Below are positions 1 through 64,000 of a stretch of DNA of 64,000 nucleotides, one piece after another (the first letter of the stretch is position 1; every line of letters starts with the position of its first letter). The stretch lies in contig CALMUP010000009.1 of NCBI GenBank assembly GCA_937872895.1, positions 124,001 through 188,000 on the forward strand, given 5' to 3'. Both the position numbers and the translations under genes were made by a program. Under the pieces are notes generated by a model. It was given only the letters and a program-made list of their open reading frames with translations, did not search any database and was not told the origin of the DNA. The stretch comes from an uncultured Verrucomicrobiota bacterium (lineage in GTDB: Bacteria; Verrucomicrobiota; Kiritimatiellia; CAIVKH01).

Positions 1-2
1 GC

Positions 3-797
3 CAGAACGTGTTCGATGACGAATCGTTGATCACCGCCCCCGATATCATCATGATCGCCGGTCGCGACATCGGCCCGAACGGCTCGATCAACATGAACGT
101 CGGCCGCATCGACACCATCCAGGCCGGCGGCAACATGGACATCACCCAGCTCAAGCAGGGCGATACCTTCGTAAACCGGCTGCAGGCCGGCGGCAACATG
201 CGGGTCAGTCTGCCCAACGGCGGCCTGGTCGATCGCAACGGTTCGGCACTGAACCTGATTTCCTCCAGCGCGACCATCAACGCCCGCTATATCGGCACCC
301 TGTCCGACCCGATGGAAGTCAGCATCGTTCCCGGCAACCTGAAGGTGGACGGCGGTGGCTTGTCCGGCAACGACACGCCGGAAGGGTATGTCTGGATCCA
401 CCTCGAAGGCGAGATCGGCAAGGTCGGCGACCGCAAGATCGACTACATCGGCAACCTGAAGATCCCCGGCCTGATCATCTATAACAACGTGATCCTCGGC
501 GGGAAGGACGAGATCCTCCGCCGGTTCAAGCGCGGCGATGCGTTCCTCGGGCAGGTGGCCCGCCTGACCGGGCCCGAGGGCATCCTCGGCAGCGAGCACT
601 ACTTCCTCGACATGAATCAGCCGGGCGTGGGCGGATGGAACATCCACCTCCACTACATCGTCCGCGAGATGGCCGACATCAGCGGTCTGCCCGAGACCAA
701 CCAGGCCCGTGCCGCCGCGAAGGATGACAAGGACGCTCCGGCCAAGGCCGCCGAGAAGGATGGCGTGCCCGCCATCCCGCTCGCTGCGGTGCGTTGA
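3..797 (+). CDS. C-terminal part of a large beta-helix surface/filamentous-haemagglutinin-like protein (5' truncated)
   Basis: The reading frame is open from the window edge, so the start lies upstream and only about 264 C-terminal residues are seen. The visible N-terminal third has the short hydrophobic/glycine rhythm of right-handed beta-helix adhesins, with two 'QAGGNM' turns about 22 residues apart, as in haemagglutinin-type repeats. The middle is a more globular Gly/Asp-rich region, and the last 30 residues form a charged Lys/Asp/Ala linker-like tail. No LPXTG, PEP-CTERM or autotransporter barrel is visible. I infer a cell-surface or secreted protein; a specific function cannot be assigned from this fragment. 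Confidence 0.6.
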   Translation, partial: QNVFDDESLITAPDIIMIAGRDIGPNGSINMNVGRIDTIQAGGNMDITQLKQGDTFVNRLQAGGNMRVSLPNGGLVDRNGSALNLISSSATINARYIGTLSDPMEVSIVPGNLKVDGGGLSGNDTPEGYVWIHLEGEIGKVGDRKIDYIGNLKIPGLIIYNNVILGGKDEILRRFKRGDAFLGQVARLTGPEGILGSEHYFLDMNQPGVGGWNIHLHYIVREMADISGLPETNQARAAAKDDKDAPAKAAEKDGVPAIPLAAVR

Positions 798-920
798 GCC
801 CAATCGCGCGGCAACTCCGGTGGTCACGCTATCCGTGATGATCCTCTTCCGTCGGACAATGACGGAACGACAGGGACGTTGGCGGATCGGTTGGGCGGAA
901 CGTGCGTGTGTCTTCCTGCT

Positions 921-945
921 GTAGCTCCGGCGTTATACGCCGGAG
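921..945. terminator. Perfect hairpin between convergent genes (REP-like)
   Basis: Arms CTCCGGCG (925-932) and CGCCGGAG (938-945) enclose a 5-nt loop TTATA, preceded by GTAG. It lies between the 3' end of the surface-protein gene and the 3' end of the convergent carboxylase-like gene, a natural place for bidirectional termination. There is no U-tract, and similar GTAG-flanked hairpins recur near 28.4 and 46.8 kb, so it may equally be a REP-type repeat. Confidence 0.4.
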
Positions 946-995
946 GGGATGGGCCTTGCCGCGCGGTCGTTTCCGCGGGCGAGCCATCACCCGCG

Positions 996-2810
996 TTATT
1001 CGATGTCCAGCGCCGTTCGAGCCGCCACCGGAGCCATCGCGGCGAGCACTTCCAGCCGTTCGCTCAACACCGCCTTGCGCGTGGCGAGCGCCTCGTAGCG
1101 GGTCCGCTCCGCGTCGCCTTCCAGCACCCGGCGGGGTTCCATGATGAAGTGCCGGCGCAGGCTGTCGAGGTTGCGCGGGTCGATGGCCCCGGTGATCGGG
1201 TGCTCCGGGCGCGGCGTGAGCGCGTACAGGGTCTGGCCGGCCAGCAGGTAATAGCCCTCGGGATCCAATCCGAATTCCGCCAGCAACTGTTCGTTGACCC
1301 GGTCGAGCTGCCGCGCCTGCCGTGTGATCAGGTCGGCGCGGGCCTTCGCCTCGTCAAACGGCGGCGTGCCGATCCATGACCGCACGGTCCGTGGCGGGAA
1401 GATGATCGGCACCTCCGTTGTCCCGCGCCGCAGCGGGGTGTAGGTGAACGGGGTGATCCAGGGGGCCGGGGCCAGCGAGCGTGGCTGCGCGGCGAGATCG
1501 GTCGCGGGATCGATCAGCCGCCGCGGGGCCCGCCCGTTGAGCACGCACCAGGCATCGGCATAGACCTGCGGCCGCGGCTGTCCGGCCCGTTCCTGTTCCG
1601 CCGCCAGCCAGTGCGCCCCCTGCAGGATCATGTCCGGCCGCGTGGCCATCCGGACCGCCTGCCAACCGGTCATGAATTGTTCCGGCCGCACGGTGTCCGT
1701 CCGGCCCGTCGCCGGTTCCACCACCCGGTAGGTCACCCATCCCTGCTTGCTGCGCAACTTCATCCGCCAGGAAAACCGGTGGCCTTCCTCGGTCCAGGCT
1801 ACATCGCCCGGATACACCCAGTGGCGCAGCGGAAGCAGCAGTTGCACCGCTGCATAGGCCGCGAGTGCGACCAGCAGGGCGGGCCGTACCACGGTCCGTT
1901 CCGGTTTGGCCGGGGTGACGGGGGCGCGACCGCGCGAGACCAGCCGGGCGATCTGTTCCGGCGGGAAGAACAGGAAGGTCGAGGCGAGCATCATCCATGG
2001 GAAGATCCCGATATCGAACAATGTCGCGTTGGTCAGGTGGAAGAACACCGTCATCGCCACGGCCAGCCAGCGGGTTCGCCGCCATAGCAGCAACGGCACG
2101 ACCAACAGGTCGTAGAGCAGTCCGCCGTAGGCGAAGAAGGTTGGGGCGAACTCATGGGTCAGCCACGGTCCGATCACCGGCAGGTCGGCCCGCCCGGCCA
2201 GCCAGGTCCGCACCGGCTCGCCGCGCAGCCAGTCGGGATTGATCTTCGCGAGGCCACCGTACACATAGACCACGGTCAGCTGGAAGCGGAGGATCCACAG
2301 GGTCCACGCGGGTACGGTGGTCGAGGCTGCGACGCGTCCGGCGAGGGCATCGAGTGAACCGCGGACATGGGCGGGCAGCAGGATGAGCAGGAAGCCGAGC
2401 AGGCAGATCAGGTAGTTGTGGTTCAGGTAGAGCGACTGGTCGGTCAGGAAGATCCACGTGAAGCCGGTGAAGAACAACGCCGCTGCGGCGCGGTACCGCC
2501 AACCGAGGGCGATCATCACCCCCGAAAGCCCCACCACGGCGAAGGGCAGGAACATCCAGTCGCCGGGCAATGGCCGCACCCAGCCGAAGCCGAAGTAGGT
2601 GAAGTGGCGGGCCGGCTCGATGAAGTGGTCGCGGATGAAGCCGTGCTGGACATGCCACAGCATGTCCAGGGCGATCAGCAAACCGAAGGCGACGCGGAAT
2701 ACGACGAGGAATGTCGCGTCAACCGGGGCCCCGAGCCGTGCGATCCACCGGCCGCGCCACCCGGTTGTGCCGGCCGGATCAGGGCGCATTGATCCATCCG
2801 GAGTCGCCAT
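996..2810 (-). CDS. HTTM / vitamin K-dependent gamma-carboxylase family membrane protein
   Basis: This 604-residue integral membrane protein has the horizontally transferred transmembrane (HTTM) architecture of gamma-glutamyl carboxylase homologues. About 12-13 hydrophobic segments fill roughly residues 30-340. Family hallmarks seen are 'NHNYLICLL' (130-138) and 'YGGLAKINPDW' (184-194). A long soluble C-terminal part (about 345-604) follows. Eukaryotic members carboxylate glutamate using reduced vitamin K; bacterial homologues are largely uncharacterised, so the substrate is unknown. The chosen ATG at 2810 has AAGGAA about 10 nt upstream and overlaps the 3' end of moaE by 32 nt, so it is probably translated from the moa transcript; ATG at 2789 is an alternative. 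Nothing links it chemically to molybdopterin synthesis. Confidence 0.8.
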   Translation of the reverse strand: MATPDGSMRPDPAGTTGWRGRWIARLGAPVDATFLVVFRVAFGLLIALDMLWHVQHGFIRDHFIEPARHFTYFGFGWVRPLPGDWMFLPFAVVGLSGVMIALGWRYRAAAALFFTGFTWIFLTDQSLYLNHNYLICLLGFLLILLPAHVRGSLDALAGRVAASTTVPAWTLWILRFQLTVVYVYGGLAKINPDWLRGEPVRTWLAGRADLPVIGPWLTHEFAPTFFAYGGLLYDLLVVPLLLWRRTRWLAVAMTVFFHLTNATLFDIGIFPWMMLASTFLFFPPEQIARLVSRGRAPVTPAKPERTVVRPALLVALAAYAAVQLLLPLRHWVYPGDVAWTEEGHRFSWRMKLRSKQGWVTYRVVEPATGRTDTVRPEQFMTGWQAVRMATRPDMILQGAHWLAAEQERAGQPRPQVYADAWCVLNGRAPRRLIDPATDLAAQPRSLAPAPWITPFTYTPLRRGTTEVPIIFPPRTVRSWIGTPPFDEAKARADLITRQARQLDRVNEQLLAEFGLDPEGYYLLAGQTLYALTPRPEHPITGAIDPRNLDSLRRHFIMEPRRVLEGDAERTRYEALATRKAVLSERLEVLAAMAPVAARTALDIE

Positions 2811-3189
2811 CGGTGTAATGTTCCTTCTTCCAGATGGGCAGGCGGGCCTTGATATGGTCGATCACGTAGCGGCAGGCTTCGAACGCCTCCGCGCGGTGCC
2901 CGGTGGCCACCCCGAGCCAGATCGCGGTTTCGCCGGGGCGCACCAGGCCGATGCGGTGAACGCAGCGGATCCAGATCAGCGGATAGTGGCGCGACGCCTC
3001 CTGCACGATGCACTCGTATTCCGCATTGGCGAGGGCCGGGGTCGCCTCGTACTCGAGGTGGGTCACCTCGCGACCCATGCTGAAGTTGCGCACGATGCCC
3101 TCGAACACGACCAGCGCGCCGGCGGTGTGGGCATGGTGCTCGGCGCGCAAGGCCCGGTCGTCGATCGGATCGGTGGACAAGCTCAGCAT
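2779..3189 (-). CDS. moaE: Molybdopterin synthase catalytic subunit MoaE
   Basis: This is the large subunit of molybdopterin synthase, which transfers sulfur from the MoaD thiocarboxylate to cyclic pyranopterin monophosphate to make molybdopterin. At 136 residues it has typical family length. The family core 'VVFEGIVRNFSMG' (27-39) and the basic catalytic stretch 'LPIWKKEHY' (117-125) are present, with Lys114 and Lys121/122 as the likely active-site lysines. It starts 3 nt after the moaD stop. Its ribosome-binding site GGAGG is made by the codons for MoaD's own C-terminal Gly-Gly, so the two proteins should be made in step. It works with moaD and moaC just upstream. Confidence 0.95.
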   Translation of the reverse strand: MLSLSTDPIDDRALRAEHHAHTAGALVVFEGIVRNFSMGREVTHLEYEATPALANAEYECIVQEASRHYPLIWIRCVHRIGLVRPGETAIWLGVATGHRAEAFEACRYVIDHIKARLPIWKKEHYTDGDSGWINAP

Positions 3190-3192
3190 GGG

Positions 3193-3435
3193 TCAGCCTC
3201 CGGAGGATGGCGGCAGGAACAGGATGCGGTCATCGTGGGCGATGGACGTGTCCCAGGCGACGATCCGGTCGTTGAGGGCCGGACGCAGTGCCTCGCGCGA
3301 CCAGGGGAGTTGGTAGCGCGCGGCGAGGTCGGCGTAGAGACCGGCGAGGTCGGCGGCCGTGGTCGGCAGGGATTCCCGCGGTTTGCCGACGGTTTCGCGG
3401 ACCATCGCGACGTATTCCAGGTGCACGGTTTTCAT
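3193..3435 (-). CDS. moaD: Molybdopterin synthase sulfur-carrier subunit MoaD
   Basis: An 80-residue ubiquitin-fold sulfur carrier that ends in the diagnostic Gly-Gly, whose terminal carboxylate is adenylated and thiocarboxylated before sulfur donation in the MoaE complex. The start ATG at 3435 overlaps the moaC stop by 4 nt (ATGA), which fixes the start even though the frame is open further upstream. The sequence begins 'MKTVHLEYVAMVRE' and ends 'LFLPPSSGG'. No MoeB-type activating enzyme is encoded here, so activation must come from elsewhere in the genome. Confidence 0.93.
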   Translation of the reverse strand: MKTVHLEYVAMVRETVGKPRESLPTTAADLAGLYADLAARYQLPWSREALRPALNDRIVAWDTSIAHDDRILFLPPSSGG

Positions 3436-3932
3436 GGCGATCCAATGTCCGTCTTGCCGCCGGTTTTGCGGACCACGTGGATACCGGTGATCTCCATGTC
3501 GGTCGAGACCGCCTTGAGCATGTCGTAGATGGTGAGTGCGGCCACGCTCGCCCCGGTCAGGGCCTCCATCTCGACCCCGGTCTTGTAGAGGGCGCTGACC
3601 AGGCAACGCACCACGAACCGGCGGCCCGTGCGGGTGATGGTCACGGTGCAGCGGTCGATGGGCAGCGGGTGGCAGAACGGGATCAGCCGCGACGTCTCCT
3701 TCACCGCCTGGGTACCGGCGATGATCGCGGTTTGGAACACGGGACCTTTCGGCCCGTGCACCTCCCCGTCGCGGAACAACCGGGTCACCGCAGCCGGCAC
3801 CAGCATCACCGCCTCCGCCTCGGCCGTGCGCCGGGTTACCGGTTTCTCTCCGATATCCACCATGGACGGCAGGTTGCCGGGACCGATGTGGGTCAGGCGG
3901 CGGGGTGGGGTTGGTGATGGTTTGCGTGGCAT
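3432..3932 (-). CDS. moaC: Cyclic pyranopterin monophosphate synthase MoaC
   Basis: MoaC converts 3',8-cyclo-7,8-dihydroguanosine triphosphate, the MoaA product, to cyclic pyranopterin monophosphate. The 166 residues carry the family signatures 'MVDIGEKPVTRRTA' (24-37), 'PFCHPL' with the conserved Cys-His, and 'GVEMEALTGAS'. The first 20 or so residues are a basic/proline extension. It is the first gene of a minus-strand moaC-moaD-moaE-carboxylase run with 4-nt and 3-nt junctions, indicating one transcript. moaA is not next to it. Confidence 0.95.
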   Translation of the reverse strand: MPRKPSPTPPRRLTHIGPGNLPSMVDIGEKPVTRRTAEAEAVMLVPAAVTRLFRDGEVHGPKGPVFQTAIIAGTQAVKETSRLIPFCHPLPIDRCTVTITRTGRRFVVRCLVSALYKTGVEMEALTGASVAALTIYDMLKAVSTDMEITGIHVVRKTGGKTDIGSP

Positions 3933-4047
3933 GATCGAGGTCTGTAATGATTGGGGAGGGGGTCTTGCTGAACCTATGCGGTCTATCGGGTGGGTATGTT
4001 TGGTTTGTGATTCCTTAGGGGATACTCGTTGTTGGCTCGATCGATCG

Positions 4048-4071
4048 GGTGTACGAGTAGGCGTACGAGTA
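4048..4071. repeat. Left hexamer array of four-helix-bundle unit 1
   Basis: Four consecutive 6-nt units on the plus strand: GGTGTA, CGAGTA, GGCGTA, CGAGTA. The array ends 12 nt from the stop codon of the adjacent minus-strand four-helix-bundle gene. It is the inverted partner of the array at 4857-4880, where the complement reads CGTTTA, CGAGTA, GGTGTA, CGAGTA in the same register. Together they frame the gene as imperfect 24-nt inverted repeats. Confidence 0.85.
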
Positions 4072-4083
4072 AGGTTTCGTGTT

Positions 4084-4845
4084 CTATATATCCTTCAGCT
4101 TTGTCTCCCATGCTACCAGCATACGCACAATATCGGCGAGCTGCTTCTTGCCGTCGATCATGGCTTGCTTGCTCCGAATCTGCCGTATGGCGTGAATATC
4201 AAGCGTTGCTGCCGCCTGTAACGCGGCGGTTCGGGCGTGGCCAATGAAGCGACAGCGATCCTTTGACGAAAACTTGCCGTTACCCTCAGCAATGTTTAGG
4301 GCTACCCCGGTCGATGACCGATCCAGAGCGGACTGTGTTGCATGAGGAATGTTGTCATTATGGGATAACCGGCTACACCAGGCAACGAATCCCAAGGCTT
4401 TTCTGTAGACGTCGAGTTTTTCGTGGTCAAACCAAACCCGCATGCCATCCGGCACTGCGACCATGTAGGCGGGGCGTTCCTCGCGCAACGCACGGTCAGT
4501 AGACTTTCGAAAGCCGATCAACATGGCTACTAACATCGCGAGGCGCTCCTTGCCAGCCTGAGTGGTTTCTTCTTGAAGGTGCCCCTGCATGCCGAGTACG
4601 TCGAGGCATGCAGCACATTCCAGCGATGATCCATAAGCGGTATCGATAAACTGACGCCGATCACTCATCGATCGTTTTCCGCTGGCTTGCGCGATGTTCA
4701 CGGGAACGCTGGCTGAAGCCCGGTGTAAATGATCGCAGGCGGCCACCTTGGTTGTTAACACCCGAGCTGTCTCTTCGTGCCATACCACGAACGCAATCGC
4801 TGCTTGGTACACTCTCAGGTCTTCATGATCAAAAGCCGATTTCAT
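4084..4845 (-). CDS. Tandem (two-domain) S23-type four-helix-bundle protein
   Basis: The 253 residues contain two copies of the four-helix-bundle domain of 23S-rRNA-intervening-sequence (S23) proteins, offset by 134 residues. Copy 1 starts 'FDHEDLRVYQ' (5-14) with 'VNIAQASGK' (49-57); copy 2 starts 'FDHEKLDVYRKA' (139-150) with 'LNIAEGNGK' (183-191). Members are usually single-domain and about 120 residues, so this is a tandem fusion or duplication. The family also includes Avd of diversity-generating retroelements, but no reverse transcriptase is present. Base composition is visibly less GC-rich than in its neighbours, suggesting transfer. Inverted hexamer arrays lie 12 nt beyond the stop and 11 nt before the start. 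The molecular function of stand-alone members is unknown. Confidence 0.88.
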   Translation of the reverse strand: MKSAFDHEDLRVYQAAIAFVVWHEETARVLTTKVAACDHLHRASASVPVNIAQASGKRSMSDRRQFIDTAYGSSLECAACLDVLGMQGHLQEETTQAGKERLAMLVAMLIGFRKSTDRALREERPAYMVAVPDGMRVWFDHEKLDVYRKALGFVAWCSRLSHNDNIPHATQSALDRSSTGVALNIAEGNGKFSSKDRCRFIGHARTAALQAAATLDIHAIRQIRSKQAMIDGKKQLADIVRMLVAWETKLKDI

Positions 4846-4856
4846 CCATGATTCCG

Positions 4857-4880
4857 TACTCGTACACCTACTCGTAAACG
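4857..4880. repeat. Right hexamer array of four-helix-bundle unit 1
   Basis: Plus-strand units TACTCG, TACACC, TACTCG, TAAACG. Their complement repeats the order of the left array, so this is its inverted copy. It lies 11 nt upstream of the four-helix-bundle start codon and would be in the 5' leader of its mRNA, able to pair with the left array transcribed after the stop codon. Confidence 0.85.
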
Positions 4881-5008
4881 CTTATCGTTGTCGCTCTGAA
4901 CGCAATGATGGGACATTCCATGCCGATCCAGTAAGCATAATCATACAGGTGGGCATCGATGGCTCTCAGTATAGGACATGCGAGAGTCAGGTCCAGCCCG
5001 GCCCGACG

Positions 5009-5581
5009 ATGAATGGAAAAACCGCCAAACATGTCAATGCCCGTCTGATCCGCCATCCCTTGCCCCTGCTGGGCGCGGTCACGGCACGGGTTTTGATCCT
5101 CGGCTCCATGCCCGGGGCGGCCTCGCTCGCCGCATGCGCCTACTACGCCCATCCACGCAATCATTTCTGGTCGATCATGGCCGCGCTCACCGGGGTGCCG
5201 CCCGGCGCACCCTACGCCGAACGCACGGCGGCGTTGTGTGCCGTTGGCGTGGCGGTGTGGGATGTGGTGGCGGCCTGCCGGCGGCGCGGCAGCCTCGATG
5301 CCGCGATCGAGGACGGCTCGGTGCGCCACCAGGATGTCGCCGGAGCGGTGCGTGCGATGCCGCACCTCCGCCTGATCGCCTTCAACGGACGCGAGGCCGA
5401 GCGCCAGTTCCAACGCGCGGGCCACACCGATGCCCCGGAGTGGCCGACCAACCTCGCCTTCGCCGTTTTGCCCTCCACCAGCCCGGCCTTGGCCAGTCTT
5501 TCTCCCGCGCAAAAACAGCACTGCTGGCTCGACCAACTTCGCCCTTTTCTCGACGCCCACGAAAAACTGACCGGACCCTGA
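5009..5581 (+). CDS. DNA-deoxyinosine/uracil glycosylase family protein
   Basis: This 190-residue protein belongs to the uracil-DNA-glycosylase superfamily branch that removes hypoxanthine (deoxyinosine) from DNA. It has the motif 'GSMPG' (32-36) followed by 'YYAHPRNHFW' (45-54), which is characteristic of that branch. A later 'PSTSPA' segment fits the second active-site loop. The open frame extends to 4949, but the family motif spacing favours ATG at 5009. It is monocistronic, between the four-helix-bundle unit and a glycosyltransferase gene. The exact base preference cannot be read from sequence. Confidence 0.85.
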   Translation: MNGKTAKHVNARLIRHPLPLLGAVTARVLILGSMPGAASLAACAYYAHPRNHFWSIMAALTGVPPGAPYAERTAALCAVGVAVWDVVAACRRRGSLDAAIEDGSVRHQDVAGAVRAMPHLRLIAFNGREAERQFQRAGHTDAPEWPTNLAFAVLPSTSPALASLSPAQKQHCWLDQLRPFLDAHEKLTGP

Positions 5582-5704
5582 TCCGAAATTTGCATGATGT
5601 TGTAACATCAACACCATCAAGCTGATGCGGTCGTGCCATTAACGGAAATCCGCATGCAACGAGCTGGTTCTGTCGAGCAGCGTCCTTCTGCGCTCTTGCT
5701 TCCT

Positions 5705-5716
5705 TAAAACGTTTGA
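5705..5716. promoter_or_regulatory. LacI-type operator-like site before the glycosyltransferase gene
   Basis: TAAAACGTTTGA is one base from the perfect palindrome TAAAACGTTTTA seen upstream of the GH31 gene at 20497. The identity continues into the flank: 17 of 19 bases match across TAAAACGTTT-ATTACGC. It sits 52 nt before the ATG at 5768. LacI-family regulators commonly bind AT-flanked palindromes with a central CG, so a shared regulator is plausible but untested. Confidence 0.4.
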
Positions 5717-5767
5717 TTACGCTCTCCGGCCAATTTGAGAGGCGTCCCTAACCCGGGCGAACGTGCT

Positions 5768-7279
5768 ATGCCGAAATGGATGGAAGCGGTGTTGTTTGCT
5801 GCGCATCTGGTTCCGACCTTGGTGCTGCTGGCCTTTGCGCTGAACCTGTATGTGCTGATGTTCTTCTGGTTTCTGAACCGCAAGCACCGACACCGTCGCG
5901 TCGATGCGGTGAAGCGGGAATTCGAGGCGCGGTTTTCCATGGATGACCTGCCGCCGGTGGTCACGCAGATCCCGGTCTACAACGAGTACAATGTGGTGGA
6001 GCGGGTCATGCGCGCCGTCGCGGCGATGGAGTATCCAGCCGGCCGTCACAGCATCCAGGTCCTCGATGACTCCAACGACGAGTCCTGTGCGTTGATTGAC
6101 CGGGTGGCCGGTGAACTGCGCGCCCAGGGCCATGATGTCCAGGTAGTGCGGCGGCCGACGCGCGAGGGTTACAAAGCCGGTGCGTTGAAGTACGGGATGA
6201 CCCAGACCGCCGCCGATTTTTTTGCCATCTTCGATGCCGACTTCATCCCGCCGCGCGATTTCCTGTTGCAGACCATGCCGGCCATGGTCATCAACGACAA
6301 GACCGGGTTGGTACAGGCGCGCTGGGGGCACCTCAACCGCGAGCACTCACCGATCACCCATGCGGAGGCGCTCGGTCTCGACGGTCACTTCACCCTCGAC
6401 CAGGGGGCCCGCTCCTACAGCGGACTGTTCATGAACTTCAACGGTACGGCCGGGGTATGGCGGCGCCAGGCGATTGATGCCGCCGGCGGCTGGCATGCCG
6501 ACACGCTGACCGAGGACCTCGATCTCTCCTACCGCGCCCAGTTGGCCGGATGGAAATGCGAGTTCCTGTTCGACGTGGTCGTTCCGGCCGAGTTGCCGGA
6601 GAACATGAACGCCCTCAAGGCCCAGCAATTCCGCTGGGCCAAGGGGTCGATCCAGACCGCGATCAAACTCCTCCCCACCGTGTTCCGCTCGAACTTCTCG
6701 CTGATCGCCAAGATCCAGGCATTCTTCCAGATGTGCGGTTACCTCGTTCACCCGCTGATCCTCTGGGTCGTGTTGTTGTCTTTTCCTTACTCGATCTTCG
6801 TCACCCACTACCGCTACCCGACCAGCGGGCTGCTGCCATTCCTGTTCCTGCTCGGCACCCTCGCGCCGTACCTGATCTACGGCATCCCGCAGATCCTCCT
6901 GTACCGCCGCACCTGGTATAAAAACATCCTGTACCTGCCGATGATCACCATCTTCGGCGCGGGCATCGCGGTATCGAACACCCGGGCTGTGCTGGAGGCG
7001 GTCATGGGCAAGACCTCCGCATTCATCCGCACCCCCAAGTCCGGCGACAAGCCGGTGAAGTACAAGGCGCGCATCTCCCGGATGACCGTGCTTGAAGCGC
7101 TGGCCGGGGCTTATTGCGTCGGGGCGATCCTGTACTACCTGGAAGTGGACAAGTTTGCCGCGGTTTCCTACATGGCGATTTGCGCCACCGGCTTCATCCT
7201 CGTCGCGGCCCTCTCGTTGTGGCACGTCATCGCCACCCTGCGCGAACAGTGGAACGAGGACCAGCCCGAGGCGACCTGA
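5768..7279 (+). CDS. Processive family 2 glycosyltransferase (cellulose-synthase-like), membrane-bound
   Basis: About 503 residues. An N-terminal transmembrane segment (about 8-36) precedes a GT2 catalytic domain with the processive-synthase signature. It has the UDP-sugar aspartates in 'LDDSND' (99-104), 'DADF' (156-159), the catalytic-base motif 'TED' (248-250) and 'QQFRW' (about 286-290). Four or so C-terminal membrane segments would form a translocation channel. This resembles CsbB/cellulose or mannan synthase relatives; it lacks a PilZ domain, so c-di-GMP control is not indicated. Polymer identity is unknown. A TTG at 5735 extends the frame, but ATG at 5768 is preferred. A LacI-type operator-like site lies upstream, and a hairpin follows the stop. 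Confidence 0.85.
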
Positions 7280-7313
7280 CGCTCGGAATGGGTCCGAACC
7301 AGATGCATGATAG

Positions 7314-7335
7314 CGCTTCGCCGGCAGGCGAAGGC
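7314..7335 (+). terminator. Hairpin after the glycosyltransferase gene
   Basis: CTTCGCC (7316-7322), a GGCA loop and GGCGAAG (7327-7333) form a perfect 7-bp stem 36 nt after the stop. There is no U-run, so factor-independent termination is uncertain. Confidence 0.35.
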
Positions 7336-7463
7336 GTCGCAACCTGCCGTCATGCGCGTGCCGGATACCCCTTTTGGATTAACGTAAAACTGACACCAAC
7401 GGCGTTTACAGGCAGGGCTGTGTATGGTAGCGTGTCCCTTTTGCTCGATTGGGAAAACGCTGC

Positions 7464-8267
7464 ATGGATGCCACAAAGGATAACAACACGGTTCGCCTGA
7501 TCAGCCTGGATTTCGACGGCACCATCCTGGTGTACGACGATCCAGCCGGCGTGTTCCATCCCGAGGTCATCCAAACCTTGAACGGGCTGGAGGCAAGGGG
7601 CATCCGGTGGTGCGCCAACAGCGGACGCGACATGAAGGATCAGCTCGGCGTCTTGGAGCGTTCACGTGCCCGCGGGCTGACCTACCTGCCGGACGCCCTG
7701 ATCTGCAGCGAAAGCCTCGTTTTCATCCGGGAGGGTGATGCGTATGTACCGCTGGAGCCCTGGAACGCGAAGGCCCACGATGATCTCCGGAACTGCCATG
7801 CCCGGGTTCAGGAGAAACTCGACGACAAGCTGGAGCATATCCAGAAGACCTACCAACCGATCAGCACGATGATTGGCGACCTGTTCACCGCGTTTTTCGT
7901 TCACGATCGTGACGCCCAGCCCTTGCGCCTGTTCCGTGACCTGGAAATCTATCTGGCCGGGTTGGAGGGGGTATTCCTGACCCGGAACGGTGGCTGGGTG
8001 GCGGTCATGCACGAAGCACTGGGAAAGGGCCATGCCCTGAAGGCGTATGCCCGCCATATCGGATTGCCGTCGGACCATATCCTGGCGGTGGGCGACCAGT
8101 ACAACGACCTGCCGATGCTGATCCTCGATGTTGCCCGCCATGTAGGCTGTCCCGGCGACGCCATACCGGAAGTGCGCCAAGCCGTGCGCAAGGCGGGTGG
8201 GGTCATTGGTGATTATCCGGGACCGCTGGGTACCATCCAGGTCATCAAAACAGTCCTGGACCGATGA
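7464..8267 (+). CDS. HAD-superfamily (Cof-like) phosphatase
   Basis: A 267-residue haloacid-dehalogenase hydrolase of the Cof/SPP type. Motif I 'DFDGT' (16-20) supplies the nucleophilic and acid/base aspartates, and motif IV 'GDQYNDLPML' (around 210) supplies the Mg-binding acids. A C2-type cap occupies the middle. The substrate is probably a small phosphorylated metabolite such as a sugar phosphate, but cannot be specified. ATG at 7464 is preferred over the in-frame TTG at 7449. The gene stands alone and ends convergently with the SDR epimerase gene. Confidence 0.82.
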   Translation: MDATKDNNTVRLISLDFDGTILVYDDPAGVFHPEVIQTLNGLEARGIRWCANSGRDMKDQLGVLERSRARGLTYLPDALICSESLVFIREGDAYVPLEPWNAKAHDDLRNCHARVQEKLDDKLEHIQKTYQPISTMIGDLFTAFFVHDRDAQPLRLFRDLEIYLAGLEGVFLTRNGGWVAVMHEALGKGHALKAYARHIGLPSDHILAVGDQYNDLPMLILDVARHVGCPGDAIPEVRQAVRKAGGVIGDYPGPLGTIQVIKTVLDR

Positions 8268-8322
8268 GCGATCAACCCGGGCAGGCTGGCGATGTTCCCG
8301 GTATGAAAATCCTGCACGCTGC

Positions 8323-9216
8323 TCACGGGAACAAGGCGTTCATCGCCGACTCGATGGTCGGCGCGGCGAAGGTGAAGCCGTGGCGGGTCAGTTTCTCCGG
8401 TTGCACACGGGCGCTGCTGAGCAGGGTTTCGCGGCCCATGTCGCCGGGCAAGGCGCGCAGGACAAAAGCCGGAACGGGCAGGAAGGCCGGGCGACGCAAG
8501 GTGGTGGCAAGGGCCTTGGTGAAATCACGGTTGCTGACCGGTTCGGGCGCGGTGAGGTTGACCGGGCCGGTAATATCGGTGTGCTCCAGGCAGTACAGGA
8601 CCGCATCGACCAGATCATCCAGCGCGATCCAGCTCATGTAGTGACGGCCGTTGCCGATGGGGCCACCGAGACCGGCCTTGAACACCGGGAGCATGCTGGC
8701 CAGTGCGCCGCCGCGGGGGGAGAGCACGATGCCGGTGCGTAGGGTGACCACGCGGATGCCGGCATTGCGGGCGATGGCCGTGGCGTCCTCCCATTCACGG
8801 CATAACTGGGCCAGGAAACCTTTCCCGTTGGCCGAGGCTTCGGTCAGCCAGCGGTCACCTTGGTCCCCGTAATACCCGATGGCCGAGGCGGAAAGGAAAA
8901 CCTTGGGACGATGGGTCAGGCTGGCCAAGGCTTCAGCCAGGTACTCGGTCGCGGCGACCCGGCTGCGGTGGATGCGCTCCCGCTTGCCCTTGGTCCACAG
9001 GCCGAGCAGGTTCTCGCCGGCCAGATGGATCACGGCATCGATGCCATTGATCTGGTTGCGTTCAATGTGCCCGCGCACTGGATCCCACACGGCGTCGCCG
9101 CGCGCCCGGTCCGGCTGCGAGCGGACCAGCCGGACGACGTAATGGCCGGCCCCGGTCAGCCGGTTCACGACATCGCGGCCGATCAATCCATGGGATCCTG
9201 TGACAAGTACTTTCAT
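8323..9216 (-). CDS. TIGR01777-family NAD-dependent epimerase (YfcH-like)
   Basis: A 297-residue extended short-chain dehydrogenase/reductase. The Rossmann motif 'VTGSHGLIGRDVV' starts at residue 5, and 'SASAIGYYGDQGD' carries the Tyr of the active site. The C-terminal DUF1731-like end 'ARVQPEKLTRHGFTF' is typical of the TIGR01777 subgroup related to cell-division-inhibitor SulA-type annotations and YfcH. Substrate is unknown. The frame is open to 9324, but the Rossmann strand begins right after the Met at 9216, which is therefore the start. It diverges from the flippase-propeller gene. Confidence 0.85.
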   Translation of the reverse strand: MKVLVTGSHGLIGRDVVNRLTGAGHYVVRLVRSQPDRARGDAVWDPVRGHIERNQINGIDAVIHLAGENLLGLWTKGKRERIHRSRVAATEYLAEALASLTHRPKVFLSASAIGYYGDQGDRWLTEASANGKGFLAQLCREWEDATAIARNAGIRVVTLRTGIVLSPRGGALASMLPVFKAGLGGPIGNGRHYMSWIALDDLVDAVLYCLEHTDITGPVNLTAPEPVSNRDFTKALATTLRRPAFLPVPAFVLRALPGDMGRETLLSSARVQPEKLTRHGFTFAAPTIESAMNALFP

Positions 9217-9336
9217 CGCGGCGATACTATAGTGGGTGGTCGCGCGGACTTCCAGTGGGTTTGCCGGGAAAGATTCCGGATTGTTGGTCGAGCGTTTTTG
9301 CTTTGTCATGGTCCAACTTCGCATTAACGTCCGCGC

Positions 9337-11412
9337 ATGAATCCCGCTTTACTCAAACGCCTGTTCTGGTCCGCCCTGGTCTCGGTAGGGTTGATTGCCC
9401 TCATCCTTCACCTGGTGGCGGGGGCGGGCAACCAGGACAAGTATCCCGGCCTGTGGCAGGTACTGACCAGAACCAGTGCCGCCCTGGTTGCAGCCTATGC
9501 CGGCCTGGCCCTGCTGCAGGCGTGGGTAAGATCGGTCCGCTACCGGTTGTTGTTGCGGGCCGCCGGGGTGGCGGCGATACCATCGGGGTTTCATATGATG
9601 CTGGTGACCATGGCACGCAATATGTTTGTGGATATGCTTCCTTCGCGCAGCGGGGAACTGATGTATGTGGCCCTGCTGAACCGAGGCTACCGGGTGCCGG
9701 TGCCTGACGGCCTTTCCTCGCTGGCCTTGAGTTTCGTGTTTGATCTGGTTGCGCTGGCTCTGCTCGTGGGGGCCCTGCTGCTGCATGCCGCCGCCACCGC
9801 TTCGGCGCCAGCCTGGATGGGATGGGCGATGGTCTTCATCGCGGTGGTATCACTCACCGGTCTGGCCGTGCTGTTATTCGGTTCGACCTGGGCGGGACAC
9901 CTGTTGCATCGGTGGACCGACCACCGTGCCTTGCCGCGCTGGTTGGAAAAACTGAGGGCATTTCTCGACCGGTTGATCCATTCGTTCGAGGCGGTGCGTC
10001 GTTCGGGCACCCTGCTGCGCACCCTGGCCCTTTCCGTGGTCGTGCGTAGCCTGAAATACGGCGGTATCTACCTGTTGTTCCTGGCCGTGACGCGTGTAAA
10101 TTTCCCGGAGCTGACCGATGCCGGGTTCATACGTGTCCTGTCGGCCCTGCTCGGCGCGGAGGCGGCAGCCAGCCTTCCGCTACCGACCCTGATGAGTTTT
10201 GGCGCCTATGAGGCAGGGGGCACCGCGGTGTGGACGATACTTGGCTTTTCCGCCGCCGCGGCCGCCTTGGCCATGCTGGCCATCCATATGTGGAGCCAGG
10301 CGGTGGATTACCTGATCGGCGGAGCGGGGCTGTTGCTGATCGCCATGCGCCGCAGCGGCCGTGGTTCCTCCGCGACCGCGCCAATGTCGGCCCCGCGCTG
10401 GCGGATGGCCGTCGTGGCGCTGATTGGTTTGACCTTGCTGGGTGGTGCCGCCGGTTGGGCGCTTCTCGAATACCGGGCCTTCAAGAAGCTCGGCGCATTG
10501 GAAGCGCCGGACATCGGTGCATCGATCGCGGCGGATGCCCAGACGCCGCGACCTGCCTGGGCCGCCGACCTGCAGGGGTTCATCGTCTGGAGTTCGAACC
10601 GCGATGGCAACCACGACATCTTCCGGATGTCCCTGCCGGGTGGCACAGTCATGCCGCTGACCCGGCACCCGCACACCGAATATTACCCGCGCATATCGCC
10701 CGACGGCGCCCGCCTCCTGTTCTGCCGCTCGCAGATCCCGTGGGTGTCCCAGCGCAACAAGGTCCCATGGGACCTGTACTTGCTGGACCTGGCCAGCGGC
10801 AAGGAAACGTTGATTGCCACCAATGCCAACGTACCGGCCTGGATCAACGACCGGGAAATCCTCTTCCAGTTCAACGGCACCGAGGTGCGCAAACGCGACC
10901 TGGTGAGCGGCGAGGAAACCCGCCTGCTGTATCCCGGGCTGGGCGACATCCCGGAGAACCTGACCCTCGACACGCCCAGTTACAATCCTCACACCGGGGA
11001 GATCGGTGTCAGCATCCGGCCCGTCCGACAGACGTCCGCGCTGGCGGACCGCGAGGGCCGGCTGCGCCCGTTCGGTCAGGGGTGCCAGGTCAACTGGACG
11101 CCCGACTACACAACCCTCTATTACGTGGATCACCTGCCCGGCAAGGATAATGCCTTCTTCCGGGTCAACCCGCGCAGCTTCGAGCGCAGCCTGTGGTTCA
11201 ACCACGCCTCCTCCTTCAACCACGAGTATTTCCCGCGGGTCACTTCCGACGAGGCCTACCTGGTCTTCGGAGCCTCGGAAGGAGGGCATGAGCACGATGC
11301 TGCGGATTACGAAATCTTCCTGTGGAAAGTCGGAACGCCGATGGACCAGACCTACCGCATCACCTGGCACACCGGCAACGACTGCTGGCCGGATATCTGG
11401 CTCGCCCGCTGA
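9337..11412 (+). CDS. Fusion of a lysylphosphatidylglycerol-synthase-type membrane domain with a TolB-like beta-propeller
   Basis: This 691-residue protein has two parts. Residues about 1-345 are an integral-membrane domain of the MprF/AglD flippase-like (UPF0104) family with about 8 helices; 'DMLPSRSGELMYVALL' (residues about 100-115) matches its conserved first-loop motif. A further helix lies near 352-375. Residues about 405-690 form a periplasmic WD40/TolB-like propeller with repeats such as 'IVWSSNRDGNHDIF', 'YYPRISPDGARLLF' and 'EYFPRVTSDEAYLVF'. The aminoacyltransferase domain of MprF is absent. I infer lipid-linked transport coupled to an extracytoplasmic sensing or binding domain; the fusion is unusual. 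It is single-gene and convergent with the TPR gene. Confidence 0.8.
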   Translation: MNPALLKRLFWSALVSVGLIALILHLVAGAGNQDKYPGLWQVLTRTSAALVAAYAGLALLQAWVRSVRYRLLLRAAGVAAIPSGFHMMLVTMARNMFVDMLPSRSGELMYVALLNRGYRVPVPDGLSSLALSFVFDLVALALLVGALLLHAAATASAPAWMGWAMVFIAVVSLTGLAVLLFGSTWAGHLLHRWTDHRALPRWLEKLRAFLDRLIHSFEAVRRSGTLLRTLALSVVVRSLKYGGIYLLFLAVTRVNFPELTDAGFIRVLSALLGAEAAASLPLPTLMSFGAYEAGGTAVWTILGFSAAAAALAMLAIHMWSQAVDYLIGGAGLLLIAMRRSGRGSSATAPMSAPRWRMAVVALIGLTLLGGAAGWALLEYRAFKKLGALEAPDIGASIAADAQTPRPAWAADLQGFIVWSSNRDGNHDIFRMSLPGGTVMPLTRHPHTEYYPRISPDGARLLFCRSQIPWVSQRNKVPWDLYLLDLASGKETLIATNANVPAWINDREILFQFNGTEVRKRDLVSGEETRLLYPGLGDIPENLTLDTPSYNPHTGEIGVSIRPVRQTSALADREGRLRPFGQGCQVNWTPDYTTLYYVDHLPGKDNAFFRVNPRSFERSLWFNHASSFNHEYFPRVTSDEAYLVFGASEGGHEHDAADYEIFLWKVGTPMDQTYRITWHTGNDCWPDIWLAR

Positions 11413-11429
11413 AGGAACCGAACGCTGGA

Positions 11430-12581
11430 TCAGGGCGACGCCGGCTGCATGCGTTCACGGGCCCGATCGGCCAGTATGCGTTCAAAGGCGATGCCCGCCT
11501 CGCTGACCCGGATGTCACGGAAAGCCTCGGTTTGCAGGTGACGGTACACGTCGCTGGGGGAGGTCACATCCAACGCCCGGGTCAGGTAGTCCAGGGCCTG
11601 GCTGGCCCGGCCGATGGAGGCGCAGATCGCCGCCGCATCAAGGTAGGGCATGCTCCATCCGGGCGAAAGGGCGATGGATTTATCGAGCAGCAACAGGGCC
11701 TGGTCGTGGTTTTTCTCCGCGAGTTCGAGGACCGCCAGCACGCCATACGCCATGGCCGCATCCGGCTTGCGCTTGATGTACTCCTCGAGCAGCGGACGTG
11801 CACTGGTGTAATCGCGCAACTGGACCAGCGCATAACCCTTGTTGAATAGGGCGGCTTCGTAGTCGGGCCGGGCCTTCAACAAGCGGTCATACAGCATCAC
11901 CGCCTCGCGGGGCTGACCATCAAAGGTCAAGGCTACGCCGAGATCGTTCATGATGTCCGGATTGCTGTTGGCGCCCTCGATGGCTTTCTGCAATGACCGG
12001 ACGGCTTCACCGTACTGGCCGAGCTTGATGGTCAACCGGCCGATTTGAGCAAGTACGGTCACGTTGCTCGGGTCGACATCCAGCGCTTCGCGGTACCGGG
12101 CCAGTGCCCCGTCGAATTCGCCGGCGTCTTCCAATACCTTGCCCCATCGGTAAATGGTATCCACGGTTTCCGCGTTCGTGCGGTTGATGCGGCGCAACGG
12201 ATCAGCGGCAGGTGCCGTCGCCGTGGTGGGCGGCGCGATCGGTTCAGCCGCAACGGTCGCCGGAGCAGACGGAGCGGCCGTGGCAGGGCGGGATAACACC
12301 GCCGGTTGCGCTTCCACCGGCTGGCTGATGGTGATCCGTCGCACCGACCGGTCTTTGCGGCCCCACAAGACCTCGAGGATCTTGATGCTGGCGAACAGGA
12401 ACCCTCCCATGAAGACGACCAGCAGAATCAGGATGCGGATCGTCTTCTGGGTATTCTGGTTGGCCTTGCCATCCGGATCATTCAGCGGAGCACCCGGCTT
12501 GGCCGGCCCGTCGATGACGACCACACGATCCCGGCGGTTCCGGGAAGGTTGGGGCTGCTTATGGTAGACATTGGAGCTCAT
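11430..12581 (-). CDS. Membrane-anchored TPR protein
   Basis: 383 residues. A basic N-terminus is followed by one transmembrane segment (about 48-70), then a Pro/Ala/Thr linker (about 95-135). TPR repeats fill the rest, for example 'YRWGKVLEDAGEFDGALARYREALDVDP' split across two helices, and the 'ALFNKGYALVQL' and 'AYGVLAVLELAEKNHDQAL' pairs. The topology suggests a cytoplasmic N-terminus with a periplasmic TPR scaffold for protein interactions; no partner is evident. ATG at 12581 was chosen because residues follow the family-like start; ATG at 12596 is possible. Neighbours are unrelated. Confidence 0.75.
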   Translation of the reverse strand: MSSNVYHKQPQPSRNRRDRVVVIDGPAKPGAPLNDPDGKANQNTQKTIRILILLVVFMGGFLFASIKILEVLWGRKDRSVRRITISQPVEAQPAVLSRPATAAPSAPATVAAEPIAPPTTATAPAADPLRRINRTNAETVDTIYRWGKVLEDAGEFDGALARYREALDVDPSNVTVLAQIGRLTIKLGQYGEAVRSLQKAIEGANSNPDIMNDLGVALTFDGQPREAVMLYDRLLKARPDYEAALFNKGYALVQLRDYTSARPLLEEYIKRKPDAAMAYGVLAVLELAEKNHDQALLLLDKSIALSPGWSMPYLDAAAICASIGRASQALDYLTRALDVTSPSDVYRHLQTEAFRDIRVSEAGIAFERILADRARERMQPASP

Positions 12582-12686
12582 GATCGGGGAAACCATAGGG
12601 GCAAGCCGGTTGCTGCGCAAGCCCGGTGTGACCCATGTCACCCGGCCAAGGTTGCACTTTGCCGGCGAGAGCGGTACGATGTGGCC

Positions 12687-13110
12687 ATGAAGACGATCCT
12701 TCCCTTGTTGTTGATCACGCTCGGTCTTGGTGGCGTCGCCCCCCTTGTCGCATCGGAAACGCACAACGACAAGGTGGTGGAGTTTACCGGCGACACGCTG
12801 GCTCCCGGTGGTCTGTTTCACGTGGTGACCTACGCCGCCCCGGCCGCGATGGCGGTAAAGGACACTGGCTTGCGCGAGGCGGGTCTGGCCGCCGGACCGG
12901 TGGTGCCAAAGTCGGACGAGATCCGCATCTTCGCCAACCGCGATGCGATGAACGCCGCACCGCTGGCCCGCATCTGGCTGAACAGCCGCGAGGGGGGAGC
13001 CTACTGGTTCATTACCGGCGGGGAGGGCGATGCCTCGGCCTTCGTGATCCCGGCCGGCGCTGCCGTCGTGGTGTGGACCCGCGCGGGCACCGCCCCGGTG
13101 AGCTGGACCA

Positions 13111-13124
<14 letters not shown>
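12687..13124 (+). CDS. Small secreted protein of unknown function
   Basis: 145 residues with a clear Sec signal peptide (positive 'MK', hydrophobic core to about residue 20, likely cleavage after 'LVAS'). The mature part is beta-rich and contains a 'YWFITGGEGDAS' segment. No family is recognised with confidence. Its last codons overlap the first codons of the endonuclease III gene by 14 nt, so the two are cotranscribed, although a functional link is not obvious. Confidence 0.65.
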
Positions 13125-13776
<652 letters not shown>

Positions 13777-13778
13777 CC

Positions 13779-15338
13779 ATGAACGAATCGATCGACCTCC
13801 GCGAGTTCGAAAGCCACATCGCCCTGCGCACCCTCGAGGCGGGCGACTTCGAGGCCATCATCGACCTCCAGCGCCGCTGCTTCCCCGGCATGACCGAGTG
13901 GACCCGCGACCAGTTCAACAGCCAGCTCGCCCACTTTCCCGAAGGGCAGTTCTGCATCGTCCACGACCAGCGCATCGTCGCCTCGGCCACCAGCCTGATC
14001 GTCGATTTCGACCTCTACTCCGACTGGCACAACTGGAAGGAGATCTCCGACAACGGGTTCATCCACAACCACGACCCGAACGGCGATACCCTCTACGGGA
14101 TCGAGATCATGGTCGACCCGCAGTTCCAGGGCATGAAGCTCGCCCGCCGCCTCTACGACGCGCGCAAGAACCTCGTCCGCGAACGCAACCTCAAGGGCAT
14201 TGTCATCGGCGGGCGCATCCCCGGCTACCATGCCCACCGCACCCGCATGACCGCCCACGAGTACGCGGAGAAGGTCGAGGACAAGACCCTGTACGACCCG
14301 GTGCTGACCACCCAGCTTTCCAACGGATTCGAGCTGAAGCAGCTGATTCCCGAATACCTGCCGTCCGACGAGGACAGCGCCGGCTGGGCCACCTACCTCG
14401 AGTGGACCAACGTCGATTACCGCCCCTACAAGAAACGCGCCATCCGCCCGGTGCAGGTCGTGCGGATCGCCGCCGTGCAGTACGAGATGCGCACGGTGAA
14501 GAACTTCAAGGAGTTCGCCAAACAGTGCGAGTACTTCGTCGATACCGCGTCCGACTACAAGTGCGACTTCGTCCTGTTCCCCGAGCTGATCACCACCCAG
14601 CTCCTGTCCTTCTGCGACACCAAGCGCCCGAGCGATGCCGCGCGCAAGCTCGCCGAATTCACCCCGCAATACCTCGAGATGTTCAGCGGGTATGCCATCC
14701 GCCACAACATCAACATCATCGGGGGTTCGCAGTTCGCCATCGAGGACGGCACCCTCTACAACATCGCCTACCTGTTCCGCCGCGACGGCACCATCGGCAA
14801 GCAGTACAAGATCCACGTCACCCCCGCCGAATGGAAGTGGTGGGGCGTGGCCGGCGGCGACAAGGTCGAGGTGTTCGACACCGACTGCGGCCGCATCAAC
14901 ATCCAGATCTGCTACGACATCGAGTTCCCCGAACTGTCGCGCATCGCCGCGCAGAAGGGCGCGCAGATCATCTTCGTGCCGTTCAACACCGACGAGCGCT
15001 TCGGCTACCTGCGGGTCCGCCACTGCTCGCTCGCCCGCTGCGTCGAGAACCACGTCTACGTCGCGGTGGCCGGCGCGGTCGGCAACCTGCCCTTCGTCAA
15101 CAACGCCGACATCCACTACGCGCAGTCGGGGATCTTCACCCCCGCCGACTTCGCGTTCAGCCGCGACGCCATCGCCGCCGAATGCAACCCCAACATCGAG
15201 ACCATCGTCGTCCACGACGTCGACATCGAACTGCTGCGCCGTCACCGCTACCGCGGCACCACCAACAACTGGAACGACCGCCGCCAGGACCTCTACGCCA
15301 TCACCTACCGCGAGGACGGGAAGTCGAAGTCGATCTGA
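13779..15338 (+). CDS. Bifunctional GNAT acetyltransferase / carbon-nitrogen hydrolase
   Basis: 519 residues combining a GNAT domain (about 13-190; acetyl-CoA loop around '[16 protein letters not shown]', 112-127) with a nitrilase-superfamily domain (about 225-515). The nitrilase triad is visible as Glu269 in 'LFPELI', Lys344 in 'QYKIHVTP' and Cys378 in '[12 protein letters not shown]'. This fusion is a recurring but biochemically undefined architecture; it probably hydrolyses or transfers an amide group. The frame is open far upstream, but ATG at 13779, with GAGG about 9 nt before it, begins the conserved protein. It follows nth by 2 nt and is presumably cotranscribed. Confidence 0.9.
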
Positions 15339-15622
15339 ACACGGATTGCCGGACGTGGATCCGCTTTATCCCGAAAACAGGGGTGGATGAACCGCAGACT
15401 CGTCCGGGTACGTGCAGGACGGCCACAACACCCACACCTAACCGCCACCCTTGAACGGATACCCTTACCCGACCACTTACCCGCTTGCCTCCCATCGCTC
15501 CTCGTCGGGTACAACTCCATGGGAATGCCGCCTTGAATCCGCACGCCATCCCCGCGCAGTGCGCATTTCCTTCGCGACGGGTTGGGCTTTCGTGTTTTCG
15601 TCGCGTATGGTAGGTTCAGGTC
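15339..15622. other. Intergenic region, no gene seen
   Basis: 284 bp between the GNAT-nitrilase stop and psiE. It holds ACC/CCC-rich, low-complexity sequence in its first half and a possible promoter for psiE near its end (TTGGGC about 18 nt before TATGGT at roughly 15583-15612). No ORF, RNA or strong hairpin is convincing. Confidence 0.4.
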
Positions 15623-16096
15623 ATGAAATGCGAACCGGACATTCCCGAAGTGCCGCCGCGGACCGAGCAGTTTGATCAATTCATGCAACGCATGCTGCAT
15701 TGGTTCGAGAGTATCGTGATGCGATTATTGGTCGGCATGATGATGTTGACCATCGGCATCGCGACCCTGGAACTGATGTGGTTCCTGGTTCAGGATCTGC
15801 TGGCTCCCCCGTTCGACTGGTTGACCATCAATGAAATGATGGAGCTGTTCAGTTTCTTCATGATGATCCTGATCGGGCTCGAGTTGCTCGATACCGTGAA
15901 GAGTTACCTGACCGAGCACACCATCCGCGTAGAGGCGGTCTTCATGGTCGCGATGATCGCGTTGACCCGCAAGGTGATCATGCTGGAATACAAGGATGTG
16001 CCGCCGCTGGCCCTTCTCGGCATCGCCGCGCTGGTCATCTCCCTGGCCGCCGGCTACTGGCTGACCCACCCGAACCGCAACAAGCGCAGCCGGTAA
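15623..16096 (+). CDS. psiE: PsiE-family membrane protein
   Basis: 157 residues with four hydrophobic helices (about 32-58, 70-92, 108-124, 130-148). The conserved stretch 'MELFSFFMMILIGLELLDTVK' (residues about 73-93, shown in part) and 'AMIALTRKVI' match the phosphate-starvation-inducible PsiE family of inner-membrane proteins, whose biochemical role is unknown. No Pho box was found. The short acidic N-terminus is cytosolic by the positive-inside pattern. It stands alone and converges with the small membrane protein gene at 16483. Confidence 0.82.
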   Translation: MKCEPDIPEVPPRTEQFDQFMQRMLHWFESIVMRLLVGMMMLTIGIATLELMWFLVQDLLAPPFDWLTINEMMELFSFFMMILIGLELLDTVKSYLTEHTIRVEAVFMVAMIALTRKVIMLEYKDVPPLALLGIAALVISLAAGYWLTHPNRNKRSR

Positions 16097-16216
16097 TCCA
16101 ACCAGCCCCGCGCATTCACTACGATTGAGGTCTGCGCCAAACCCGCGGCCTCAGGAACTCCCGTTGAACCTGCTCGCTCCGACGTCGGGCTGATGGTCGG
16201 GGTGGAAGCGTACGGC

Positions 16217-16483
16217 TCAGCCTCGCTTCGGTGGTGACGGGGGCGGGGGTGGGGGACGGAAGCGGCGGGCGAGCAGGATGATCGCGACGAACAGCGCGAC
16301 GAGCAGGGAAACCGCGCCGCCACCGGTGAGGGCGATGGCGAGGAGCATGGCCATAACGACAAGCAGGAAGGCCGTCCACGGGAACCGCGAGGCGGTTTCG
16401 ATCCGCTCCAGCCGCTCGGCCTGCCGCGCCAGCAATTCCTCGCGGGTGGGCGGGGGCGGACGCCGCTTGCGGAAGTCGATCAC
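16217..16483 (-). CDS. Small two-helix membrane protein
   Basis: 88 residues. A basic/proline N-terminus with a short amphipathic helix (about 12-32) is followed by two transmembrane segments (about 37-52 and 57-73) and a polyproline tail. The GTG start overlaps the stop of the upstream gene by 4 nt (GTGA), which supports translation and the chosen start. Function unknown; coupling suggests it works with, or is regulated with, the 228-residue protein upstream. Confidence 0.6.
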   Translation of the reverse strand: MIDFRKRRPPPPTREELLARQAERLERIETASRFPWTAFLLVVMAMLLAIALTGGGAVSLLVALFVAIILLARRFRPPPPPPSPPKRG

Positions 16484-17166
16484 GGACCGATCCCCCGCGC
16501 CCCGCGCACCAGGGCGAAGAACCGGTCCTCGTAGTCCTTGAACACCCCGGCCTGCTCCAGGGCGCGCGACAGGGCGGGGATGTGCTCGGGATTCCGCGCG
16601 GCGTCACGGAACATCCGGTCGATCCGGTGCCGCACCCCCTGCGGGTCCGCGCGCAAGTCGCGGGCGTTGGCGGCGACCGACTGCTGGACCACCTCGACGA
16701 GCAGCTGCAGCAGGCAGACCTCCCACGGTTCATCGACCCCGTGGATCAGCGCATGCAGCGGATGCGGACTGCCCTCGACATCCGGGCGCACCCGCTCGAG
16801 CACGTTGGCCACCGTGTCGGTGACGATGTGCTCGTTCAGCGATTCCTTGCGCACCGAGAACCCGTACTTGAGCAGCAACAGGTTTTCCTGGTGCTCGCGC
16901 AACCACGACAGGTAATGTCCCGCCTGCTCCTCGCCGAAGCCCTCGAGCAGGGTCTGGCCGAGGGCGTCGGGGGTGATGATCTGCGGGCGGAAGGCGTGGA
17001 TTTTCCCCTCGCGCACCCGCACCTGGTTGACCGAATCCATCGTCTCGGCGACGAGGTGGTAATGCACGGTGGTCGTGCCGAACGTCTCCAGCACCTGCTT
17101 CGGCTGGATCAGCACCTCGGTGTGGTTCACGGCATACCAGAAATCAAATGACGCTTTGTCGTCCAT
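16480..17166 (-). CDS. Conserved hypothetical soluble protein
   Basis: 228 residues, no signal peptide or membrane segment, mostly helical in its second half. It begins 'MDDKASFDFWYAVNHTEVLI', with the beta-strand-like segment 'TTVHYHLVAETMDSVNQVRVR' shortly after. I do not recognise a family. It lies only 24 bp from the divergent gene at 17191, so their promoters must overlap. Its stop overlaps the GTG of the small membrane protein gene downstream. Confidence 0.65.
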   Translation of the reverse strand: MDDKASFDFWYAVNHTEVLIQPKQVLETFGTTTVHYHLVAETMDSVNQVRVREGKIHAFRPQIITPDALGQTLLEGFGEEQAGHYLSWLREHQENLLLLKYGFSVRKESLNEHIVTDTVANVLERVRPDVEGSPHPLHALIHGVDEPWEVCLLQLLVEVVQQSVAANARDLRADPQGVRHRIDRMFRDAARNPEHIPALSRALEQAGVFKDYEDRFFALVRGARGIGP

Positions 17167-17190
17167 CCCCGATATGGTACACGACAACCC

Positions 17191-18117
17191 ATGAACGCGC
17201 CAGTGCCCGCTTGCTCGCCCGACCGGTCCGGCCTGCTCCCGGCCGAGGGTTCGATCCTCGCCGAGGCGGACTGGCGCGCCCGCATCGACCGCCACCACGC
17301 GGCGCTGGATCCGCTGCTCGGTCCGCACCTCGACCGCGCGGCGCGCGGCGAGAAACATCCGGTGATGGATTTCCTGTTCCAATACTATCCGTTCGCCCCG
17401 GCCCACCTGCGCCGCTGGACGCCCGGGGTGGGGGTGACGCTGGCCGGCGACGCCGTGCCGGGGTATGACCAGCTCAAGGAGGTGTCGCGCACCGACGCCG
17501 GGTGGATCCTCGATCCGGCGCGCTTCCCGGAACGCCGGATCGACGCCGCGCGCTGGGTGCTGGCCCTGCTGGAGAAGACCGCGGTGCGCGCCCCGCGCTT
17601 CGGATGTTTCGGGCTGCACGAGTGGGCGATGGTGTACCGGGCCGGCGCGGTGCGCCACGGGCAATTGCCGTTGCGCTTTTCACCGGAGGAGACGGCGCGG
17701 GTGGTCGAGTCGCTGCCGGTCTCGTGTTCGCACTACGACGCGTTCCGGTTCTTCACGCCGGAGGCGCGCCCGCTCAACCGGCTGCAACCGAAGCTCGAGA
17801 CGCGGCAGGACCTGGAGCAGTGCGGCTGCCTGCACGTCAATATGGACCTCTACAAGTGGGCCAGCCAGTTCTACCCGTGGATCGCCAGCGACCTGATCGG
17901 TGCGGCCTTCCTGCTCGCCTGCCGGATCCGCGAACTGGACATGCGGGCGAGTCCGTACGACCTCGCGTCGATGGGGTTGACCCCGGTGTGCATCGAGACG
18001 CCGGAGGGACGCCAGGAGTACGTGGCGTGGCAGCAGCGGTTCGCCGACGAGGCGAAACCGCTGCGGCATGCGATGATCGAGGCGTTCCGCCGCCTGCTGC
18101 TCGCGGTTACGCGGTGA
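17191..18117 (+). CDS. Family commonly annotated as 3-methyladenine DNA glycosylase (function unverified)
   Basis: 308 residues. The stretch 'GEKHPVMDFLFQYYPFAP' (residues 53-70) followed by 'HLRRWTPG' matches a bacterial protein family, known from actinobacteria, that databases often label 3-methyladenine DNA glycosylase. I see no helix-hairpin-helix or other recognised glycosylase motif, so that label should be treated with caution. A conserved 'GCFGLHEWAMVYR' segment lies near the middle and His/Cys-rich 'CGCLHVNMDLYKWA' later. It diverges from the gene at 17166, and its 3' end overlaps the convergent GH31 gene by 11 nt. Confidence 0.6.
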   Translation: MNAPVPACSPDRSGLLPAEGSILAEADWRARIDRHHAALDPLLGPHLDRAARGEKHPVMDFLFQYYPFAPAHLRRWTPGVGVTLAGDAVPGYDQLKEVSRTDAGWILDPARFPERRIDAARWVLALLEKTAVRAPRFGCFGLHEWAMVYRAGAVRHGQLPLRFSPEETARVVESLPVSCSHYDAFRFFTPEARPLNRLQPKLETRQDLEQCGCLHVNMDLYKWASQFYPWIASDLIGAAFLLACRIRELDMRASPYDLASMGLTPVCIETPEGRQEYVAWQQRFADEAKPLRHAMIEAFRRLLLAVTR

Positions 18118-20461
18118 CCGTCCAGGTCGTGAGGTCCGACCCGCCGATGAAATGCTTGCTGTCGGTCACCGAGGCGGGTTTGCCGTTCACATAGACGGCG
18201 CTGAACGTATCGTACAGCACGAACGCTTCCTTGCACTTGCCGTAGCCCTTCGCGGTGTACTGCGTGGTGATGTGCAACGCGCCGTCCTTCACCGTGGCGG
18301 TGAGGTCCAGCTCGCTGCGTTTGCCATCGCGGTAGGCGTAGCTGATGCCGTCGTCGAAGGCGTACCGGTACCCGGCGGTCAGCGTCGAGTCGTTCTTCAG
18401 CAGCAGGTGGAAGACCACGTCGCGGCTGTCGAAGGTGTTGTCCTCGGGCAGGGTGGGGGTCATCGGAATGACCGATCCTTCGCGCAGGAACAGCGGGGTC
18501 TGCAACGCGCCGGGGGTGGCCGAGACGGTGCGGCCGCCGTCGATCCACGCGCTGGCCATCGTCGAGAACCAGCGCAGGCCGCCGGGCAGCGGGATGCCGC
18601 GGGTGCGTTCGTGCTCGACCAGCACCGGACCCTGCAGGATCGCCGGACCGGTCAGGAATGCGTCGTCCACGCGGCCGAGCGGCAGGGCGTCGGTGTCGGG
18701 GAAGTCGTAGAACAACGGACGGATGATCGCCTCGCCGGATTCCTCCTGGCGAATGAACAGGTTGTACAGGTACGGGCGGAACGCATAGCGGAGCTGGATG
18801 TAGTGCTTCATCACCGCGAGGGTCTGCTCGTCGAACGCCCACGGTTCCTGGTGGGTGGTGCCGACGCAGGAATGGTTGCGGCAGAACGGGAACAGGAAGC
18901 AGGCCTTCACCCAGTCCTGGATCAGCTGCGGCCAGGCGTTGTTGGCGAAGCCGCCGATGTCCGGACCGTTGAACGGGATGCCGGAGAGCGCGAGGTTCAG
19001 GCTGACCGCGATGCAGTTGCGCAGGTAGTGGTAGCTCGACATGTTGTCGCCGGTCCAGATCGCGGCGTGCTTGCTGATGCCGGTGTAGCCGGAGCGGCTG
19101 ATCACGAACGGGCGTTCGCCGGGGTGGGCGGCGGCGAAGCCGGCGCGGGTGGCCTCGGCCATGCCGGATGCGTACTGGTTGTGGTAGGTGTCGTGGGTCA
19201 GCTTGCCCTTGTTGAACAGCATGTCCTCGTTCAGCACGCTGCCGGTCGAGGGGTCGTTCATGTCGATCCAGCAGCCGTGGAAGCCGTGCTCGGCGAATTG
19301 CTTCACCCACTTCGCCCACCAGGCGCGGGCGCCGGGCAGCGAGAAGTCGGGGAACACGGTTTCACCGGGCCAGACCAGGCCGACGAAGTCGTCGCCCTGC
19401 GGGTTGCGGCAGTACACATCGGCCTTCTTGCCCGAGTCGTAGACCGGGTAGCCCTTCTGCTTCTTCACGCCGGGATCGATGATCGGGATGACCTTGCGGC
19501 CCTTGCGGGCGAGTTTCCTCAGCGTCTTGTCGATCGACGGGAAATAGCCCTTGTTGAAGGTGAAGACCTTGAACGAGTCCATGTAGTCGATGTCCACCCA
19601 CAGGCCGTCGCAGGGGATGCCGTGCTTGGTGAAGTTTGCGTCGAGGTCGTCGAGGCAGGCCTCGGACTTGTAGCCCCAGCGGCACTGGTGGTAACCGAGC
19701 GCCCAGGCCGGCGGCAGCGGGGTCGTGCCGACGAGCGCCTGCAGCTTGCGGGTCAGTTCGGCGAGGCTCGGGCCGACGAGCACGTAGAGGTCGGGCTGGC
19801 CGTTCTCCGCGCCGATGGTCAGGTACTTCTGCTCGGGGCCGCCGAGGTTCATCTGGCCGCCACCGATGTTGATCGAGGCGCTGGTGGACATGAAGGTCGC
19901 GTGCGGGTTGTCGAGCAGCAGGCCGATGAAGGTGTTGCCGCGCTTGATCACCACGTAGGGCACGCTGACGTACATCGGATCGGGCCGGTCGGTCTCGATC
20001 TCCTTCCAGTGGAAGTCGGCGAAGATGTCGGTGTTCCAGAACTTCGTCTGGATGCCCGACAACTCGAGGCCGCGCATCTTTTCGCCCATGCCGTAGAACT
20101 GCATGTCGTCGGTCTGCTCGAACACGAACACCGATCGCGGACCGCACACGCCGAACGAACGGCCGGCCGGGGAACGCAGCAACACCGCGCCATCGGGACC
20201 GCGCAGGGTCAGGCCGAACGGTTTCGCGGCGTCGAGGCGGTAGGGGGCCTTCGCGGTCTTGTCGGGGGGCGGCGGGGTCAGGCCCGCTTGCGAAAGGTTC
20301 TTCGCCCAGCGCGGCGATAACGCGGTGATGCGGAACACACCGTTCTTGAACGATTGCTGCTTGAGGGTGATGCGCTCACGGCCGAGGGTGATCGAGCCTG
20401 ATGCGGTGGTGCGGCCGACGAAAGCGAAGTTCGCGACGTGCGGAAATTTTCTGAAGTACAT
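18107..20461 (-). CDS. Glycoside hydrolase family 31 (alpha-glucosidase/alpha-xylosidase type), cytoplasmic
   Basis: 784 residues with no signal peptide. The GH31 (beta/alpha)8 barrel has nucleophile Asp400 in 'CWIDMNDPS' and the preceding conserved 'GLWVDIDYMDSFKVF'. The acid/base region 'IWTGDNMSSYHYL' and 'FNGPDIGGF' follow. Galactose-mutarotase-like N-terminal and C-terminal beta-sandwich domains flank the barrel. 'IDYMD..FTF....FP' is the arrangement found in alpha-glucosidases. It would hydrolyse alpha-glucosides or related oligosaccharides inside the cell. A perfect LacI-type palindrome lies 36 nt upstream of the start. A second, exported GH31 is encoded immediately upstream in the same direction, but 125 bp with a separate operator divides them. 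Confidence 0.93.
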   Translation of the reverse strand: MYFRKFPHVANFAFVGRTTASGSITLGRERITLKQQSFKNGVFRITALSPRWAKNLSQAGLTPPPPDKTAKAPYRLDAAKPFGLTLRGPDGAVLLRSPAGRSFGVCGPRSVFVFEQTDDMQFYGMGEKMRGLELSGIQTKFWNTDIFADFHWKEIETDRPDPMYVSVPYVVIKRGNTFIGLLLDNPHATFMSTSASINIGGGQMNLGGPEQKYLTIGAENGQPDLYVLVGPSLAELTRKLQALVGTTPLPPAWALGYHQCRWGYKSEACLDDLDANFTKHGIPCDGLWVDIDYMDSFKVFTFNKGYFPSIDKTLRKLARKGRKVIPIIDPGVKKQKGYPVYDSGKKADVYCRNPQGDDFVGLVWPGETVFPDFSLPGARAWWAKWVKQFAEHGFHGCWIDMNDPSTGSVLNEDMLFNKGKLTHDTYHNQYASGMAEATRAGFAAAHPGERPFVISRSGYTGISKHAAIWTGDNMSSYHYLRNCIAVSLNLALSGIPFNGPDIGGFANNAWPQLIQDWVKACFLFPFCRNHSCVGTTHQEPWAFDEQTLAVMKHYIQLRYAFRPYLYNLFIRQEESGEAIIRPLFYDFPDTDALPLGRVDDAFLTGPAILQGPVLVEHERTRGIPLPGGLRWFSTMASAWIDGGRTVSATPGALQTPLFLREGSVIPMTPTLPEDNTFDSRDVVFHLLLKNDSTLTAGYRYAFDDGISYAYRDGKRSELDLTATVKDGALHITTQYTAKGYGKCKEAFVLYDTFSAVYVNGKPASVTDSKHFIGGSDLTTWTVTA

Positions 20462-20496
20462 ACATGCCCCTGTGTTTTAATGCGTTGTCACACCCG

Positions 20497-20508
20497 TAAA
20501 ACGTTTTA
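20497..20508. promoter_or_regulatory. Perfect LacI-type operator TAAAACGTTTTA
   Basis: A 12-bp perfect palindrome with central CG, typical of LacI/GalR-family operators, lies 36 nt before the GH31 start. It directly follows or overlaps the -10 region of the proposed promoter, the usual position for repression. A near-identical site lies at 5705-5716. No LacI-family gene is encoded in this window. Confidence 0.55.
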
Positions 20509-20532
20509 TTACGCGCTGGGTAAAATCGTCAA
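20506..20532 (-). promoter_or_regulatory. Candidate promoter of the cytoplasmic GH31 gene
   Basis: On the minus strand TTGACG (20532-20527) precedes an AT-rich TAATAAAA stretch with roughly 15-17 bp spacing, close to sigma-70 consensus. The LacI-type palindrome abuts it, so sugar-dependent repression is plausible. Confidence 0.4.
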
Positions 20533-20586
20533 GAAGGAAACGCGGGCCATGGGTGCGAGATGCCGTATCTGCTTGCCGGATAAAAG

Positions 20587-23175
20587 CTAGTGCGATAGGC
20601 GAAAATGAAAGATCGGCGGGGCCAGGTCGCGGCTGTTACGTATCAGGATGGTGTTTTTGCCGGACTGGAGGGTGGCGGTGATGCGGTCTTCGTCGCGTTC
20701 GGCGTTGCGGTGGGCGTCGATGGTGGTGAGGAGTCGGCCGTTGAGCCAGAGGGTCATAGCGTCGCCGAAGCCGGCGTGGAAGGTGACGGGGCGGACGCGA
20801 TCGCTGGTGATCTCGGCGAGCAGGTAGGTGGTGGAGGAACCGTCGGGGCCGGTGAGCGAGGTGAGGTCGATCGCGCCGTCGGGTTGGATGAGCGAGGGCG
20901 GGACGTCGGTCCAGCGCAGGGTGCGGCCGTGTTTGCCGGGCCAGGTGGCGGTGAGGTCGGGCGGCGTGCGCTCGAAAGGCTGGGTGGAGCCGACGCCGCC
21001 ATCGAAGGGGCCGAGCACGTGCCAGGCGGGCGGGACGGCGAGGGTGACGACCGGCGCGGGCAAGGTGTGCTGGTCGTGCTGCACGAGCAGGGTGACCGGA
21101 TGCGAGGCGGGCTCGGCGGAGCGCGGGGTGGCGTGGTAGGCGAGGCGTTGGTTTTCCCCGGGCGCGAGGCGGAGGTTCAGGCGGTCGGCGGGTTCGATGC
21201 GGCAACCGGCGGTGGTGCGCGGCTCGACGGACAGCAGGGCGGTTTGGTCGCCGTGGTTGCGGATTTCGAAGACGATGGTTTCGGTGTGGTGGGTGTCGCG
21301 CACCGGGCGCAGCGTGGGCACGAGGCCGCGGTCGTTGCGCGGACCGGCAAGGGCGACGGTGACCGGGGCGGTGGAGGGCGCCGGTGCGCCGGTGAAGACG
21401 TCGCGGTACGCATCGGCGTGTTCCGCGCGGATGAAGACCGGGATGCGGGCCAGCGGGGCGTGGTGGAGGAAGCGCGCCGGGCCTTCGCGGCGTTCGCCGG
21501 TCCAGGCATCGACCCACGCGCCGGCGGGCAGGTAGATGCCGCGTTCGTCGAGCGGATCGGTGATCGGGGCGACCAGCAGGTCGGGGCCGAAGAGGAACTG
21601 GTTGTCGATGGAGTAGGTGGCGGGATCGTCGGGAGCGGTCCAGACCAGCGGACGGATGATCGGGGTGCCGTGGGTGCGCGCCTCCTCGCTCCAGGCCACG
21701 ATACGGTCGTGCAGTTTCGCGCGAAGCTGGAAGTAGAAGCGGGCGATGGCGATGGTCTCGTCGTCGTAGTGCCACGGTTCGCGCGCGGTGATGCCGTGGA
21801 GTTGCATGATCGGGGTGAAGGCGCCGAACTGCAGCCAGCGCAGGTAGAGGTCCTTGGTCGGGGTTCCGGAGTAACCGCCGATGTCGTGGCCCCAGTGCGG
21901 GAATCCGCTGATCGCGGCGGAGAGGCCGCCGCGCACCGCCATGGCGAGGCCGCGCCAGTCGGCGTGCTGGTCGCCCGCCCAGTAGGCGCCGAGCGAGGCG
22001 TTCGGGGCGCTGGCTGATCGCGCGAAGGTCATGCCGGGGCGGCCGAGGTCGCGGAAGGCATCGAGGGCGGCCTGCTGGTAGTGGAAGGTGTGGAGGTTGT
22101 GGAACAGCGGATCGGGCATGTGCTCGCCGCCGTCGGTCTTGAAGCCGGCGACGCCTTGCTCGATCAGCGGCTTGTGCAGGTCGCGCCACCACGCGCGCGC
22201 CGCTGGGGAGCGCAGGTCGATCTTGCGGCCGTTCTCCAGCCAGCGCACGACGTGTTCGCTGCCGTCCTCGTTGCGCACGAGGAAGCCGCGGTCACGGGCC
22301 TGCCGGTGTGCCTCCGAATCGGGCCAGACGCTCGAGGTGATCCAGCAGATCACCTGCACGCCGCGGTCGTTCAGGCGGCGGATCCAGGTGGCCGGGTCCG
22401 GGTAGCGGTGTTCGGTGAAGCGGAAATTGTGGAGCTGCTCGGCCCAGGCTTCGAGCACGGCCGCGCCGACCGGCATGCCGAGGGATGCCATGCGATCGAC
22501 CACGCGATCCACCTCGTAGGCCCCGAGGAATGAATTGCGCGAAACCCACGGACGGAACACCCAGTCGGGCAGCGGGCGCGGACGACCGATGAGCTGCGTG
22601 TAGCGGCGGGCGATCGTGTCGGGGGTTCCGGTGAAGGCATAGACCTCGACGGCGCGGTCGGGGATGCGGATGGTCAGGCGGTTCGGGTCGTTCGCGCCGA
22701 GGTCGAAGGCGATGCGGCCGGGATGGTTCACGAAGAGGCCGTAGCCGCGCGAGCTGATGAAAAACGGCACGGCGAAGTACGAGGTGTCGGTCGCGTTCCA
22801 GCCATCGGTGGTCCAGGTTTCGAGGTGGACGCCGCGCAGGTTGAAGGCGTCGAAGCGTTGCCCGAAGCCCCAGATCGCTTCGCCGTGGGCGAGGGGTAAC
22901 GTGAGGGTGATCGTGCCGTCGGCATAGCGCTGGACATTCAGGTTCGGTTCGTCGAGGCGGGGTGCGGGAGGGATTTCCTCGGCGAGCGGGTAGGTGTGGG
23001 TGGGTTCGCCGATGCGCAGGCGGGTGATCGGGTCGGCGGGTGCCGGGGTGGTGACCGATTCGGGTGCGGCGGGTTTCATGGTGGGCGTGGACTCCGGGGC
23101 GGATGGGGGACGGCAAGCCAGCGGGGCAAGGAGCAACAACACGGTAGCGAGGATGCGGAGGCAGGAGGCGTGCAT
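20587..23175 (-). CDS. GH31 glycosidase, lipoprotein, with C-terminal accessory domain
   Basis: 862 residues. A signal peptide ends in the lipobox 'LAPLAC' (Cys21), followed by a Pro/Thr/Ala-rich linker to about residue 48, so the enzyme is probably tethered to an envelope membrane. The GH31 core spans about 50-640; the nucleophile is Asp348 in 'GFKTDGGEHM', and 'WAGDQHADW' holds the acid/base. The 'KTDGGE' form differs from 'WIDMNDP' of the downstream paralogue and resembles alpha-xylosidase/sulfoquinovosidase-type variants. The last 200 or so residues are beta-rich and include an Ig-like and a PA14/CBM-like segment. It overlaps the stop of the E-set protein gene by one base (TGATG), so the two are translationally coupled. 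Confidence 0.9.
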   Translation of the reverse strand: MHASCLRILATVLLLLAPLACRPPSAPESTPTMKPAAPESVTTPAPADPITRLRIGEPTHTYPLAEEIPPAPRLDEPNLNVQRYADGTITLTLPLAHGEAIWGFGQRFDAFNLRGVHLETWTTDGWNATDTSYFAVPFFISSRGYGLFVNHPGRIAFDLGANDPNRLTIRIPDRAVEVYAFTGTPDTIARRYTQLIGRPRPLPDWVFRPWVSRNSFLGAYEVDRVVDRMASLGMPVGAAVLEAWAEQLHNFRFTEHRYPDPATWIRRLNDRGVQVICWITSSVWPDSEAHRQARDRGFLVRNEDGSEHVVRWLENGRKIDLRSPAARAWWRDLHKPLIEQGVAGFKTDGGEHMPDPLFHNLHTFHYQQAALDAFRDLGRPGMTFARSASAPNASLGAYWAGDQHADWRGLAMAVRGGLSAAISGFPHWGHDIGGYSGTPTKDLYLRWLQFGAFTPIMQLHGITAREPWHYDDETIAIARFYFQLRAKLHDRIVAWSEEARTHGTPIIRPLVWTAPDDPATYSIDNQFLFGPDLLVAPITDPLDERGIYLPAGAWVDAWTGERREGPARFLHHAPLARIPVFIRAEHADAYRDVFTGAPAPSTAPVTVALAGPRNDRGLVPTLRPVRDTHHTETIVFEIRNHGDQTALLSVEPRTTAGCRIEPADRLNLRLAPGENQRLAYHATPRSAEPASHPVTLLVQHDQHTLPAPVVTLAVPPAWHVLGPFDGGVGSTQPFERTPPDLTATWPGKHGRTLRWTDVPPSLIQPDGAIDLTSLTGPDGSSTTYLLAEITSDRVRPVTFHAGFGDAMTLWLNGRLLTTIDAHRNAERDEDRITATLQSGKNTILIRNSRDLAPPIFHFRLSH

Positions 23176-23885
23176 CAGGGCACCTCCACGAACGAGTGAT
23201 GATCGGGAGGGGAGCCCGGTGCGTTCGGGTCGCTGATCCAGGTCGAGCCATCCAGGACGAACTGGTAGGCATGCCGTCCGCGTGGCAACGGCAGGGAGGC
23301 CCGCCAGATCCCGTTCGCGTCGGGGCCGCGCATCGCGAAGCGCAGATCGATCACGCGGCCGTCGCGGTTGTCGGCCCAGTTGTTGAACGAACCGGCGAGG
23401 TATACGAGGATCGCGTCGGGCGCAAACAGTTCGAAGTGGACGAGGCCCTCGGCCGTGTGCGCGGCTCGGGCGGACGCGGCGGGGGGATCGGAGTCGGCCT
23501 GACCGTCCACGACGAGGTAGGCGTTGCCTTCCTGGTCGCGGTGCAAGGCGTAGTCCGGGGCGATCCAGGTCCAGGCGTTGGAGCCTTCGATGGCAAACTT
23601 GTAGCGGTAAAGGCCGGGAGGCAGCGGAACGGTTTTCCGGAAAACGCCGTTGCGGTCCGGGCCGGTCATCGCGAACCGGGAATCGGTGACCTGTCCGCCA
23701 CGGTTGCGCGCGAAGGCGTTGAAATCACCGGCCAGGAACACCCGCGTCGCATCCGGGGCCAGGCAGGAAAAGACCACGCCGTCCGCGGTTTCGCGGGGCA
23801 GCAGTTCGGCCGGCTGGGGAGGTTGGGCGAAAGCCGGGAGGAGTGCCGCGAGGGCAAACGACAGGAATGGACGAAACAGGTTCAT
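23175..23885 (-). CDS. Secreted protein with two CBM48-like E-set domains
   Basis: 236 residues. A Sec signal peptide ('MNLFRPFLSFALAALLPAFA') is followed by two tandem AMPK/branching-enzyme-type carbohydrate-binding E-set domains. Each contains a '(V/L)F.LAPDA..V.LAG.FN.' strand pair: 'FLAGDFNAF' in the first and 'YLAGSFNNW' in the second, and each ends with a 'YR/YQF' strand. No catalytic domain is present. I infer a glucan-binding partner for the lipoprotein GH31, which starts within its stop codon. ATG at 23885 is chosen because the signal peptide begins there; the frame is open further upstream. Confidence 0.8.
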   Translation of the reverse strand: MNLFRPFLSFALAALLPAFAQPPQPAELLPRETADGVVFSCLAPDATRVFLAGDFNAFARNRGGQVTDSRFAMTGPDRNGVFRKTVPLPPGLYRYKFAIEGSNAWTWIAPDYALHRDQEGNAYLVVDGQADSDPPAASARAAHTAEGLVHFELFAPDAILVYLAGSFNNWADNRDGRVIDLRFAMRGPDANGIWRASLPLPRGRHAYQFVLDGSTWISDPNAPGSPPDHHSFVEVP

Positions 23886-23995
23886 GACCGGTCCATTATT
23901 GGCGATTGTCGCCGCGGGGTAAATACCATGATGCACTCATCGTAAACTTACCCGACGCTTATCGTTCTGTTACCGGATAGGCCTAGAGTGGTGCC

Positions 23996-24640
23996 ATGAA
24001 ACGGATCCTGCTTGCGGTCTTGTTGGTGTCGGGGTTTTCGGTGCGGGCTGATTACCGGGCTACCGAAGCCTACCGATCGGTGGTGGAGGCGCATTACATC
24101 CAGGCGGGCGGGACAGGGTTGGTGGATGTCGCCTTCCGGGATGCGGTGGTCCTGTTTGAGCGGGTCAACCTGCTGGATGACGTGCAGGCAGCTTATGCGC
24201 GGATGCTCGGGGAGGGCGAGAAGCCGGAATTCGTGATCACCCAGGAAACCACCAACCGGTGGAGTTACGTCAACAAGTCGGGCCATGCCTCGGTCATCGA
24301 GGAGCTTCACCGCGCCATCCAGACCAACGGGAACGAGGCGGCGGTGGTGTACTTTACCGAGGGCGAGCGGTTTTTCGGGAAGTTCCGGGCGGTCATCGAG
24401 GTTGCGGTCCGGCCGGATGAGGACGGGGCGGCGTCGCACTACGAGGTCGCGGTCTACGCCTATCCGGTCAATGCCTTCAGCCGGTTCTTCGCCCGGCACC
24501 TCGGGGTCGTCGACCGGTTCTTCCGCGACAAGACCCGCGAGATCACCCACCTCGCCGTCACCATCTGCCGCGACCTGATGGAAAAGGACATTCCGGCCGC
24601 TGACACGGCAAGCTTGCTTCCCGACCATCAATCCCTATAG
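23996..24640 (+). CDS. Secreted protein of unknown function
   Basis: 214 residues with a signal peptide cleaved probably after 'SVRA' (residue 18). The mature protein has an N-terminal helical half and a beta-rich half ('AVIEVAVRPDEDG', 'HYEVAVYAYPVNAF'), then a basic region 'FFRDKTREITHLA'. No family is recognised. It diverges from the E-set/GH31 pair with 110 bp between starts and precedes the tRNA-Pro locus. Confidence 0.6.
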   Translation: MKRILLAVLLVSGFSVRADYRATEAYRSVVEAHYIQAGGTGLVDVAFRDAVVLFERVNLLDDVQAAYARMLGEGEKPEFVITQETTNRWSYVNKSGHASVIEELHRAIQTNGNEAAVVYFTEGERFFGKFRAVIEVAVRPDEDGAASHYEVAVYAYPVNAFSRFFARHLGVVDRFFRDKTREITHLAVTICRDLMEKDIPAADTASLLPDHQSL

Positions 24641-24650
24641 TTCCAGCAGC

Positions 24651-24750
24651 GTCGGGGCGTGGCTCCCCGTCCGCCGTAGCTCTGAGCGAAGGCGGAAGCC
24701 TGGTAGTCCCGACCACGCCGCTTAGGCGGGTGTCGGGATTGGGAGCTGAA
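24651..24750 (+). repeat. tRNA-Pro-derived mosaic repeat upstream of tRNA-Pro(UGG)
   Basis: Pieces of the adjacent tRNA-Pro alternate with palindromes. 24651-24664 equals the first 14 nt of the tRNA region (GTCGGGGCGTGGCT). 24665-24697 is an inserted block whose core is the hairpin CCGCCGTAG...CGAAGGCGG. 24698-24706 (GCCTGGTAG) resumes the D-arm. 24707-24738 is a second hairpin (arms TCCCGAC and GTCGGGA). 24739-24750 matches the anticodon arm. The same order occurs before the second tRNA-Pro near 57.8 kb. Confidence 0.75.
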
Positions 24751-24771
24751 GAATAGGATTTAATTCAAGGT

Positions 24772-24848
24772 CGGGGCGTGGCTCAGCCTGGTAGAGCGTC
24801 AGCTTTGGGAGCTGAATGTCGCTGGTTCAAATCCAGTCGCCCCGACCA
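24772..24848 (+). tRNA. tRNA-Pro (anticodon TGG)
   Basis: A 77-nt cloverleaf with encoded CCA. The acceptor arms CGGGGCG and CGCCCCG pair perfectly, the discriminator is A, the anticodon stem TCAGC/GCTGA encloses loop TTTGGGA (anticodon TGG), and the T-loop is GTTCAAATC. It reads CCN proline codons, chiefly CCA/CCG by wobble. Confidence 0.96.
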
Positions 24849-24860
24849 TTTTTTCGCAGC

Positions 24861-25136
24861 ATGCAATCCATGCACTACGTTTACATCCTCTACAGCAAAT
24901 TCGCCGACCGGTTTTATATTGGTGAATCTGCCAATGTGGAGCTGCGATTGGACTATCACCGCCGGGGAGAGGAACGCTATACCGGCCGGGCATCAGACTG
25001 GGAGTTGGTATTCAAGAAGGTCGTGCCTGATCGTGAACGCGCACGTTCCATCGAACATAACATAAAATCCTCCAAAAGCCGCAAGTCGATTCTTCGATGG
25101 ATCAAGGGGCCCGACAACATGGTCTCCACACCCTGA
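24861..25136 (+). CDS. GIY-YIG nuclease-like protein
   Basis: 91 residues, almost entirely a minimal GIY-YIG domain of the UvrC-N/YhbQ type. 'YVYILYS' and 'FYIGES' form the GIY-YIG strands, and 'RARSIEHNIKS' holds the Glu that would bind metal. Stand-alone members are widespread and mostly uncharacterised. The frame is open from within the tRNA, but ATG at 24861 (or 24870) begins the domain. It starts 13 nt after tRNA-Pro and is followed at once by another degraded tRNA-Pro copy, so it sits between tRNA-derived repeats like cargo. Composition is less GC-rich than its neighbours. Confidence 0.85.
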   Translation: MQSMHYVYILYSKFADRFYIGESANVELRLDYHRRGEERYTGRASDWELVFKKVVPDRERARSIEHNIKSSKSRKSILRWIKGPDNMVSTP

Positions 25137-25142
25137 CGCGAA

Positions 25143-25244
25143 GCCTGGTAGTCCCGACCACGCCACCTCCGGTGGGTGTCGGGACTGGGAGCTGAATGTC
25201 ACTGGTTCAAATCCAGCCTGTCCACCGTAGCCCTGCGAAGGCGG
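25143..25244 (+). repeat. Degraded tRNA-Pro copy with inserted hairpins, downstream of the GIY-YIG gene
   Basis: 25143-25151 (GCCTGGTAG) and 25185-25216 (anticodon, variable and T arms of tRNA-Pro) are separated by a hairpin, 25152-25184, whose arms TCCCGAC/GTCGGGA match those in the upstream mosaic at the same tRNA position. It ends in CCGTAGCCCTGCGAAGGCGG (25225-25244), the other palindrome of the mosaic. The acceptor stem is lost, so it cannot be a working tRNA. Confidence 0.7.
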
Positions 25245-25267
25245 ATCGCCCGAGTTTGTCTTCACTA

Positions 25268-25675
25268 TCATTCTTCACGAAACCGACGCGGGCGGAATTT
25301 CAGCCAACTCGTGGCGACGGCGACTCCGAACACCGTGTAGCTTACCGCGAAGACCCAGGTCGGCGCATCGAAGTAGATCAGTCGGTGCAGCCAGTACGCC
25401 GCGAACGTGCCGCCGTAGGTCGCGTCGCCGGCCCGTTCGCGCAGCGCCATCTCCAAGGTGGTCAACGGGCAAACCACGCCGAGCCAGGCTTGCACGACGA
25501 CTACTCCGATGCCGGCCAGATGCAGCGTGCGAAACCAGGGGTTTCGAATCCAGTTCCAGCCACGAAGCCCGCCAAGGAGGATCGCCAGCAAGCCGCCGAC
25601 GATGAACACGACAAAGGCGACGTGCGCCACCAAGGCGACATCCGCAAACATGCTCAACAGTTCGGAACGTGTCAT
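25268..25675 (-). CDS. DUF2784-family membrane protein
   Basis: 135 residues with four hydrophobic helices. The succession 'VAFVVFIVGGLLA', 'RNPWFRTLHLAGIGVVVVQAWLG' (in part), 'CPLTTLE' and 'YWLHRLIYFDAP' is the DUF2784 signature; function is unknown. ATG at 25675 is preferred because the conserved region starts there; the frame is open to 25747. Confidence 0.82.
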   Translation of the reverse strand: MTRSELLSMFADVALVAHVAFVVFIVGGLLAILLGGLRGWNWIRNPWFRTLHLAGIGVVVVQAWLGVVCPLTTLEMALRERAGDATYGGTFAAYWLHRLIYFDAPTWVFAVSYTVFGVAVATSWLKFRPRRFREE

Positions 25676-26006
25676 CTTCTCAACCTTGTCGCAGGGCGCG
25701 CCACCAGTCACTTGCCTGTTATGATCCATTTCCGCCGTGTCAGGCAAGGATCGCTTGTGCCCTTGAACGCGGGGCCGTGCTCCCGCCGCCTTCGCGGATG
25801 AATGTGCCTTGTACGGTCAGGCATGCCGCTTTGCATGGGGCCTTGGTGATGGTCATCGGTCGTAGGCTTGTCCAACGGTTGGACCAACAGCGGCATGGCG
25901 TTTCCAGTGCTTGGACAATCGGTCTCCGCTAACGCATTGCCTTCGTACCCGGGAAAAGGTATGTTCTCCTTTCCGCTCTGGTTCGGGCGGCGCGAAAGGG
26001 TGTGTC
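25676..26006. other. 331-bp intergenic region with paired TCCAA/TTGGA palindromes
   Basis: No gene is convincing between the divergent DUF2784 gene and the large secreted-protein gene. It holds a GC hairpin remnant (CCGCCGCCTTCGCGG near 25782-25796) and two palindromes, 25868-25887 and 25901-25918. A possible ribosome-binding GAAAGGG lies before the ATG at 26007. Confidence 0.5.
25868..25918. promoter_or_regulatory. Paired inverted-repeat sites, TCCAA-N3-TTGGA type
   Basis: The first site is TTGTCCAACGGTTGGACCAA (25868-25887) with perfect core TCCAA-CGG-TTGGA. The second is TTTCCAGTGCTTGGACAA (25901-25918). Their starts are 33 bp apart, about three helical turns, and they lie some 90-140 nt before the secreted-protein start. 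They could bind a dimeric regulator cooperatively or be a dispersed repeat. Confidence 0.4.
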
Positions 26007-28352
26007 ATGATGAAACAAATGCGTGGTCTGGTGGGGCTGCTGGTGGCGTTGCCGTGTGCGGTGTGGGCCAATGTGGCCTTCTATGAAGGGTTCGCGGTGT
26101 TGCGGCCGGTGCGCGAGGCGCTGACCTTCTACGATACCGATACCCCGACCCTGAATCCCGAATTCAATGGCATCATCTCGTTCGTCGGCGAGGACGAATA
26201 CCTGTTGCTTGGCGGCGAGGTCAAGGCGACCCGCGGGGTGGTGGACAGCAGCGAGACCTTTGCCGGCAACGTCGTCTTGAACTACACGATCAACGGGGGT
26301 CCGACCAACCCGGTCGCCCTGCCGCGTATCCAGACCTCGCCCGATCAATTCCAGGCCGCAAGCACAACCGGCATGGTGAACCTTGCCTCGGCGCTCTCGA
26401 CCGGCAGCAATACCATTCGGGTCTGGTTTACCGGCACCGAGCTGAACCATCCTGTGGCCACCCCCTCGGTCCGCATGCCCGCCACCGGCGCGTACGAGGC
26501 CGTGGTGGTCGTGGTACCCAAGGCTCCGGGCCTGGTCGCCAAGGACGATGCCGGCCATCCGGCCTATGCACGCGGCTTGACCAACAACGCCAACGGTGGC
26601 TTCGGGTTCGGACCGTGGACCAACGTGACCCAGTTGATCAGCGACGGCGCCGCCGGTACGTTCATCGCCTCGAATCCGCCCAATGCCGACCTGAACCACA
26701 TCGCCACCGAAAGCCTCGCCTGGGCCTTGTTCGCGAACGAGGGCGGAACCGGTGGCAACGACATCCAGATTGCCGCCGCCTACCGGCCGCTGGGTTCGCC
26801 GCTCGCCCTCGGCCAGACCCTGTCCTTCGACCTCGAGCACGGCGGGATCCAGTCCGGATCACTGAACGCGAACAATCCCCCGCGCAACGGCGGTTTTGTC
26901 GGGGTCGGCCTGCGTTTCGGCGGTCCCACCCAATCCTACGACCCCGATCCGATCTCCGCCTTCGGCGGTCTGAACGACATCGTGCTGTTCGGGTTCCGCG
27001 GCGGTGACAGCGAGTATGTCATCATGGACGTCCAGCAAACCAGCGGACGCCCCACCGGTCTCCCGTTCACCACCAACGGCGTGCGTGTGAACATCACCCG
27101 CATCCAAACCAACCTGCTTTCCTATGTCGCGACCAGCAAGGGTCCCGGTAGCACCAGTGTCACCTTCACCGCGCAGATCGGCGGGGAGCAACCCCTCGCC
27201 TGGCTCGCCGTCTACAACCGGAACGCCGAGCAGAATGACGTGTTCTTCAACAACCTCCTGATCGAGGATGCTCCGGTGGAAAATCTGCTGGCCTATGATG
27301 ATGCGGCCGACGGTGCCTACGCCGCCGGCTGGACCAACAATGCCAACGGTGGCTTCGGGTTTGCCCCGTGGAGCCTGGGCCTCAACGTCGGCACAGGTGG
27401 CGCAGCCGGCCACTTCCTCGCCACCAATCCGCCAAACACGGACTTGAATGTCATCGATACCGGTCGCCGCGCCTGGGGTGCATACGCCAACAACAGCGGA
27501 AATCCGACGGCCGGCGTGCAGTTCGCCAATGGTTTCCGCGGTTTGGCAGGTGGTGTCGCGCTACTAAAGGGCCAGACCCTCGGTTTCAGTCTCGAGCACG
27601 GCGGCATCGCCTCGGTGAACGGCCAGGTTCAGATCCGGTTGCTCGGCACCCCCACCTTCGTGAACCAGGAGGGTATCGAATTCACCTGGACCTTCAACGG
27701 GGGCTCGACCGACTACACCTTCGCCGATGACCGTTTCGGCCAGCAGGCATCGGCCGTGCCGTTCAGCTTCGACGGCCTGCGTTTCGACTTCACCCTCGTC
27801 GAAGACCAACCCTTCCTCTATGCCCTGCGCGTGGAGTCGTTCGGCACCATCGCCGGCACCCGTTTCTACTACGGGCCGTTGGCTTCCGCGCCGAAGTTCG
27901 TCGATTTCCGCATCCGCGATGTCGAGGAGAACGACGTTTTCTTCAACCGCCTCTATGTGCGCGGGCTCTCCCTCGATAACGATCTCGACGGCATGCCGAA
28001 CGACTGGGAGCAGGCGAACGGCACCGACCCGAACGTGTTCGATGCCTGGGATGATGATGACCTGGACGGCTTCGCAAATCTGGAGGAGTTCATCGCCGGC
28101 ACGGATCCCCAGTCCGCCGCTTCCTTCTTTGTCGCAACCGACCTCGGCACCGGCGAAGGTCAACCGGTCGCGGTCAGCGTGCCGTCCGTCACCGGCCGCG
28201 TGTACACGCTGGAGGTCTCGACGAACCTGCTCTCCGGTACCTGGTCACCCGTACCCGGCCAGGCGAACGTTCCCGGCACGGGCGCCCTGCTGATCCTGAC
28301 CAACACTCCGGCGGACCAGGCGGGATTCCGCCTGAACGTGAAACTGCCCTAA
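26007..28352 (+). CDS. Large secreted protein with duplicated beta-sandwich domains and C-terminal Ca-binding (thrombospondin-3/dockerin-like) segment
   Basis: 781 residues. A signal peptide ends near 'VWA' (residue 21). Two homologous blocks begin 'DDAGHPAYARGLTNNANGGF' and 'DDAADGAYAAGWTNNANGGF', about 250 residues apart, each continuing with 'FG.GPW' or 'FAPW' and an 'LEHGGI' strand. Near the C-terminus 'DNDLDGMPNDWE' and 'DDDDLDGFANLEEF' are calcium-binding loops of the thrombospondin type-3/dockerin-like kind common in this phylum. A final beta-rich domain contains 'YTLEVSTNL'. No catalytic motif is seen; I infer an extracellular or surface structural or binding protein. ATG at 26007 and 26010 are adjacent; either may serve. 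Confidence 0.75.
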   Translation: MMKQMRGLVGLLVALPCAVWANVAFYEGFAVLRPVREALTFYDTDTPTLNPEFNGIISFVGEDEYLLLGGEVKATRGVVDSSETFAGNVVLNYTINGGPTNPVALPRIQTSPDQFQAASTTGMVNLASALSTGSNTIRVWFTGTELNHPVATPSVRMPATGAYEAVVVVVPKAPGLVAKDDAGHPAYARGLTNNANGGFGFGPWTNVTQLISDGAAGTFIASNPPNADLNHIATESLAWALFANEGGTGGNDIQIAAAYRPLGSPLALGQTLSFDLEHGGIQSGSLNANNPPRNGGFVGVGLRFGGPTQSYDPDPISAFGGLNDIVLFGFRGGDSEYVIMDVQQTSGRPTGLPFTTNGVRVNITRIQTNLLSYVATSKGPGSTSVTFTAQIGGEQPLAWLAVYNRNAEQNDVFFNNLLIEDAPVENLLAYDDAADGAYAAGWTNNANGGFGFAPWSLGLNVGTGGAAGHFLATNPPNTDLNVIDTGRRAWGAYANNSGNPTAGVQFANGFRGLAGGVALLKGQTLGFSLEHGGIASVNGQVQIRLLGTPTFVNQEGIEFTWTFNGGSTDYTFADDRFGQQASAVPFSFDGLRFDFTLVEDQPFLYALRVESFGTIAGTRFYYGPLASAPKFVDFRIRDVEENDVFFNRLYVRGLSLDNDLDGMPNDWEQANGTDPNVFDAWDDDDLDGFANLEEFIAGTDPQSAASFFVATDLGTGEGQPVAVSVPSVTGRVYTLEVSTNLLSGTWSPVPGQANVPGTGALLILTNTPADQAGFRLNVKLP

Positions 28353-28417
28353 GCCGGCACGATGCGTTTAATCGTGGTTCGACAACAATAGACGCGTCCA
28401 GAGTCACTCGGTTCCCG

Positions 28418-28442
28418 GTAGAGCCGGCTTTACGCCGGCTAC
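28418..28442. repeat. REP-like hairpin GTAG-AGCCGGC...GCCGGCT-AC
   Basis: The inverted repeat AGCCGGC-TTTAC-GCCGGCT, flanked by GTAG and AC, lies between convergent genes. Two close relatives occur at 46781 and 46827 and a looser one at 921. It may double as a terminator. Confidence 0.6.
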
Positions 28443-28474
28443 CACCGCCAATCGATGGTTTTGCCGCGCGTCTT

Positions 28475-29272
28475 TCAATGCGCAGCGTTCTTTAACTCCG
28501 GCAACCGTTCGGCCAGCCGCGGTATGCGTACGCGTTCGTCGAGCATGCGCTGATCATAAACGAAATCATCGTTGGCTTCGATGCGCCACATCCCCCCGTG
28601 GCGTCGGTTGAGTGCTTGGACGATCTCCACAAATGACCATCGGTCGTTGGCGTTGACGTGGTGGATGCCGGGGTGGGGCGTGGCAACGAGGTCGATCAAG
28701 GCCGCCGCCGTATCGTCCACGAACGAGGTCGCGGGCAACCACCTCCGGCTGGCATGGATGACCCCCTCGTCACGTATCTTCGTCACGAAGAAATCGATCA
28801 TGTTGTTTCCGCCCGGGCCATGTCCGATCTGCCAGCCCAGCCGTGCGATGGTCGCATCGGGATTCGCCCCCGCCACCGCCTGCTCGCCCTTGCGTTTTTC
28901 CCCGCCATAGCCCTCGGTTGCATCGGGTTCCTGCTCCGGACGGAACGGTCCCTTTGCGTGGTCGGTGAATACCATGACCGTGCTCGCATACAGGAAGCGG
29001 ATGCCGCGCTGCCGGCACAGGTGGGCGAGGTGGCCGCTCCAATGCACGTTGACCAGCCAGCCCTCGTTGGGGCGTCCGGTGCCGCTCGATGGAATGGCGA
29101 GGTGGAGCAGGGCGTCCGGGCGCACCGTGGCGAGTTGCCGTTCCGCCGCTGCGTCGTCATCCGGTGGCGCCGCTGCGCGGTCCCAGCCCGTGACCCTGTG
29201 GCCGCCCGCCCGCGCCGCTTCCGCGACCGCGCGTCCGACGGTTCCGTTGTATCCGGTGATCAGTAGATGCAT
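28475..29272 (-). CDS. NAD(P)-dependent sugar epimerase/reductase (extended SDR, RmlD-like)
   Basis: 265 residues. The start 'MHLLITGYNGTVGRAVAEAA' gives the GxxGxxG Rossmann motif at residue 7. The YxxxK active site is probably 'YGGEKRKGE', and 'HLAIPSSG' and 'STVMVF' match the family's central strands. Members act on nucleotide-sugars such as dTDP-4-keto-rhamnose, but this one is divergent and its substrate unknown. ATG at 29272 starts the Rossmann strand, so the in-frame extension to 29341 is discarded. It follows a glycosyltransferase gene by 23 nt in the same direction, suggesting a glycan-synthesis pair. Confidence 0.82.
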   Translation of the reverse strand: MHLLITGYNGTVGRAVAEAARAGGHRVTGWDRAAAPPDDDAAAERQLATVRPDALLHLAIPSSGTGRPNEGWLVNVHWSGHLAHLCRQRGIRFLYASTVMVFTDHAKGPFRPEQEPDATEGYGGEKRKGEQAVAGANPDATIARLGWQIGHGPGGNNMIDFFVTKIRDEGVIHASRRWLPATSFVDDTAAALIDLVATPHPGIHHVNANDRWSFVEIVQALNRRHGGMWRIEANDDFVYDQRMLDERVRIPRLAERLPELKNAAH

Positions 29273-29295
29273 GATGGATTCTCCATGGTCCCGCT

Positions 29296-30306
29296 TCAGG
29301 CGATGCAGAGGAACGTACGCCCTTCGATAAAGCCGCGACAACGCAATTCTTGGGCGATCAGGTCCCGCGCCCCGAGATTGCCCACCGCGGCGAGGACCAG
29401 GCAGGCTTCCGGTCCGGGCAGGGCCTCGGGACCGACCACCGGGCCATCCTGGTTGCGCGTGCCGATCTTGCGCGGATCGATGTCGATGAACGACGCGATC
29501 GAAACGCCCGCCCGCACCAGGGCGCGCACCCGCCGCCGCGTCTCATAGCCCGCACCCCAGACCCACACCGTGCGGCCGAACGGACTTTCCGCATCGAGCC
29601 ACCGCACCAGCGCCTCCGCCTTGACCGCGAAGAAGCGGTCGACCGCATACCGCGGATCGGTGCGGGTCAGCCGTTCCGGCCGGTCGCGCCAGGCGAGCAG
29701 CGGGGCAGGCACCTTCGCGAACCGCACGCCGCACGCCATCCACCGCAGCCACAATTCATAATCCTCCGGGAAATCGCCGGCGCGGTAGCCGCCGTGGCGA
29801 GCGACCAGCTCGCAGCGGAAACACGCCGTCGGATGCACCAGCGGGGCCTCGATGAACCGAGCCCGGAACATCGCCGCATGGTCGAGCAGCGCATTGCTCC
29901 AGGCCACGTAGCGTCGCAGTCCTCCCGGCAAGCCATCCTCGACCACCTGGCATCCCACCACGCCGCACAAAGGATTCTCCTCCAGATGCATCACCTGGCG
30001 CGCCAGGCGTTCCGGATGCATCGTGTCGTCCGCATCCATCCGCGCGATCAGGGGTGCGTCGGCATGGGCCAATGCCAGGTTCAGCGCGGCCACCAGGCCG
30101 GCACCGCCACTGTCCAGCATGACGGTAGGTCCCTGTTCGGCGGCAAACGCCCGTACCACCGCCGTTGATCCATCGCGCGAGCCGTCATCCACGGCCAGCA
30201 ACCGCCAGGGGCGGAACGTCTGCGCCGCGATCGAGGCCAGGCAGGCGGGCAGGGTGTCCTCCGCGTCGCGGTAGGGCAGAACGATATCGACCGGGGGCAC
30301 GTGCAT
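29296..30306 (-). CDS. Family 2 glycosyltransferase with C-terminal Rossmann-like domain
   Basis: 336 residues. Residues about 7-230 form a GT-A domain: 'DIVLPYRDAEDTL', the nucleotide-binding 'VDDGSRDGS', the metal-binding 'RMDADD' and the acceptor-site 'EDYELWLR'. Residues about 245-336 form an added domain beginning 'VWVWGAGYETRRRV', a nucleotide-binding-like strand-loop-helix, and ending in 'VLAAVGNLGARDLIAQEL'. The added domain resembles those that bind a nucleotide or sugar in other glycan enzymes. No membrane segment is present. It is adjacent to an SDR epimerase. Product unknown. Confidence 0.82.
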   Translation of the reverse strand: MHVPPVDIVLPYRDAEDTLPACLASIAAQTFRPWRLLAVDDGSRDGSTAVVRAFAAEQGPTVMLDSGGAGLVAALNLALAHADAPLIARMDADDTMHPERLARQVMHLEENPLCGVVGCQVVEDGLPGGLRRYVAWSNALLDHAAMFRARFIEAPLVHPTACFRCELVARHGGYRAGDFPEDYELWLRWMACGVRFAKVPAPLLAWRDRPERLTRTDPRYAVDRFFAVKAEALVRWLDAESPFGRTVWVWGAGYETRRRVRALVRAGVSIASFIDIDPRKIGTRNQDGPVVGPEALPGPEACLVLAAVGNLGARDLIAQELRCRGFIEGRTFLCIA

Positions 30307-30413
30307 GTTTCTCGGAGCCTAGCGGGTTGTCGCTTGCCTGTCAGGCTCATCCCCGGCCCTTTGTTGAACGAACAGGGCACGCGTTGGTCTAATCGCGCAA
30401 CAACGGGGTGTTT

Positions 30414-31343
30414 ATGAGCAATCCAACGGAATACCGGGCCATCGTGTGCATCTGCCTCCTGGCGACTTTCGCCGACGGAGCCAAGAGCGACGCCGAACGC
30501 GACAAGATCATCGAGGTGCTGAATGGCCTCGGCGTGGATGATGTCAACCTCGCCGGGGTGTACCACGATGTGCTGATGAAGAAGGTGACCCTTGAGGATG
30601 CGTGCGCCTCCCTCACCACCCCCGAAACCCGCCAGCTCGCCTACGAGATGGCGGTGGTGATGTGCGATGCCGACGGATCGACCATCGAAGCCGAACGCAC
30701 CTTCCTCGCATGCCTGGCCTCCCTGCTGAACCTCCCGGAGACCGCCGCCGTCAAGGTGGTCCAACAGGCCGATGCCGTGGCCGCACTGCCGGTTACGCCG
30801 CCAACCACCCCGGATCAACCGGCCGACCATGCGGTCATCGATCCGATGATCATCCGCTATTCGATCCTTACCGGCGCGCTGGAATTGCTCCCGCAATCGC
30901 TGGCCAGCCTCGCCATCCTGCCGTTGCAGGTGAAGATGGTGTACCGCATTGGCCGGCATTTCGGCTTCACCCTCGACGCCGGCCACATCAAGGAATTCAT
31001 TGCCACCATCGGAGTCGGCATGACCGGACAGATGCTCGACGGCATGGCGCGGAAGCTCCTCGGCGGTCTCGCCAAGAAGATGGCCGGCGGGCTGGTAGGC
31101 CAGGTCGCGCGCGGTGCGACCAGCGCCGGGGTGACCTTCGCGGCGACGTGGGCGATCGGTCAAGTGGCCCGCCAGTATTATGCGTCGGGCCGCCGGTTCA
31201 ACACCGGGCAGTTGCGTGAATTGTTCGGCTCGCTCCAGACCCAGGGCAAGCAGGTTTACGACCGGTATGCCGGGGATGTGCAGCAGCGCGCGTCGAACCT
31301 CGATATCGGACAGGTCCTGTCCGGCCGGCTCGACGCACCCTGA
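30414..31343 (+). CDS. TerB-like protein with DUF697-like C-terminal domain
   Basis: 309 residues. The N-terminal 110 residues look like a TerB/tellurite-resistance-type helical bundle, with 'FADGAKSDAERDKI' and the acidic repeat 'MCDADGSTIEAERTFL' that could bind metal. Residues about 150-270 resemble DUF697, normally fused to GTPases, with Gly/Ala-rich hydrophobic helices around 'IGVGMTGQML' and 'GVTFAATWAIGQ'. No GTPase domain is present. I infer membrane association and a stress-related role, weakly. ATG at 30414 is chosen over GTG at 30408 by its position after GGGG. Confidence 0.65.
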   Translation: MSNPTEYRAIVCICLLATFADGAKSDAERDKIIEVLNGLGVDDVNLAGVYHDVLMKKVTLEDACASLTTPETRQLAYEMAVVMCDADGSTIEAERTFLACLASLLNLPETAAVKVVQQADAVAALPVTPPTTPDQPADHAVIDPMIIRYSILTGALELLPQSLASLAILPLQVKMVYRIGRHFGFTLDAGHIKEFIATIGVGMTGQMLDGMARKLLGGLAKKMAGGLVGQVARGATSAGVTFAATWAIGQVARQYYASGRRFNTGQLRELFGSLQTQGKQVYDRYAGDVQQRASNLDIGQVLSGRLDAP

Positions 31344-31349
31344 CCCGAG

Positions 31350-31375
31350 CCGTCCCGCCCGGTTGGGCGGAACGG
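31350..31375. terminator. Bidirectional terminator hairpin between convergent genes
   Basis: CCGTCCCGCCC (31350-31360), loop GGTT and GGGCGGAACGG (31365-31375) form an 11-bp stem with one mismatch, placed between the stops at 31343 and 31400. No U-tract follows. Confidence 0.55.
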
Positions 31376-31399
31376 ACGGACCAGGGGCATCGCGGTCGG

Positions 31400-33310
31400 C
31401 TAGACTGCAGCGATGACCGGCTCTTCCCGCTCGATGCAGGGGTGAGGGATCAACCGCTCGTAGTCGGCTACTTCCGCTCCGGCCAGGCAACGCTCGATGA
31501 TCTGGCGGCCCAGCGGGTTGAGATCCTTGTGCAGGAATTCCTCGAGTTGCCCGTGGAAGAATTCGGTCAGCATCAGCGCGCCAAGATCATAGGCATCCGG
31601 TCCGACTTCCTTTTGTGTTTCAACCCGCAACATGATGCCGGGAATCGTCTGGCCTTCAATCGTGATGCTCTTGAGCGCATAGCCGAGCAGCGGGCAGCGC
31701 GAGGCCGTCACCTGTTCATTGCTGAACTTGGCTCCACCGCGGCGGGCGATGTATTCACGCGCGATCCACTGCGGCATGAACCCGGTTTTCCAGGCGCCGA
31801 TATGCTGGTTCGGGCAGAGGATGTAGCGAACCTTCGGGGTCTCCACAATCTGCTGCAGCAACAGGTTGGCCTGATCCACCTTGCGGCCGGTGGCAAAGGG
31901 CCAATACGAACCTACGCCTTCCGAGCTCATGCCCTCGCTGGCGACGATGCTCGGGTTGGCGTGGCCGCGCGGTGCGACCAAACGCCACAACCAGGCCAAT
32001 GAAGGCGGCAGCAGGTGGAACATGCCGATGATGCCGTAGGAGGGTTTCTCCTTCGTGCAGGGCGGAGTGCGTACTCCGAAGCTGCGCACATCCACCGACA
32101 CCGGCCCGTTGAGAATGCCGGGCACGGCCTTGCGGGGAATGATCACGCGCGGATTCGGGCAGGGTTTTCCGGGCTCGTCCTGAATGTGATCCCAGATCAA
32201 TGCCGTGCTGCCCGGATTCGCCTCGATGTTCAGGAACAATAGCGGCTCCGAGGGGTGAATCGTCATCTCCTCAAGATGCGGATCGACGCCATAACGCGTA
32301 ATATGATTCACCCGGACGAACCAACCTTGTTCGGCATCCATCAGTGCGAGGCGGCCATCGCGACGGGCGAGGGACGGATGACAAAGGGCCATGTCGTCGG
32401 TGACCGGCCGCAAGTCGCAATTGCGCGGCATCACCACGGTGCGGCGTTCGCCGGTCTCCACATTCACGCCCAGCAGCAGGCTTCCGTCCTTTTCGCGGTG
32501 CACTTGTTCCAGCATTTCGCTCTTGCCGCCGCCGCTGGCGCCTTCGTGCATGATGCACACCTTGTTTTCGTACGGCGTGATGACTTGAACCGTGGAGCAG
32601 TGCGCGGTAACCCATTTCTCGCGCTCGCCGAGCGAAAGCAGCACGCCATAAATACCCTTCTTGGCGCTGGGCCCCGGATACAGGTTGTAGCTGAACAGCT
32701 CGTGGCGTTTCTCGCGGCGGTTGTGCACCACCATTTGTTTGCCATCGAAGTGCGTGTGCCGGAACACCGGTGCCACATAGATCACCGCGCGCGGATCAAA
32801 GTTGTGGGGAACTTGATCGCCGTCCAGAATTCCCTGCAAGAGCGCGAGGCCGAGGGCGAAGAATCCGGCATTGGCCGGAGCCACCACCAGGGCATCGGCG
32901 CCTTTACCCGGAGCGCCGGCAAAAAACGGAAACAGGGCAAGCTCCTGTGTTTTCAGCCAATCAAACGTCTCCTTGCGCAACACGGAAAAATCTTTTCCGA
33001 ACTGCTCGCTGTAGCGGGGTTTGTCGGTGGGAAGGTCGTCGGCGATCACCATGCAGTCCGGATCGCGCCGCCGCATGTATGATTCCGTGTAGTTGGCGGC
33101 GATGCCGTTTTTTACCTGGCAGACGTTGACTTCAACAACGCGTCCCTTGCCCGGCACGTCATACGCCACCTCGTGCACGCCATTGACGGCGTCGCGAATG
33201 GCGAGATTGTAGAGGTCGGTTTTATTGCGGGCGACAATGTACCCGGGGCAAGCCGCCAATACTTCCTTCAAATCTCCGGGTATCTCGAAGTCTATGTTTT
33301 CCAATTTCAT
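31400..33310 (-). CDS. PEPCK-like P-loop protein (DUF4914-type)
   Basis: 636 residues. A kinase-type loop 'HEGASGGGKSEM' occurs near residue 250, followed by conserved 'NCDLRPVTDDMA' and 'IPRKAVPGI'. The layout resembles phosphoenolpyruvate carboxykinase, but the P-loop differs from both ATP-type (GLSGTGKT) and GTP-type (FPSACGKTN) enzymes, and the length fits the uncharacterised DUF4914 family. Calling it PEPCK would be unsafe. Base composition is lower in GC than in its neighbours. Start ATG at 33310 has AAAGGA about 8 nt upstream. An intrinsic terminator lies just before this start, so expression is probably controlled by attenuation. Confidence 0.72.
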   Translation of the reverse strand: MKLENIDFEIPGDLKEVLAACPGYIVARNKTDLYNLAIRDAVNGVHEVAYDVPGKGRVVEVNVCQVKNGIAANYTESYMRRRDPDCMVIADDLPTDKPRYSEQFGKDFSVLRKETFDWLKTQELALFPFFAGAPGKGADALVVAPANAGFFALGLALLQGILDGDQVPHNFDPRAVIYVAPVFRHTHFDGKQMVVHNRREKRHELFSYNLYPGPSAKKGIYGVLLSLGEREKWVTAHCSTVQVITPYENKVCIMHEGASGGGKSEMLEQVHREKDGSLLLGVNVETGERRTVVMPRNCDLRPVTDDMALCHPSLARRDGRLALMDAEQGWFVRVNHITRYGVDPHLEEMTIHPSEPLLFLNIEANPGSTALIWDHIQDEPGKPCPNPRVIIPRKAVPGILNGPVSVDVRSFGVRTPPCTKEKPSYGIIGMFHLLPPSLAWLWRLVAPRGHANPSIVASEGMSSEGVGSYWPFATGRKVDQANLLLQQIVETPKVRYILCPNQHIGAWKTGFMPQWIAREYIARRGGAKFSNEQVTASRCPLLGYALKSITIEGQTIPGIMLRVETQKEVGPDAYDLGALMLTEFFHGQLEEFLHKDLNPLGRQIIERCLAGAEVADYERLIPHPCIEREEPVIAAV

Positions 33311-33504
33311 GCTGTAGTCCTTTCGGTTAAACAAAAAAGGCTGAATACACCGGATGGTGTCTTCAGCCTCACTTTCCCGTTGCTCCCCGAGGGCTCAACC
33401 GGAACTTGCCTGTTATGTGAATGGTCGCAGCCTGTGACCTGAGCGGATTACGCTCCCTTCGCACGCTTCGATGCCGGCGACTAGAATAAATCCGCACCGC
33501 CTTG
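33311..33504 (-). promoter_or_regulatory. Structured 5' leader with mutually exclusive hairpins (candidate riboswitch or attenuator)
   Basis: The 194-nt leader contains a hairpin GGTC/GACC near 33425-33441, a GTTG...CAAC hairpin near 33380-33400, and a terminator ending about 22 nt before the start codon. AGCCCTC (plus-strand GAGGGCT, 33389-33395) can pair with GAGGCT (plus-strand AGCCTC, 33365-33370), which would break the terminator's 5' arm. It matches no riboswitch class that I recognise. Confidence 0.5.
33333..33369 (-). terminator. Intrinsic terminator in the leader of the PEPCK-like gene
   Basis: On the minus strand AGGCTGAA pairs with TTCAGCCT and ACACC with GGTGT around a 4-nt loop, 13 bp with one mismatch, followed by six U. 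The start codon is only 22 nt beyond the U-run, so this is an attenuator for the downstream gene, not the end of the DUF2294 transcript alone. Confidence 0.85.
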
Positions 33505-33876
33505 TCAAGCCACTTCGGAAAACTTTCGTTCCAGGGTGAATATGATGATGCGTTCGCCAGATTTTACGCTGATGTCCGTATGCAGGCTGATCGCCTTGAT
33601 CCCCAATTCTTTTTCGATCAGTTCAGCCAGCATGGGGCGGGCTTTTTCAATCATTTCGGTGCGGCTTTGTTTGACAAGATCGCGACCGCGTCCGGTCGGA
33701 TCGGCCGATGCAAGGTGGTGTTCGGCGCGGGTGATGACGCCTTTCATGCGAACCAGCACGAGGTCGTCGATAAGATACGTACGCGCTTCCGTGGGGCCTC
33801 GCCCCATGAACTCGCGTTCGAACCGGATCATCGCTTCCGTGATCCGCGCCTCGACTTCTCCACGACGTGTCTGCAT
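33505..33876 (-). CDS. DUF2294 family protein
   Basis: 123 residues. 'EFMGRGPTEARTYLIDDLVLVRMKG' (given here in part, residues about 21-45) and 'TRAEHHLA' are the DUF2294 signature; the rest contains 'IEKELGIKAISLHTDIS', also family-typical. Members occur in diverse bacteria, sometimes near sodium or stress genes, and their function is unknown. ATG at 33876 begins the conserved protein. The PEPCK-like gene lies downstream on the same strand, behind its attenuator. Confidence 0.8.
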   Translation of the reverse strand: MQTRRGEVEARITEAMIRFEREFMGRGPTEARTYLIDDLVLVRMKGVITRAEHHLASADPTGRGRDLVKQSRTEMIEKARPMLAELIEKELGIKAISLHTDISVKSGERIIIFTLERKFSEVA

Positions 33877-33988
33877 GATACCAGCGTAGCAACCGTCCGC
33901 CGGATGCTTCAAGCGGATCCGGCCGGTTGGGATTGACAGGGAACCTTCTTCCGTTAGGTTATGCGGCGCATGTCACGAAACGTCAATC

Positions 33989-34516
33989 ATGAATTCAACT
34001 GCATACAACAATGGCGGTGCATCCGCCGCGCGATCGGGCTGGTGGACACTGGCTTTCGCGCTGGCGATGTTCTGGCTGGTGATGGTGGAGGGCCGTCTCG
34101 ACGGCTGGTGGTACGCCATACCGGTGGTGGCACTTGCTTGGTGGACCCGTCGCCGGTTGCCGTTGCCGCTGTTCCTCGGCGGTATCCGCCTCGCGGCCTT
34201 GTTCTGGATTGTCCCTCTGTTTGTCCGTGATTCGCTGATCGGCGGGGTTGACGTCGCGCGCCGTGCGCTCCTTCCGGGCCGCCCGCTGGATCCCCACCTG
34301 TATCGCCATGTCTTTCATGTCCATTCGCTGGGTGCCCGCGTATTCCTCGCGCAGATGATCAGCCTGATGCCCGGCACGCTGGCTTGCACAGTGGGTGACA
34401 AGGAGATGCTGGTGCATGCGCTGGCCGGCAGCCGTGATGAGGTGATGGCCGGGGTGGTGCGGGTCGAGCGACGGGTGGCCGCCCTGTTCGGCGAAGCCTG
34501 GGAGACTCCGTCATGA
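33989..34516 (+). CDS. mnhE: Mrp-type antiporter subunit E (MnhE/MrpE)
   Basis: 175 residues with two N-terminal membrane helices (about 18-55) and a further one near 65-85, then a cytoplasmic domain. 'SLMPGTLACTVGD' (residues 130-142) is the MnhE hallmark. It is the first gene of a nine-gene operon for a multisubunit Na+(K+)/H+ antiporter of the Mrp type, in which E, F and G are small accessory subunits required for assembly. Stop overlaps the mnhF start by 4 nt. Confidence 0.9.
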   Translation: MNSTAYNNGGASAARSGWWTLAFALAMFWLVMVEGRLDGWWYAIPVVALAWWTRRRLPLPLFLGGIRLAALFWIVPLFVRDSLIGGVDVARRALLPGRPLDPHLYRHVFHVHSLGARVFLAQMISLMPGTLACTVGDKEMLVHALAGSRDEVMAGVVRVERRVAALFGEAWETPS

Positions 34517-34806
34517 CCGCCTGGTATGCCGCCGCCGCGGTGTTTCTGATGTTGAACCTGATCGCCGGACTCTTCCGCGTGCGCCTGGGTCCGACATCCG
34601 CCGACCGCCTGCTCGCCGCGCAGTTGCTGGGCACCACCGGCACCGCGCTGCTGCTGATCATGGCCGCCTGGTTGGATCTCGACTCGCTGGTGGATACCGC
34701 GATCGTCTTTTCCCTGCTTGCCACCGTGACCCTGCTGGCCTTCGTCTGCCGCATCTGGTCGGAGCTGCCCGAACAGGAATTGGAGGATGTCGATGAACCT
34801 GATTGA
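34513..34806 (+). CDS. mnhF: Mrp-type antiporter subunit F (MnhF/MrpF)
   Basis: 97 residues with three transmembrane helices. 'RVRLGPTSADRLLAAQLLGT' (residues 18-37) is the conserved loop of the MnhF family. Start and stop both overlap neighbouring subunit genes, confirming the operon. Confidence 0.9.
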   Translation: MTAWYAAAAVFLMLNLIAGLFRVRLGPTSADRLLAAQLLGTTGTALLLIMAAWLDLDSLVDTAIVFSLLATVTLLAFVCRIWSELPEQELEDVDEPD

Positions 34807-35095
34807 TGTCCTCACCGTGCTGTTGCTGATCGCCGGCATGTTCTTTTTCCTCGCCGGCACCGTGGGCGTTCTTCGTTTCCCGGATGTGTTTACCCGCCTG
34901 CACGCCCTGACCAAGGCCGACAACCTCGGCCTGGGCCTGGTGGCGCTGGCCCTGATCCTCCAGGCCGATTCATGGTTCGTGGCGGTCAAGTTGCTGCTGG
35001 CCTGGTTGCTGCTGATGTTCAGCAGTTCCCTGGCCGCCTACCTCGTGGCCAATGCCGCGCTGCGCCACCGCATCAAACCGTGGAGGAAACCATGA
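34793..35095 (+). CDS. mnhG: Mrp-type antiporter subunit G (MnhG/MrpG)
   Basis: 100 residues and three helices; 'GTVGVLRFPDVFTRLHALTK' (about 21-40) is the family signature. Two in-frame ATGs exist. The GGAGG at 34782-34786 directly abuts the first (34787) but is 6 nt from the second (34793), so the second is chosen. It overlaps mnhF by 14 nt and the next gene by 4 nt. Confidence 0.9.
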   Translation: MNLIDVLTVLLLIAGMFFFLAGTVGVLRFPDVFTRLHALTKADNLGLGLVALALILQADSWFVAVKLLLAWLLLMFSSSLAAYLVANAALRHRIKPWRKP

Positions 35096-35346
35096 TGATC
35101 GCCTTGTTCGATTTCCTCCTCGCCATCACCATGCTCACCCTGGCCGCCGCCGCCGTCTTCGTGCGCTCCATGCTGCGTATGGTGGTGTTGTTCATGGTGT
35201 TCGGCCTGCTGATGGCCCTGGCCTGGGCCCGCCTGCGCGCGCCCGATATCGCCCTGACCGAAGCCGCCCTCGGCGCCGGTTTGACCGGTGCGTTGCTGCT
35301 GCACGCCTTGCGCCTGCTGCCGCCCTCCGGCAAGGAGGGTCCGTGA
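35092..35346 (+). CDS. MbhD/DUF4040-type subunit (equivalent to the MrpA C-terminal region)
   Basis: 84 residues, three helices. 'ARLRAPDIALTEAALGAGLTG' (in part, residues about 45-65) is the conserved DUF4040/MbhD motif found at the C-terminus of MrpA in Bacillus-type operons and as a separate subunit in membrane-bound hydrogenase-type (Mbh) operons. Its separate coding supports an Mbh-like gene order. GGAGG lies 6 nt before the ATG. Confidence 0.85.
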   Translation: MMIALFDFLLAITMLTLAAAAVFVRSMLRMVVLFMVFGLLMALAWARLRAPDIALTEAALGAGLTGALLLHALRLLPPSGKEGP

Positions 35347-36050
35347 ACAGGGTCGCATTTCGGTGCCTGCACGGCCTGGTGATCGCGGTGCTCGCCGGCC
35401 TGGCCTACCTGCTGGCGCGTGCCGTGCTGGCGCTCGATCCGGACGGTCGTGGCCTGTCCGATACGGTTACCTCCGCGATGCCGGAAAGTGGCGTGTTGCA
35501 TCCGCTGACGGCCGTGCTGCTCAACTTCCGCGGCTACGACACCTTGCTGGAGATCGCCGTGCTGCTCGTCGCCGTGCTGGCCGTCTGGTCGCTTGAACCG
35601 CCCGCTGCGCCGTGCTCCCGCGTCCTGCAGGAGCCGGCCCACCGCAACCCGGTGCTGCTGGTCGGACTCGGCGTCATGGTCCCGATGATTGCGATGACCG
35701 CCGGTTACTTCGTCTGGGTCGGCGCTTACCGGCCGGGTGGCGCCTTCCAGGGCGGGGCCTTGCTCGGTGCGATCGGCGTCATGCTCGCCTCGACCGGGGT
35801 CCTGCCGCCGTCCATCCGCCGCACCATCCGGCTGCGCCTCGCCACAACCATCGGGTTTGCCGTCTTCCTGCTCGTGGCCTTGCTGACCTCTCTATGGAGC
35901 GGCACGCTGCTGACGTATCCGAAGGCCTGGGCTGGCCTGATCATCCTCGCCATCGAAACCGCGTTGGCTCTGTCCATCGGCGTCTCCCTGGCCTTGTTGT
36001 TCATGGCCGCCGCCGACCGCGCCACCGTTCACCGGGAGGACGCGCCGTGA
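35343..36050 (+). CDS. mnhB: Fused MbhE/MnhB-type antiporter subunit
   Basis: 235 residues. The first 85 or so residues resemble MbhE (one long helix, then 'NFRGYDTLLEIAVLLVAV'). Residues about 100-230 are the MnhB domain with 'GYFVWVGAYRPGGAFQGGAL' as its signature. The GTG start overlaps the upstream stop (GTGA) and follows GGAGG. In Bacillus Mrp the E-like part belongs to MrpA, so this subunit splits and fuses the standard modules differently. Confidence 0.87.
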   Translation: MNRVAFRCLHGLVIAVLAGLAYLLARAVLALDPDGRGLSDTVTSAMPESGVLHPLTAVLLNFRGYDTLLEIAVLLVAVLAVWSLEPPAAPCSRVLQEPAHRNPVLLVGLGVMVPMIAMTAGYFVWVGAYRPGGAFQGGALLGAIGVMLASTGVLPPSIRRTIRLRLATTIGFAVFLLVALLTSLWSGTLLTYPKAWAGLIILAIETALALSIGVSLALLFMAAADRATVHREDAP

Positions 36051-36349
36051 CCGTGACCATCTACAGCCTGGCCGCGATCGCCCTGTTTGTGCTCGGCCTG
36101 TACGGCCTGTGGTGGCAGCCGCACCTGCTGCGCAAGCTGGTGAGCCTGAACATCGCCTCGGCCGGGGCCTTCCTGCTGATGGTGGCCCTGGCGTACCGCG
36201 GCGGTGATCCCGATCCCGTGCCGCATGCCCTGGTGCTGACCGGCATCGTGATCTCGGTTAGCGCCACCGCCTTCGCCGTGGTCCTCGCCGCGCGCCGCTA
36301 CCGCGAGACCGGTTCCGTGGAGCTCGATGAGCCGGAGGCGCGGTCATGA
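36047..36349 (+). CDS. mnhC: Mrp-type antiporter subunit C (MnhC/MrpC, NuoK-like)
   Basis: 100 residues, three helices, homologous to NuoK of complex I. 'LVSLNIASAGAFLLMVALAY' and 'HALVLTGIVISVSATAFAVV' are the conserved helices, including the buried polar and acidic residues. GTG start at 36047 overlaps the upstream stop; GGGAGGA lies 7-8 nt before it. Confidence 0.9.
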   Translation: MTVTIYSLAAIALFVLGLYGLWWQPHLLRKLVSLNIASAGAFLLMVALAYRGGDPDPVPHALVLTGIVISVSATAFAVVLAARRYRETGSVELDEPEARS

Positions 36350-37842
36350 ACGGGTGGGCCCTCGGACCCGAAACCGGCCTGGTCGGTTTTCCCGCCGTGG
36401 GTGCAGTCGTCCTGGCCATCGCCGCAGCCCGTGGACGCCGCCTTGTGGTCGGTTTGACCGTGGCCGCGACCCTGGCCGCTTTTGTCCTGACCCTCGCCCG
36501 CGTGCTGTCCATCGGCGCCTACGAACAGGACATCGGGGGGTGGGGCGCCCCGCTGGGCATCGGCTGGCGGATCGATGGCTTCGCCGTGCTGATGCTCGGC
36601 CTTTCCGTCGTGGTCGGCGCAGTGGTCAGCATCTACAGCCTTGCCTACTTTGGCGAGGATCCCGGCGACCGCCGCCGCGCCCTGTTCTTCTGGCCGCTCT
36701 GGTTGTTCCTCTGGTCCGCGTTGCACGGCTTGTTCCTGTCGCGCGACCTGTTCAACTGGTATGTGACGCTGGAATTGTCCGGCCTCGCCGCCGTGGCCTT
36801 GATCGCCCTGAGTGGCCGCGCCGATGCCCTGACCGGCAGCCTGCGTTACCTGTTGCTGGCCCTGGCCGCGTCGCTGCTCTACCTGCTCGGGGTCGTCGTA
36901 CTCTACAGCGCCACCGGCACCCTCGACCTGGCCCAGGTCGCCTCCCGCATGACCCCGGGACCCGTCGCACTCGCCGCGGTCCTGTTGATCACCACCGGCC
37001 TGGTGGTGAAGGCCGCCTTGTTCCCCGCCCACTTCTGGCTCCCTTCCGCCCACGCCAGCGCCCCGTCACCGGTCAGTGCCGTCCTCTCCGCTCTGGTGGT
37101 TAAGGGGGGCTTTTACATCCTCGCCCGCACCATGACCGGCCTGTGGCCCGCCGCCTCCGCCGACGGTGTGCTGCTGGTGCTGGGCTGGCTCGGCGGCGCG
37201 GCCGTGCTGTGGGGTTCGCTGCTCGCCATCCGCCAGCAACGCTTGAAGCTCGTCATCGCTTATTCCACCGTGGCGCAACTCGGGTACCTGTTCATCGCCT
37301 TCCCGTTCTGGATGGACGGCGTCGGGGAGCAGGCAGCCAGCCGCGCCTGGGCTGGCGCCGCCTACCAGGCGGTCTCCCACGGCCTGGCCAAGGCCGCCTT
37401 GTTCCTCGCCGCCGGGGTGTTGATCCACGCCCGCGGCCGCGATGACCTCGACGCCCTGCGCGGCCTCGGCGCCCACCTCCCTGTGACCGCCACCGCGATG
37501 GCCCTTGCCGGAATCAGCCTGATGGGCATCCCGCCCGGCGCCGGCTTCCTGCCGAAATGGATGCTGATGACCGCCGCCCTGCAGGAAGGCCGCATTATCC
37601 CGATCATGGTGCTGATGGCCGGAGGCCTGCTTGCCGTAGGCTACCTGTTCCGGATCTTCCGCCGCCTGCTCGCAGCTGACGATGTCGCGCTCGATCATGC
37701 ACCCCCGCGCACCATGGAAATCGCCGCCCTCGTCCTCGGTATCCTGTCCGTCATCGCCGGCCTCTCGTCGCTGCCTATCTTGTCGCTCTTGAGCATCGGT
37801 GCGCCGGAGGGAATGAACGCCTATCTGGAGGGCGTGCCATGA
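36346..37842 (+). CDS. mnhD: Antiporter-like proton-conducting subunit 1 (MnhD/NuoN type)
   Basis: 498 residues, about 14 helices. The antiporter signature 'FPAHFWLPSAHASAPSPVSA' and the Lys in 'VVKGGFYILA' form the half-channels. A conserved Glu lies in 'VTLELSGLAAVALIAL'. It shares the proton-channel fold of complex I subunits L, M and N. It is the first of three such subunits in this operon and overlaps both neighbours by 4 nt. Confidence 0.88.
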   Translation: MNGWALGPETGLVGFPAVGAVVLAIAAARGRRLVVGLTVAATLAAFVLTLARVLSIGAYEQDIGGWGAPLGIGWRIDGFAVLMLGLSVVVGAVVSIYSLAYFGEDPGDRRRALFFWPLWLFLWSALHGLFLSRDLFNWYVTLELSGLAAVALIALSGRADALTGSLRYLLLALAASLLYLLGVVVLYSATGTLDLAQVASRMTPGPVALAAVLLITTGLVVKAALFPAHFWLPSAHASAPSPVSAVLSALVVKGGFYILARTMTGLWPAASADGVLLVLGWLGGAAVLWGSLLAIRQQRLKLVIAYSTVAQLGYLFIAFPFWMDGVGEQAASRAWAGAAYQAVSHGLAKAALFLAAGVLIHARGRDDLDALRGLGAHLPVTATAMALAGISLMGIPPGAGFLPKWMLMTAALQEGRIIPIMVLMAGGLLAVGYLFRIFRRLLAADDVALDHAPPRTMEIAALVLGILSVIAGLSSLPILSLLSIGAPEGMNAYLEGVP

Positions 37843-39329
37843 TACCCGACACCCTCGTGCCGCTCGCCGTGCTGCTGACCTCGTTCATCACCGGCATCGC
37901 GATCCTGTTGCTCGGCGAGGACCGCGTCCGTTTGCGTACCGTGCTGAACCTCGCCGGCGCGGTGCTGAAACTTGCACTGGTCATGCTGATGCTGTGGGGT
38001 GTGTTCCACGGCCATGCCTACCAGACGCGCATCCCGTTCCTGCCCGGCATGGACCTCGTGCTGCGCGCCGACGGCATGACCATCCTGTTCGCCTCCCTGT
38101 CCGCCGTGCTCTGGCTGCTCACCACCGTCTATGCCATCGGCTACCTCGAAGGCGCGCCCCACCGCCGCCGCTTCTTCGCCTACTTCAGCTTCTGCGTGAC
38201 CGCGACCATGGGCGTCTCGCTGGCCGGCAACCTCGTCACCTTCTTCCTGTTCTATGAAGTGCTGACCCTGACCACGTTTCCGCTGGTCGTCCACCGCGGC
38301 ACGGAAAAGTCGATGAAGGCCGGCGCGGTGTACCTCGCTTATACCCTGGGCGGGAGCGCCCTCGTGCTGGTCGGCATGCTCTGGCTCTACACCATCGCCG
38401 GACCCTTCGACTTCACCGAAACCGGCGTGCTCGGCGACCTGTTCGCGCAACACCGGATCGCCCTGACCGTGATCTTCTTCCTGCTGATGCTAGGGTTCGG
38501 CGTGAAAGCCGCCGTTTTCCCGTTTCACGCCTGGCTGCCCGCCGCGATGGTTGCGCCCGCCCCGGTGAGCGCCTTGCTGCACGCGGTGGCCGTGGTCAAG
38601 GCCGGCGCCTTTGGCATGGTGCGCGTGGTGTACGATGTGTACGGTATTTCGCTTTGCGACGAGGAGGCCCTGCTGCCCGCGTTCATGGTGCTCGCCGCGA
38701 TCACCATCCTCTACGGCTCGTTGCGCGCCCTGGCCCAGGACGACTTCAAGAAACGCCTCGCCTTCTCCACGGTCAGCCAGGTGTCGTATATCCTGCTCGG
38801 CATCGCGATGTTCGGTCCGATGGGCACGATCGGCGGACTCGTCCACCTCGTCCACCAGGGCATCATGAAGATCACCATGTTCTTCTGTGCCGGCAACGTC
38901 GCCGAAACCCTGCACCTCCACAAGATCAGCGAACTGAAGGGGGTGGGGCGGCGCCTGCCCCTGACCATGGGTGCCTTCACCGTCGCCGCGCTCGGCATGA
39001 TCGGCGTTCCGCCCCTGGCCGGCTTTGTCAGCAAATGGCACCTCGGTCTTGGCGCGATTGAATCCGGCCACCCGTGGATTCTCGCCGTGCTCGCCGCGAG
39101 CAGCCTGCTGAATGCCGCCTACTTCCTGCCCATCCTGCGCACCGTCTGGTTTGATCAGCCGGATACGCCGTGGCCCGCCCCGGAAGGCGGATGCCGCCTC
39201 GAAGCTTCGTGGTGGTTGCTCGTGCCGCCCCTCGCCACCGCCTTGCTGACCATCCTGGTCGGCCTGCTCGGCGGCTCGGTGCTCAGTCCGATCCACTGGG
39301 CCTACCTCGTCGTCGGGAGGGAATACTGA
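37839..39329 (+). CDS. Antiporter-like proton-conducting subunit 2 (NuoM/MrpD type)
   Basis: 496 residues. 'FYEVLTLTTFPLVVH' has the TM5 Glu, 'GVKAAVFPFHAWLPAAMVAP' the TM7 Lys and 'AVAVVKAGAFGMVRVVYDVYG' the TM8 Lys, all typical of proton-translocating subunits. 'LHKISELKGVGRRLP' is characteristic of MrpA/D-like members. ATG at 37839 overlaps the previous stop by 4 nt, and its own stop overlaps the next start by 1 nt. Confidence 0.88.
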   Translation: MIPDTLVPLAVLLTSFITGIAILLLGEDRVRLRTVLNLAGAVLKLALVMLMLWGVFHGHAYQTRIPFLPGMDLVLRADGMTILFASLSAVLWLLTTVYAIGYLEGAPHRRRFFAYFSFCVTATMGVSLAGNLVTFFLFYEVLTLTTFPLVVHRGTEKSMKAGAVYLAYTLGGSALVLVGMLWLYTIAGPFDFTETGVLGDLFAQHRIALTVIFFLLMLGFGVKAAVFPFHAWLPAAMVAPAPVSALLHAVAVVKAGAFGMVRVVYDVYGISLCDEEALLPAFMVLAAITILYGSLRALAQDDFKKRLAFSTVSQVSYILLGIAMFGPMGTIGGLVHLVHQGIMKITMFFCAGNVAETLHLHKISELKGVGRRLPLTMGAFTVAALGMIGVPPLAGFVSKWHLGLGAIESGHPWILAVLAASSLLNAAYFLPILRTVWFDQPDTPWPAPEGGCRLEASWWLLVPPLATALLTILVGLLGGSVLSPIHWAYLVVGREY

Positions 39330-41089
39330 TGCCGACCTGGCTGGCCCTGCCCGAACCGGTGCACCATGCGTTGCTGGTGCTCGCCCCGCTGTTACCGTTG
39401 CTGCTGGCGCTGCTCGGTGCCCACGCGGCCAGCGCCCGCTGGCTCGTCCGCACCGCCCCGTTGGCCACCCTGCCGGCCTGGCTGCTCGTCTTCGCCGGTC
39501 CCGCCGAACGCGCCTGGCCCGACCTGCTGCTCGGCCTGGTGCTCGGCATCGATCTGCCTCGTTCCGCATGGCTGGTCTTGACGCTCCTGCTGTGGACCTG
39601 TGCCACCTGGTTCGGCGTCACCTACATGGCCCACGACGAACACCGCCGCCGCTACCAGTTTTTCCTGCTCGGGGCGATGTCCGGCAACATCGGATTGATC
39701 CTCGCCCGCGATCCGATCACCTTCTTCAGCTTCTTCGCGCTGATGAGCCTGATGTCGTACGGCCTCGTCATCCATGACGGACGTCCCGGCTCCCTCCGCG
39801 CCGGCCGCGTGTACCTCGGCATGGCGCTGCTCGGCGAGATGCTCCAGTTCGCCGCCCTCGGCCTGCTGTTCTTCGAGCCCGCCGCCGCCGCGATGAGCGG
39901 AAGCGGCCTGACCATCGACCAGTTGGCCAACCGCGACCTGTCGGCCTCGACCATCGGTCTGTTGCTCGCCGGTTTCGGCGTGAAGGCCGGCCTGCTCGGC
40001 CTGCACATGTGGTTGCCCATGGCCCATCCCGTTGCGCCAACCCCGGCCAGCGCCGTGCTGAGCGGCAGCATGATCAAGGCGGGGTTGATCGGATGGATGA
40101 CCTTCCTGCCGCTCGGGTCTGCCGCCTATCCAAACCTCGGCGCATCGGTCGCCGTTCTCGGGGTAACCGGGGCCTTGATGGCCGCGCTGGCCGGCCTGCT
40201 GCAGACGCACCCCAAAGCCGTGCTCGCCTACTCGAGCGTCAGCCAGATGGGCCTGATGATCTCCGCCGTCGGCCTCGGCCTGATCGACCCCGCTACCGGG
40301 AAACTCACCCTGTGGATCGTCCTGCTCTACGCCCTGCACCACGGCATCGCCAAGTGCCTGCTCTTCCTGTCGGTCGGCCTGCGCACCGTGCGTCCGATGC
40401 GCGGATTCGAAACAACCCTGTTCTGGAGCGGCACGATCTTCGCCGCCATCGCCCTGATCGGAGCCCCGTTCACCAGCGGTGCCGTGGCGAAGAGCCACCT
40501 CAAATACCTCGTCAAGGACAGCGTGTGGATCGGCGCCCCGACCCTCGGCCTGTTCCTCACCGCGGCCGCCGCCGGCACCACCATCCTGATGTTCCGGTAC
40601 CTGGCCACCCTGCGCCGACTCCAGCCGGACCCGCACCACACCGCCCCCGCGCGCATCCTCCTGCCGTGGCTGGTCCTGCTCCTCGCCACCCTCGCCGCGA
40701 CCCCGGCCGCCGCCGGCTGGTGGGCGAAACGCGGTGGACTGCCTCCCGCGCCGATGCTAGATGCCCTGACCCTGCTGCTGCCTCTGCTCGCCGGCGCGGT
40801 GCTCTACGCTTTGATCACCCGCGCCCTGCGCCTCGACACCCGCACCGAACCCGTGATCCCGCCCGGCGACCTCGTCGCGTGGCTGCACCATGCCTGGGCC
40901 CGCATTCAACCCACGCGCCCCGCGGCCGCGTCCGTCGCACCACCCGCACCGCCGTCGTTCTCCGCCCACCCCGCGCTCGCTCGGCTCGCCCGCCTCGAGG
41001 GAACCCTCTCCCGCTGGGCCACCGGCCTCGCCGCCATCGCCCTCGCCGTCCTCCTCTTCGCCGCCATGGCCTGGTGGACCGGATCCTGA
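39329..41089 (+). CDS. Antiporter-like proton-conducting subunit 3 (NuoL/MrpA type)
   Basis: 586 residues, about 15 helices. 'GVKAGLLGLHMWLPMAHPVAP' carries the channel Lys/His, and 'GSMIKAGLIGWMTFLP' the second Lys. The C-terminal 90 residues are Ala/Pro-rich and end in a last helix, longer than in subunits 1 and 2. Start ATG at 39329 shares its A with the upstream TGA; the in-frame extension upstream lies inside subunit 2. Three antiporter-like subunits in one operon exceed the two (A and D) of standard Mrp. Confidence 0.85.
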   Translation: MPTWLALPEPVHHALLVLAPLLPLLLALLGAHAASARWLVRTAPLATLPAWLLVFAGPAERAWPDLLLGLVLGIDLPRSAWLVLTLLLWTCATWFGVTYMAHDEHRRRYQFFLLGAMSGNIGLILARDPITFFSFFALMSLMSYGLVIHDGRPGSLRAGRVYLGMALLGEMLQFAALGLLFFEPAAAAMSGSGLTIDQLANRDLSASTIGLLLAGFGVKAGLLGLHMWLPMAHPVAPTPASAVLSGSMIKAGLIGWMTFLPLGSAAYPNLGASVAVLGVTGALMAALAGLLQTHPKAVLAYSSVSQMGLMISAVGLGLIDPATGKLTLWIVLLYALHHGIAKCLLFLSVGLRTVRPMRGFETTLFWSGTIFAAIALIGAPFTSGAVAKSHLKYLVKDSVWIGAPTLGLFLTAAAAGTTILMFRYLATLRRLQPDPHHTAPARILLPWLVLLLATLAATPAAAGWWAKRGGLPPAPMLDALTLLLPLLAGAVLYALITRALRLDTRTEPVIPPGDLVAWLHHAWARIQPTRPAAASVAPPAPPSFSAHPALARLARLEGTLSRWATGLAAIALAVLLFAAMAWWTGS

Positions 41090-41197
41090 TTCCAGCCGCC
41101 ACCGAACGAAAACCTGCCGCTCCGGCAACCAGCCCGCGCCCGCTCGCTTCGCGGTTGGCACGCGGCCTCGAATCGGTTACAGTGCGCGCCCATACCT

Positions 41198-42232
41198 ATG
41201 ACCACGGAACCTTTTGGAACGATGTTGGCCGGTGCGGTGGATGTCCTGCGTCCCGCCCACGAACGCTTTATTCGGCAGCCGGTGGATTGGGACCTGTTGG
41301 ACAGCGGCGTCGAATTCGCCCCGAAGCGCCAGTCCACCATTGAGCGCCCGGTCTCCGTCGCCGGCCCCGGCACCTTCATGGCGAAGGAGAACCGCGTGCT
41401 CCGCTTCGAGCCGACCGACCTCGAGGGCTGGTGGTTCGTGCGCGACGACCTGCCCGACTGCCTGCCCGTCCGCGTCTCCATCCGCAATGTCTGGACCACC
41501 GGCGACATCGTCAGCAACATCGTCCTGCGCAGCGGCCCGCCCCAGAACTACATCCGCATGGTCGAACACATCGTCGCCCTCAAGTGCGGCCTGCCCATCG
41601 ACAACGTGATGATCCGCATGGGCTCCGGCGATCCGCCGTTGTTCAAGCGCGGCAGCCTCGACCTTGTCGAGACCCTCGAAGCCGCCGGCCGCCGCGAAAC
41701 CGACCGCCCCGTCCGTTATTTCACCGTGAAGGAGAAGGTCACCGTCGGCGCCCCCAACGGCAGCTACCTGACCTTCCATCCCTGCACCTCGGCCACCCCG
41801 CGCCTGACCCTCGACTGCGCGATCGACTTCCCGACCGCCATCGGCCAGCAGCGCATCCGGTTCATGCTCAACGAAGGCCACTTCAAGTACGGCTCCGAGG
41901 CGCGGACCAACACCCCGTTCATCAAGATGCTTTACTGCCGCACCATCGGGAAACTCTTCGCCGATGTGCGCAACCTCGGCTACACCCGCGACAACATCCT
42001 GATCGCCAGCAAGTGGGGCTACCTGAACGAACCCAAGCTCATCCACGGCAAGAAGTCGCTCGAGGCCGTCTGGCACCGCGCCACCCTCGACCTCCTCGCC
42101 GCCATCGCCCTGCTCGAGGAAGGCCGCTTCTGCGGCCACATCGAATCCTACCGCGCCGGCCACGGCCTCGACTGCCTCGCCATGCGCCTCCTCTACAAGC
42201 ACGACAAGCTCGTGGAAGTGCCCAATCCGTAA
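41198..42232 (+). CDS. Divergent LpxC-like UDP-3-O-acyl-GlcNAc deacetylase
   Basis: 344 residues with the LpxC fold signatures. 'MVEHIVA' carries the catalytic-base Glu123 and zinc ligand His124. 'VWHRATLDLL' gives His293 and Asp298, and 'GHIESYRAGHGL' gives the catalytic His322. In E. coli LpxC the second zinc His and the Asp are 4 apart; here they are 5 apart, an insertion at the metal site. The sequence is otherwise far from typical LpxC and about 40 residues longer. It may perform lipid A deacetylation or act on a related glycolipid. It is 108 bp after the antiporter operon and precedes a glycosyltransferase and an LpxH-like gene. Confidence 0.72.
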   Translation: MTTEPFGTMLAGAVDVLRPAHERFIRQPVDWDLLDSGVEFAPKRQSTIERPVSVAGPGTFMAKENRVLRFEPTDLEGWWFVRDDLPDCLPVRVSIRNVWTTGDIVSNIVLRSGPPQNYIRMVEHIVALKCGLPIDNVMIRMGSGDPPLFKRGSLDLVETLEAAGRRETDRPVRYFTVKEKVTVGAPNGSYLTFHPCTSATPRLTLDCAIDFPTAIGQQRIRFMLNEGHFKYGSEARTNTPFIKMLYCRTIGKLFADVRNLGYTRDNILIASKWGYLNEPKLIHGKKSLEAVWHRATLDLLAAIALLEEGRFCGHIESYRAGHGLDCLAMRLLYKHDKLVEVPNP

Positions 42233-42251
42233 GGTCTCGACCCCGCGCGGT

Positions 42252-42280
42252 TTGACCGATTCCTAGGCGTTCGCTCATAC
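42252..42280 (+). promoter_or_regulatory. Candidate sigma-70-type promoter before the GT4 gene
   Basis: TTGACC (42252-42257) is 17 bp from TCATAC (42275-42280), some 67 nt before the ATG at 42347. It lies just after the LpxC-like stop and would drive the glycosyltransferase-phosphatase pair. Confidence 0.35.
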
Positions 42281-42346
42281 CGTTCTCATCATCGATCCGC
42301 ATCGTTCGCTCAACCACCAAGGGTCGGTGGGGAGGGAGGAGCGGCG

Positions 42347-43765
42347 ATGGCGACAACTCAGACCGGATACCGGAACCGGATGCAGGTGGCCTGGAGCAAC
42401 CTGCAGGCGAACCGCGGCTTGCGCCCGGTCGATCTGATCAACGGCTACCGGATGGTCCATCCGCTGCGCGCCCTCGCCGGTCCCGGCGAACCGTTTGATG
42501 TCGCCACGCTGGCCATGGAGCTCTTCACCCGCCTGCAGATCCGCTACCAGCCGCACCACCCGGTGCCCGCCCCGATCCGGCCCGAGACCGATCTTCCCCG
42601 CACCACCCGCGGCGAACGCCGGGTCGGCCTGTTCATCGATGCCCCCGACCACCTCAGCGGCGTGGCCATGACCCTGAACGAATGGCGCACCGAAGCCGCC
42701 CGCGCCGGCCACACCCTCGTCGTCCATACCTGTGCCCACCGCAGCCCCGAGCCGGGCCTCGTCGCCTTCCCGCCGATGGGCACCATCGGCCTCGAGGTGT
42801 ACGATGGACTCCGCTTGTCGATCCCGCGGTTCGACGATGTCCTCGATTACATCCGCCGCATGCGTTTCGATGCCATCCACGTCTCCACCCCCGGTCCGAT
42901 GGGCCTGCTCGGCCTGCTCGCCGCCCGCCAACGCGGCCTGCCCGTGTACGGCACCTACCACACCGATTTCCCGCGCTACGCCCGCACCCTCACCGGCGAT
43001 CCCGCCTTCGAGTCCTTCGCCTGGAAATTCATGCGCTGGTTCTACGGCCAGCTCGACCGCGTGGCCGCCCCGACCGAATCCGTCCGCCGAGACCTGGCCG
43101 ACCACGGCTTCGAACCCGCCCGGATCGAGGTGGTGGGGCGGGGCGTCGATACCACCCGCTTCCTCCCCGGGCTGCGCGATCCCGCCTGGCGCACCACCTG
43201 GGGCAGCGGCAAGTCGCTGGTCCTCCTCTACGTCGGCCGCCTCTCCCGCGAGAAGAACCTCGACGTCCTGCTCAACGCCTTCCTGCGCCTGATCCCGCGG
43301 CGTCCCGACCTCGGGCTGGTCTTCGTCGGCGACGGACCGCACCGCGCCGCTCTCGAGCGTTTGGCCACCGGCGCCCCGGTCCGCTTCACCGGCTCCTGCA
43401 CCGGCGACGCGCTCGCCCGCGCCTACGCCTCCAGCGACCTGTTCGTTTTCCCGAGTACCACCGACACCTTCGGCCGCGTCGTGCTCGAGGCCCAGGCCTC
43501 CGGCCTTCCCGTCGTTGTCTCCGATGCCGGCGGACCCAAGCACGCCATGCGCGACGGCATCACCGGGGTCGTCGTCCCCGACCTTCGCGAGGACAACCTC
43601 GCCGCCGCCCTCGATGCCGTCACCAACGAGCCCGCCCGGATGAACCGCCTCGCCCGCGCCGCCCGCCGCTATGCCACCACCCAGAGCCTCGAAGCCTCCT
43701 TCAACGCCTTCTGGAACCTGCACCGTGCCGCCGTCCACCAACCCGCCGGAGAACGCACCCCATGA
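42347..43765 (+). CDS. Family 4 glycosyltransferase (GDP-mannose/UDP-sugar type)
   Basis: 472 residues with a GT-B fold. An N-terminal extension of about 90 residues precedes 'RVGLFIDAPDHLSGVAMTLNEW' (in part), the acceptor-domain start. 'GTYHTDFPRYA' and 'VAAPTESVRRDL' match the MgtA-like mannosyltransferase group. The donor domain has 'LYVGRLSREKNLDVLL', 'VFVGDGPHRAALE' and 'FPSTTDTFGRVVLEAQASG', with the EX7E-type catalytic and ribose-binding Glu. Likely transfers a sugar to a lipid or glycolipid acceptor in the envelope. The strong GGAGG at about 42335 defines the start. It overlaps the phosphatase gene by 4 nt. Confidence 0.88.
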   Translation: MATTQTGYRNRMQVAWSNLQANRGLRPVDLINGYRMVHPLRALAGPGEPFDVATLAMELFTRLQIRYQPHHPVPAPIRPETDLPRTTRGERRVGLFIDAPDHLSGVAMTLNEWRTEAARAGHTLVVHTCAHRSPEPGLVAFPPMGTIGLEVYDGLRLSIPRFDDVLDYIRRMRFDAIHVSTPGPMGLLGLLAARQRGLPVYGTYHTDFPRYARTLTGDPAFESFAWKFMRWFYGQLDRVAAPTESVRRDLADHGFEPARIEVVGRGVDTTRFLPGLRDPAWRTTWGSGKSLVLLYVGRLSREKNLDVLLNAFLRLIPRRPDLGLVFVGDGPHRAALERLATGAPVRFTGSCTGDALARAYASSDLFVFPSTTDTFGRVVLEAQASGLPVVVSDAGGPKHAMRDGITGVVVPDLREDNLAAALDAVTNEPARMNRLARAARRYATTQSLEASFNAFWNLHRAAVHQPAGERTP

Positions 43766-44601
43766 TCGCTCCCCACCGTGAACCCGCCACGACCATGTAC
43801 CGTTCGATCTTCATCTCCGACTTCCACCTCGGCACCAAGACCTGCCGCGCCCACGACCTGCTGGATTTCCTGCGCCACCACGACGCGCAATTCATCTACC
43901 TCGTCGGTGACATCATCGACGGCTGGCAGTTGAAGAAGTCCTGGCACTGGTCGCAGGAACACAACGACGTCATCCAGAAACTGCTCCGCAAGGCCCGCAA
44001 GGGCGCGATGGTGACCTACCTCCCCGGCAACCACGACGCCTTCGCCCGCGCCTACATCGACCACCACTTCGGCGGCATCGCCCTCGCCGAGACCGCGCTG
44101 CACCTCACCGCCGACGGCCGTTCACTGCTGGTGCTGCACGGCGACACCTTCGACACCATGGTGACCCAGAAGAAGTGGCTCGCCTCCCTCGGCAGCTCCG
44201 CCTATGAAGTCGCCATCCGCCTCAACTACGTCTTCAACCGCATCCGCCGCCTGCTCAAGATGCCCTACTGGTCGCTCTCCGCCTGGCTCAAGCACAAGGT
44301 CAAGAACGCCTTCACCTACATCGACACCTTCGAGAAAACCCTCGCCGACGAAGCCCGCCGCCACCGGGCCGACGGCGTGGTCTGCGGCCACATCCACCGC
44401 GCCTCGATCCGCGACTGCGACGGCGTCACCTACTACAACACCGGCGACTGGGTCGAGAGCTGCACCGCCCTCGTCGAACACCACGACGGCCGCCTCGAAC
44501 TCGTCACCTGGTTCGCCCGCGAGGAAGACCGCATCGAGCGCACCCTCCCGGCCTCCCTGCCGTCCCGCAGCACCCCGGCCCTCGCCGAAGCCCTGACCTG
44601 A
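43762..44601 (+). CDS. LpxH-like UDP-2,3-diacylglucosamine diphosphatase family metallophosphoesterase
   Basis: 279 residues. The calcineurin-like motifs are complete: 'SDFHLG' (metal 1), 'VGDIIDGW' (bridging Asp), 'PGNHDAF', 'LHGDTFD' and 'CGHIHRAS'. The long helical insert with 'KMPYWSLSAWLK' is typical of the LpxH/LpxG-like group, also annotated as UDP-2,3-diacylglucosamine diphosphatase family. Some members act on other phospho-lipids. Translationally coupled to the GT4 gene (ATGA overlap) and two genes from an LpxC-like protein, it fits envelope glycolipid synthesis. Confidence 0.88.
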   Translation: MIAPHREPATTMYRSIFISDFHLGTKTCRAHDLLDFLRHHDAQFIYLVGDIIDGWQLKKSWHWSQEHNDVIQKLLRKARKGAMVTYLPGNHDAFARAYIDHHFGGIALAETALHLTADGRSLLVLHGDTFDTMVTQKKWLASLGSSAYEVAIRLNYVFNRIRRLLKMPYWSLSAWLKHKVKNAFTYIDTFEKTLADEARRHRADGVVCGHIHRASIRDCDGVTYYNTGDWVESCTALVEHHDGRLELVTWFAREEDRIERTLPASLPSRSTPALAEALT

Positions 44602-45046
44602 AAGCAAACGTCAGAACCGCGGATGATCGCGCCCCATCGCCCGTTCCATCACGCGAAAACAGGACCACGGATGCCAAGGGCGTCCCACGGATGGAGAATG
44701 ATCTGGAGCCACGTCCGCGCGGCGAGTATTCGGGGTAATGGCGCAGCTTTCGTTAGCAGTCGCGCATGAACACTCCTGACCAGGAATGGAAAAACCATGC
44801 GATGATGCTCCCCGCCTTTATCGGCGAGCAGAGCGAGACGATGTGTGAACACCTGGATTCGTCAGGTATCCCGCGGATGCGGGATAGCGGGTGGGTGGTC
44901 GGATTTGCGGTGATTTCAAGGCGGCGTAATGGGGGCTGGACTCTAGTCCGCCCCCGTTGCGCCAACGCCGAAAGCGCCGTAAATCAGGCCGCCCGCCCGG
45001 CGGCCTGACGAATCCAGGTATCATCCACACCACCACCCGCTCCGCA
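44602..45046. other. 445-bp gap between convergent genes
   Basis: No convincing gene. The only strong structure is the hairpin at 44985-45007. The remaining sequence is GC-rich with short repeats such as GCGGATGCGGGATAGCGGG near 44873-44891; nothing identifiable. Confidence 0.5.
44985..45007. terminator. Perfect 9-bp hairpin, probable bidirectional terminator
   Basis: CAGGCCGCC (44985-44993), loop CGCCC and GGCGGCCTG (44999-45007), placed between the convergent stops at 44601 and 45047. No U-tract. Confidence 0.5.
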
Positions 45047-46771
45047 TCATTTGAATACCGAGTCGATGCCCATGGCCTGCTTGCGCGAGAAGGCGGGCAG
45101 GAAGGAGACTCCCATACGTTGGAGCAGGGGATAGAGCCAGCCGAGGATGCGGATGGTGAAGATCCGGTCCACCAGCCGGTAGCCCCGCTGCTCGCGGAAC
45201 AGGATGCGCAGGTACCACCGCAACCGCGCGGTGCGGATCGGCACCGGCTTGAAGTCGAGGTGGACCGAGTACCGCGTGGCATGCCGCGCCCGGTAGGCCT
45301 CGCGCGCCTGCTCGAGCCGCGCCACGATCTCCGGCGAGAACTCGCGGAAGTAATACACCCGCGCCAGCGCAAGGATCTCGAAGCTGTCGCGCATGAACCG
45401 GATGTCCTCCGGCCGCAGGCCGATCCGCTCCGCCAGCGCCAGCATTGCATCGATCTGCGCCAGCGCCCGTTCGCCGCTCTGCACCGCCGCCTCGCCGTCG
45501 GTCACGAAACACCGCATGATCTGCCGCATCCCGTGGTTGACCAGCACATGGTCCCAGTACACCGAGAGCAGGGGCGGGATGCGCAACCGCCGGAAATAGA
45601 CCTTTCTCCGCGCGAATTCCTCGATGTACAGCAGGTGGGTGACGACCTCGCTGGACAAGCGGAGCAGTTCCCACAGCACCTCACCATCGACCTGCGGCGC
45701 ATACCGCCGCCGCCACCCCTCGACCGCCTCCGCCGCGCTGTACCCGTCCTTGAGCACGCGGATCGTCACCCAGGTGTTGATCGCGTTCCAGATGCCCTCC
45801 GGGTCGAGGAAGGTTAGCCGGCGGAACCGGATCCACCCGCCGGTCTGGCACCACACCATCGCCCCGGCCATCGTCGGCACGTGCCGCAACTCCTCGCGGA
45901 TCCGCTCGACCTCCGGGCCGATGAACGACGGATACTCGCCCGCCCCCTCGTACTCGCGGCGCGCCTGCATCTCCACGATGCGCGGCAATCCGCCCCGGTG
46001 GAACTGCACGCTGACCGGCAGGTGGCGGAAGAAATCCGACTCGCCATGTTTCATCGACAAGGTCAGCCACGGCGAGGTGATCCCGTCAAAGATGTCGCGC
46101 AAGGTGTCGCGGTTCCAGATCAGGTCGCCGACCCGGTATGCCCCCACGCTCCACGTTCGGAAGATCCACCGCCGCCGGTTCCGCGCGAACACCGGAAGCA
46201 ACGCCTCGACCCACCGACGCGCCTGCCGCGGGTTCCGGATGGTCAACCGGCTGAGGAAATCGCCCTCGACGTCCAGTCCGTCCGACTCGCCGATGCGGGT
46301 GATGAGGCCCTGCACCTCAGGAAACGTCGCGAACACATCATCCAGCGCCTCGGCGAATCGCGCCTGCAACCGCTTCGGATCGTCGCCGCAGCTCGCCTCG
46401 ATCGAGGCATGGTAGAACATGATGTCGGTCGTCACATACACCGCCAGCCGGTGTTCGGCGGCGATCGAGAACAGCGCCGCGAATTCCTCGCGGTAGGCGC
46501 GGATGCGATTCCGCAGGTCCTCCGGGTAGGTCGGATGGTCGTGCAGGTGCGCCAGGTCGTCGATGCTCAGCGCATTGAACCCGCAGGCCACCGCGTTCTC
46601 GCACACGATGCGGAAGTCCTCGCGGATGCGCGGGAACAGTTCCCGCCGCACCTGGCCCTCCGCCTCCAGGTGGGCGAACGGGATTTTCGACCAGTTCAAC
46701 CGGCCCGGCGGCGACGCGCGGAAGAACGGTCCGATCGCATCGAGAAGATAAATGGGCTGATGAAGTTGCAT
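45047..46771 (-). CDS. Large soluble TIM-barrel-like protein (GH67/alpha-glucuronidase-like region), unassigned
   Basis: 574 residues without signal peptide. The first 350 residues have a (beta/alpha)-barrel rhythm: 'FNALSIDDLAHLHD', 'LAVYVTTDIMFYHA', 'VQGLITRIGESDGL', 'RRWIFRTWSVGAY', 'MAGAMVWCQTGGW'. The Glu in 'TRIGES' sits where GH67-like and related hydrolases place a catalytic acid. The C-terminal 200 residues are helical, and the protein ends 'KQAMGIDSVFK'. I infer a glycan-active enzyme or a relative that lost activity; confidence in the family is low. It precedes no coupled gene and is separated from topoisomerase VI by two REP hairpins. Confidence 0.55.
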   Translation of the reverse strand: MQLHQPIYLLDAIGPFFRASPPGRLNWSKIPFAHLEAEGQVRRELFPRIREDFRIVCENAVACGFNALSIDDLAHLHDHPTYPEDLRNRIRAYREEFAALFSIAAEHRLAVYVTTDIMFYHASIEASCGDDPKRLQARFAEALDDVFATFPEVQGLITRIGESDGLDVEGDFLSRLTIRNPRQARRWVEALLPVFARNRRRWIFRTWSVGAYRVGDLIWNRDTLRDIFDGITSPWLTLSMKHGESDFFRHLPVSVQFHRGGLPRIVEMQARREYEGAGEYPSFIGPEVERIREELRHVPTMAGAMVWCQTGGWIRFRRLTFLDPEGIWNAINTWVTIRVLKDGYSAAEAVEGWRRRYAPQVDGEVLWELLRLSSEVVTHLLYIEEFARRKVYFRRLRIPPLLSVYWDHVLVNHGMRQIMRCFVTDGEAAVQSGERALAQIDAMLALAERIGLRPEDIRFMRDSFEILALARVYYFREFSPEIVARLEQAREAYRARHATRYSVHLDFKPVPIRTARLRWYLRILFREQRGYRLVDRIFTIRILGWLYPLLQRMGVSFLPAFSRKQAMGIDSVFK

Positions 46772-46780
46772 AGGTAACCC

Positions 46781-46805
46781 GTAGAGCCGGGTTTATCCCG
46801 GCTAC
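46781..46805. repeat. REP-like hairpin copy 1
   Basis: GTAG, AGCCGGG, TTTAT, CCCGGCT, AC: a perfect 7-bp stem with a 5-nt loop, just upstream of the TIM-barrel gene's start. Nearly identical to copy 2 at 46827. Confidence 0.75.
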
Positions 46806-46826
46806 TGGTGCTTGGACCTGAACTGG

Positions 46827-46851
46827 GTAGAGCCGGGTTTACCCCGGCTGC
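46827..46851. repeat. REP-like hairpin copy 2
   Basis: Same layout as copy 1 with loop TTTAC and ending GCTGC. Two copies 46 bp apart in the same orientation lie between the topoisomerase VI A subunit gene and the downstream gene; they may act as a terminator or RNA-stabilising element. Confidence 0.75.
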
Positions 46852-46868
46852 ACATGAACGGAACAACG

Positions 46869-47999
46869 CTAGGGCAGGAACTTGCCTTTCTTGATCTTCT
46901 CCGGCAGGTATTTTTCCAGGACGTAATTCAGGCCATGTTTCGCAAACGCCTGCTGCTCGATGCGCACGCCCATCTTCAGCATCTGCTCCAGCGCCTGCTG
47001 CCACTCCTTGTGGTGCTGGATGAACGGATCGTTCTTCAGCGCATCCTTCGCGCGCTTGATGTCCGCCTCCTCCAGCGGGTGGGTCGCATCCTCGAGGCCA
47101 TAGTCGATGATGTCCTGCGGGGTCACCCCGAGGTAATGCACCTGCGGCACGCAGAAGTACCGGTTGATGTGCGCGGCCTGGCCGGATCCGACCTTCAGGG
47201 TCCGGTAGATGTTGCAGTAGCCGTAGGGATCACCGTCGGTGAAGGCCAGCACCGGGAGCTTCTGGTCGTCGGCGAGGCGGCGGATGAACCGGCGGCAGGC
47301 CCGCGTCGGCACCCCGCTCATCGAGATCAGGATGCAGTTGGCCTTCTCGAAATAGCGGTGGTGGACCAGGCGCTGGAACAGCGACGCGGTCTCGACGGCG
47401 AGGATGAACTTCGCCTTCGAGGCGAACCGCAGGTGCTCGACCCGCGACGGGATGCTCCACGCGCCGCTGCCCAGCTTCCCGCACTCGATCTTGATGTCCT
47501 TGCCGTTCGACGGATCGATGTCCAGCACGGTCAGCGGCCCGGCCACGTCGCCCCCGCGTTCCTCGGGGATGTAGCCGAGCTGCTCGCGGTTGATGCCCAG
47601 CATCGCCTCGATGTCGTCCAGCAGCGTGTCGCTCTCCGGCTGCTCGTCGAACCGGCACTCGCCCCAGCTCTTGCTGTTGTAGTAGATCTCGCGCTTGCCC
47701 GCGATGTCGTCCTTGTCCAGCAGGTCGTTCTTCGTCGTGGCGAGCAGGCGCATCGACTGCGCGAACGTCTTCACCGTGTTGTACGACAGGGTGCGCGTCG
47801 CCGTCTTGTTCAGGATCTCGAAATGCCCGCGCTTCGTGTCGTACTTGACATTGGCCAGCGAGCGGATCGGGAACTTCATCGAGGGCTTCTTGTGCTTCCT
47901 CGTGATGTCCAGGTGGATCTCCTTCGCGACCTCGACAATACGGCGCGAAGCGGCCTGCTTGGAAACGACTTGCGGGGCTTGGTCTTTCGGTGTGCTCAT
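46869..47999 (-). CDS. top6A: DNA topoisomerase VI subunit A (Spo11-like)
   Basis: 376 residues. The catalytic winged-helix domain has the paired tyrosines of 'GKREIYYNSKSWGE' (Tyr106/107) that cut DNA through a 5'-phosphotyrosine. The Toprim domain has Glu203 in 'LAVETASL' and Asp255/Asp257 in 'FTDGDPYGY' for Mg2+. Type IIB topoisomerases are mainly archaeal and plant enzymes and occur only in scattered bacteria. It forms an A2B2 enzyme with the B subunit encoded upstream; the order is B, four-helix bundle, A on the same strand. No gyrase is seen here, so its share of the topological work is unknown. Confidence 0.93.
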   Translation of the reverse strand: MSTPKDQAPQVVSKQAASRRIVEVAKEIHLDITRKHKKPSMKFPIRSLANVKYDTKRGHFEILNKTATRTLSYNTVKTFAQSMRLLATTKNDLLDKDDIAGKREIYYNSKSWGECRFDEQPESDTLLDDIEAMLGINREQLGYIPEERGGDVAGPLTVLDIDPSNGKDIKIECGKLGSGAWSIPSRVEHLRFASKAKFILAVETASLFQRLVHHRYFEKANCILISMSGVPTRACRRFIRRLADDQKLPVLAFTDGDPYGYCNIYRTLKVGSGQAAHINRYFCVPQVHYLGVTPQDIIDYGLEDATHPLEEADIKRAKDALKNDPFIQHHKEWQQALEQMLKMGVRIEQQAFAKHGLNYVLEKYLPEKIKKGKFLP

Positions 48000-48050
48000 G
48001 AATCGTTCCTGTTCTATGCTCGAATGCCAATCTTCATCGGAGCACTATTC

Positions 48051-48098
48051 CTAATCCTAATCCTAATCATAATCTTAATCCTAATCGCACGCTTAATC
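48051..48098. repeat. Left hexamer array of four-helix-bundle unit 2
   Basis: Eight in-register 6-nt units on the plus strand: CTAATC three times, ATAATC, TTAATC, CTAATC, GCACGC, TTAATC. The last unit contains the stop codon of the four-helix-bundle gene (TAA on the minus strand). It is the inverted partner of the array at 48531-48560 and starts 51 nt from the topoisomerase A start codon. Confidence 0.92.
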
Positions 48099-48527
48099 AC
48101 CGCGGGGTGTGGTTTCGTATTCGGCGTGCTCTTCGTGCAAACGGTACCCCGAGTTGTTTTTTATCAATCCGACCAGGGTACTGATGATGCCAGCGATGAT
48201 TTCCTTGCCGTGCATCAATTGATCCGATGACAAAAGTTTCTTGATGTTGAGCACATCGAGCGCTGGGGCGCACTCCAACGCTGATCCCCGGGCAATGTCA
48301 AAATAGTGGCATCGATCCTTGCCCGTATACTTGCCATTTCCTTCGGCGATATTCAGCGGAATCGATGTTGAAGCTCGGTCAAGCTGGTCTTTGACAGAAA
48401 GTCTTGATGGTATCGTTTCCCAGAAAGGTTCAAGCCATCCGACAAGTTCTAGGCTTAGTTGATACGAGCGGAGTTTTTCGTGGTCGAGCATTCGGTGTTG
48501 TGGTGTCATGGATCGCGTGGTGTCCAT
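48093..48527 (-). CDS. S23-type four-helix-bundle protein, inserted between topoisomerase VI subunit genes
   Basis: 144 residues if started at 48527; ATGs at 48509 and 48491 also fit, and the family usually begins 'M(F/L)DHEKLR', favouring 48491. The conserved 'LNIAEGNGKYTGKDRCHYFD' matches the second domain of the protein at 4084-4845. It has the helix-bundle length of the single-domain S23/IVS proteins. GC content is lower than in the topoisomerase genes. It splits the topoisomerase VI B-A pair and is tightly framed by inverted hexamer arrays, one overlapping the stop codon. Function of the protein is unknown; a nucleic-acid-binding role is likely from the basic bundle surfaces of relatives. 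Confidence 0.9.
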   Translation of the reverse strand: MDTTRSMTPQHRMLDHEKLRSYQLSLELVGWLEPFWETIPSRLSVKDQLDRASTSIPLNIAEGNGKYTGKDRCHYFDIARGSALECAPALDVLNIKKLLSSDQLMHGKEIIAGIISTLVGLIKNNSGYRLHEEHAEYETTPRGD

Positions 48528-48530
48528 CTG

Positions 48531-48560
48531 GATTAGGATTAGGAATATGATTAGGATTAC
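48531..48560. repeat. Right hexamer array of four-helix-bundle unit 2
   Basis: Five in-register units: GATTAG, GATTAG, GAATAT, GATTAG, GATTAC. This is the inverted counterpart of the CTAATC array at 48051. It lies just upstream of the four-helix-bundle gene, in the leader of its mRNA, where the transcript would read CTAATC units that can pair with the GATTAG units transcribed at the end. Confidence 0.92.
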
Positions 48561-48575
48561 GAGCGTTGCCGGATT

Positions 48576-48605
48576 ATGTGCGTCCTTTGCGCCTTTGCGT
48601 TGAAG
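48576..48605. repeat. Dispersed 'GCAAAGGCGCAAAGGACGC'-type motif
   Basis: The plus strand reads GCGTCCTTTGCGCCTTTGCG just after the topoisomerase B stop. The motif class (runs of CTTTGCG) commonly forms inverted repeats in intergenic DNA; no second arm is present here, suggesting that it was separated by the insertion of the four-helix-bundle unit or decayed. Confidence 0.35.
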
Positions 48606-48612
48606 TCACAAC

Positions 48613-50298
48613 TCATACTTCCAGATGCGTCTTCTCCAGCATCTTCTTCAGGTCGCTTTCGATCTTCGCCTTGTCCTTCTCCGGCAGGGAAAGGATGTCC
48701 TTGAGGCCGGTGGCGAGGTGGGGGATGTACTTCTCGATGTAGCCGCGTTTCCGTTCGGCCTCGGCCTCGCGCTTGCGGCGGCTGATGTTGATGGACAGGC
48801 GGCGTCCGCACTCCTGCAGGGCGAGGGTGAGCTCCTGGATGATCTCCGGGTAGTTGGCGATCGCATCCTTGCTCTCGCTGGTGAAGGGCACCCACACGCT
48901 GGCCATGTGCACCGATACCACGACCGGACCGAGCGGCAACGATCCTTTGGGCTGGGCGAGCCCGTAGGCCTTCCAGTTCACCCCGACCATCGCCTTGGTG
49001 ATGGCGCACGCCCCGCCCATGTAGAGCAAGGGCACCCGGTTGGCGAACCGCAGCAGGCGCACCGGGTTCTCGTTGTTCAGCTCCTCGTCGGACTGCGGTT
49101 TCGCGTAGGCCATGCCGACCTCGATCTGGAACGGATTGCCGCGGTACACCGTCGGGTCCCGCGTGACCGAGGTGTAGAAGTCGGCATCGATCTCCTTCTT
49201 CAGGCCCGCCAGGATCTCCTCCTCGCCGATCGGGGCCAGGCAGTCGGTCGGCGGGCGCATCAGCTTGGTCTGCTGGATGGTCTTGTACACCGCCTCGATC
49301 TCGCCGGGGCCCAGCTTGTCCGGCCGCGCCTTCGGATCCACCTTCGCCGCCACACAGATGTCCAGCGCGGTCTGCTGGCTGATGCGCGAGAAGTCCGAGG
49401 CCAGCGCCGAGCGCAGTGTGCGGCTTTCCGTGTCCTTCAGCATCTGCATCAACAGGCCCAACTCGACTCCGTGAGGGTGGGGCATGATCTCCACCGCAGG
49501 CGGCGGCAGCTTCTTCACCGCGCGATGGAACGACTGGCGGATCGAATCCGATGGCGCCTCGCCCTCGGCCTCCCCCTTGGCCGGCTTCTTCAGGGTCACC
49601 GCGTAATGCAGCGACAGGTGCGGATTCACGATCGCGCACTGCTTGAGGAACTCGTCCACGGAAAGTTTGCCGCGCACGTAGGCGGCCTCCATCTCGATCG
49701 CCACCGAGGTCCCGTGCTTGTAGCTGACCGGATCGCCCGGCTTTCCATCCGCGGTCGCGGACGGAAACACCGGCAGCCAATCCACGCTGACATCGCTGAG
49801 GATGGTCGGCTTGTTCTGCCGGGTGTCGATCTGCACGCTGATCTGGTGGGCGGCGGCGCTGCCCTTGGTGCGCGAGCGGATTACCGTCGCGCTGCCGGTG
49901 GTCAGTTGCCCGTACATGCCGGCCGCGCTGATGCCGATGCCCTGCTGCCCGCGCGACATGCGCAGGCGGTGGAACTTGGAGCCGTAGAGCAGCTTCGCGA
50001 AGATCTTCGGGATCTGCGCCTTCACGATGCCCGGACCGTTGTCGGCCACCGTCACCCGGAACCGGTTGTCGCCGGTCTGCTCCAGCTCGACCATGATCTC
50101 GGGCAGGATGCCCGCCTCCTCGCAGGCGTCGAGCGAGTTGTCCACCGCCTCCTTCACCGCGGTCATCAGGGCGCGGCGCGGACTGTCGAAGCCGAGGAGG
50201 TGGCGGTTCTTGAGGAAAAATTCGGATACGGAAATATCCCGCTGCCGGCGGGCCATGCTTTCGGCGGTTTCTCCCGCCGCGGACGTACGTTTTGCCAT
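48613..50298 (-). CDS. top6B: DNA topoisomerase VI subunit B (GHKL ATPase)
   Basis: 561 residues. The GHKL ATP-binding site has '[15 protein letters not shown]' (N-box, about 49-63), 'VADNGPGI' (G1) and '[16 protein letters not shown]' (G2, ATP lid). The helix-two-turn-helix and transducer domains follow, with the conserved switch Lys in '[14 protein letters not shown]'/'GVNWKAYGL' regions. ATP binding dimerises the B subunits and gates strand passage by the A subunits. The C-terminal '[20 protein letters not shown]' region is typical. It is the upstream gene of the pair. Confidence 0.93.
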
Positions 50299-50451
50299 GC
50301 TGGATTCTCCCGGGTCTCACCGTATCGTGGGCGTTTCTGTCGGGCAAGCGGGAAGCCCTGCGGTCAGAAAATCGTTTTCAGCACGGCTACCGGCTGGACA
50401 TCCCCCGGATAAAACGGGATGATACCATTCCAGTAAAGGAGATGCCCGCCC

Positions 50452-52257
50452 ATGAAACGTTTCGTGTTCGCCCTGTACCTCGCTGCCGCCCCGCTGCTCT
50501 TTGCCGGCGGTGACAGCCTCGTCATCCTGCAACTGCGCAACCTCGAACAGGCCGCCAACCAGGCCGCCGCCCTGGCCGAGGAACTCCAGTTGCCCGTACC
50601 GCCCGGCATGATCCAGGGCCAGATCGGCGCGATGCTGATGAGCCCCGACCTCGCCGGCGTCGACGCCACCCAGCCGGTGATCGTGCACATCGGGAAGGGA
50701 CAGGGCCCGGGCGGACCGCCGATGATGGCCCGTTTCTCGGTGACCGGCGACGGTGCCGACTACCTTGCCGCGCTGGAGCGGATGATGCCGAGCCGCGAGG
50801 AGATCAGCACCGGAGTCCACAAGTTTGTCATGGGTGATCCGGACGATGCCTCCGCCCCGGCCTTCTTTGTGGTGATCAAGCAGTCGCAGGCGCTGGCCGG
50901 CCAGGACCTCGACGCGATCAAGGCGATGAACGGCGACCTCACCCCGGCCGAACGCGATGCGATGAACAACATGCCCGGCGAACTCAGCGCCTCGGTGAAC
51001 GTGCCCGCCTTGAGCGCGATGCTCGGCGAACAGATCGAGCAGCAACGGCAGATGATGGAGATGTACAAGGCCCAGATGGAGGCCGAGGGTATGGACACCT
51101 CCATGTTCGACAAGAACGATCCTACCGCCAGCCTGGCCTCGGTCCAGAACGCGCTGGCCAAGGCCGCCGCCCAGCTCGAGGTCCTCGTCTTCAACCTCGA
51201 TCTCGCCGGTGATATTACCCTGCGCACCTACGTTCAAGGCACCCCGGACAGCGCGCTGGACCGTGTGATCAGCGACCTCACCCCGGCCGGTCCGCTGGTT
51301 ATGGGCTACCAGCATCCCGAGGCCTGGTTCCTTGCCAACAGCACGATGTCAGGCTTCGAACACATCATCGAGCCCTATGCCAATTGGGTCGCCTCGATGT
51401 ACAAGGAAATGGGCCCGCCGCTGGATGCGATGGCCGAGCCGTACCGCGAGATGATGCTGGCCATGCGCGGTCTCTATACCGGCGGCTACAACGTCGCCGT
51501 GCTGCCGATCACCAAGGAACAGCCGCTGAATATCCAAGGCATCTACGAAATCAGCGACAAGGCCCAGGCCAAGGCTGCGATGGAGAAGATGATGGAAATC
51601 CAGGCCGCGATGAACACCTCCTCCGAGGATGGCATGCCATACCGGGTGAACGTGACATCCACCACCGCCGAACCGCACAACGGCGTGGAAATCCAGACCT
51701 TCCTGATGTCCTACCAGCTCACGGACCCGGATGCTACGGAGGCGATGCCGGAAGCCCTTTCAAGCTTGTTCGAGAACATCACCTACCACATCGGCTACCT
51801 CGATAACGCCCTCGTCTATGCGATCGGTCCGATCGAGTCCCTGCACGGGTTGATTGACTATGTGCAGGGCGGTGGTGCCACCGAACCGCATCGTCCCGGA
51901 TTCGCCGATGTGTCTGCGGAAGCCCTTGGATATTGGGAGTTGGATGTCACGAGCCTGCTGCGTTCGATCGCGGCATTGCTACCTCCCGAACTGGCCGCCG
52001 CTCCTGCCTCCGCCGCAGAAGGTGTGAACGCATCCCTGCGGGGGCTGACCATTCGCGAATGGCGTGGTGTCAGCGCATTGACCCGGTTGACCAAGCAGGA
52101 CCTCGCCGGCTTCGTCCAGATCGGCATGTCGCTGGCCATGAAGGGTGGCGGTGGTGCCGGCAACCCCGGCCTGATGATGCCGGTCGAAGCTGATGAAATG
52201 ATGATGGAAATGGAAGAGGGCGGCAGCGACGTCGAATCCATCGATTCCGAGTATTGA
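50452..52257 (+). CDS. Secreted Met-rich protein of unknown function
   Basis: 601 residues with a signal peptide (to about residue 18, 'LFAGG'). The mature protein is acidic and unusually rich in methionine (for example 'QRQMMEMYKAQMEAEGMD' and the tail 'DEMMMEMEEGGSD'). It alternates beta-rich blocks with helices and has two similar hydrophobic blocks ('LVILQLRNLEQ', 'ALVYAIGPIESL'), the layout of a two-domain DUF3352-like protein. Family is not assignable with confidence. RBS AAAGGAGATG about 8 nt before ATG. Copper or oxidation buffering is possible for Met-rich proteins but is speculation. Confidence 0.6.
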   Translation: MKRFVFALYLAAAPLLFAGGDSLVILQLRNLEQAANQAAALAEELQLPVPPGMIQGQIGAMLMSPDLAGVDATQPVIVHIGKGQGPGGPPMMARFSVTGDGADYLAALERMMPSREEISTGVHKFVMGDPDDASAPAFFVVIKQSQALAGQDLDAIKAMNGDLTPAERDAMNNMPGELSASVNVPALSAMLGEQIEQQRQMMEMYKAQMEAEGMDTSMFDKNDPTASLASVQNALAKAAAQLEVLVFNLDLAGDITLRTYVQGTPDSALDRVISDLTPAGPLVMGYQHPEAWFLANSTMSGFEHIIEPYANWVASMYKEMGPPLDAMAEPYREMMLAMRGLYTGGYNVAVLPITKEQPLNIQGIYEISDKAQAKAAMEKMMEIQAAMNTSSEDGMPYRVNVTSTTAEPHNGVEIQTFLMSYQLTDPDATEAMPEALSSLFENITYHIGYLDNALVYAIGPIESLHGLIDYVQGGGATEPHRPGFADVSAEALGYWELDVTSLLRSIAALLPPELAAAPASAAEGVNASLRGLTIREWRGVSALTRLTKQDLAGFVQIGMSLAMKGGGGAGNPGLMMPVEADEMMMEMEEGGSDVESIDSEY

Positions 52258-52267
52258 TGTGCCACCG

Positions 52268-52303
52268 TTGCGGGGCGGTGAGTGACCCTCACATGCCCCG
52301 CAA
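52268..52303. terminator. Bidirectional terminator between convergent genes
   Basis: TTGCGGGGC (52268-52276) pairs with GCCCCGCAA (52295-52303), with an inner GTGAG/CTCAC stem. It spans the stop region of the bioH-like gene and follows the Met-rich gene. Confidence 0.6.
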
Positions 52304-52942
52304 TACGACTTGCTCACGTACCCAGTCCGCCGCGCGCAGCGGCAGGTCATGTCCGGCAAGAGGATCCGGATGCACGATCAACTTCGCCGACGGTAGTGCC
52401 GCCGCGAGGAATTCCCCCGCCTGAACCGGGATGACCCGGTCCGACGCCCCGTGCAGGATCAACACGGGCAGGGAAATACCTGCCAACGCCGCGCGAAGAT
52501 CCAGTCGGTCGAGCTGGTCCAATCCTTCGGCCAGTACCGTATCATCAAGATCCGACACCGCGCCGACCAGCGCTTGCTGCTCCGCCGCATCGATCGCCCG
52601 CGGCGCCGCCGATAATGCGAAGAAGTTGCCCAACGTGGCCGTACGGTTGCGTTTCATCCCGACCATCATCGCCCGCAACGCCGCCCGCGGTTGACCGCAC
52701 GCATAACCCTCCGTCGCGCAGAACCGCGCCGTGGAACCGATCAACACCAGGTGCTCCGCCCGGATCCGTCCCTCGGCCAGGGCCGCCAGGGCGCGCAAGC
52801 CACCCAGCGACCAGCCGATCACCGTGGACACCCGCTCGACCGGCGGCAACGGTTCCGCCGCGCCAACCACCGTGACCTCCGGCCAGGCCGCCGCGATCAG
52901 GCCGGGCGCATAGGCCCACCCGCCCAGGAACAACGCGCTCAC
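52289..52942 (-). CDS. BioH-like alpha/beta hydrolase (pimeloyl-[acyl-carrier protein] methyl ester esterase candidate)
   Basis: 217 residues. 'SALFLGGWAYAPGLI' resembles the BioH start. Nucleophile Ser in 'GWSLGGLRAL', then 'LPVLILHGASDRVIP' with the Asp and 'PLAGHDLPL' with the His complete the triad. It would remove the methyl group from pimeloyl-ACP methyl ester to give the BioF substrate. The GTG start at 52942 overlaps the bioF stop by 4 nt (GTGA), which fixes the start and the metabolic link; the in-frame ATG at 52969 lies inside bioF. Confidence 0.8.
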   Translation of the reverse strand: MSALFLGGWAYAPGLIAAAWPEVTVVGAAEPLPPVERVSTVIGWSLGGLRALAALAEGRIRAEHLVLIGSTARFCATEGYACGQPRAALRAMMVGMKRNRTATLGNFFALSAAPRAIDAAEQQALVGAVSDLDDTVLAEGLDQLDRLDLRAALAGISLPVLILHGASDRVIPVQAGEFLAAALPSAKLIVHPDPLAGHDLPLRAADWVREQVVLRGM

Positions 52943-54117
52943 GCCGCCGTCCCCACCGCATCGAGGCACGCGCGCAACGCCCTAGCCGCTCGCTCAAGGT
53001 CGTCCTCGCTGTGCGCCAGGGTAATCGAGAACCGCAACCGCGCCATGCCCTCGGGCACGGTCGGCGGGCGGATCGCCGTGACCAGGAACCCTTGCTCCTG
53101 CAACCGCGCCGACACCTCCAGCGTGCGCGCATTGTCGCCGAGGACGACCGGCACGATCTGGCTCTCCGAGGCCCCGGTGCCGAGTCCGTGTTCCTGCAAC
53201 AAGCGGCGGAACGTCGCCGCGCGTCGCCGCAATTCGATCCCGAGCCCCGGTTCGCGCTCGAGCAGGTGCAACGCCGCCAGCGAGGCCGCACACACCCCGG
53301 GGGGCAGGGCCGTTGTGTAGATGAACGGACGGGCCGCGTTGATCAACCAGTCGCGCATCGTCGCGCTGCACGCCACCGCACCGCCGTAACTGCCCAGCGC
53401 CTTGCTGAACGTACACATCGCGAGGTTGACTGAACCGGCCAGGCCGTGCTCCGCGACCAGGCCGTGGCCCGACGGACCGAACACCCCGGTCGCGTGGGCC
53501 TCATCCACCAGCAGCATCGCGTCGTGAGCGCGGGCCACGGCAGCGATTGCCGGCAGCGGAGCCAGATCGCCATCCATGCTGAACACCGATTCGGTGACAA
53601 TCAAGGCGCGACCGCCCGCCACCGCGTCGCGTGTCATGCGCATCCCGAGGTCTTCCGCATCGTTGTGGCGGAACCGCACCAGCTTTGCCCCGCTCAACCG
53701 GATCGCATCAAGGATACTCGCGTGGACCAGCCGGTCGGCAAACACCGTGTCGTTCCGGCCGACGCAAGCCGTGATCACTCCGAGGTTGGTCAGGAAACCC
53801 GAACCGAACACCAGCGCCGCCGGGTAGCCCTTCTGCCGGGCCAGCGTCGCTTCCAGCTCCTCGTGGATGGCCAGGTCGCCGGTGACCAGCCGCGAAGCCC
53901 CCGAGCCGACGCCGCAGTCCGCCGTCGCGGCGCGCGCCGCCTCGATCAGTTCCGGACGGTGCAGGAAATCGAGGTAGTCATTCGAAGAGAAGTTGATCAA
54001 CGGCCGTCCGTCGCGCACCACCCGGCCACCTCCGGAGGGCAGGGGACGCAGGCTCCGCAAGCGGCTTTCCTGCCGCCAGGCGGCGAGGATGGGATCGATC
54101 CAGTCTTCTGATTTCAT
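52939..54117 (-). CDS. bioF: 8-amino-7-oxononanoate synthase BioF
   Basis: 392-residue PLP enzyme that condenses pimeloyl-ACP/CoA with L-alanine in biotin synthesis. 'FSSNDYLDF' (43-51), 'GSGASRLVTG', 'VDEAHATGVFG' and the PLP-lysine motif 'FSKALGSYGG' are all present. It is divergent from bioB with 76 bp between them and is followed by the bioH-like gene. I saw no BirA-type operator (TTGTAAACC-type) in the intergenic region. Confidence 0.94.
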   Translation of the reverse strand: MKSEDWIDPILAAWRQESRLRSLRPLPSGGGRVVRDGRPLINFSSNDYLDFLHRPELIEAARAATADCGVGSGASRLVTGDLAIHEELEATLARQKGYPAALVFGSGFLTNLGVITACVGRNDTVFADRLVHASILDAIRLSGAKLVRFRHNDAEDLGMRMTRDAVAGGRALIVTESVFSMDGDLAPLPAIAAVARAHDAMLLVDEAHATGVFGPSGHGLVAEHGLAGSVNLAMCTFSKALGSYGGAVACSATMRDWLINAARPFIYTTALPPGVCAASLAALHLLEREPGLGIELRRRAATFRRLLQEHGLGTGASESQIVPVVLGDNARTLEVSARLQEQGFLVTAIRPPTVPEGMARLRFSITLAHSEDDLERAARALRACLDAVGTAA

Positions 54118-54193
54118 GTTTGCTTGGCGTTTGGCCGCGATTCTGCCATAAGTCTAGGCCATTCAGAACACCCAACGCAAGGGAGAGCAGACT

Positions 54194-55174
54194 GTGAATT
54201 GGAACGAACTAGCTGAAATTTCGCTGCGCGGCGAGGCCCCGACCCGCGACCAGGCCCTTTCCGTGCTGAACGCCCCGAACGAGGACATCCTCGCCCTGCT
54301 GCACGCCGCCTTCCGGGTCCGCCACCGTTTCCACGGCTGGGACGTCCGCATCCATGTCCTCCAGAATGCGAAGAGCGGCCTGTGCCGCGAGAACTGCTCC
54401 TTCTGCAGCCAGGCCATTGGCGCACAAAGCCCGACCAAACGCTACCAGATGCAGACCGTCGAGGAACTGGTCGAGGGCGCGCGCAAGGCCTACGAGATGA
54501 AGGCAGTGAAGTACTGCATGGTCACTGCGACCCGCGGGCCGTCCGACAAGGAACTCGATGTCATTTGCGAGGCGGTCCGGAAGATCAAGGCGGAGATGAA
54601 CATCAACATCTGCACCTCGCTCGGCCTGCTCAACGACGACCAGGCCAAGCGCCTGGCCGACGCCGGGGTGACCCGCTTCAACCACAACCTTGAAGCCAGC
54701 CGTAACTACTTCCCGCAGGTCTGCCAGACCCACCACTACGACGACCGCGTCGCCACGGTGAAGGCGGCCAAGAATGCCGGCATGGAAGCATGCTGCGGCG
54801 GCATCATCGGCATGGGCGAGTCGATCCAGGACCGAATCGACCTCGCCTACGAGCTGCGCGACCTCGAGGTCGAGTCGATCCCGGTGAACTTCCTCGACCC
54901 GCGCCCCGGCACCCCGCTCGCGCATGTGCCGCGCCTGACCCCGTACGAATGCCTGAAGACCCTCTGCATGTTCCGCTTCGTCAACCCGTCGCGCGATATC
55001 CGCATGGCCGGCGGCCGCGAGGTCAACCTGCGCGAGATGCAGGCCTTCGCCCTCTACCCCGCGAACTCGATGTTCACCGAAGGGTACCTGACCACCGGCG
55101 GCCAGGGCCACGAGAAGGACATGCGCATGCTCGAGGACGCCGGTTTCCGCGTCGCCGAGCTGATTCCGGAGTAG
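54194..55174 (+). CDS. bioB: Biotin synthase BioB
   Basis: 326 residues of the radical-SAM enzyme that inserts sulfur into dethiobiotin. The SAM 4Fe-4S motif is 'CRENCSFC' (Cys64, 68, 71), and later conserved Cys and Arg residues of the 2Fe-2S site are present ('EACCGGIIGMGE', 'FRFVNPSRDIRMAGGRE'). The start is GTG with GGGAGAG 7 nt upstream. bioA and bioD are not in this window. The transcript ends at a strong terminator at 55194. Confidence 0.95.
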   Translation: MNWNELAEISLRGEAPTRDQALSVLNAPNEDILALLHAAFRVRHRFHGWDVRIHVLQNAKSGLCRENCSFCSQAIGAQSPTKRYQMQTVEELVEGARKAYEMKAVKYCMVTATRGPSDKELDVICEAVRKIKAEMNINICTSLGLLNDDQAKRLADAGVTRFNHNLEASRNYFPQVCQTHHYDDRVATVKAAKNAGMEACCGGIIGMGESIQDRIDLAYELRDLEVESIPVNFLDPRPGTPLAHVPRLTPYECLKTLCMFRFVNPSRDIRMAGGREVNLREMQAFALYPANSMFTEGYLTTGGQGHEKDMRMLEDAGFRVAELIPE

Positions 55175-55191
55175 TTTCCAGGAGATCCATT

Positions 55192-55260
55192 TACCGCAGA
55201 GGGCGCAGAGATCGCAGCGACTCTGTTCTGTGATCTCCGCGTGCTCTGCGGTTACTTTTT
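55192..55260 (+). terminator. Long hairpin plus T-run ending the bioB transcript
   Basis: CCGCAGAG (55194-55201) pairs with CTCTGCGG (55244-55251); CGC/GCG and GAGATC (55208-55213)/GATCTC (55232-55237) extend it to 17 base pairs in three blocks. It is followed by CTTTTT. The stem belongs to the 'GCAGAG' class of dispersed palindromes. Its 3' arm overlaps the final codons of the convergent cysE-type gene. Confidence 0.75.
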
Positions 55261-56217
55261 ATTGCCGCTCTTGATGTGCAATTCGGGGTGCTTGGTCGCG
55301 ACGAAGCTGTTCGGCGGCACGCTCTCCATCAGGAACACGTTGCCGCCGATGATCGAGCCCTGGCCGATCACGGTATCGCCGCCGAGGATCGTCGCATTGG
55401 CGTAGATGACCACGTTGTCCTCGACGGTCGGGTGGCGTTTGATGTGCTTGATCGGGTTGCCGTTCTCGTCGAGCGAGAAGCTGCGCGCCCCGAGTGTCAC
55501 GCCCTGGTAGATCTTCACGTTGTTACCGATTTCGGTGGTCTCGCCGATCACCACGCCGGTCGCGTGGTCGATGAAGAACCCTTCGCCGATCCTCGCCCCC
55601 GGATTGATGTCCACCCCGGTGCGCGAATGCGTCCACTCGCTCATCATGCGCGGCACCACCGGCACATTGAGCTTGTACAGTTCATGGGCGAGGCGGTGCG
55701 TCACCACCGCGATCAGGCCCGGATAGGCCAGCTTGACTTCGGCGTAGGTCAGCGCCGCCGGATCGCCCCGGTATGCGGCCTTGATGTCCTCGATGACCAG
55801 CCGGCGCACCTCGGGCAGGCGGGTGCGGAAGGCGGCGATGATGCACGCTGCTTCCTTTTTCACATCCAGGTGCTTCGGGCAGACCTTGCCCTCGACACAG
55901 GCGGCTTCGCCCTTCCAGCGCAAGGGGAGGGCGCGGGCGATTTCCGGCTCGAGCAACGCCGCGCCCTTGGCCATCTTTTCCTTCAGGAACGCGGCCAGCG
56001 GCTTGCGGTCGACCAAGGCCGTGTCGAATTTGCCGGGGATGATCACATCGAGGAACAATTGCAGTGCCTCGACAATCCGGCGCGGGTTCGGATAGCCCTT
56101 CATCAACCCGTCGGGCCGGTCGCCACCGTTGTCGTGGAACAAGGCGAGCAGGGCGTCCAGGGTGGGATCGGATGCCGCGCGGCGGCGGGCCGGAGGGCGT
56201 TTGGCGGTTTTCTTCAT
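55252..56217 (-). CDS. cysE: Serine O-acetyltransferase (CysE/EpsC type)
   Basis: 321 residues. A helical N-terminal region of about 190 residues precedes a left-handed beta-helix of hexapeptide repeats ('IDHATGVVIGETTEIGNNV', 'TVEDNVVIYANATILGG', 'IGQGSIIGGNVFL'). The active-site His/Asp pair is in 'EWTHSRTGVDINPGA' and 'DHATG'. It makes O-acetylserine for cysteine synthesis. Longer than E. coli CysE (273), and resembles the larger SAT group found in Bacteroidetes and Verrucomicrobia. Start ATG at 56217 was chosen over extensions to 56253. No cysK adjacent. Confidence 0.9.
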   Translation of the reverse strand: MKKTAKRPPARRRAASDPTLDALLALFHDNGGDRPDGLMKGYPNPRRIVEALQLFLDVIIPGKFDTALVDRKPLAAFLKEKMAKGAALLEPEIARALPLRWKGEAACVEGKVCPKHLDVKKEAACIIAAFRTRLPEVRRLVIEDIKAAYRGDPAALTYAEVKLAYPGLIAVVTHRLAHELYKLNVPVVPRMMSEWTHSRTGVDINPGARIGEGFFIDHATGVVIGETTEIGNNVKIYQGVTLGARSFSLDENGNPIKHIKRHPTVEDNVVIYANATILGGDTVIGQGSIIGGNVFLMESVPPNSFVATKHPELHIKSGNKK

Positions 56218-56294
56218 GCGGTGGTGTACTATACCGCCTCCGTGGATTTGCACAACCCAGCAAATCTGGTAGGGTGCGGGCGGAGAGGTGACCT

Positions 56295-57065
56295 ATGAAA
56301 TGGATCGGACGGTTGGTCGTACTGGTGGTGGCGCTGCTGGCCGCGGTAATCCTGCTCGCGGACCGCATCGTCGCGCGTGCCCTGCCGCGCTGGGTCGAGG
56401 AACAGACCGGATTCGGGATGACCATGGACGACCTGTCGATCCGGTTCACCCGTCCGGAAGTGCGCATCCGCAACCTCGTGCTGACCAATCCGCCGGAGTT
56501 CCCCGATCCGGAGGCGCTCACCGTGCGCGAGGCCCGCGTTCGCTACAACCTGCTGTCGCTGTTCGGCGAGGAGATCCGGATCTACGACCTGCGCCTCGAC
56601 ATCCCCCGCGTGGTCATGGTGCGCACCCCGTCGGGCAGCAACATTGAGGCCCTGTCGCGCGGCGGTAAGCAGCCGCCGGAACCCGGCACGCCCGCACCGG
56701 CTCCGGGGGGCGGGGGAGCGGGAACGGGCGGAACGGAACCCGCGGCGAAAAAACCGCCGCCGCAGATCCGCATCGATACGATGAACGTGAAGTTCGGGGA
56801 GATGGAGGTCCGCAACTACCGGCGCACAGGCGACGAACCCTCGGTGCTCAATGTCCCGGTCGGGCTCGACCGCTCCTTCAGCAACGTCACCAACCTCGAG
56901 CAGGTCGCGATCCAGTTATCCTCCGAACTCGTGCTGCGGTCCGGCGTCGGCCTGCTGCGCCAACTCGATCCCGCCGCCAGGAAGCTCAACGAAAACGCCA
57001 AATTCGCCGAAAAGGGCATCAAAAAAGCCCTCGAAGACCTCGGCCTCCGGAAGAAGAAGGATTAG
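56295..57065 (+). CDS. AsmA/DUF748-like envelope protein, short
   Basis: 256 residues. One N-terminal membrane helix (about 5-24) is followed by 'ALPRWVEEQTGFGMTMDDLS' and 'VRIRNLVLTNPPEF', the pattern of AsmA-family N-termini that bridge the inner and outer membranes for phospholipid traffic. A long Gly/Pro/Ala linker (about 121-156) separates a short second beta-rich part 'IRIDTMNVKFGEMEVRNYR'. Ends in a basic tail. Shorter than typical AsmA proteins (600+), so it is a minimal or degenerate member. GAGAGGTGACCT precedes the ATG. Confidence 0.7.
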   Translation: MKWIGRLVVLVVALLAAVILLADRIVARALPRWVEEQTGFGMTMDDLSIRFTRPEVRIRNLVLTNPPEFPDPEALTVREARVRYNLLSLFGEEIRIYDLRLDIPRVVMVRTPSGSNIEALSRGGKQPPEPGTPAPAPGGGGAGTGGTEPAAKKPPPQIRIDTMNVKFGEMEVRNYRRTGDEPSVLNVPVGLDRSFSNVTNLEQVAIQLSSELVLRSGVGLLRQLDPAARKLNENAKFAEKGIKKALEDLGLRKKKD

Positions 57066-57127
57066 GCCTCACGTTCTTGATCCTGCGGGTTTCCGCGTCC
57101 ATCGGTGCGAACGACGGTACTTCCTGA

Positions 57128-57652
57128 TCAGGTCGCGGTGTCCGGGTCGGAAAAGAGGTTAGCCAGGCGGCCGGGGGCCGGGTGGTTGATTTCCATCGGT
57201 TCGCCGAGGCTGGTGAGGGTGGGAGTGCGGAGGATCGGATAAAGCCAGGTGCGGGTCAGGCCGGAGCGGGCATCGACCTTGACCATCAGGGCTTCGGATT
57301 GGTCGTTGGGATCGAGTTGGGAGACGGCGATTTCACCATCGGCGATCTGGCGGAAGGTGTGGTCGTTGGGCTGCCGGGGCAGGTAGGTCCACGATTCGGC
57401 GATATGGATCACCCCGAAGATGTCGTTCTCGCGGATCGAGGCCTTGAGCAACGGCATGAAATCCACCCGCGCCATGCCGGGCGGTGGCTGGCCGATCGCC
57501 CCCTGGCCGTCCTCCCGGAAAAAGAACAGGATCTCCACATGCGTCCCGTCCCGTGCAAACGTCTCCTGGGCCAGTTGGTTAAGCCAGTCGGCCTGCCGCA
57601 ACAACGATTCAGTCGGATCACGCGGATCCCAGGTGGGGGCATCGTTGGTCAT
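57128..57652 (-). CDS. Conserved hypothetical protein, next to tRNA-Pro
   Basis: 174 residues, no signal peptide. An alpha/beta fold is suggested by 'VEILFFFREDGQG', 'VIHIAESWTYLP' and 'EALMVKVDARSGLTRTWLYP'. No family recognised. Starts 20 nt after the 3' end of tRNA-Pro(GGG) on the same strand, so it is probably cotranscribed with the tRNA. ATG at 57652 used; extensions run into the tRNA. Confidence 0.6.
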   Translation of the reverse strand: MTNDAPTWDPRDPTESLLRQADWLNQLAQETFARDGTHVEILFFFREDGQGAIGQPPPGMARVDFMPLLKASIRENDIFGVIHIAESWTYLPRQPNDHTFRQIADGEIAVSQLDPNDQSEALMVKVDARSGLTRTWLYPILRTPTLTSLGEPMEINHPAPGRLANLFSDPDTAT

Positions 57653-57672
57653 GATGGGGATGGATAAAAAAT

Positions 57673-57749
57673 TGGTCGGAGCGGCGAGAGTTGAACTCGC
57701 GACCTCTTGCACCCCAAGCAAGCGCTCTACCAGGCTGAGCCACGCCCCG
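57673..57749 (-). tRNA. tRNA-Pro (anticodon GGG)
   Basis: A 77-nt cloverleaf with encoded CCA (57673-57675). Acceptor CGGGGCG pairs with CGCTCCG (one G-U), the anticodon loop TTGGGGT gives GGG, and the T-loop is GTTCAACTC. The first 27 nt are identical with those of tRNA-Pro(TGG) at 24772. It reads CCC and CCU codons. Confidence 0.96.
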
Positions 57750-57768
57750 ACCTAAATTGTTGTTGATG

Positions 57769-57844
57769 TGGCCGCCTGGAGACCAGGCTACCGCCTTCGT
57801 CCCGCTCCTGCGGTACTACGGCGGACGGGGAGCCACGCCCCGAC
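57769..57844 (-). repeat. tRNA-Pro-derived mosaic repeat upstream of tRNA-Pro(GGG)
   Basis: On the minus strand: GTCGGGGCGTGGCT (57844-57831, equal to the tRNA 5' region), CCCCGTCCGCCGTAG, a spacer, CGAAGGCGG, then TAGCCTGGT and the hairpin CCTGG-TCT-CCAGG (57787-57775). This is the same order as at 24651-24750, again just 5' of a tRNA-Pro gene, with a different spacer and second hairpin. Confidence 0.75.
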
Positions 57845-57991
57845 TGAACGTGCATAGGTATCATTCCCGCCGTTTACGGTCAATGGTGGATTCATCCGGT
57901 GCGCGGGTCACGATGTTCTCGTTTGGGCAAGGAGCGAAGCGGGTGGTTCATTCCTCTTTCCGGGTGGGCATGGTCGTGCCATGATGGCGGC

Positions 57992-58462
57992 ATGATTGAA
58001 GGAGCCATTGCCGATTACCGCCGTTATGTTTCGGGAGCCATCTGGGACCGGGCGTTTGCCTTCCTGAACGGATTGCCGTCCGATGCCGGGACTGGACGCC
58101 GGGCGCTGGGGGATGACGGCTTGTATGCGGGCATCGATACCTACACGACCAAGGCGCGGGAGGCCGCCGTCCTGGAAACCCACCAGCGGCACGTGGACAT
58201 CCAGGTGCTGCTCGCCGGCACCGAGGTGATCGAACTCTATCCGCGGGCTTCCCTCGTCGAACGCGAGCCGTACGATCCCTCCCGCGATGCGACCTTCTAC
58301 CATGTCCCGGTCCTCGCCGCACCGCTACGCATCACCCTGACCCCCGGTCGCTTCGCGGTGTTCTTCCCCGAGGATGCCCACATGCCGTGCCTGAACGTGG
58401 GTCTCGTCCCGCAGCCGGTGCGCAAGGTCGTGGTGAAGGTGCCGTTGAGCCTGTTGTCCTGA
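57992..58462 (+). CDS. YhcH/YjgK/YiaL family protein (DUF386)
   Basis: 156 residues. 'YTTKAREAAVLETHQRHVDIQ' (in part) has the family His/Glu metal site; 'VFFPEDAHMPCLN' adds the conserved His and acidic residues of the cupin-like fold. Members act on sialic acid or other sugar metabolism (NanQ-type anomerase) or serve as beta-galactosidase beta subunits. The first 30 codons of the open frame upstream are not conserved, so ATG at 57992 is used. Sits 61 bp before a HAD phosphatase gene. Confidence 0.85.
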   Translation: MIEGAIADYRRYVSGAIWDRAFAFLNGLPSDAGTGRRALGDDGLYAGIDTYTTKAREAAVLETHQRHVDIQVLLAGTEVIELYPRASLVEREPYDPSRDATFYHVPVLAAPLRITLTPGRFAVFFPEDAHMPCLNVGLVPQPVRKVVVKVPLSLLS

Positions 58463-58523
58463 TCGTGTTGCCGGCTGCATGATTTGGCTGGATTGGCCGA
58501 TGGCCTTGTGGTGAATTCGGATC

Positions 58524-59213
58524 ATGCATCTCCAAGCGGTCATCTTTGATTTTGACGGGATCGTGGTCGATTCCGAACCCTTGCACCACCAGGCCTTCGA
58601 GCGCGTGCTCGCGCCGGCCGGATTCGGTTTTTCCTGGGATGACTACGTGGCCGACTACCTCGGCTTCGATGACCGTGACGTGTTCCGTGAACGGTTCAAG
58701 CGCGCCGGGGCTGCGCTCGATCCGCTGCGCATGGCGGAGCTGATGGCCGACAAGGCGCAGGCGTTCGTGGACATCGTGCGTGCGGGCGGGGTGACACCCT
58801 ATCCCGGGGTGGTGGAACTGATCACCGGCCTGTCCGAATGCCTGCCCATCGCGATCTGCAGCGGCGCGTTGCAGAGCGACATTGATCCGATCCTCGACAT
58901 CCTCGGTTTGACCGGCCGTTTCCCGGTAATGGTCACCGCCGACCAGGTTTCGGTCAGCAAACCCGATCCTGAATCCTACCGGACTGCCTTCGCCCGCCTG
59001 GCCGCCCGCTTTCCGGAACGGGTCACCGACCCCGCCCGGTGTGTGGCCATCGAGGACACCCCGGCCGGCATTGCCGCGGCGACCGGCGCCGGCCTGAAGG
59101 TGCTCGCCGTGACCAACACCTATGCCGCGGCATCACTCGGCGCGGCCCACCGGATCGTCGATTCGCTCGCGGCTGTTGAACACGGACTGCTTGACGCTGT
59201 CGCATCCGCATGA
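58524..59213 (+). CDS. HAD-superfamily phosphatase/beta-phosphoglucomutase-like
   Basis: 229 residues. 'DFDGIVVDSEPLHHQAF' (9-25) is the motif I plus cap start of the beta-PGM/phosphoglycolate group, 'CSGAL' is motif II, 'SKPDPESY' is motif III and 'AIEDTPAGIAAA' motif IV. The Asp10 equivalent of beta-PGM is present, so phosphoryl transfer between glucose phosphates is as likely as plain hydrolysis. Ends just before a short GCGTG-TTTT-CACGC hairpin at about 59228-59241. Confidence 0.85.
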   Translation: MHLQAVIFDFDGIVVDSEPLHHQAFERVLAPAGFGFSWDDYVADYLGFDDRDVFRERFKRAGAALDPLRMAELMADKAQAFVDIVRAGGVTPYPGVVELITGLSECLPIAICSGALQSDIDPILDILGLTGRFPVMVTADQVSVSKPDPESYRTAFARLAARFPERVTDPARCVAIEDTPAGIAAATGAGLKVLAVTNTYAAASLGAAHRIVDSLAAVEHGLLDAVASA

Positions 59214-59286
59214 TCACTGAAAACATTGCGTGTTTTCACGCGGCTATGCTAGCTTTACCGACCTTTTCAACGTGAGGAATACCGTG

Positions 59287-60030
59287 ATGAAACCAATTCT
59301 GTCCCTGTTATTGGCTGTCTTGATCGCCCCGGCATGGGCGGTGGCCGAGGAGGCCGAAATCACGCCCGACGCTTTAACCGACACCCTGGCTGCCGAAGCC
59401 ATGCCGGACGTCGAGCCTGTCAACGTCATCGCCGAGTCCTCCGTGGAAACCGTTCCGGAGGAAACCCGCGCCGAACCCGCCGTGCCCGCTGCGGTCTGGC
59501 TACCGCCGGCGGTCATCGCTTTTGGCGATGTGGATGATCACTTGGCCGAACGCGCCCAACAGTGGGCCGAGGCCAACCTGGCCATGCCGGTTCCATTGCT
59601 GCGGTCACAGCCGGCGATGCAACTCGGTTCGTTTGACGAGGTGGCACAGGCGGCGGCCGCGATGCTGGAAACCAACCGTGTGGGCCTGGTGGTGATCTGG
59701 CGTCCGAATTCCGAGGTCAACAACCACGGCGCACACTTTCCGGATCTCCGCATCTCCATCGCCAACCTGAATCCGATGTTCACGGCGGATACCGAAGCCG
59801 AGACGATCGAGCGCCGCGTCGAGCGTCAGGTTATCCGTGGCGTATGCCTGCTCTTCGGCCTTGAACCCAGCCCGAATCCGTTCAGCGCGATGTTTGCCTA
59901 CGATAATATTGAGCAACTGGACCAGATCGGCCGCAACCTCGATCCGCCCTGGCTCAACCGCATCCAGGAACGTGCCCGCGACCGCGGCATCCCGCTCGAT
60001 ACCGAGAGCGAAAAATTCATGCTCCGCTAA
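59287..60030 (+). CDS. Secreted protein with a degenerate metzincin-like C-terminal motif
   Basis: 247 residues. Signal peptide to about residue 20 ('APAWA'), then a Glu/Ala/Val/Pro-rich low-complexity linker to about 70. The C-terminal part '[24 protein letters not shown]' (in two parts) resembles the zinc-binding end of archaemetzincin-type proteases (HE..H..GL..C.NP..M) but lacks the His ligands, with Arg and Val in their places. '[13 protein letters not shown]' continues that likeness. I infer a relative that has lost catalysis. ATG at 59287; GTG at 59284 is possible. It ends 16 nt before serS. Confidence 0.6.
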
Positions 60031-60046
60031 CCCTGCCAGGACTCCC

Positions 60047-61321
<1,275 letters not shown>

Positions 61322-61352
61322 ACCACGAACACCGCACAGGAGAACCGGGACG

Positions 61353-62798
61353 ATGCTGCGGCGGATTGACCAGACCATCCGCGATCGCGCCTTGCTTCAC
61401 CGCGGGCAGCATGTCGTGGTGGGTTGCTCGGGCGGGGCCGACTCGATCGCCCTGCTGCACGCCCTCTGGTTCCTGCGCGATCGCTGGCAACTCCGCCTTA
61501 CCGTCGCGCACCTCCATCACGGATTACGCGGCGCCGATGCCGATGCGGATGCCAATTTCGTGCGCGATCTCTGCGCCCGCCGCGGGCTGCCGCTCCTGCT
61601 CGAACGCATCGCCTTACCGGACGTGCTGGCGGTTTCGCCGGGGCAATCCATGGAAATGGCTGCCCGCGCGGCGCGGCATGCATTTTTCCTGCGTGCGCTG
61701 CGCGAAACCGGTGCTGATGCCGTTGCCCTGGCCCATCACCGCGACGACCAGGCGGAAACCGTCTTGATGCGGTTGCTCGGCGGGGCCGGCCTCGACGGTC
61801 TGGCCGGTATGGCCTACCGCGCCGAGCCGCAACCCGGTCTGATCATCATCCGTCCGATGCTCGACATGAGCCGGGCCGAGGCCCGCGCCTTCCTCCATCG
61901 GCATCATCTCACCTGGCGCGACGATGCCTCCAACACCGATCTCGCCATCCTGCGTAACCGGGTGCGCCACCGTTTGCTGCCGATGCTGGCGGCGGAGGGG
62001 TTTCCCGGTGCCGTGGCTGCGCTGGTACGGCTGGCCGATATTGCCCGGGAGGAGCATGCCGGTGCGCTGGCGTGGCGTATGCAGCAGAAGATTCCCCGTC
62101 GGGATCAACCGCTACCCTGGCGGGGTTGGTCCAAACGACCGGTCGCCGAGCAACGCCGCCGCTTGCGGGCCTGGCTGCAGGGCGGCGAGTCGCTCGTGCG
62201 GGCGGTCGATTTCCGGCGCATCGAGGCGATCCGCCGCCTCGCTGCCGGTTTGGACCGGGCACCGGTGCGGATTGCCGGCGTGGGCTGGGTGGACCGCGAG
62301 CGCGACCGGTTGATCGTGCGGAATACGATTGCACCGAAAGGGCCGGGCGCGTGGCCCGAGGTATCGTTGGCGGTTCCGGGAATGACCCGTGTGCCGGGTC
62401 GGCCGTGGCAAATCCGGATTGAGGCAACGACCGGGTTTCGCAAGATCCGTGGTGCCGGCCTCGGCGTGCTCCCGGCCGAGGCCTATCTGGCCCGGCGTGC
62501 GGGGGAGGGGGCGGCGTGGATCCTGCGCGCACGCCGACCTGGTGAACGGATCGCCCCGACCGGATTGGCGGGATCGGTCGCCCTCAAGGAGCTCTTCATC
62601 AACCACAAGATCCCGGTGGCCGAGCGGGATGGGGTGCCGGTGCTGGTGATCGGGCCGGATGTGGCCTGGGTGGCCGGTTACCGGGTTGCCCGCCACCACG
62701 CCGTCCCCGGGCCGGATGCTCCATCCTGGCATATCCGGATTGAACAAATCCCGATGGCCGAGGTCGTTAGCAACGGGAAACCCCACTCCGGACGATAG
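61353..62798 (+). CDS. tilS: tRNA(Ile)-lysidine synthase
   Basis: 481 residues. The PP-loop 'GCSGGADSIALLHAL' (24-38) and 'AHHRDDQAETVLMRLLGGAGLDGLAGM' (in part) mark the N-type ATP-pyrophosphatase that adds lysine to C34 of tRNA-Ile(CAU). The substrate-binding and C-terminal TilS domains follow, with 'RARRPGERIAPTGLAGSVALKELF' (in part) near the end. It lies upstream of ftsH, the same order as in many bacteria. Confidence 0.93.
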   Translation: MLRRIDQTIRDRALLHRGQHVVVGCSGGADSIALLHALWFLRDRWQLRLTVAHLHHGLRGADADADANFVRDLCARRGLPLLLERIALPDVLAVSPGQSMEMAARAARHAFFLRALRETGADAVALAHHRDDQAETVLMRLLGGAGLDGLAGMAYRAEPQPGLIIIRPMLDMSRAEARAFLHRHHLTWRDDASNTDLAILRNRVRHRLLPMLAAEGFPGAVAALVRLADIAREEHAGALAWRMQQKIPRRDQPLPWRGWSKRPVAEQRRRLRAWLQGGESLVRAVDFRRIEAIRRLAAGLDRAPVRIAGVGWVDRERDRLIVRNTIAPKGPGAWPEVSLAVPGMTRVPGRPWQIRIEATTGFRKIRGAGLGVLPAEAYLARRAGEGAAWILRARRPGERIAPTGLAGSVALKELFINHKIPVAERDGVPVLVIGPDVAWVAGYRVARHHAVPGPDAPSWHIRIEQIPMAEVVSNGKPHSGR

Positions 62799-62900
62799 TT
62801 CGGTTCCAATGCCGTTTAGGGTTGGTGCCTGCCCGATCGCGTGGTACATTTCCCCACTTAATCAAGATCACCCGGCCCGTCCGCGTGGCGGCCACGAACG

Positions 62901-64000
62901 ATGGATGTTATGGATTCCAAGGACAACAATCGGAATGATTCGGGATTTGGCGGAGCAAAGGCCCCCCTGCGCGGGTTGGCGGTCTGGTTCCTTCTGTTGG
63001 CGCTGTTCCTCACCACCTACCAGGTGTTCAAAAACGGGCAGGAGAAGGTCGAGGAGATTCCCTACAGCCCGAATTTCATCCAGATGATCGAGAACGGCGA
63101 GATCCGCAAGTGCCAGATCGTGCTCGAAGCCACGGGATTCCGCCACGTCAAAGGTGAACTGCTGGCGATGGACGAGATGGGGCGCCACAAGCAATTCCGG
63201 GTCAACGTGGCTGATACCGAGGAGTTGCAGAAGCTGCTGGTGGCCAAGGGCGTTCATTTCGACTTCACCACCCAGAACCCGTTTGTCATGCAGCTGCTTT
63301 CGAGCATCATCCCTTTCATCCTGATCCTCGGCCTGTTGTACTTCCTGTTCATCCGCCAGATGAAGGCGGCCGGCAAGGGTGCGATGAGTTTCGGCAAGAG
63401 CCGGGCCCGCCTGCTCACCCGCGGCAAGAACAAGATCATGTTCACCGACGTCGCGGGCATCGAGGAAGCCAAGGAGGAACTGCAGGAGATCGTCGACTTT
63501 CTCAAGGACCCGAAGAAATTCCAGAAGCTCGGTGGCCGAATCCCCAAGGGGGTGTTGCTGGTGGGGCCGCCCGGCACCGGCAAGACGCTGCTGGCCAAGG
63601 CCATCGCCGGCGAAGCCAACGTGCCGTTCTTCAGTATCAGCGGCTCCGATTTCGTCGAGATGTTTGTCGGTGTGGGTGCGTCGCGTGTCCGCGACATGTT
63701 CGAGCAGGGAAAGAAGAACGCGCCCTGCATCATCTTCATCGATGAGATCGATGCAGTCGGCCGCAGCCGGTTTACCGGTATTGGTGGCGGACACGACGAG
63801 CGCGAGCAGACCTTGAACGCGCTGCTGGTGGAGATGGATGGTTTCGATACCCAGGAGGGCATCATCCTGATTGCCGCGACCAACCGCCCCGACGTGCTCG
63901 ATAACGCATTGTTGCGCCCCGGCCGTTTCGATCGCCAGGTCTATGTCGACCTTCCCGGCCTCGAAGGACGCGAGCAGATCCTCAAGATCCATGTTAAAAA
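62901..64000 (+). CDS. ftsH: ATP-dependent zinc metalloprotease FtsH (3' truncated by window)
   Basis: 366 residues are visible and the frame is open to the edge. A first membrane helix (about 27-46), a periplasmic domain, and a second helix (about 130-150) precede the AAA+ domain. Its Walker A is 'GPPGTGKT' (about 222-229), Walker B 'IIFIDEID' (about 277-284) and the second region of homology '[10 protein letters not shown]'. The zinc-binding HEXXH protease domain lies outside the window. It degrades membrane and regulatory proteins at the inner membrane. ATG at 62901 and 62910 are both possible starts. 102 bp after tilS. Confidence 0.95.

What the first reader, a model, noticed from the sequence alone, without database searches (positions are those of the whole stretch)
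48046..48560. Second four-helix-bundle unit with an unrelated inverted hexamer array (CTAATC/GATTAG)
Seen directly: eight units of CTAATC type at 48051-48098 and five GATTAG-type units at 48531-48560, inverted relative to each other, frame a single-domain four-helix-bundle gene. One unit even contains the stop codon. The sequence differs from unit 1, but the design (6-nt period, inverted, tight to the ORF, lower GC) is identical. Two independent cases in 64 kb make coincidence unlikely and suggest an undescribed element family in which array design, not sequence, is conserved.
Basis: partly seen in the sequence, partly recalled or inferred. Interest (0 to 1): 0.88.

Follow-up and report, generated by a model that had tools for sequence, protein, structure and literature searches.

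The report
Mobile gene framed by mirrored repeats
A small gene for a four-helix protein of unknown function, framed by mirror-image runs of a 6-letter DNA word, is one example of a widespread family of mobile DNA elements in which each protein lineage has its own word and its genome often carries gene-less hairpins built of that same word, which suggests a role for an orphan protein family and an origin for puzzling short repeats in many bacteria.

Summary
CTAATC units (48045-48098) and GGATTA units (48530-48562) frame a PF05635 (S23/four-helix-bundle, "fhb") gene between the topoisomerase VI B and A genes; they are the only period 5-9 arrays in the window. The mobility reading is supported and extended. 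All seven fhb loci of this genome have inverted short tandem arrays (clear at six, weak at one). The design, mostly period 7, recurs in most of 99 loci of the class and in many phyla. On cyanobacterial plasmids, empty sites (89-97% identity) lack gene and array. New here: (1) the unit is inherited with the fhb lineage, orientation included, at different sites; (2) gene-less hairpins carry the unit of their own genome's fhb (permutation P<=0.0002; TAATCS arrays track window-type fhb, rho 0.61). Best model: an autonomous fhb element plus non-autonomous hairpins, working like REPIN-RAYT without a known enzyme, fhb recognising its own unit. RNA-pairing selection and a resident reverse transcriptase were tested and not supported. 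Shown: architecture, presence/absence, unit link. Not shown: binding, chemistry of movement. "Unrelated hexamer" is wrong: the window's two units are related. No paper found links arrays and gene, but the library is incomplete.

The parts
48045..48562 (.). Whole element: left array, fhb gene, right array
   Evidence: GC 0.477 vs 0.646 of the window
48045..48098 (+). Left terminal array, (CTAATC)n, about nine degenerate units; the last unit contains the fhb stop codon
   Evidence: TRF score 63; tandem score 26.0 vs at most 13.0 in 40 shuffles
48093..48527 (-). fhb gene: 144-aa four-helix-bundle (S23 / 23S_rRNA_IVP) protein
   Evidence: PF05635 E 5.7e-18, TIGR02436 E 5.3e-17; AlphaFold pLDDT 89.9; fold match to 2gsc and 2rld
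48530..48562 (+). Right terminal array, (GGATTA)n, reverse complement of the left array
   Evidence: TRF; 32-bp arm match with 3 mismatches
48613..50298 (-). Host gene upstream in the operon: topoisomerase VI subunit B (context, not part of the element)
   Evidence: NCBIfam NF003218, TIGR01052
46869..47999 (-). Host gene downstream in the operon: topoisomerase VI subunit A (context, not part of the element)
   Evidence: PF21180, PF04406
4050..4878 (-). Second copy of the same family in the window: two-domain fhb open frame (domains 4114-4422 and 4516-4824) between TACGAG arrays at about 4050-4074 and 4855-4878
   Evidence: arms align with score 22

Best explanation
The block is one autonomous copy of a dispersed mobile element: inverted terminal arrays of a short tandem unit (6 nt here, 7 nt in most others) around one fhb gene. 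The arrays travel with the gene, and the unit is inherited with the protein lineage. Gene-less copies (short stem-loops of the same unit) form a non-autonomous population in the same genome. Inferred mechanism: the fhb protein, probably a pentameric ring like its solved relatives, recognises its own unit as DNA, most likely as a hairpin exposed during replication, and lets host replication or repair copy the element or a hairpin to a new place. Surviving copies lie mostly in operon junctions next to gene ends, where the gene is read from the host operon. The arms stay matched because one arm is copied from the other in the hairpin, and slippage changes the unit number. SHOWN: architecture, presence/absence with the array moving along with the gene, inheritance of the unit, unit-specific link with gene-less copies. 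INFERRED: binding, pentamer of this protein, copying chemistry. My separate estimates: mobile family 0.88, unit-specific action of fhb 0.6, DNA-hairpin copying 0.35.
For: Within-locus arm matching far above between-locus matching and in other phyla. Empty sites without array at 89-97% identity. Sister species with decayed scar at the top6B-top6A junction. Unit similarity rises with fhb identity above 50%, forward orientation only, mostly at non-orthologous sites. Both arms change in concert at orthologous sites. Gene-less arrays match own-genome fhb units, P<=0.0002. TAATCS arrays track window-type fhb over 58 genomes (rho 0.61; partial 0.48; cross partial 0.07) and TKTCGGG arrays track their own fhb type. 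A scrambled-unit control hit only the one genome whose fhb element has that unit (293 matches in G009; unplanned). Codirectional with both neighbours in at least 81 of 89 loci.
Against: No enzyme is known in the family and none was found in the element. Predicted pI is near neutral (6.06; median 6.56), unlike a typical nucleic-acid binder. Some genomes break the link: G029 and G019 have moderately related fhb but no TAATC arrays, G013 has 42 TAATC matches with only weakly related fhb, and G003, G015, G019, G025 have TKTCGGG arrays without an intact cognate gene, though genomes are incomplete and units drift. About 37% of class loci and 53% of other-phylum loci are not above the 99% null. Correlations over genomes are not corrected for phylogeny. 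A duplicated target was clean at one site only.
Confidence: 0.6

Rival explanations
1. IVS-like RNA element: the inverted arrays pair in the transcript, RNase III or a similar enzyme cuts the stem, and the element spreads through RNA, perhaps with a reverse transcriptase in trans; fhb is an Avd-like RNA-binding helper.
For: The Coxiella 23S rRNA IVS has an S23 ORF, inverted-repeat ends, heptamer repeats and RNase III excision (PMC4990558). Avd of diversity-generating retroelements has the same fold. Strong codirectionality with host genes fits an RNA step.
Against: Arm mismatches show no excess of G.U-compatible changes (226 vs 261, P 0.12). RVT_1 was not found in several of the fhb-richest genomes (G022 18 copies, G019 15, G055 13, G057 12). 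Antisense copies exist on plasmids (L438, L457, L458) and in the class (L070, L117).
Confidence: 0.2
2. Host-useful operon element: the fhb gene and hairpins are retained as regulators of operon transcripts (terminator, stability or translation element), with little present mobility; relatedness of units reflects old spread and vertical descent.
For: Copies sit in operon junctions in gene direction. Orthologous copies are kept between species, with both arms changing together. Stem-loops are strong.
Against: Copies at different sites share lineage and unit. Presence/absence at up to 97% identity. Decayed scars and gene-less derivatives at the same junctions. No sign of RNA pairing selection.
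Confidence: 0.12
3. Arrays and gene are unrelated features: tandem heptamers are common in bacteria and fhb genes merely sit in intergenic regions rich in repeats, or insert into pre-existing arrays.
For: Heptameric repeats are over-represented in many bacterial genomes (PMC4692102), and arrays also occur without fhb.
Against: Arms match within an element far more than between elements; units follow fhb lineage and orientation; gene-less units match the resident fhb; clean empty sites have no array.
Confidence: 0.03

Closest known systems
23S rRNA intervening sequences with S23p ORF (Coxiella, Leptospira)
   Same: Same protein family; inverted-repeat ends around the ORF; tandem heptamers beside the ORF in Coxiella (PMC4990558). 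The fhb copies described here may be the same kind of element outside rRNA.
   Different: Here inserted between protein genes, not in rRNA; terminal arrays with lineage-specific units; populations of gene-less hairpins of the same unit; excision from RNA not shown.
REPIN-RAYT systems
   Same: Works alike: one trans-acting gene flanked by inverted short repeats plus many gene-less palindromic copies of matching sequence in the same genome, intergenic (compare PMC3116915, PMC2817692 abstracts).
   Different: The gene is a four-helix bundle, not a tyrosine (HUH) transposase; the terminal repeats are tandem arrays of a 6-8 nt unit.
MITEs with a parent insertion sequence
   Same: Gene-less derivatives with matching terminal inverted repeats.
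   Different: No transposase in the autonomous copy; target duplication clean at one site only.
Avd of diversity-generating retroelements
   Same: Same fold (4dwl, 8ub7; TM by target 0.75-0.82).
   Different: 11-14% identity; no reverse transcriptase in the element; none found by RVT_1 in several fhb-rich genomes.
Heptameric repeat arrays of Xanthomonas, Nostoc and Beggiatoaceae (incl. cyanobacterial STRR)
   Same: Same kind of dispersed intergenic 7-nt arrays, many as inverted pairs (186 GGGAATC arrays, 70 inverted pairs in X. campestris: PMC4692102; 169 TAACTGA sets: PMC4679880); X. campestris also encodes an fhb protein (2gsc).
   Different: No fhb link is reported in the passages read; the link in Xanthomonas and Beggiatoaceae themselves was not tested here (seen in Luteimonas L394 and Dokdonella L398).

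Membership tests
PF05635 / TIGR02436 four-helix-bundle (S23) proteins | profile match above the curated cut-off | tested here: met
   PF05635 65.5 bits vs 33.8; TIGR02436 62 vs 24
PF05635 / TIGR02436 four-helix-bundle (S23) proteins | four-helix-bundle fold of the solved members | tested here: met
   model pLDDT 89.9; 2gsc and 2rld are the top PDB matches
PF05635 / TIGR02436 four-helix-bundle (S23) proteins | homopentamer | not tested
   reported for the Xanthomonas protein (PMC4990558); no multimer prediction was run
23S rRNA IVS | insertion inside a 23S rRNA gene | tested here: not met
   lies between topoisomerase VI genes
23S rRNA IVS | inverted-repeat ends and S23 ORF | tested here: met
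23S rRNA IVS | excision from RNA by RNase III | not testable with these tools
   needs RNA data
REPIN-RAYT | gene-less palindromic copies matching the ends of the autonomous copy | tested here: met
REPIN-RAYT | RAYT (HUH tyrosine transposase) gene in the element | tested here: not met
   the only gene is PF05635
MITE / insertion sequence | transposase in the autonomous copy | tested here: not met
MITE / insertion sequence | target-site duplication of fixed length | tested here: inconclusive
   5 bp (GTAAT) at one clean site; 3 bp (ATG) or none at others
Diversity-generating retroelement (Avd) | reverse transcriptase in the same locus | tested here: not met
   the single RVT_1 of the genome lies on another contig, C19
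Diversity-generating retroelement (Avd) | template and variable repeats | not tested
   not searched

The most novel reading that the evidence does not exclude
The S23/four-helix-bundle proteins, still described as functionally uncharacterised, are the sequence-specific trans-acting factors of a pan-prokaryotic class of small mobile elements without any known transposition enzyme. Each protein lineage reads its own 6-8 nt word. The heptameric repeats of Xanthomonas, cyanobacteria, Beggiatoaceae and others are the gene-less populations of these elements, and the 23S rRNA IVS are copies stranded in rRNA.
Probability: 0.45. Interest if true: 0.95.

Novelty: categorically new. Interest (0 to 1): 0.9.

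Why it matters
It proposes a role for a widespread orphan protein family and an origin for dispersed heptameric repeats, two puzzles that were not joined in any paper found in the library searched. It predicts a small protein that reads a lineage-specific 6-8 nt word and a way of moving DNA without a classical transposase. Because words and proteins diversify together over thousands of genomes, the recognition code could be worked out by comparison and tested at the bench.

Tried and rejected
Resident reverse transcriptase: RVT_1 not found in genomes with many copies. RNA-pairing selection on the arms: no G.U excess. Phage carriage: no match of an fhb query in 50,697 phage records; no viral contig with exact short peptides of the window protein. 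Arrays as pre-existing insertion targets: clean empty sites have none. A broad protein alignment was too divergent for the contig scan; a closer one was used. Automatic strand calls were wrong in several GC-rich flanks and were corrected by reading the proteins by eye (L010 and L068 left undecided). The overall Mantel correlation of unit and protein similarity is weak (r 0.058, 19 of 500 permutations as high): the signal is confined to proteins above about 50% identity. The scrambled-unit control proved to be the real unit of one genome, so it serves as an unplanned replicate rather than as a clean negative.

Full report
1. What is there. Between the topoisomerase VI B gene (48613-50298, minus) and A gene (46869-47999, minus) lies a 144-aa ORF, 48093-48527 (minus), of PF05635/TIGR02436, the S23 or four-helix-bundle (fhb) family. 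It is framed by (CTAATC)n at 48045-48098 and (GGATTA)n at 48530-48562. These are the only tandem arrays of period 5-9 scoring 12 or more in the window; 40 dinucleotide shuffles never exceeded 13.0, against 26.0 and 14.5. The arms match over 32 bp with 3 mismatches. GC is 0.477 against 0.646.

2. The same design in the same genome. The genome (3.87 Mb) has eight PF05635 domains in seven loci. All are flanked by inverted short arrays, clear at six and weak at one: units GGGTACAA (8 nt), GGGTGTC/GGGTTTC (7), GGTTGAT (7), TTGAACG-like (7; between genes read by eye as pheS and pheT), TACGAG (6; the window's other unit, a two-domain protein), CTAATC (6; this one), and at L001 a GGAAGAC-type array seen by eye whose arm score stays at background.

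3. The same design in the class and beyond. PF05635 occurs in 52 of 58 relatives, up to 18 copies. For 99 loci the upstream flank was aligned with the reverse complement of the downstream flank: median score 23, against mean 13.0 (99% at 21, maximum 24) for flanks of different loci; 63% exceed the 99th percentile. Most units are heptamers. Of 76 usable loci from other groups (Bacteroidota, Acidobacteriota, Geobacter relatives, Gammaproteobacteria, Clostridia, CPR, Planctomycetota, Verrucomicrobiota, an archaeon) 47% exceed the 99th percentile. The closest named match to a class sequence is a Pontiellaceae genome (71%), so the class is probably Kiritimatiellia (inference).

4. Mobility. On cyanobacterial plasmids fhb genes sit between genes of conjugation, CRISPR-Cas (cas6/cas4; cas10/cmr3), integrase and other operons, most framed by arrays such as GGGAACA, GGGAGTA, GGGTGTA or GGTGACA. 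Relatives at 89-97% identity lack gene and arrays. At the clearest site (97%) the empty sequence AAAAAGTAATTAACAAAT becomes AAAAAGTAAT-element-GTAATTAACAAAT: a possible 5-bp duplication, seen cleanly once. At another site the insert lies just inside the 3' end of the upstream gene and supplies a new stop codon. Some plasmids hold arrays without the gene at the same junctions (L445, L448). In the window's own genus the sister species has a 125-bp junction with a recognisable fragment near the fhb start (TTCGATCACGAAAAACTG). Other relatives have empty junctions of 14-50 bp or gene-less hairpins there; two of these (G040, unit GTCATTG; G013, unit GTCAGTT) carry the unit of an fhb element of their own genome (L076, L099).

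5. Units are inherited with the protein. Across 81 loci, unit similarity is at background (about 6 of 35) below 50% protein identity and rises to 10.8, 16.1 and 20.8 in the bins 50-60, 60-70 and above 70%, in forward orientation only (reverse about 4.5); the period is equal in all pairs above 70%. Apart from three orthologous sets found by flank comparison, these pairs are at different sites. At orthologous sites both arms change together between species (GGAAGTTT vs GGCTGATT; TTTAGGC vs TTGAGGC).

6. Gene-less copies. In about 2.0 Mb from five genomes, 61 gene-less arrays of period 6-8 were found; 26 match an fhb unit of their own genome, against a permuted mean of 10.9 and maximum 20, P<=0.0002. 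Pattern counts below are of matches, which overlap within an array. TAATCS matches number 722 in G056, 148 in G048, 85 in the window's genome, 57 in G004 and 48 in G032, and 0-1 in most genomes without a close relative of the window's fhb; rho 0.61, partial 0.48 after removing another fhb type, cross partial 0.07. TKTCGGG arrays behave likewise with their own fhb type, more weakly (partial 0.31). The scrambled control TTAACS gave at most 3 matches in 57 genomes but 293 in G009, whose fhb element L025 has the unit TTAACC; this was not planned. Gene-less copies are often near-perfect stem-loops of about 80-120 nt; arm variant order is somewhat more alike within than between elements (0.70 vs 0.55, n=10).

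7. How it may work. The predicted structure matches 2gsc and 2rld, and Avd at lower score; the Xanthomonas protein is a homopentamer (PMC4990558 citing Lin et al. 2006). Binding to the own unit is inferred from sections 5 and 6. A DNA form is favoured over RNA because arm mismatches show no G.U excess (226 vs 261) and RVT_1 was not found in several of the fhb-richest genomes. The codirectionality with host genes (at least 81 of 89) fits dependence on host transcription, or an RNA step; antisense cases (L438, L457, L458, L070, L117) show it is not strict. The protein is not basic (pI 6.06), which argues against simple electrostatic binding. The chemistry of movement is unknown.

8. What is known. 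The Coxiella IVS holds an S23 ORF with tandem heptamers and is cut by RNase III (PMC4990558). X. campestris has 186 GGGAATC arrays, 70 in inverted pairs (PMC4692102), and encodes the fhb protein of 2gsc. Beggiatoaceae have 169 TAACTGA sets with no evident mechanism (PMC4679880). The family is still called functionally uncharacterised in 2024 (PMC11270868). None of the papers found links arrays and gene, but the library holds open-licence papers only, no preprints, and only passages were read.

9. Verdict.

Noticed in passing
window 48577-48602: A short period-9 repeat (tgcgtcctttgcgcctttgcg) lies just outside the right array; similar GCAAAGGCGCAAAG repeats occur in the same junction of a relative (L137).
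   Followed up: no
L128 (G003), between top6B and top6A: The same junction holds about 714 bp of other sequence instead of an fhb element.
   Followed up: no
L440 and L453 (cyanobacterial plasmids): fhb elements sit inside CRISPR-Cas operons (type I-D cas6/cas4; type III-B cas10/cmr3); 23S_rRNA_IVP also appears in a figure of CRISPR-linked proteins in PMC10910872, perhaps because its arrays resemble CRISPR arrays.
   Followed up: partly
G056 and G024: Very high numbers of TAATCS matches (722 and 647), many more than in other genomes; G024 has only a moderately related fhb.
   Followed up: no
G000:C37:5378-6182 (L422): Cluster of GGGTGTC, CTAATC and TACGAG-type arrays within 1 kb on a short contig, with several units of this genome's fhb elements side by side.
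   Followed up: no
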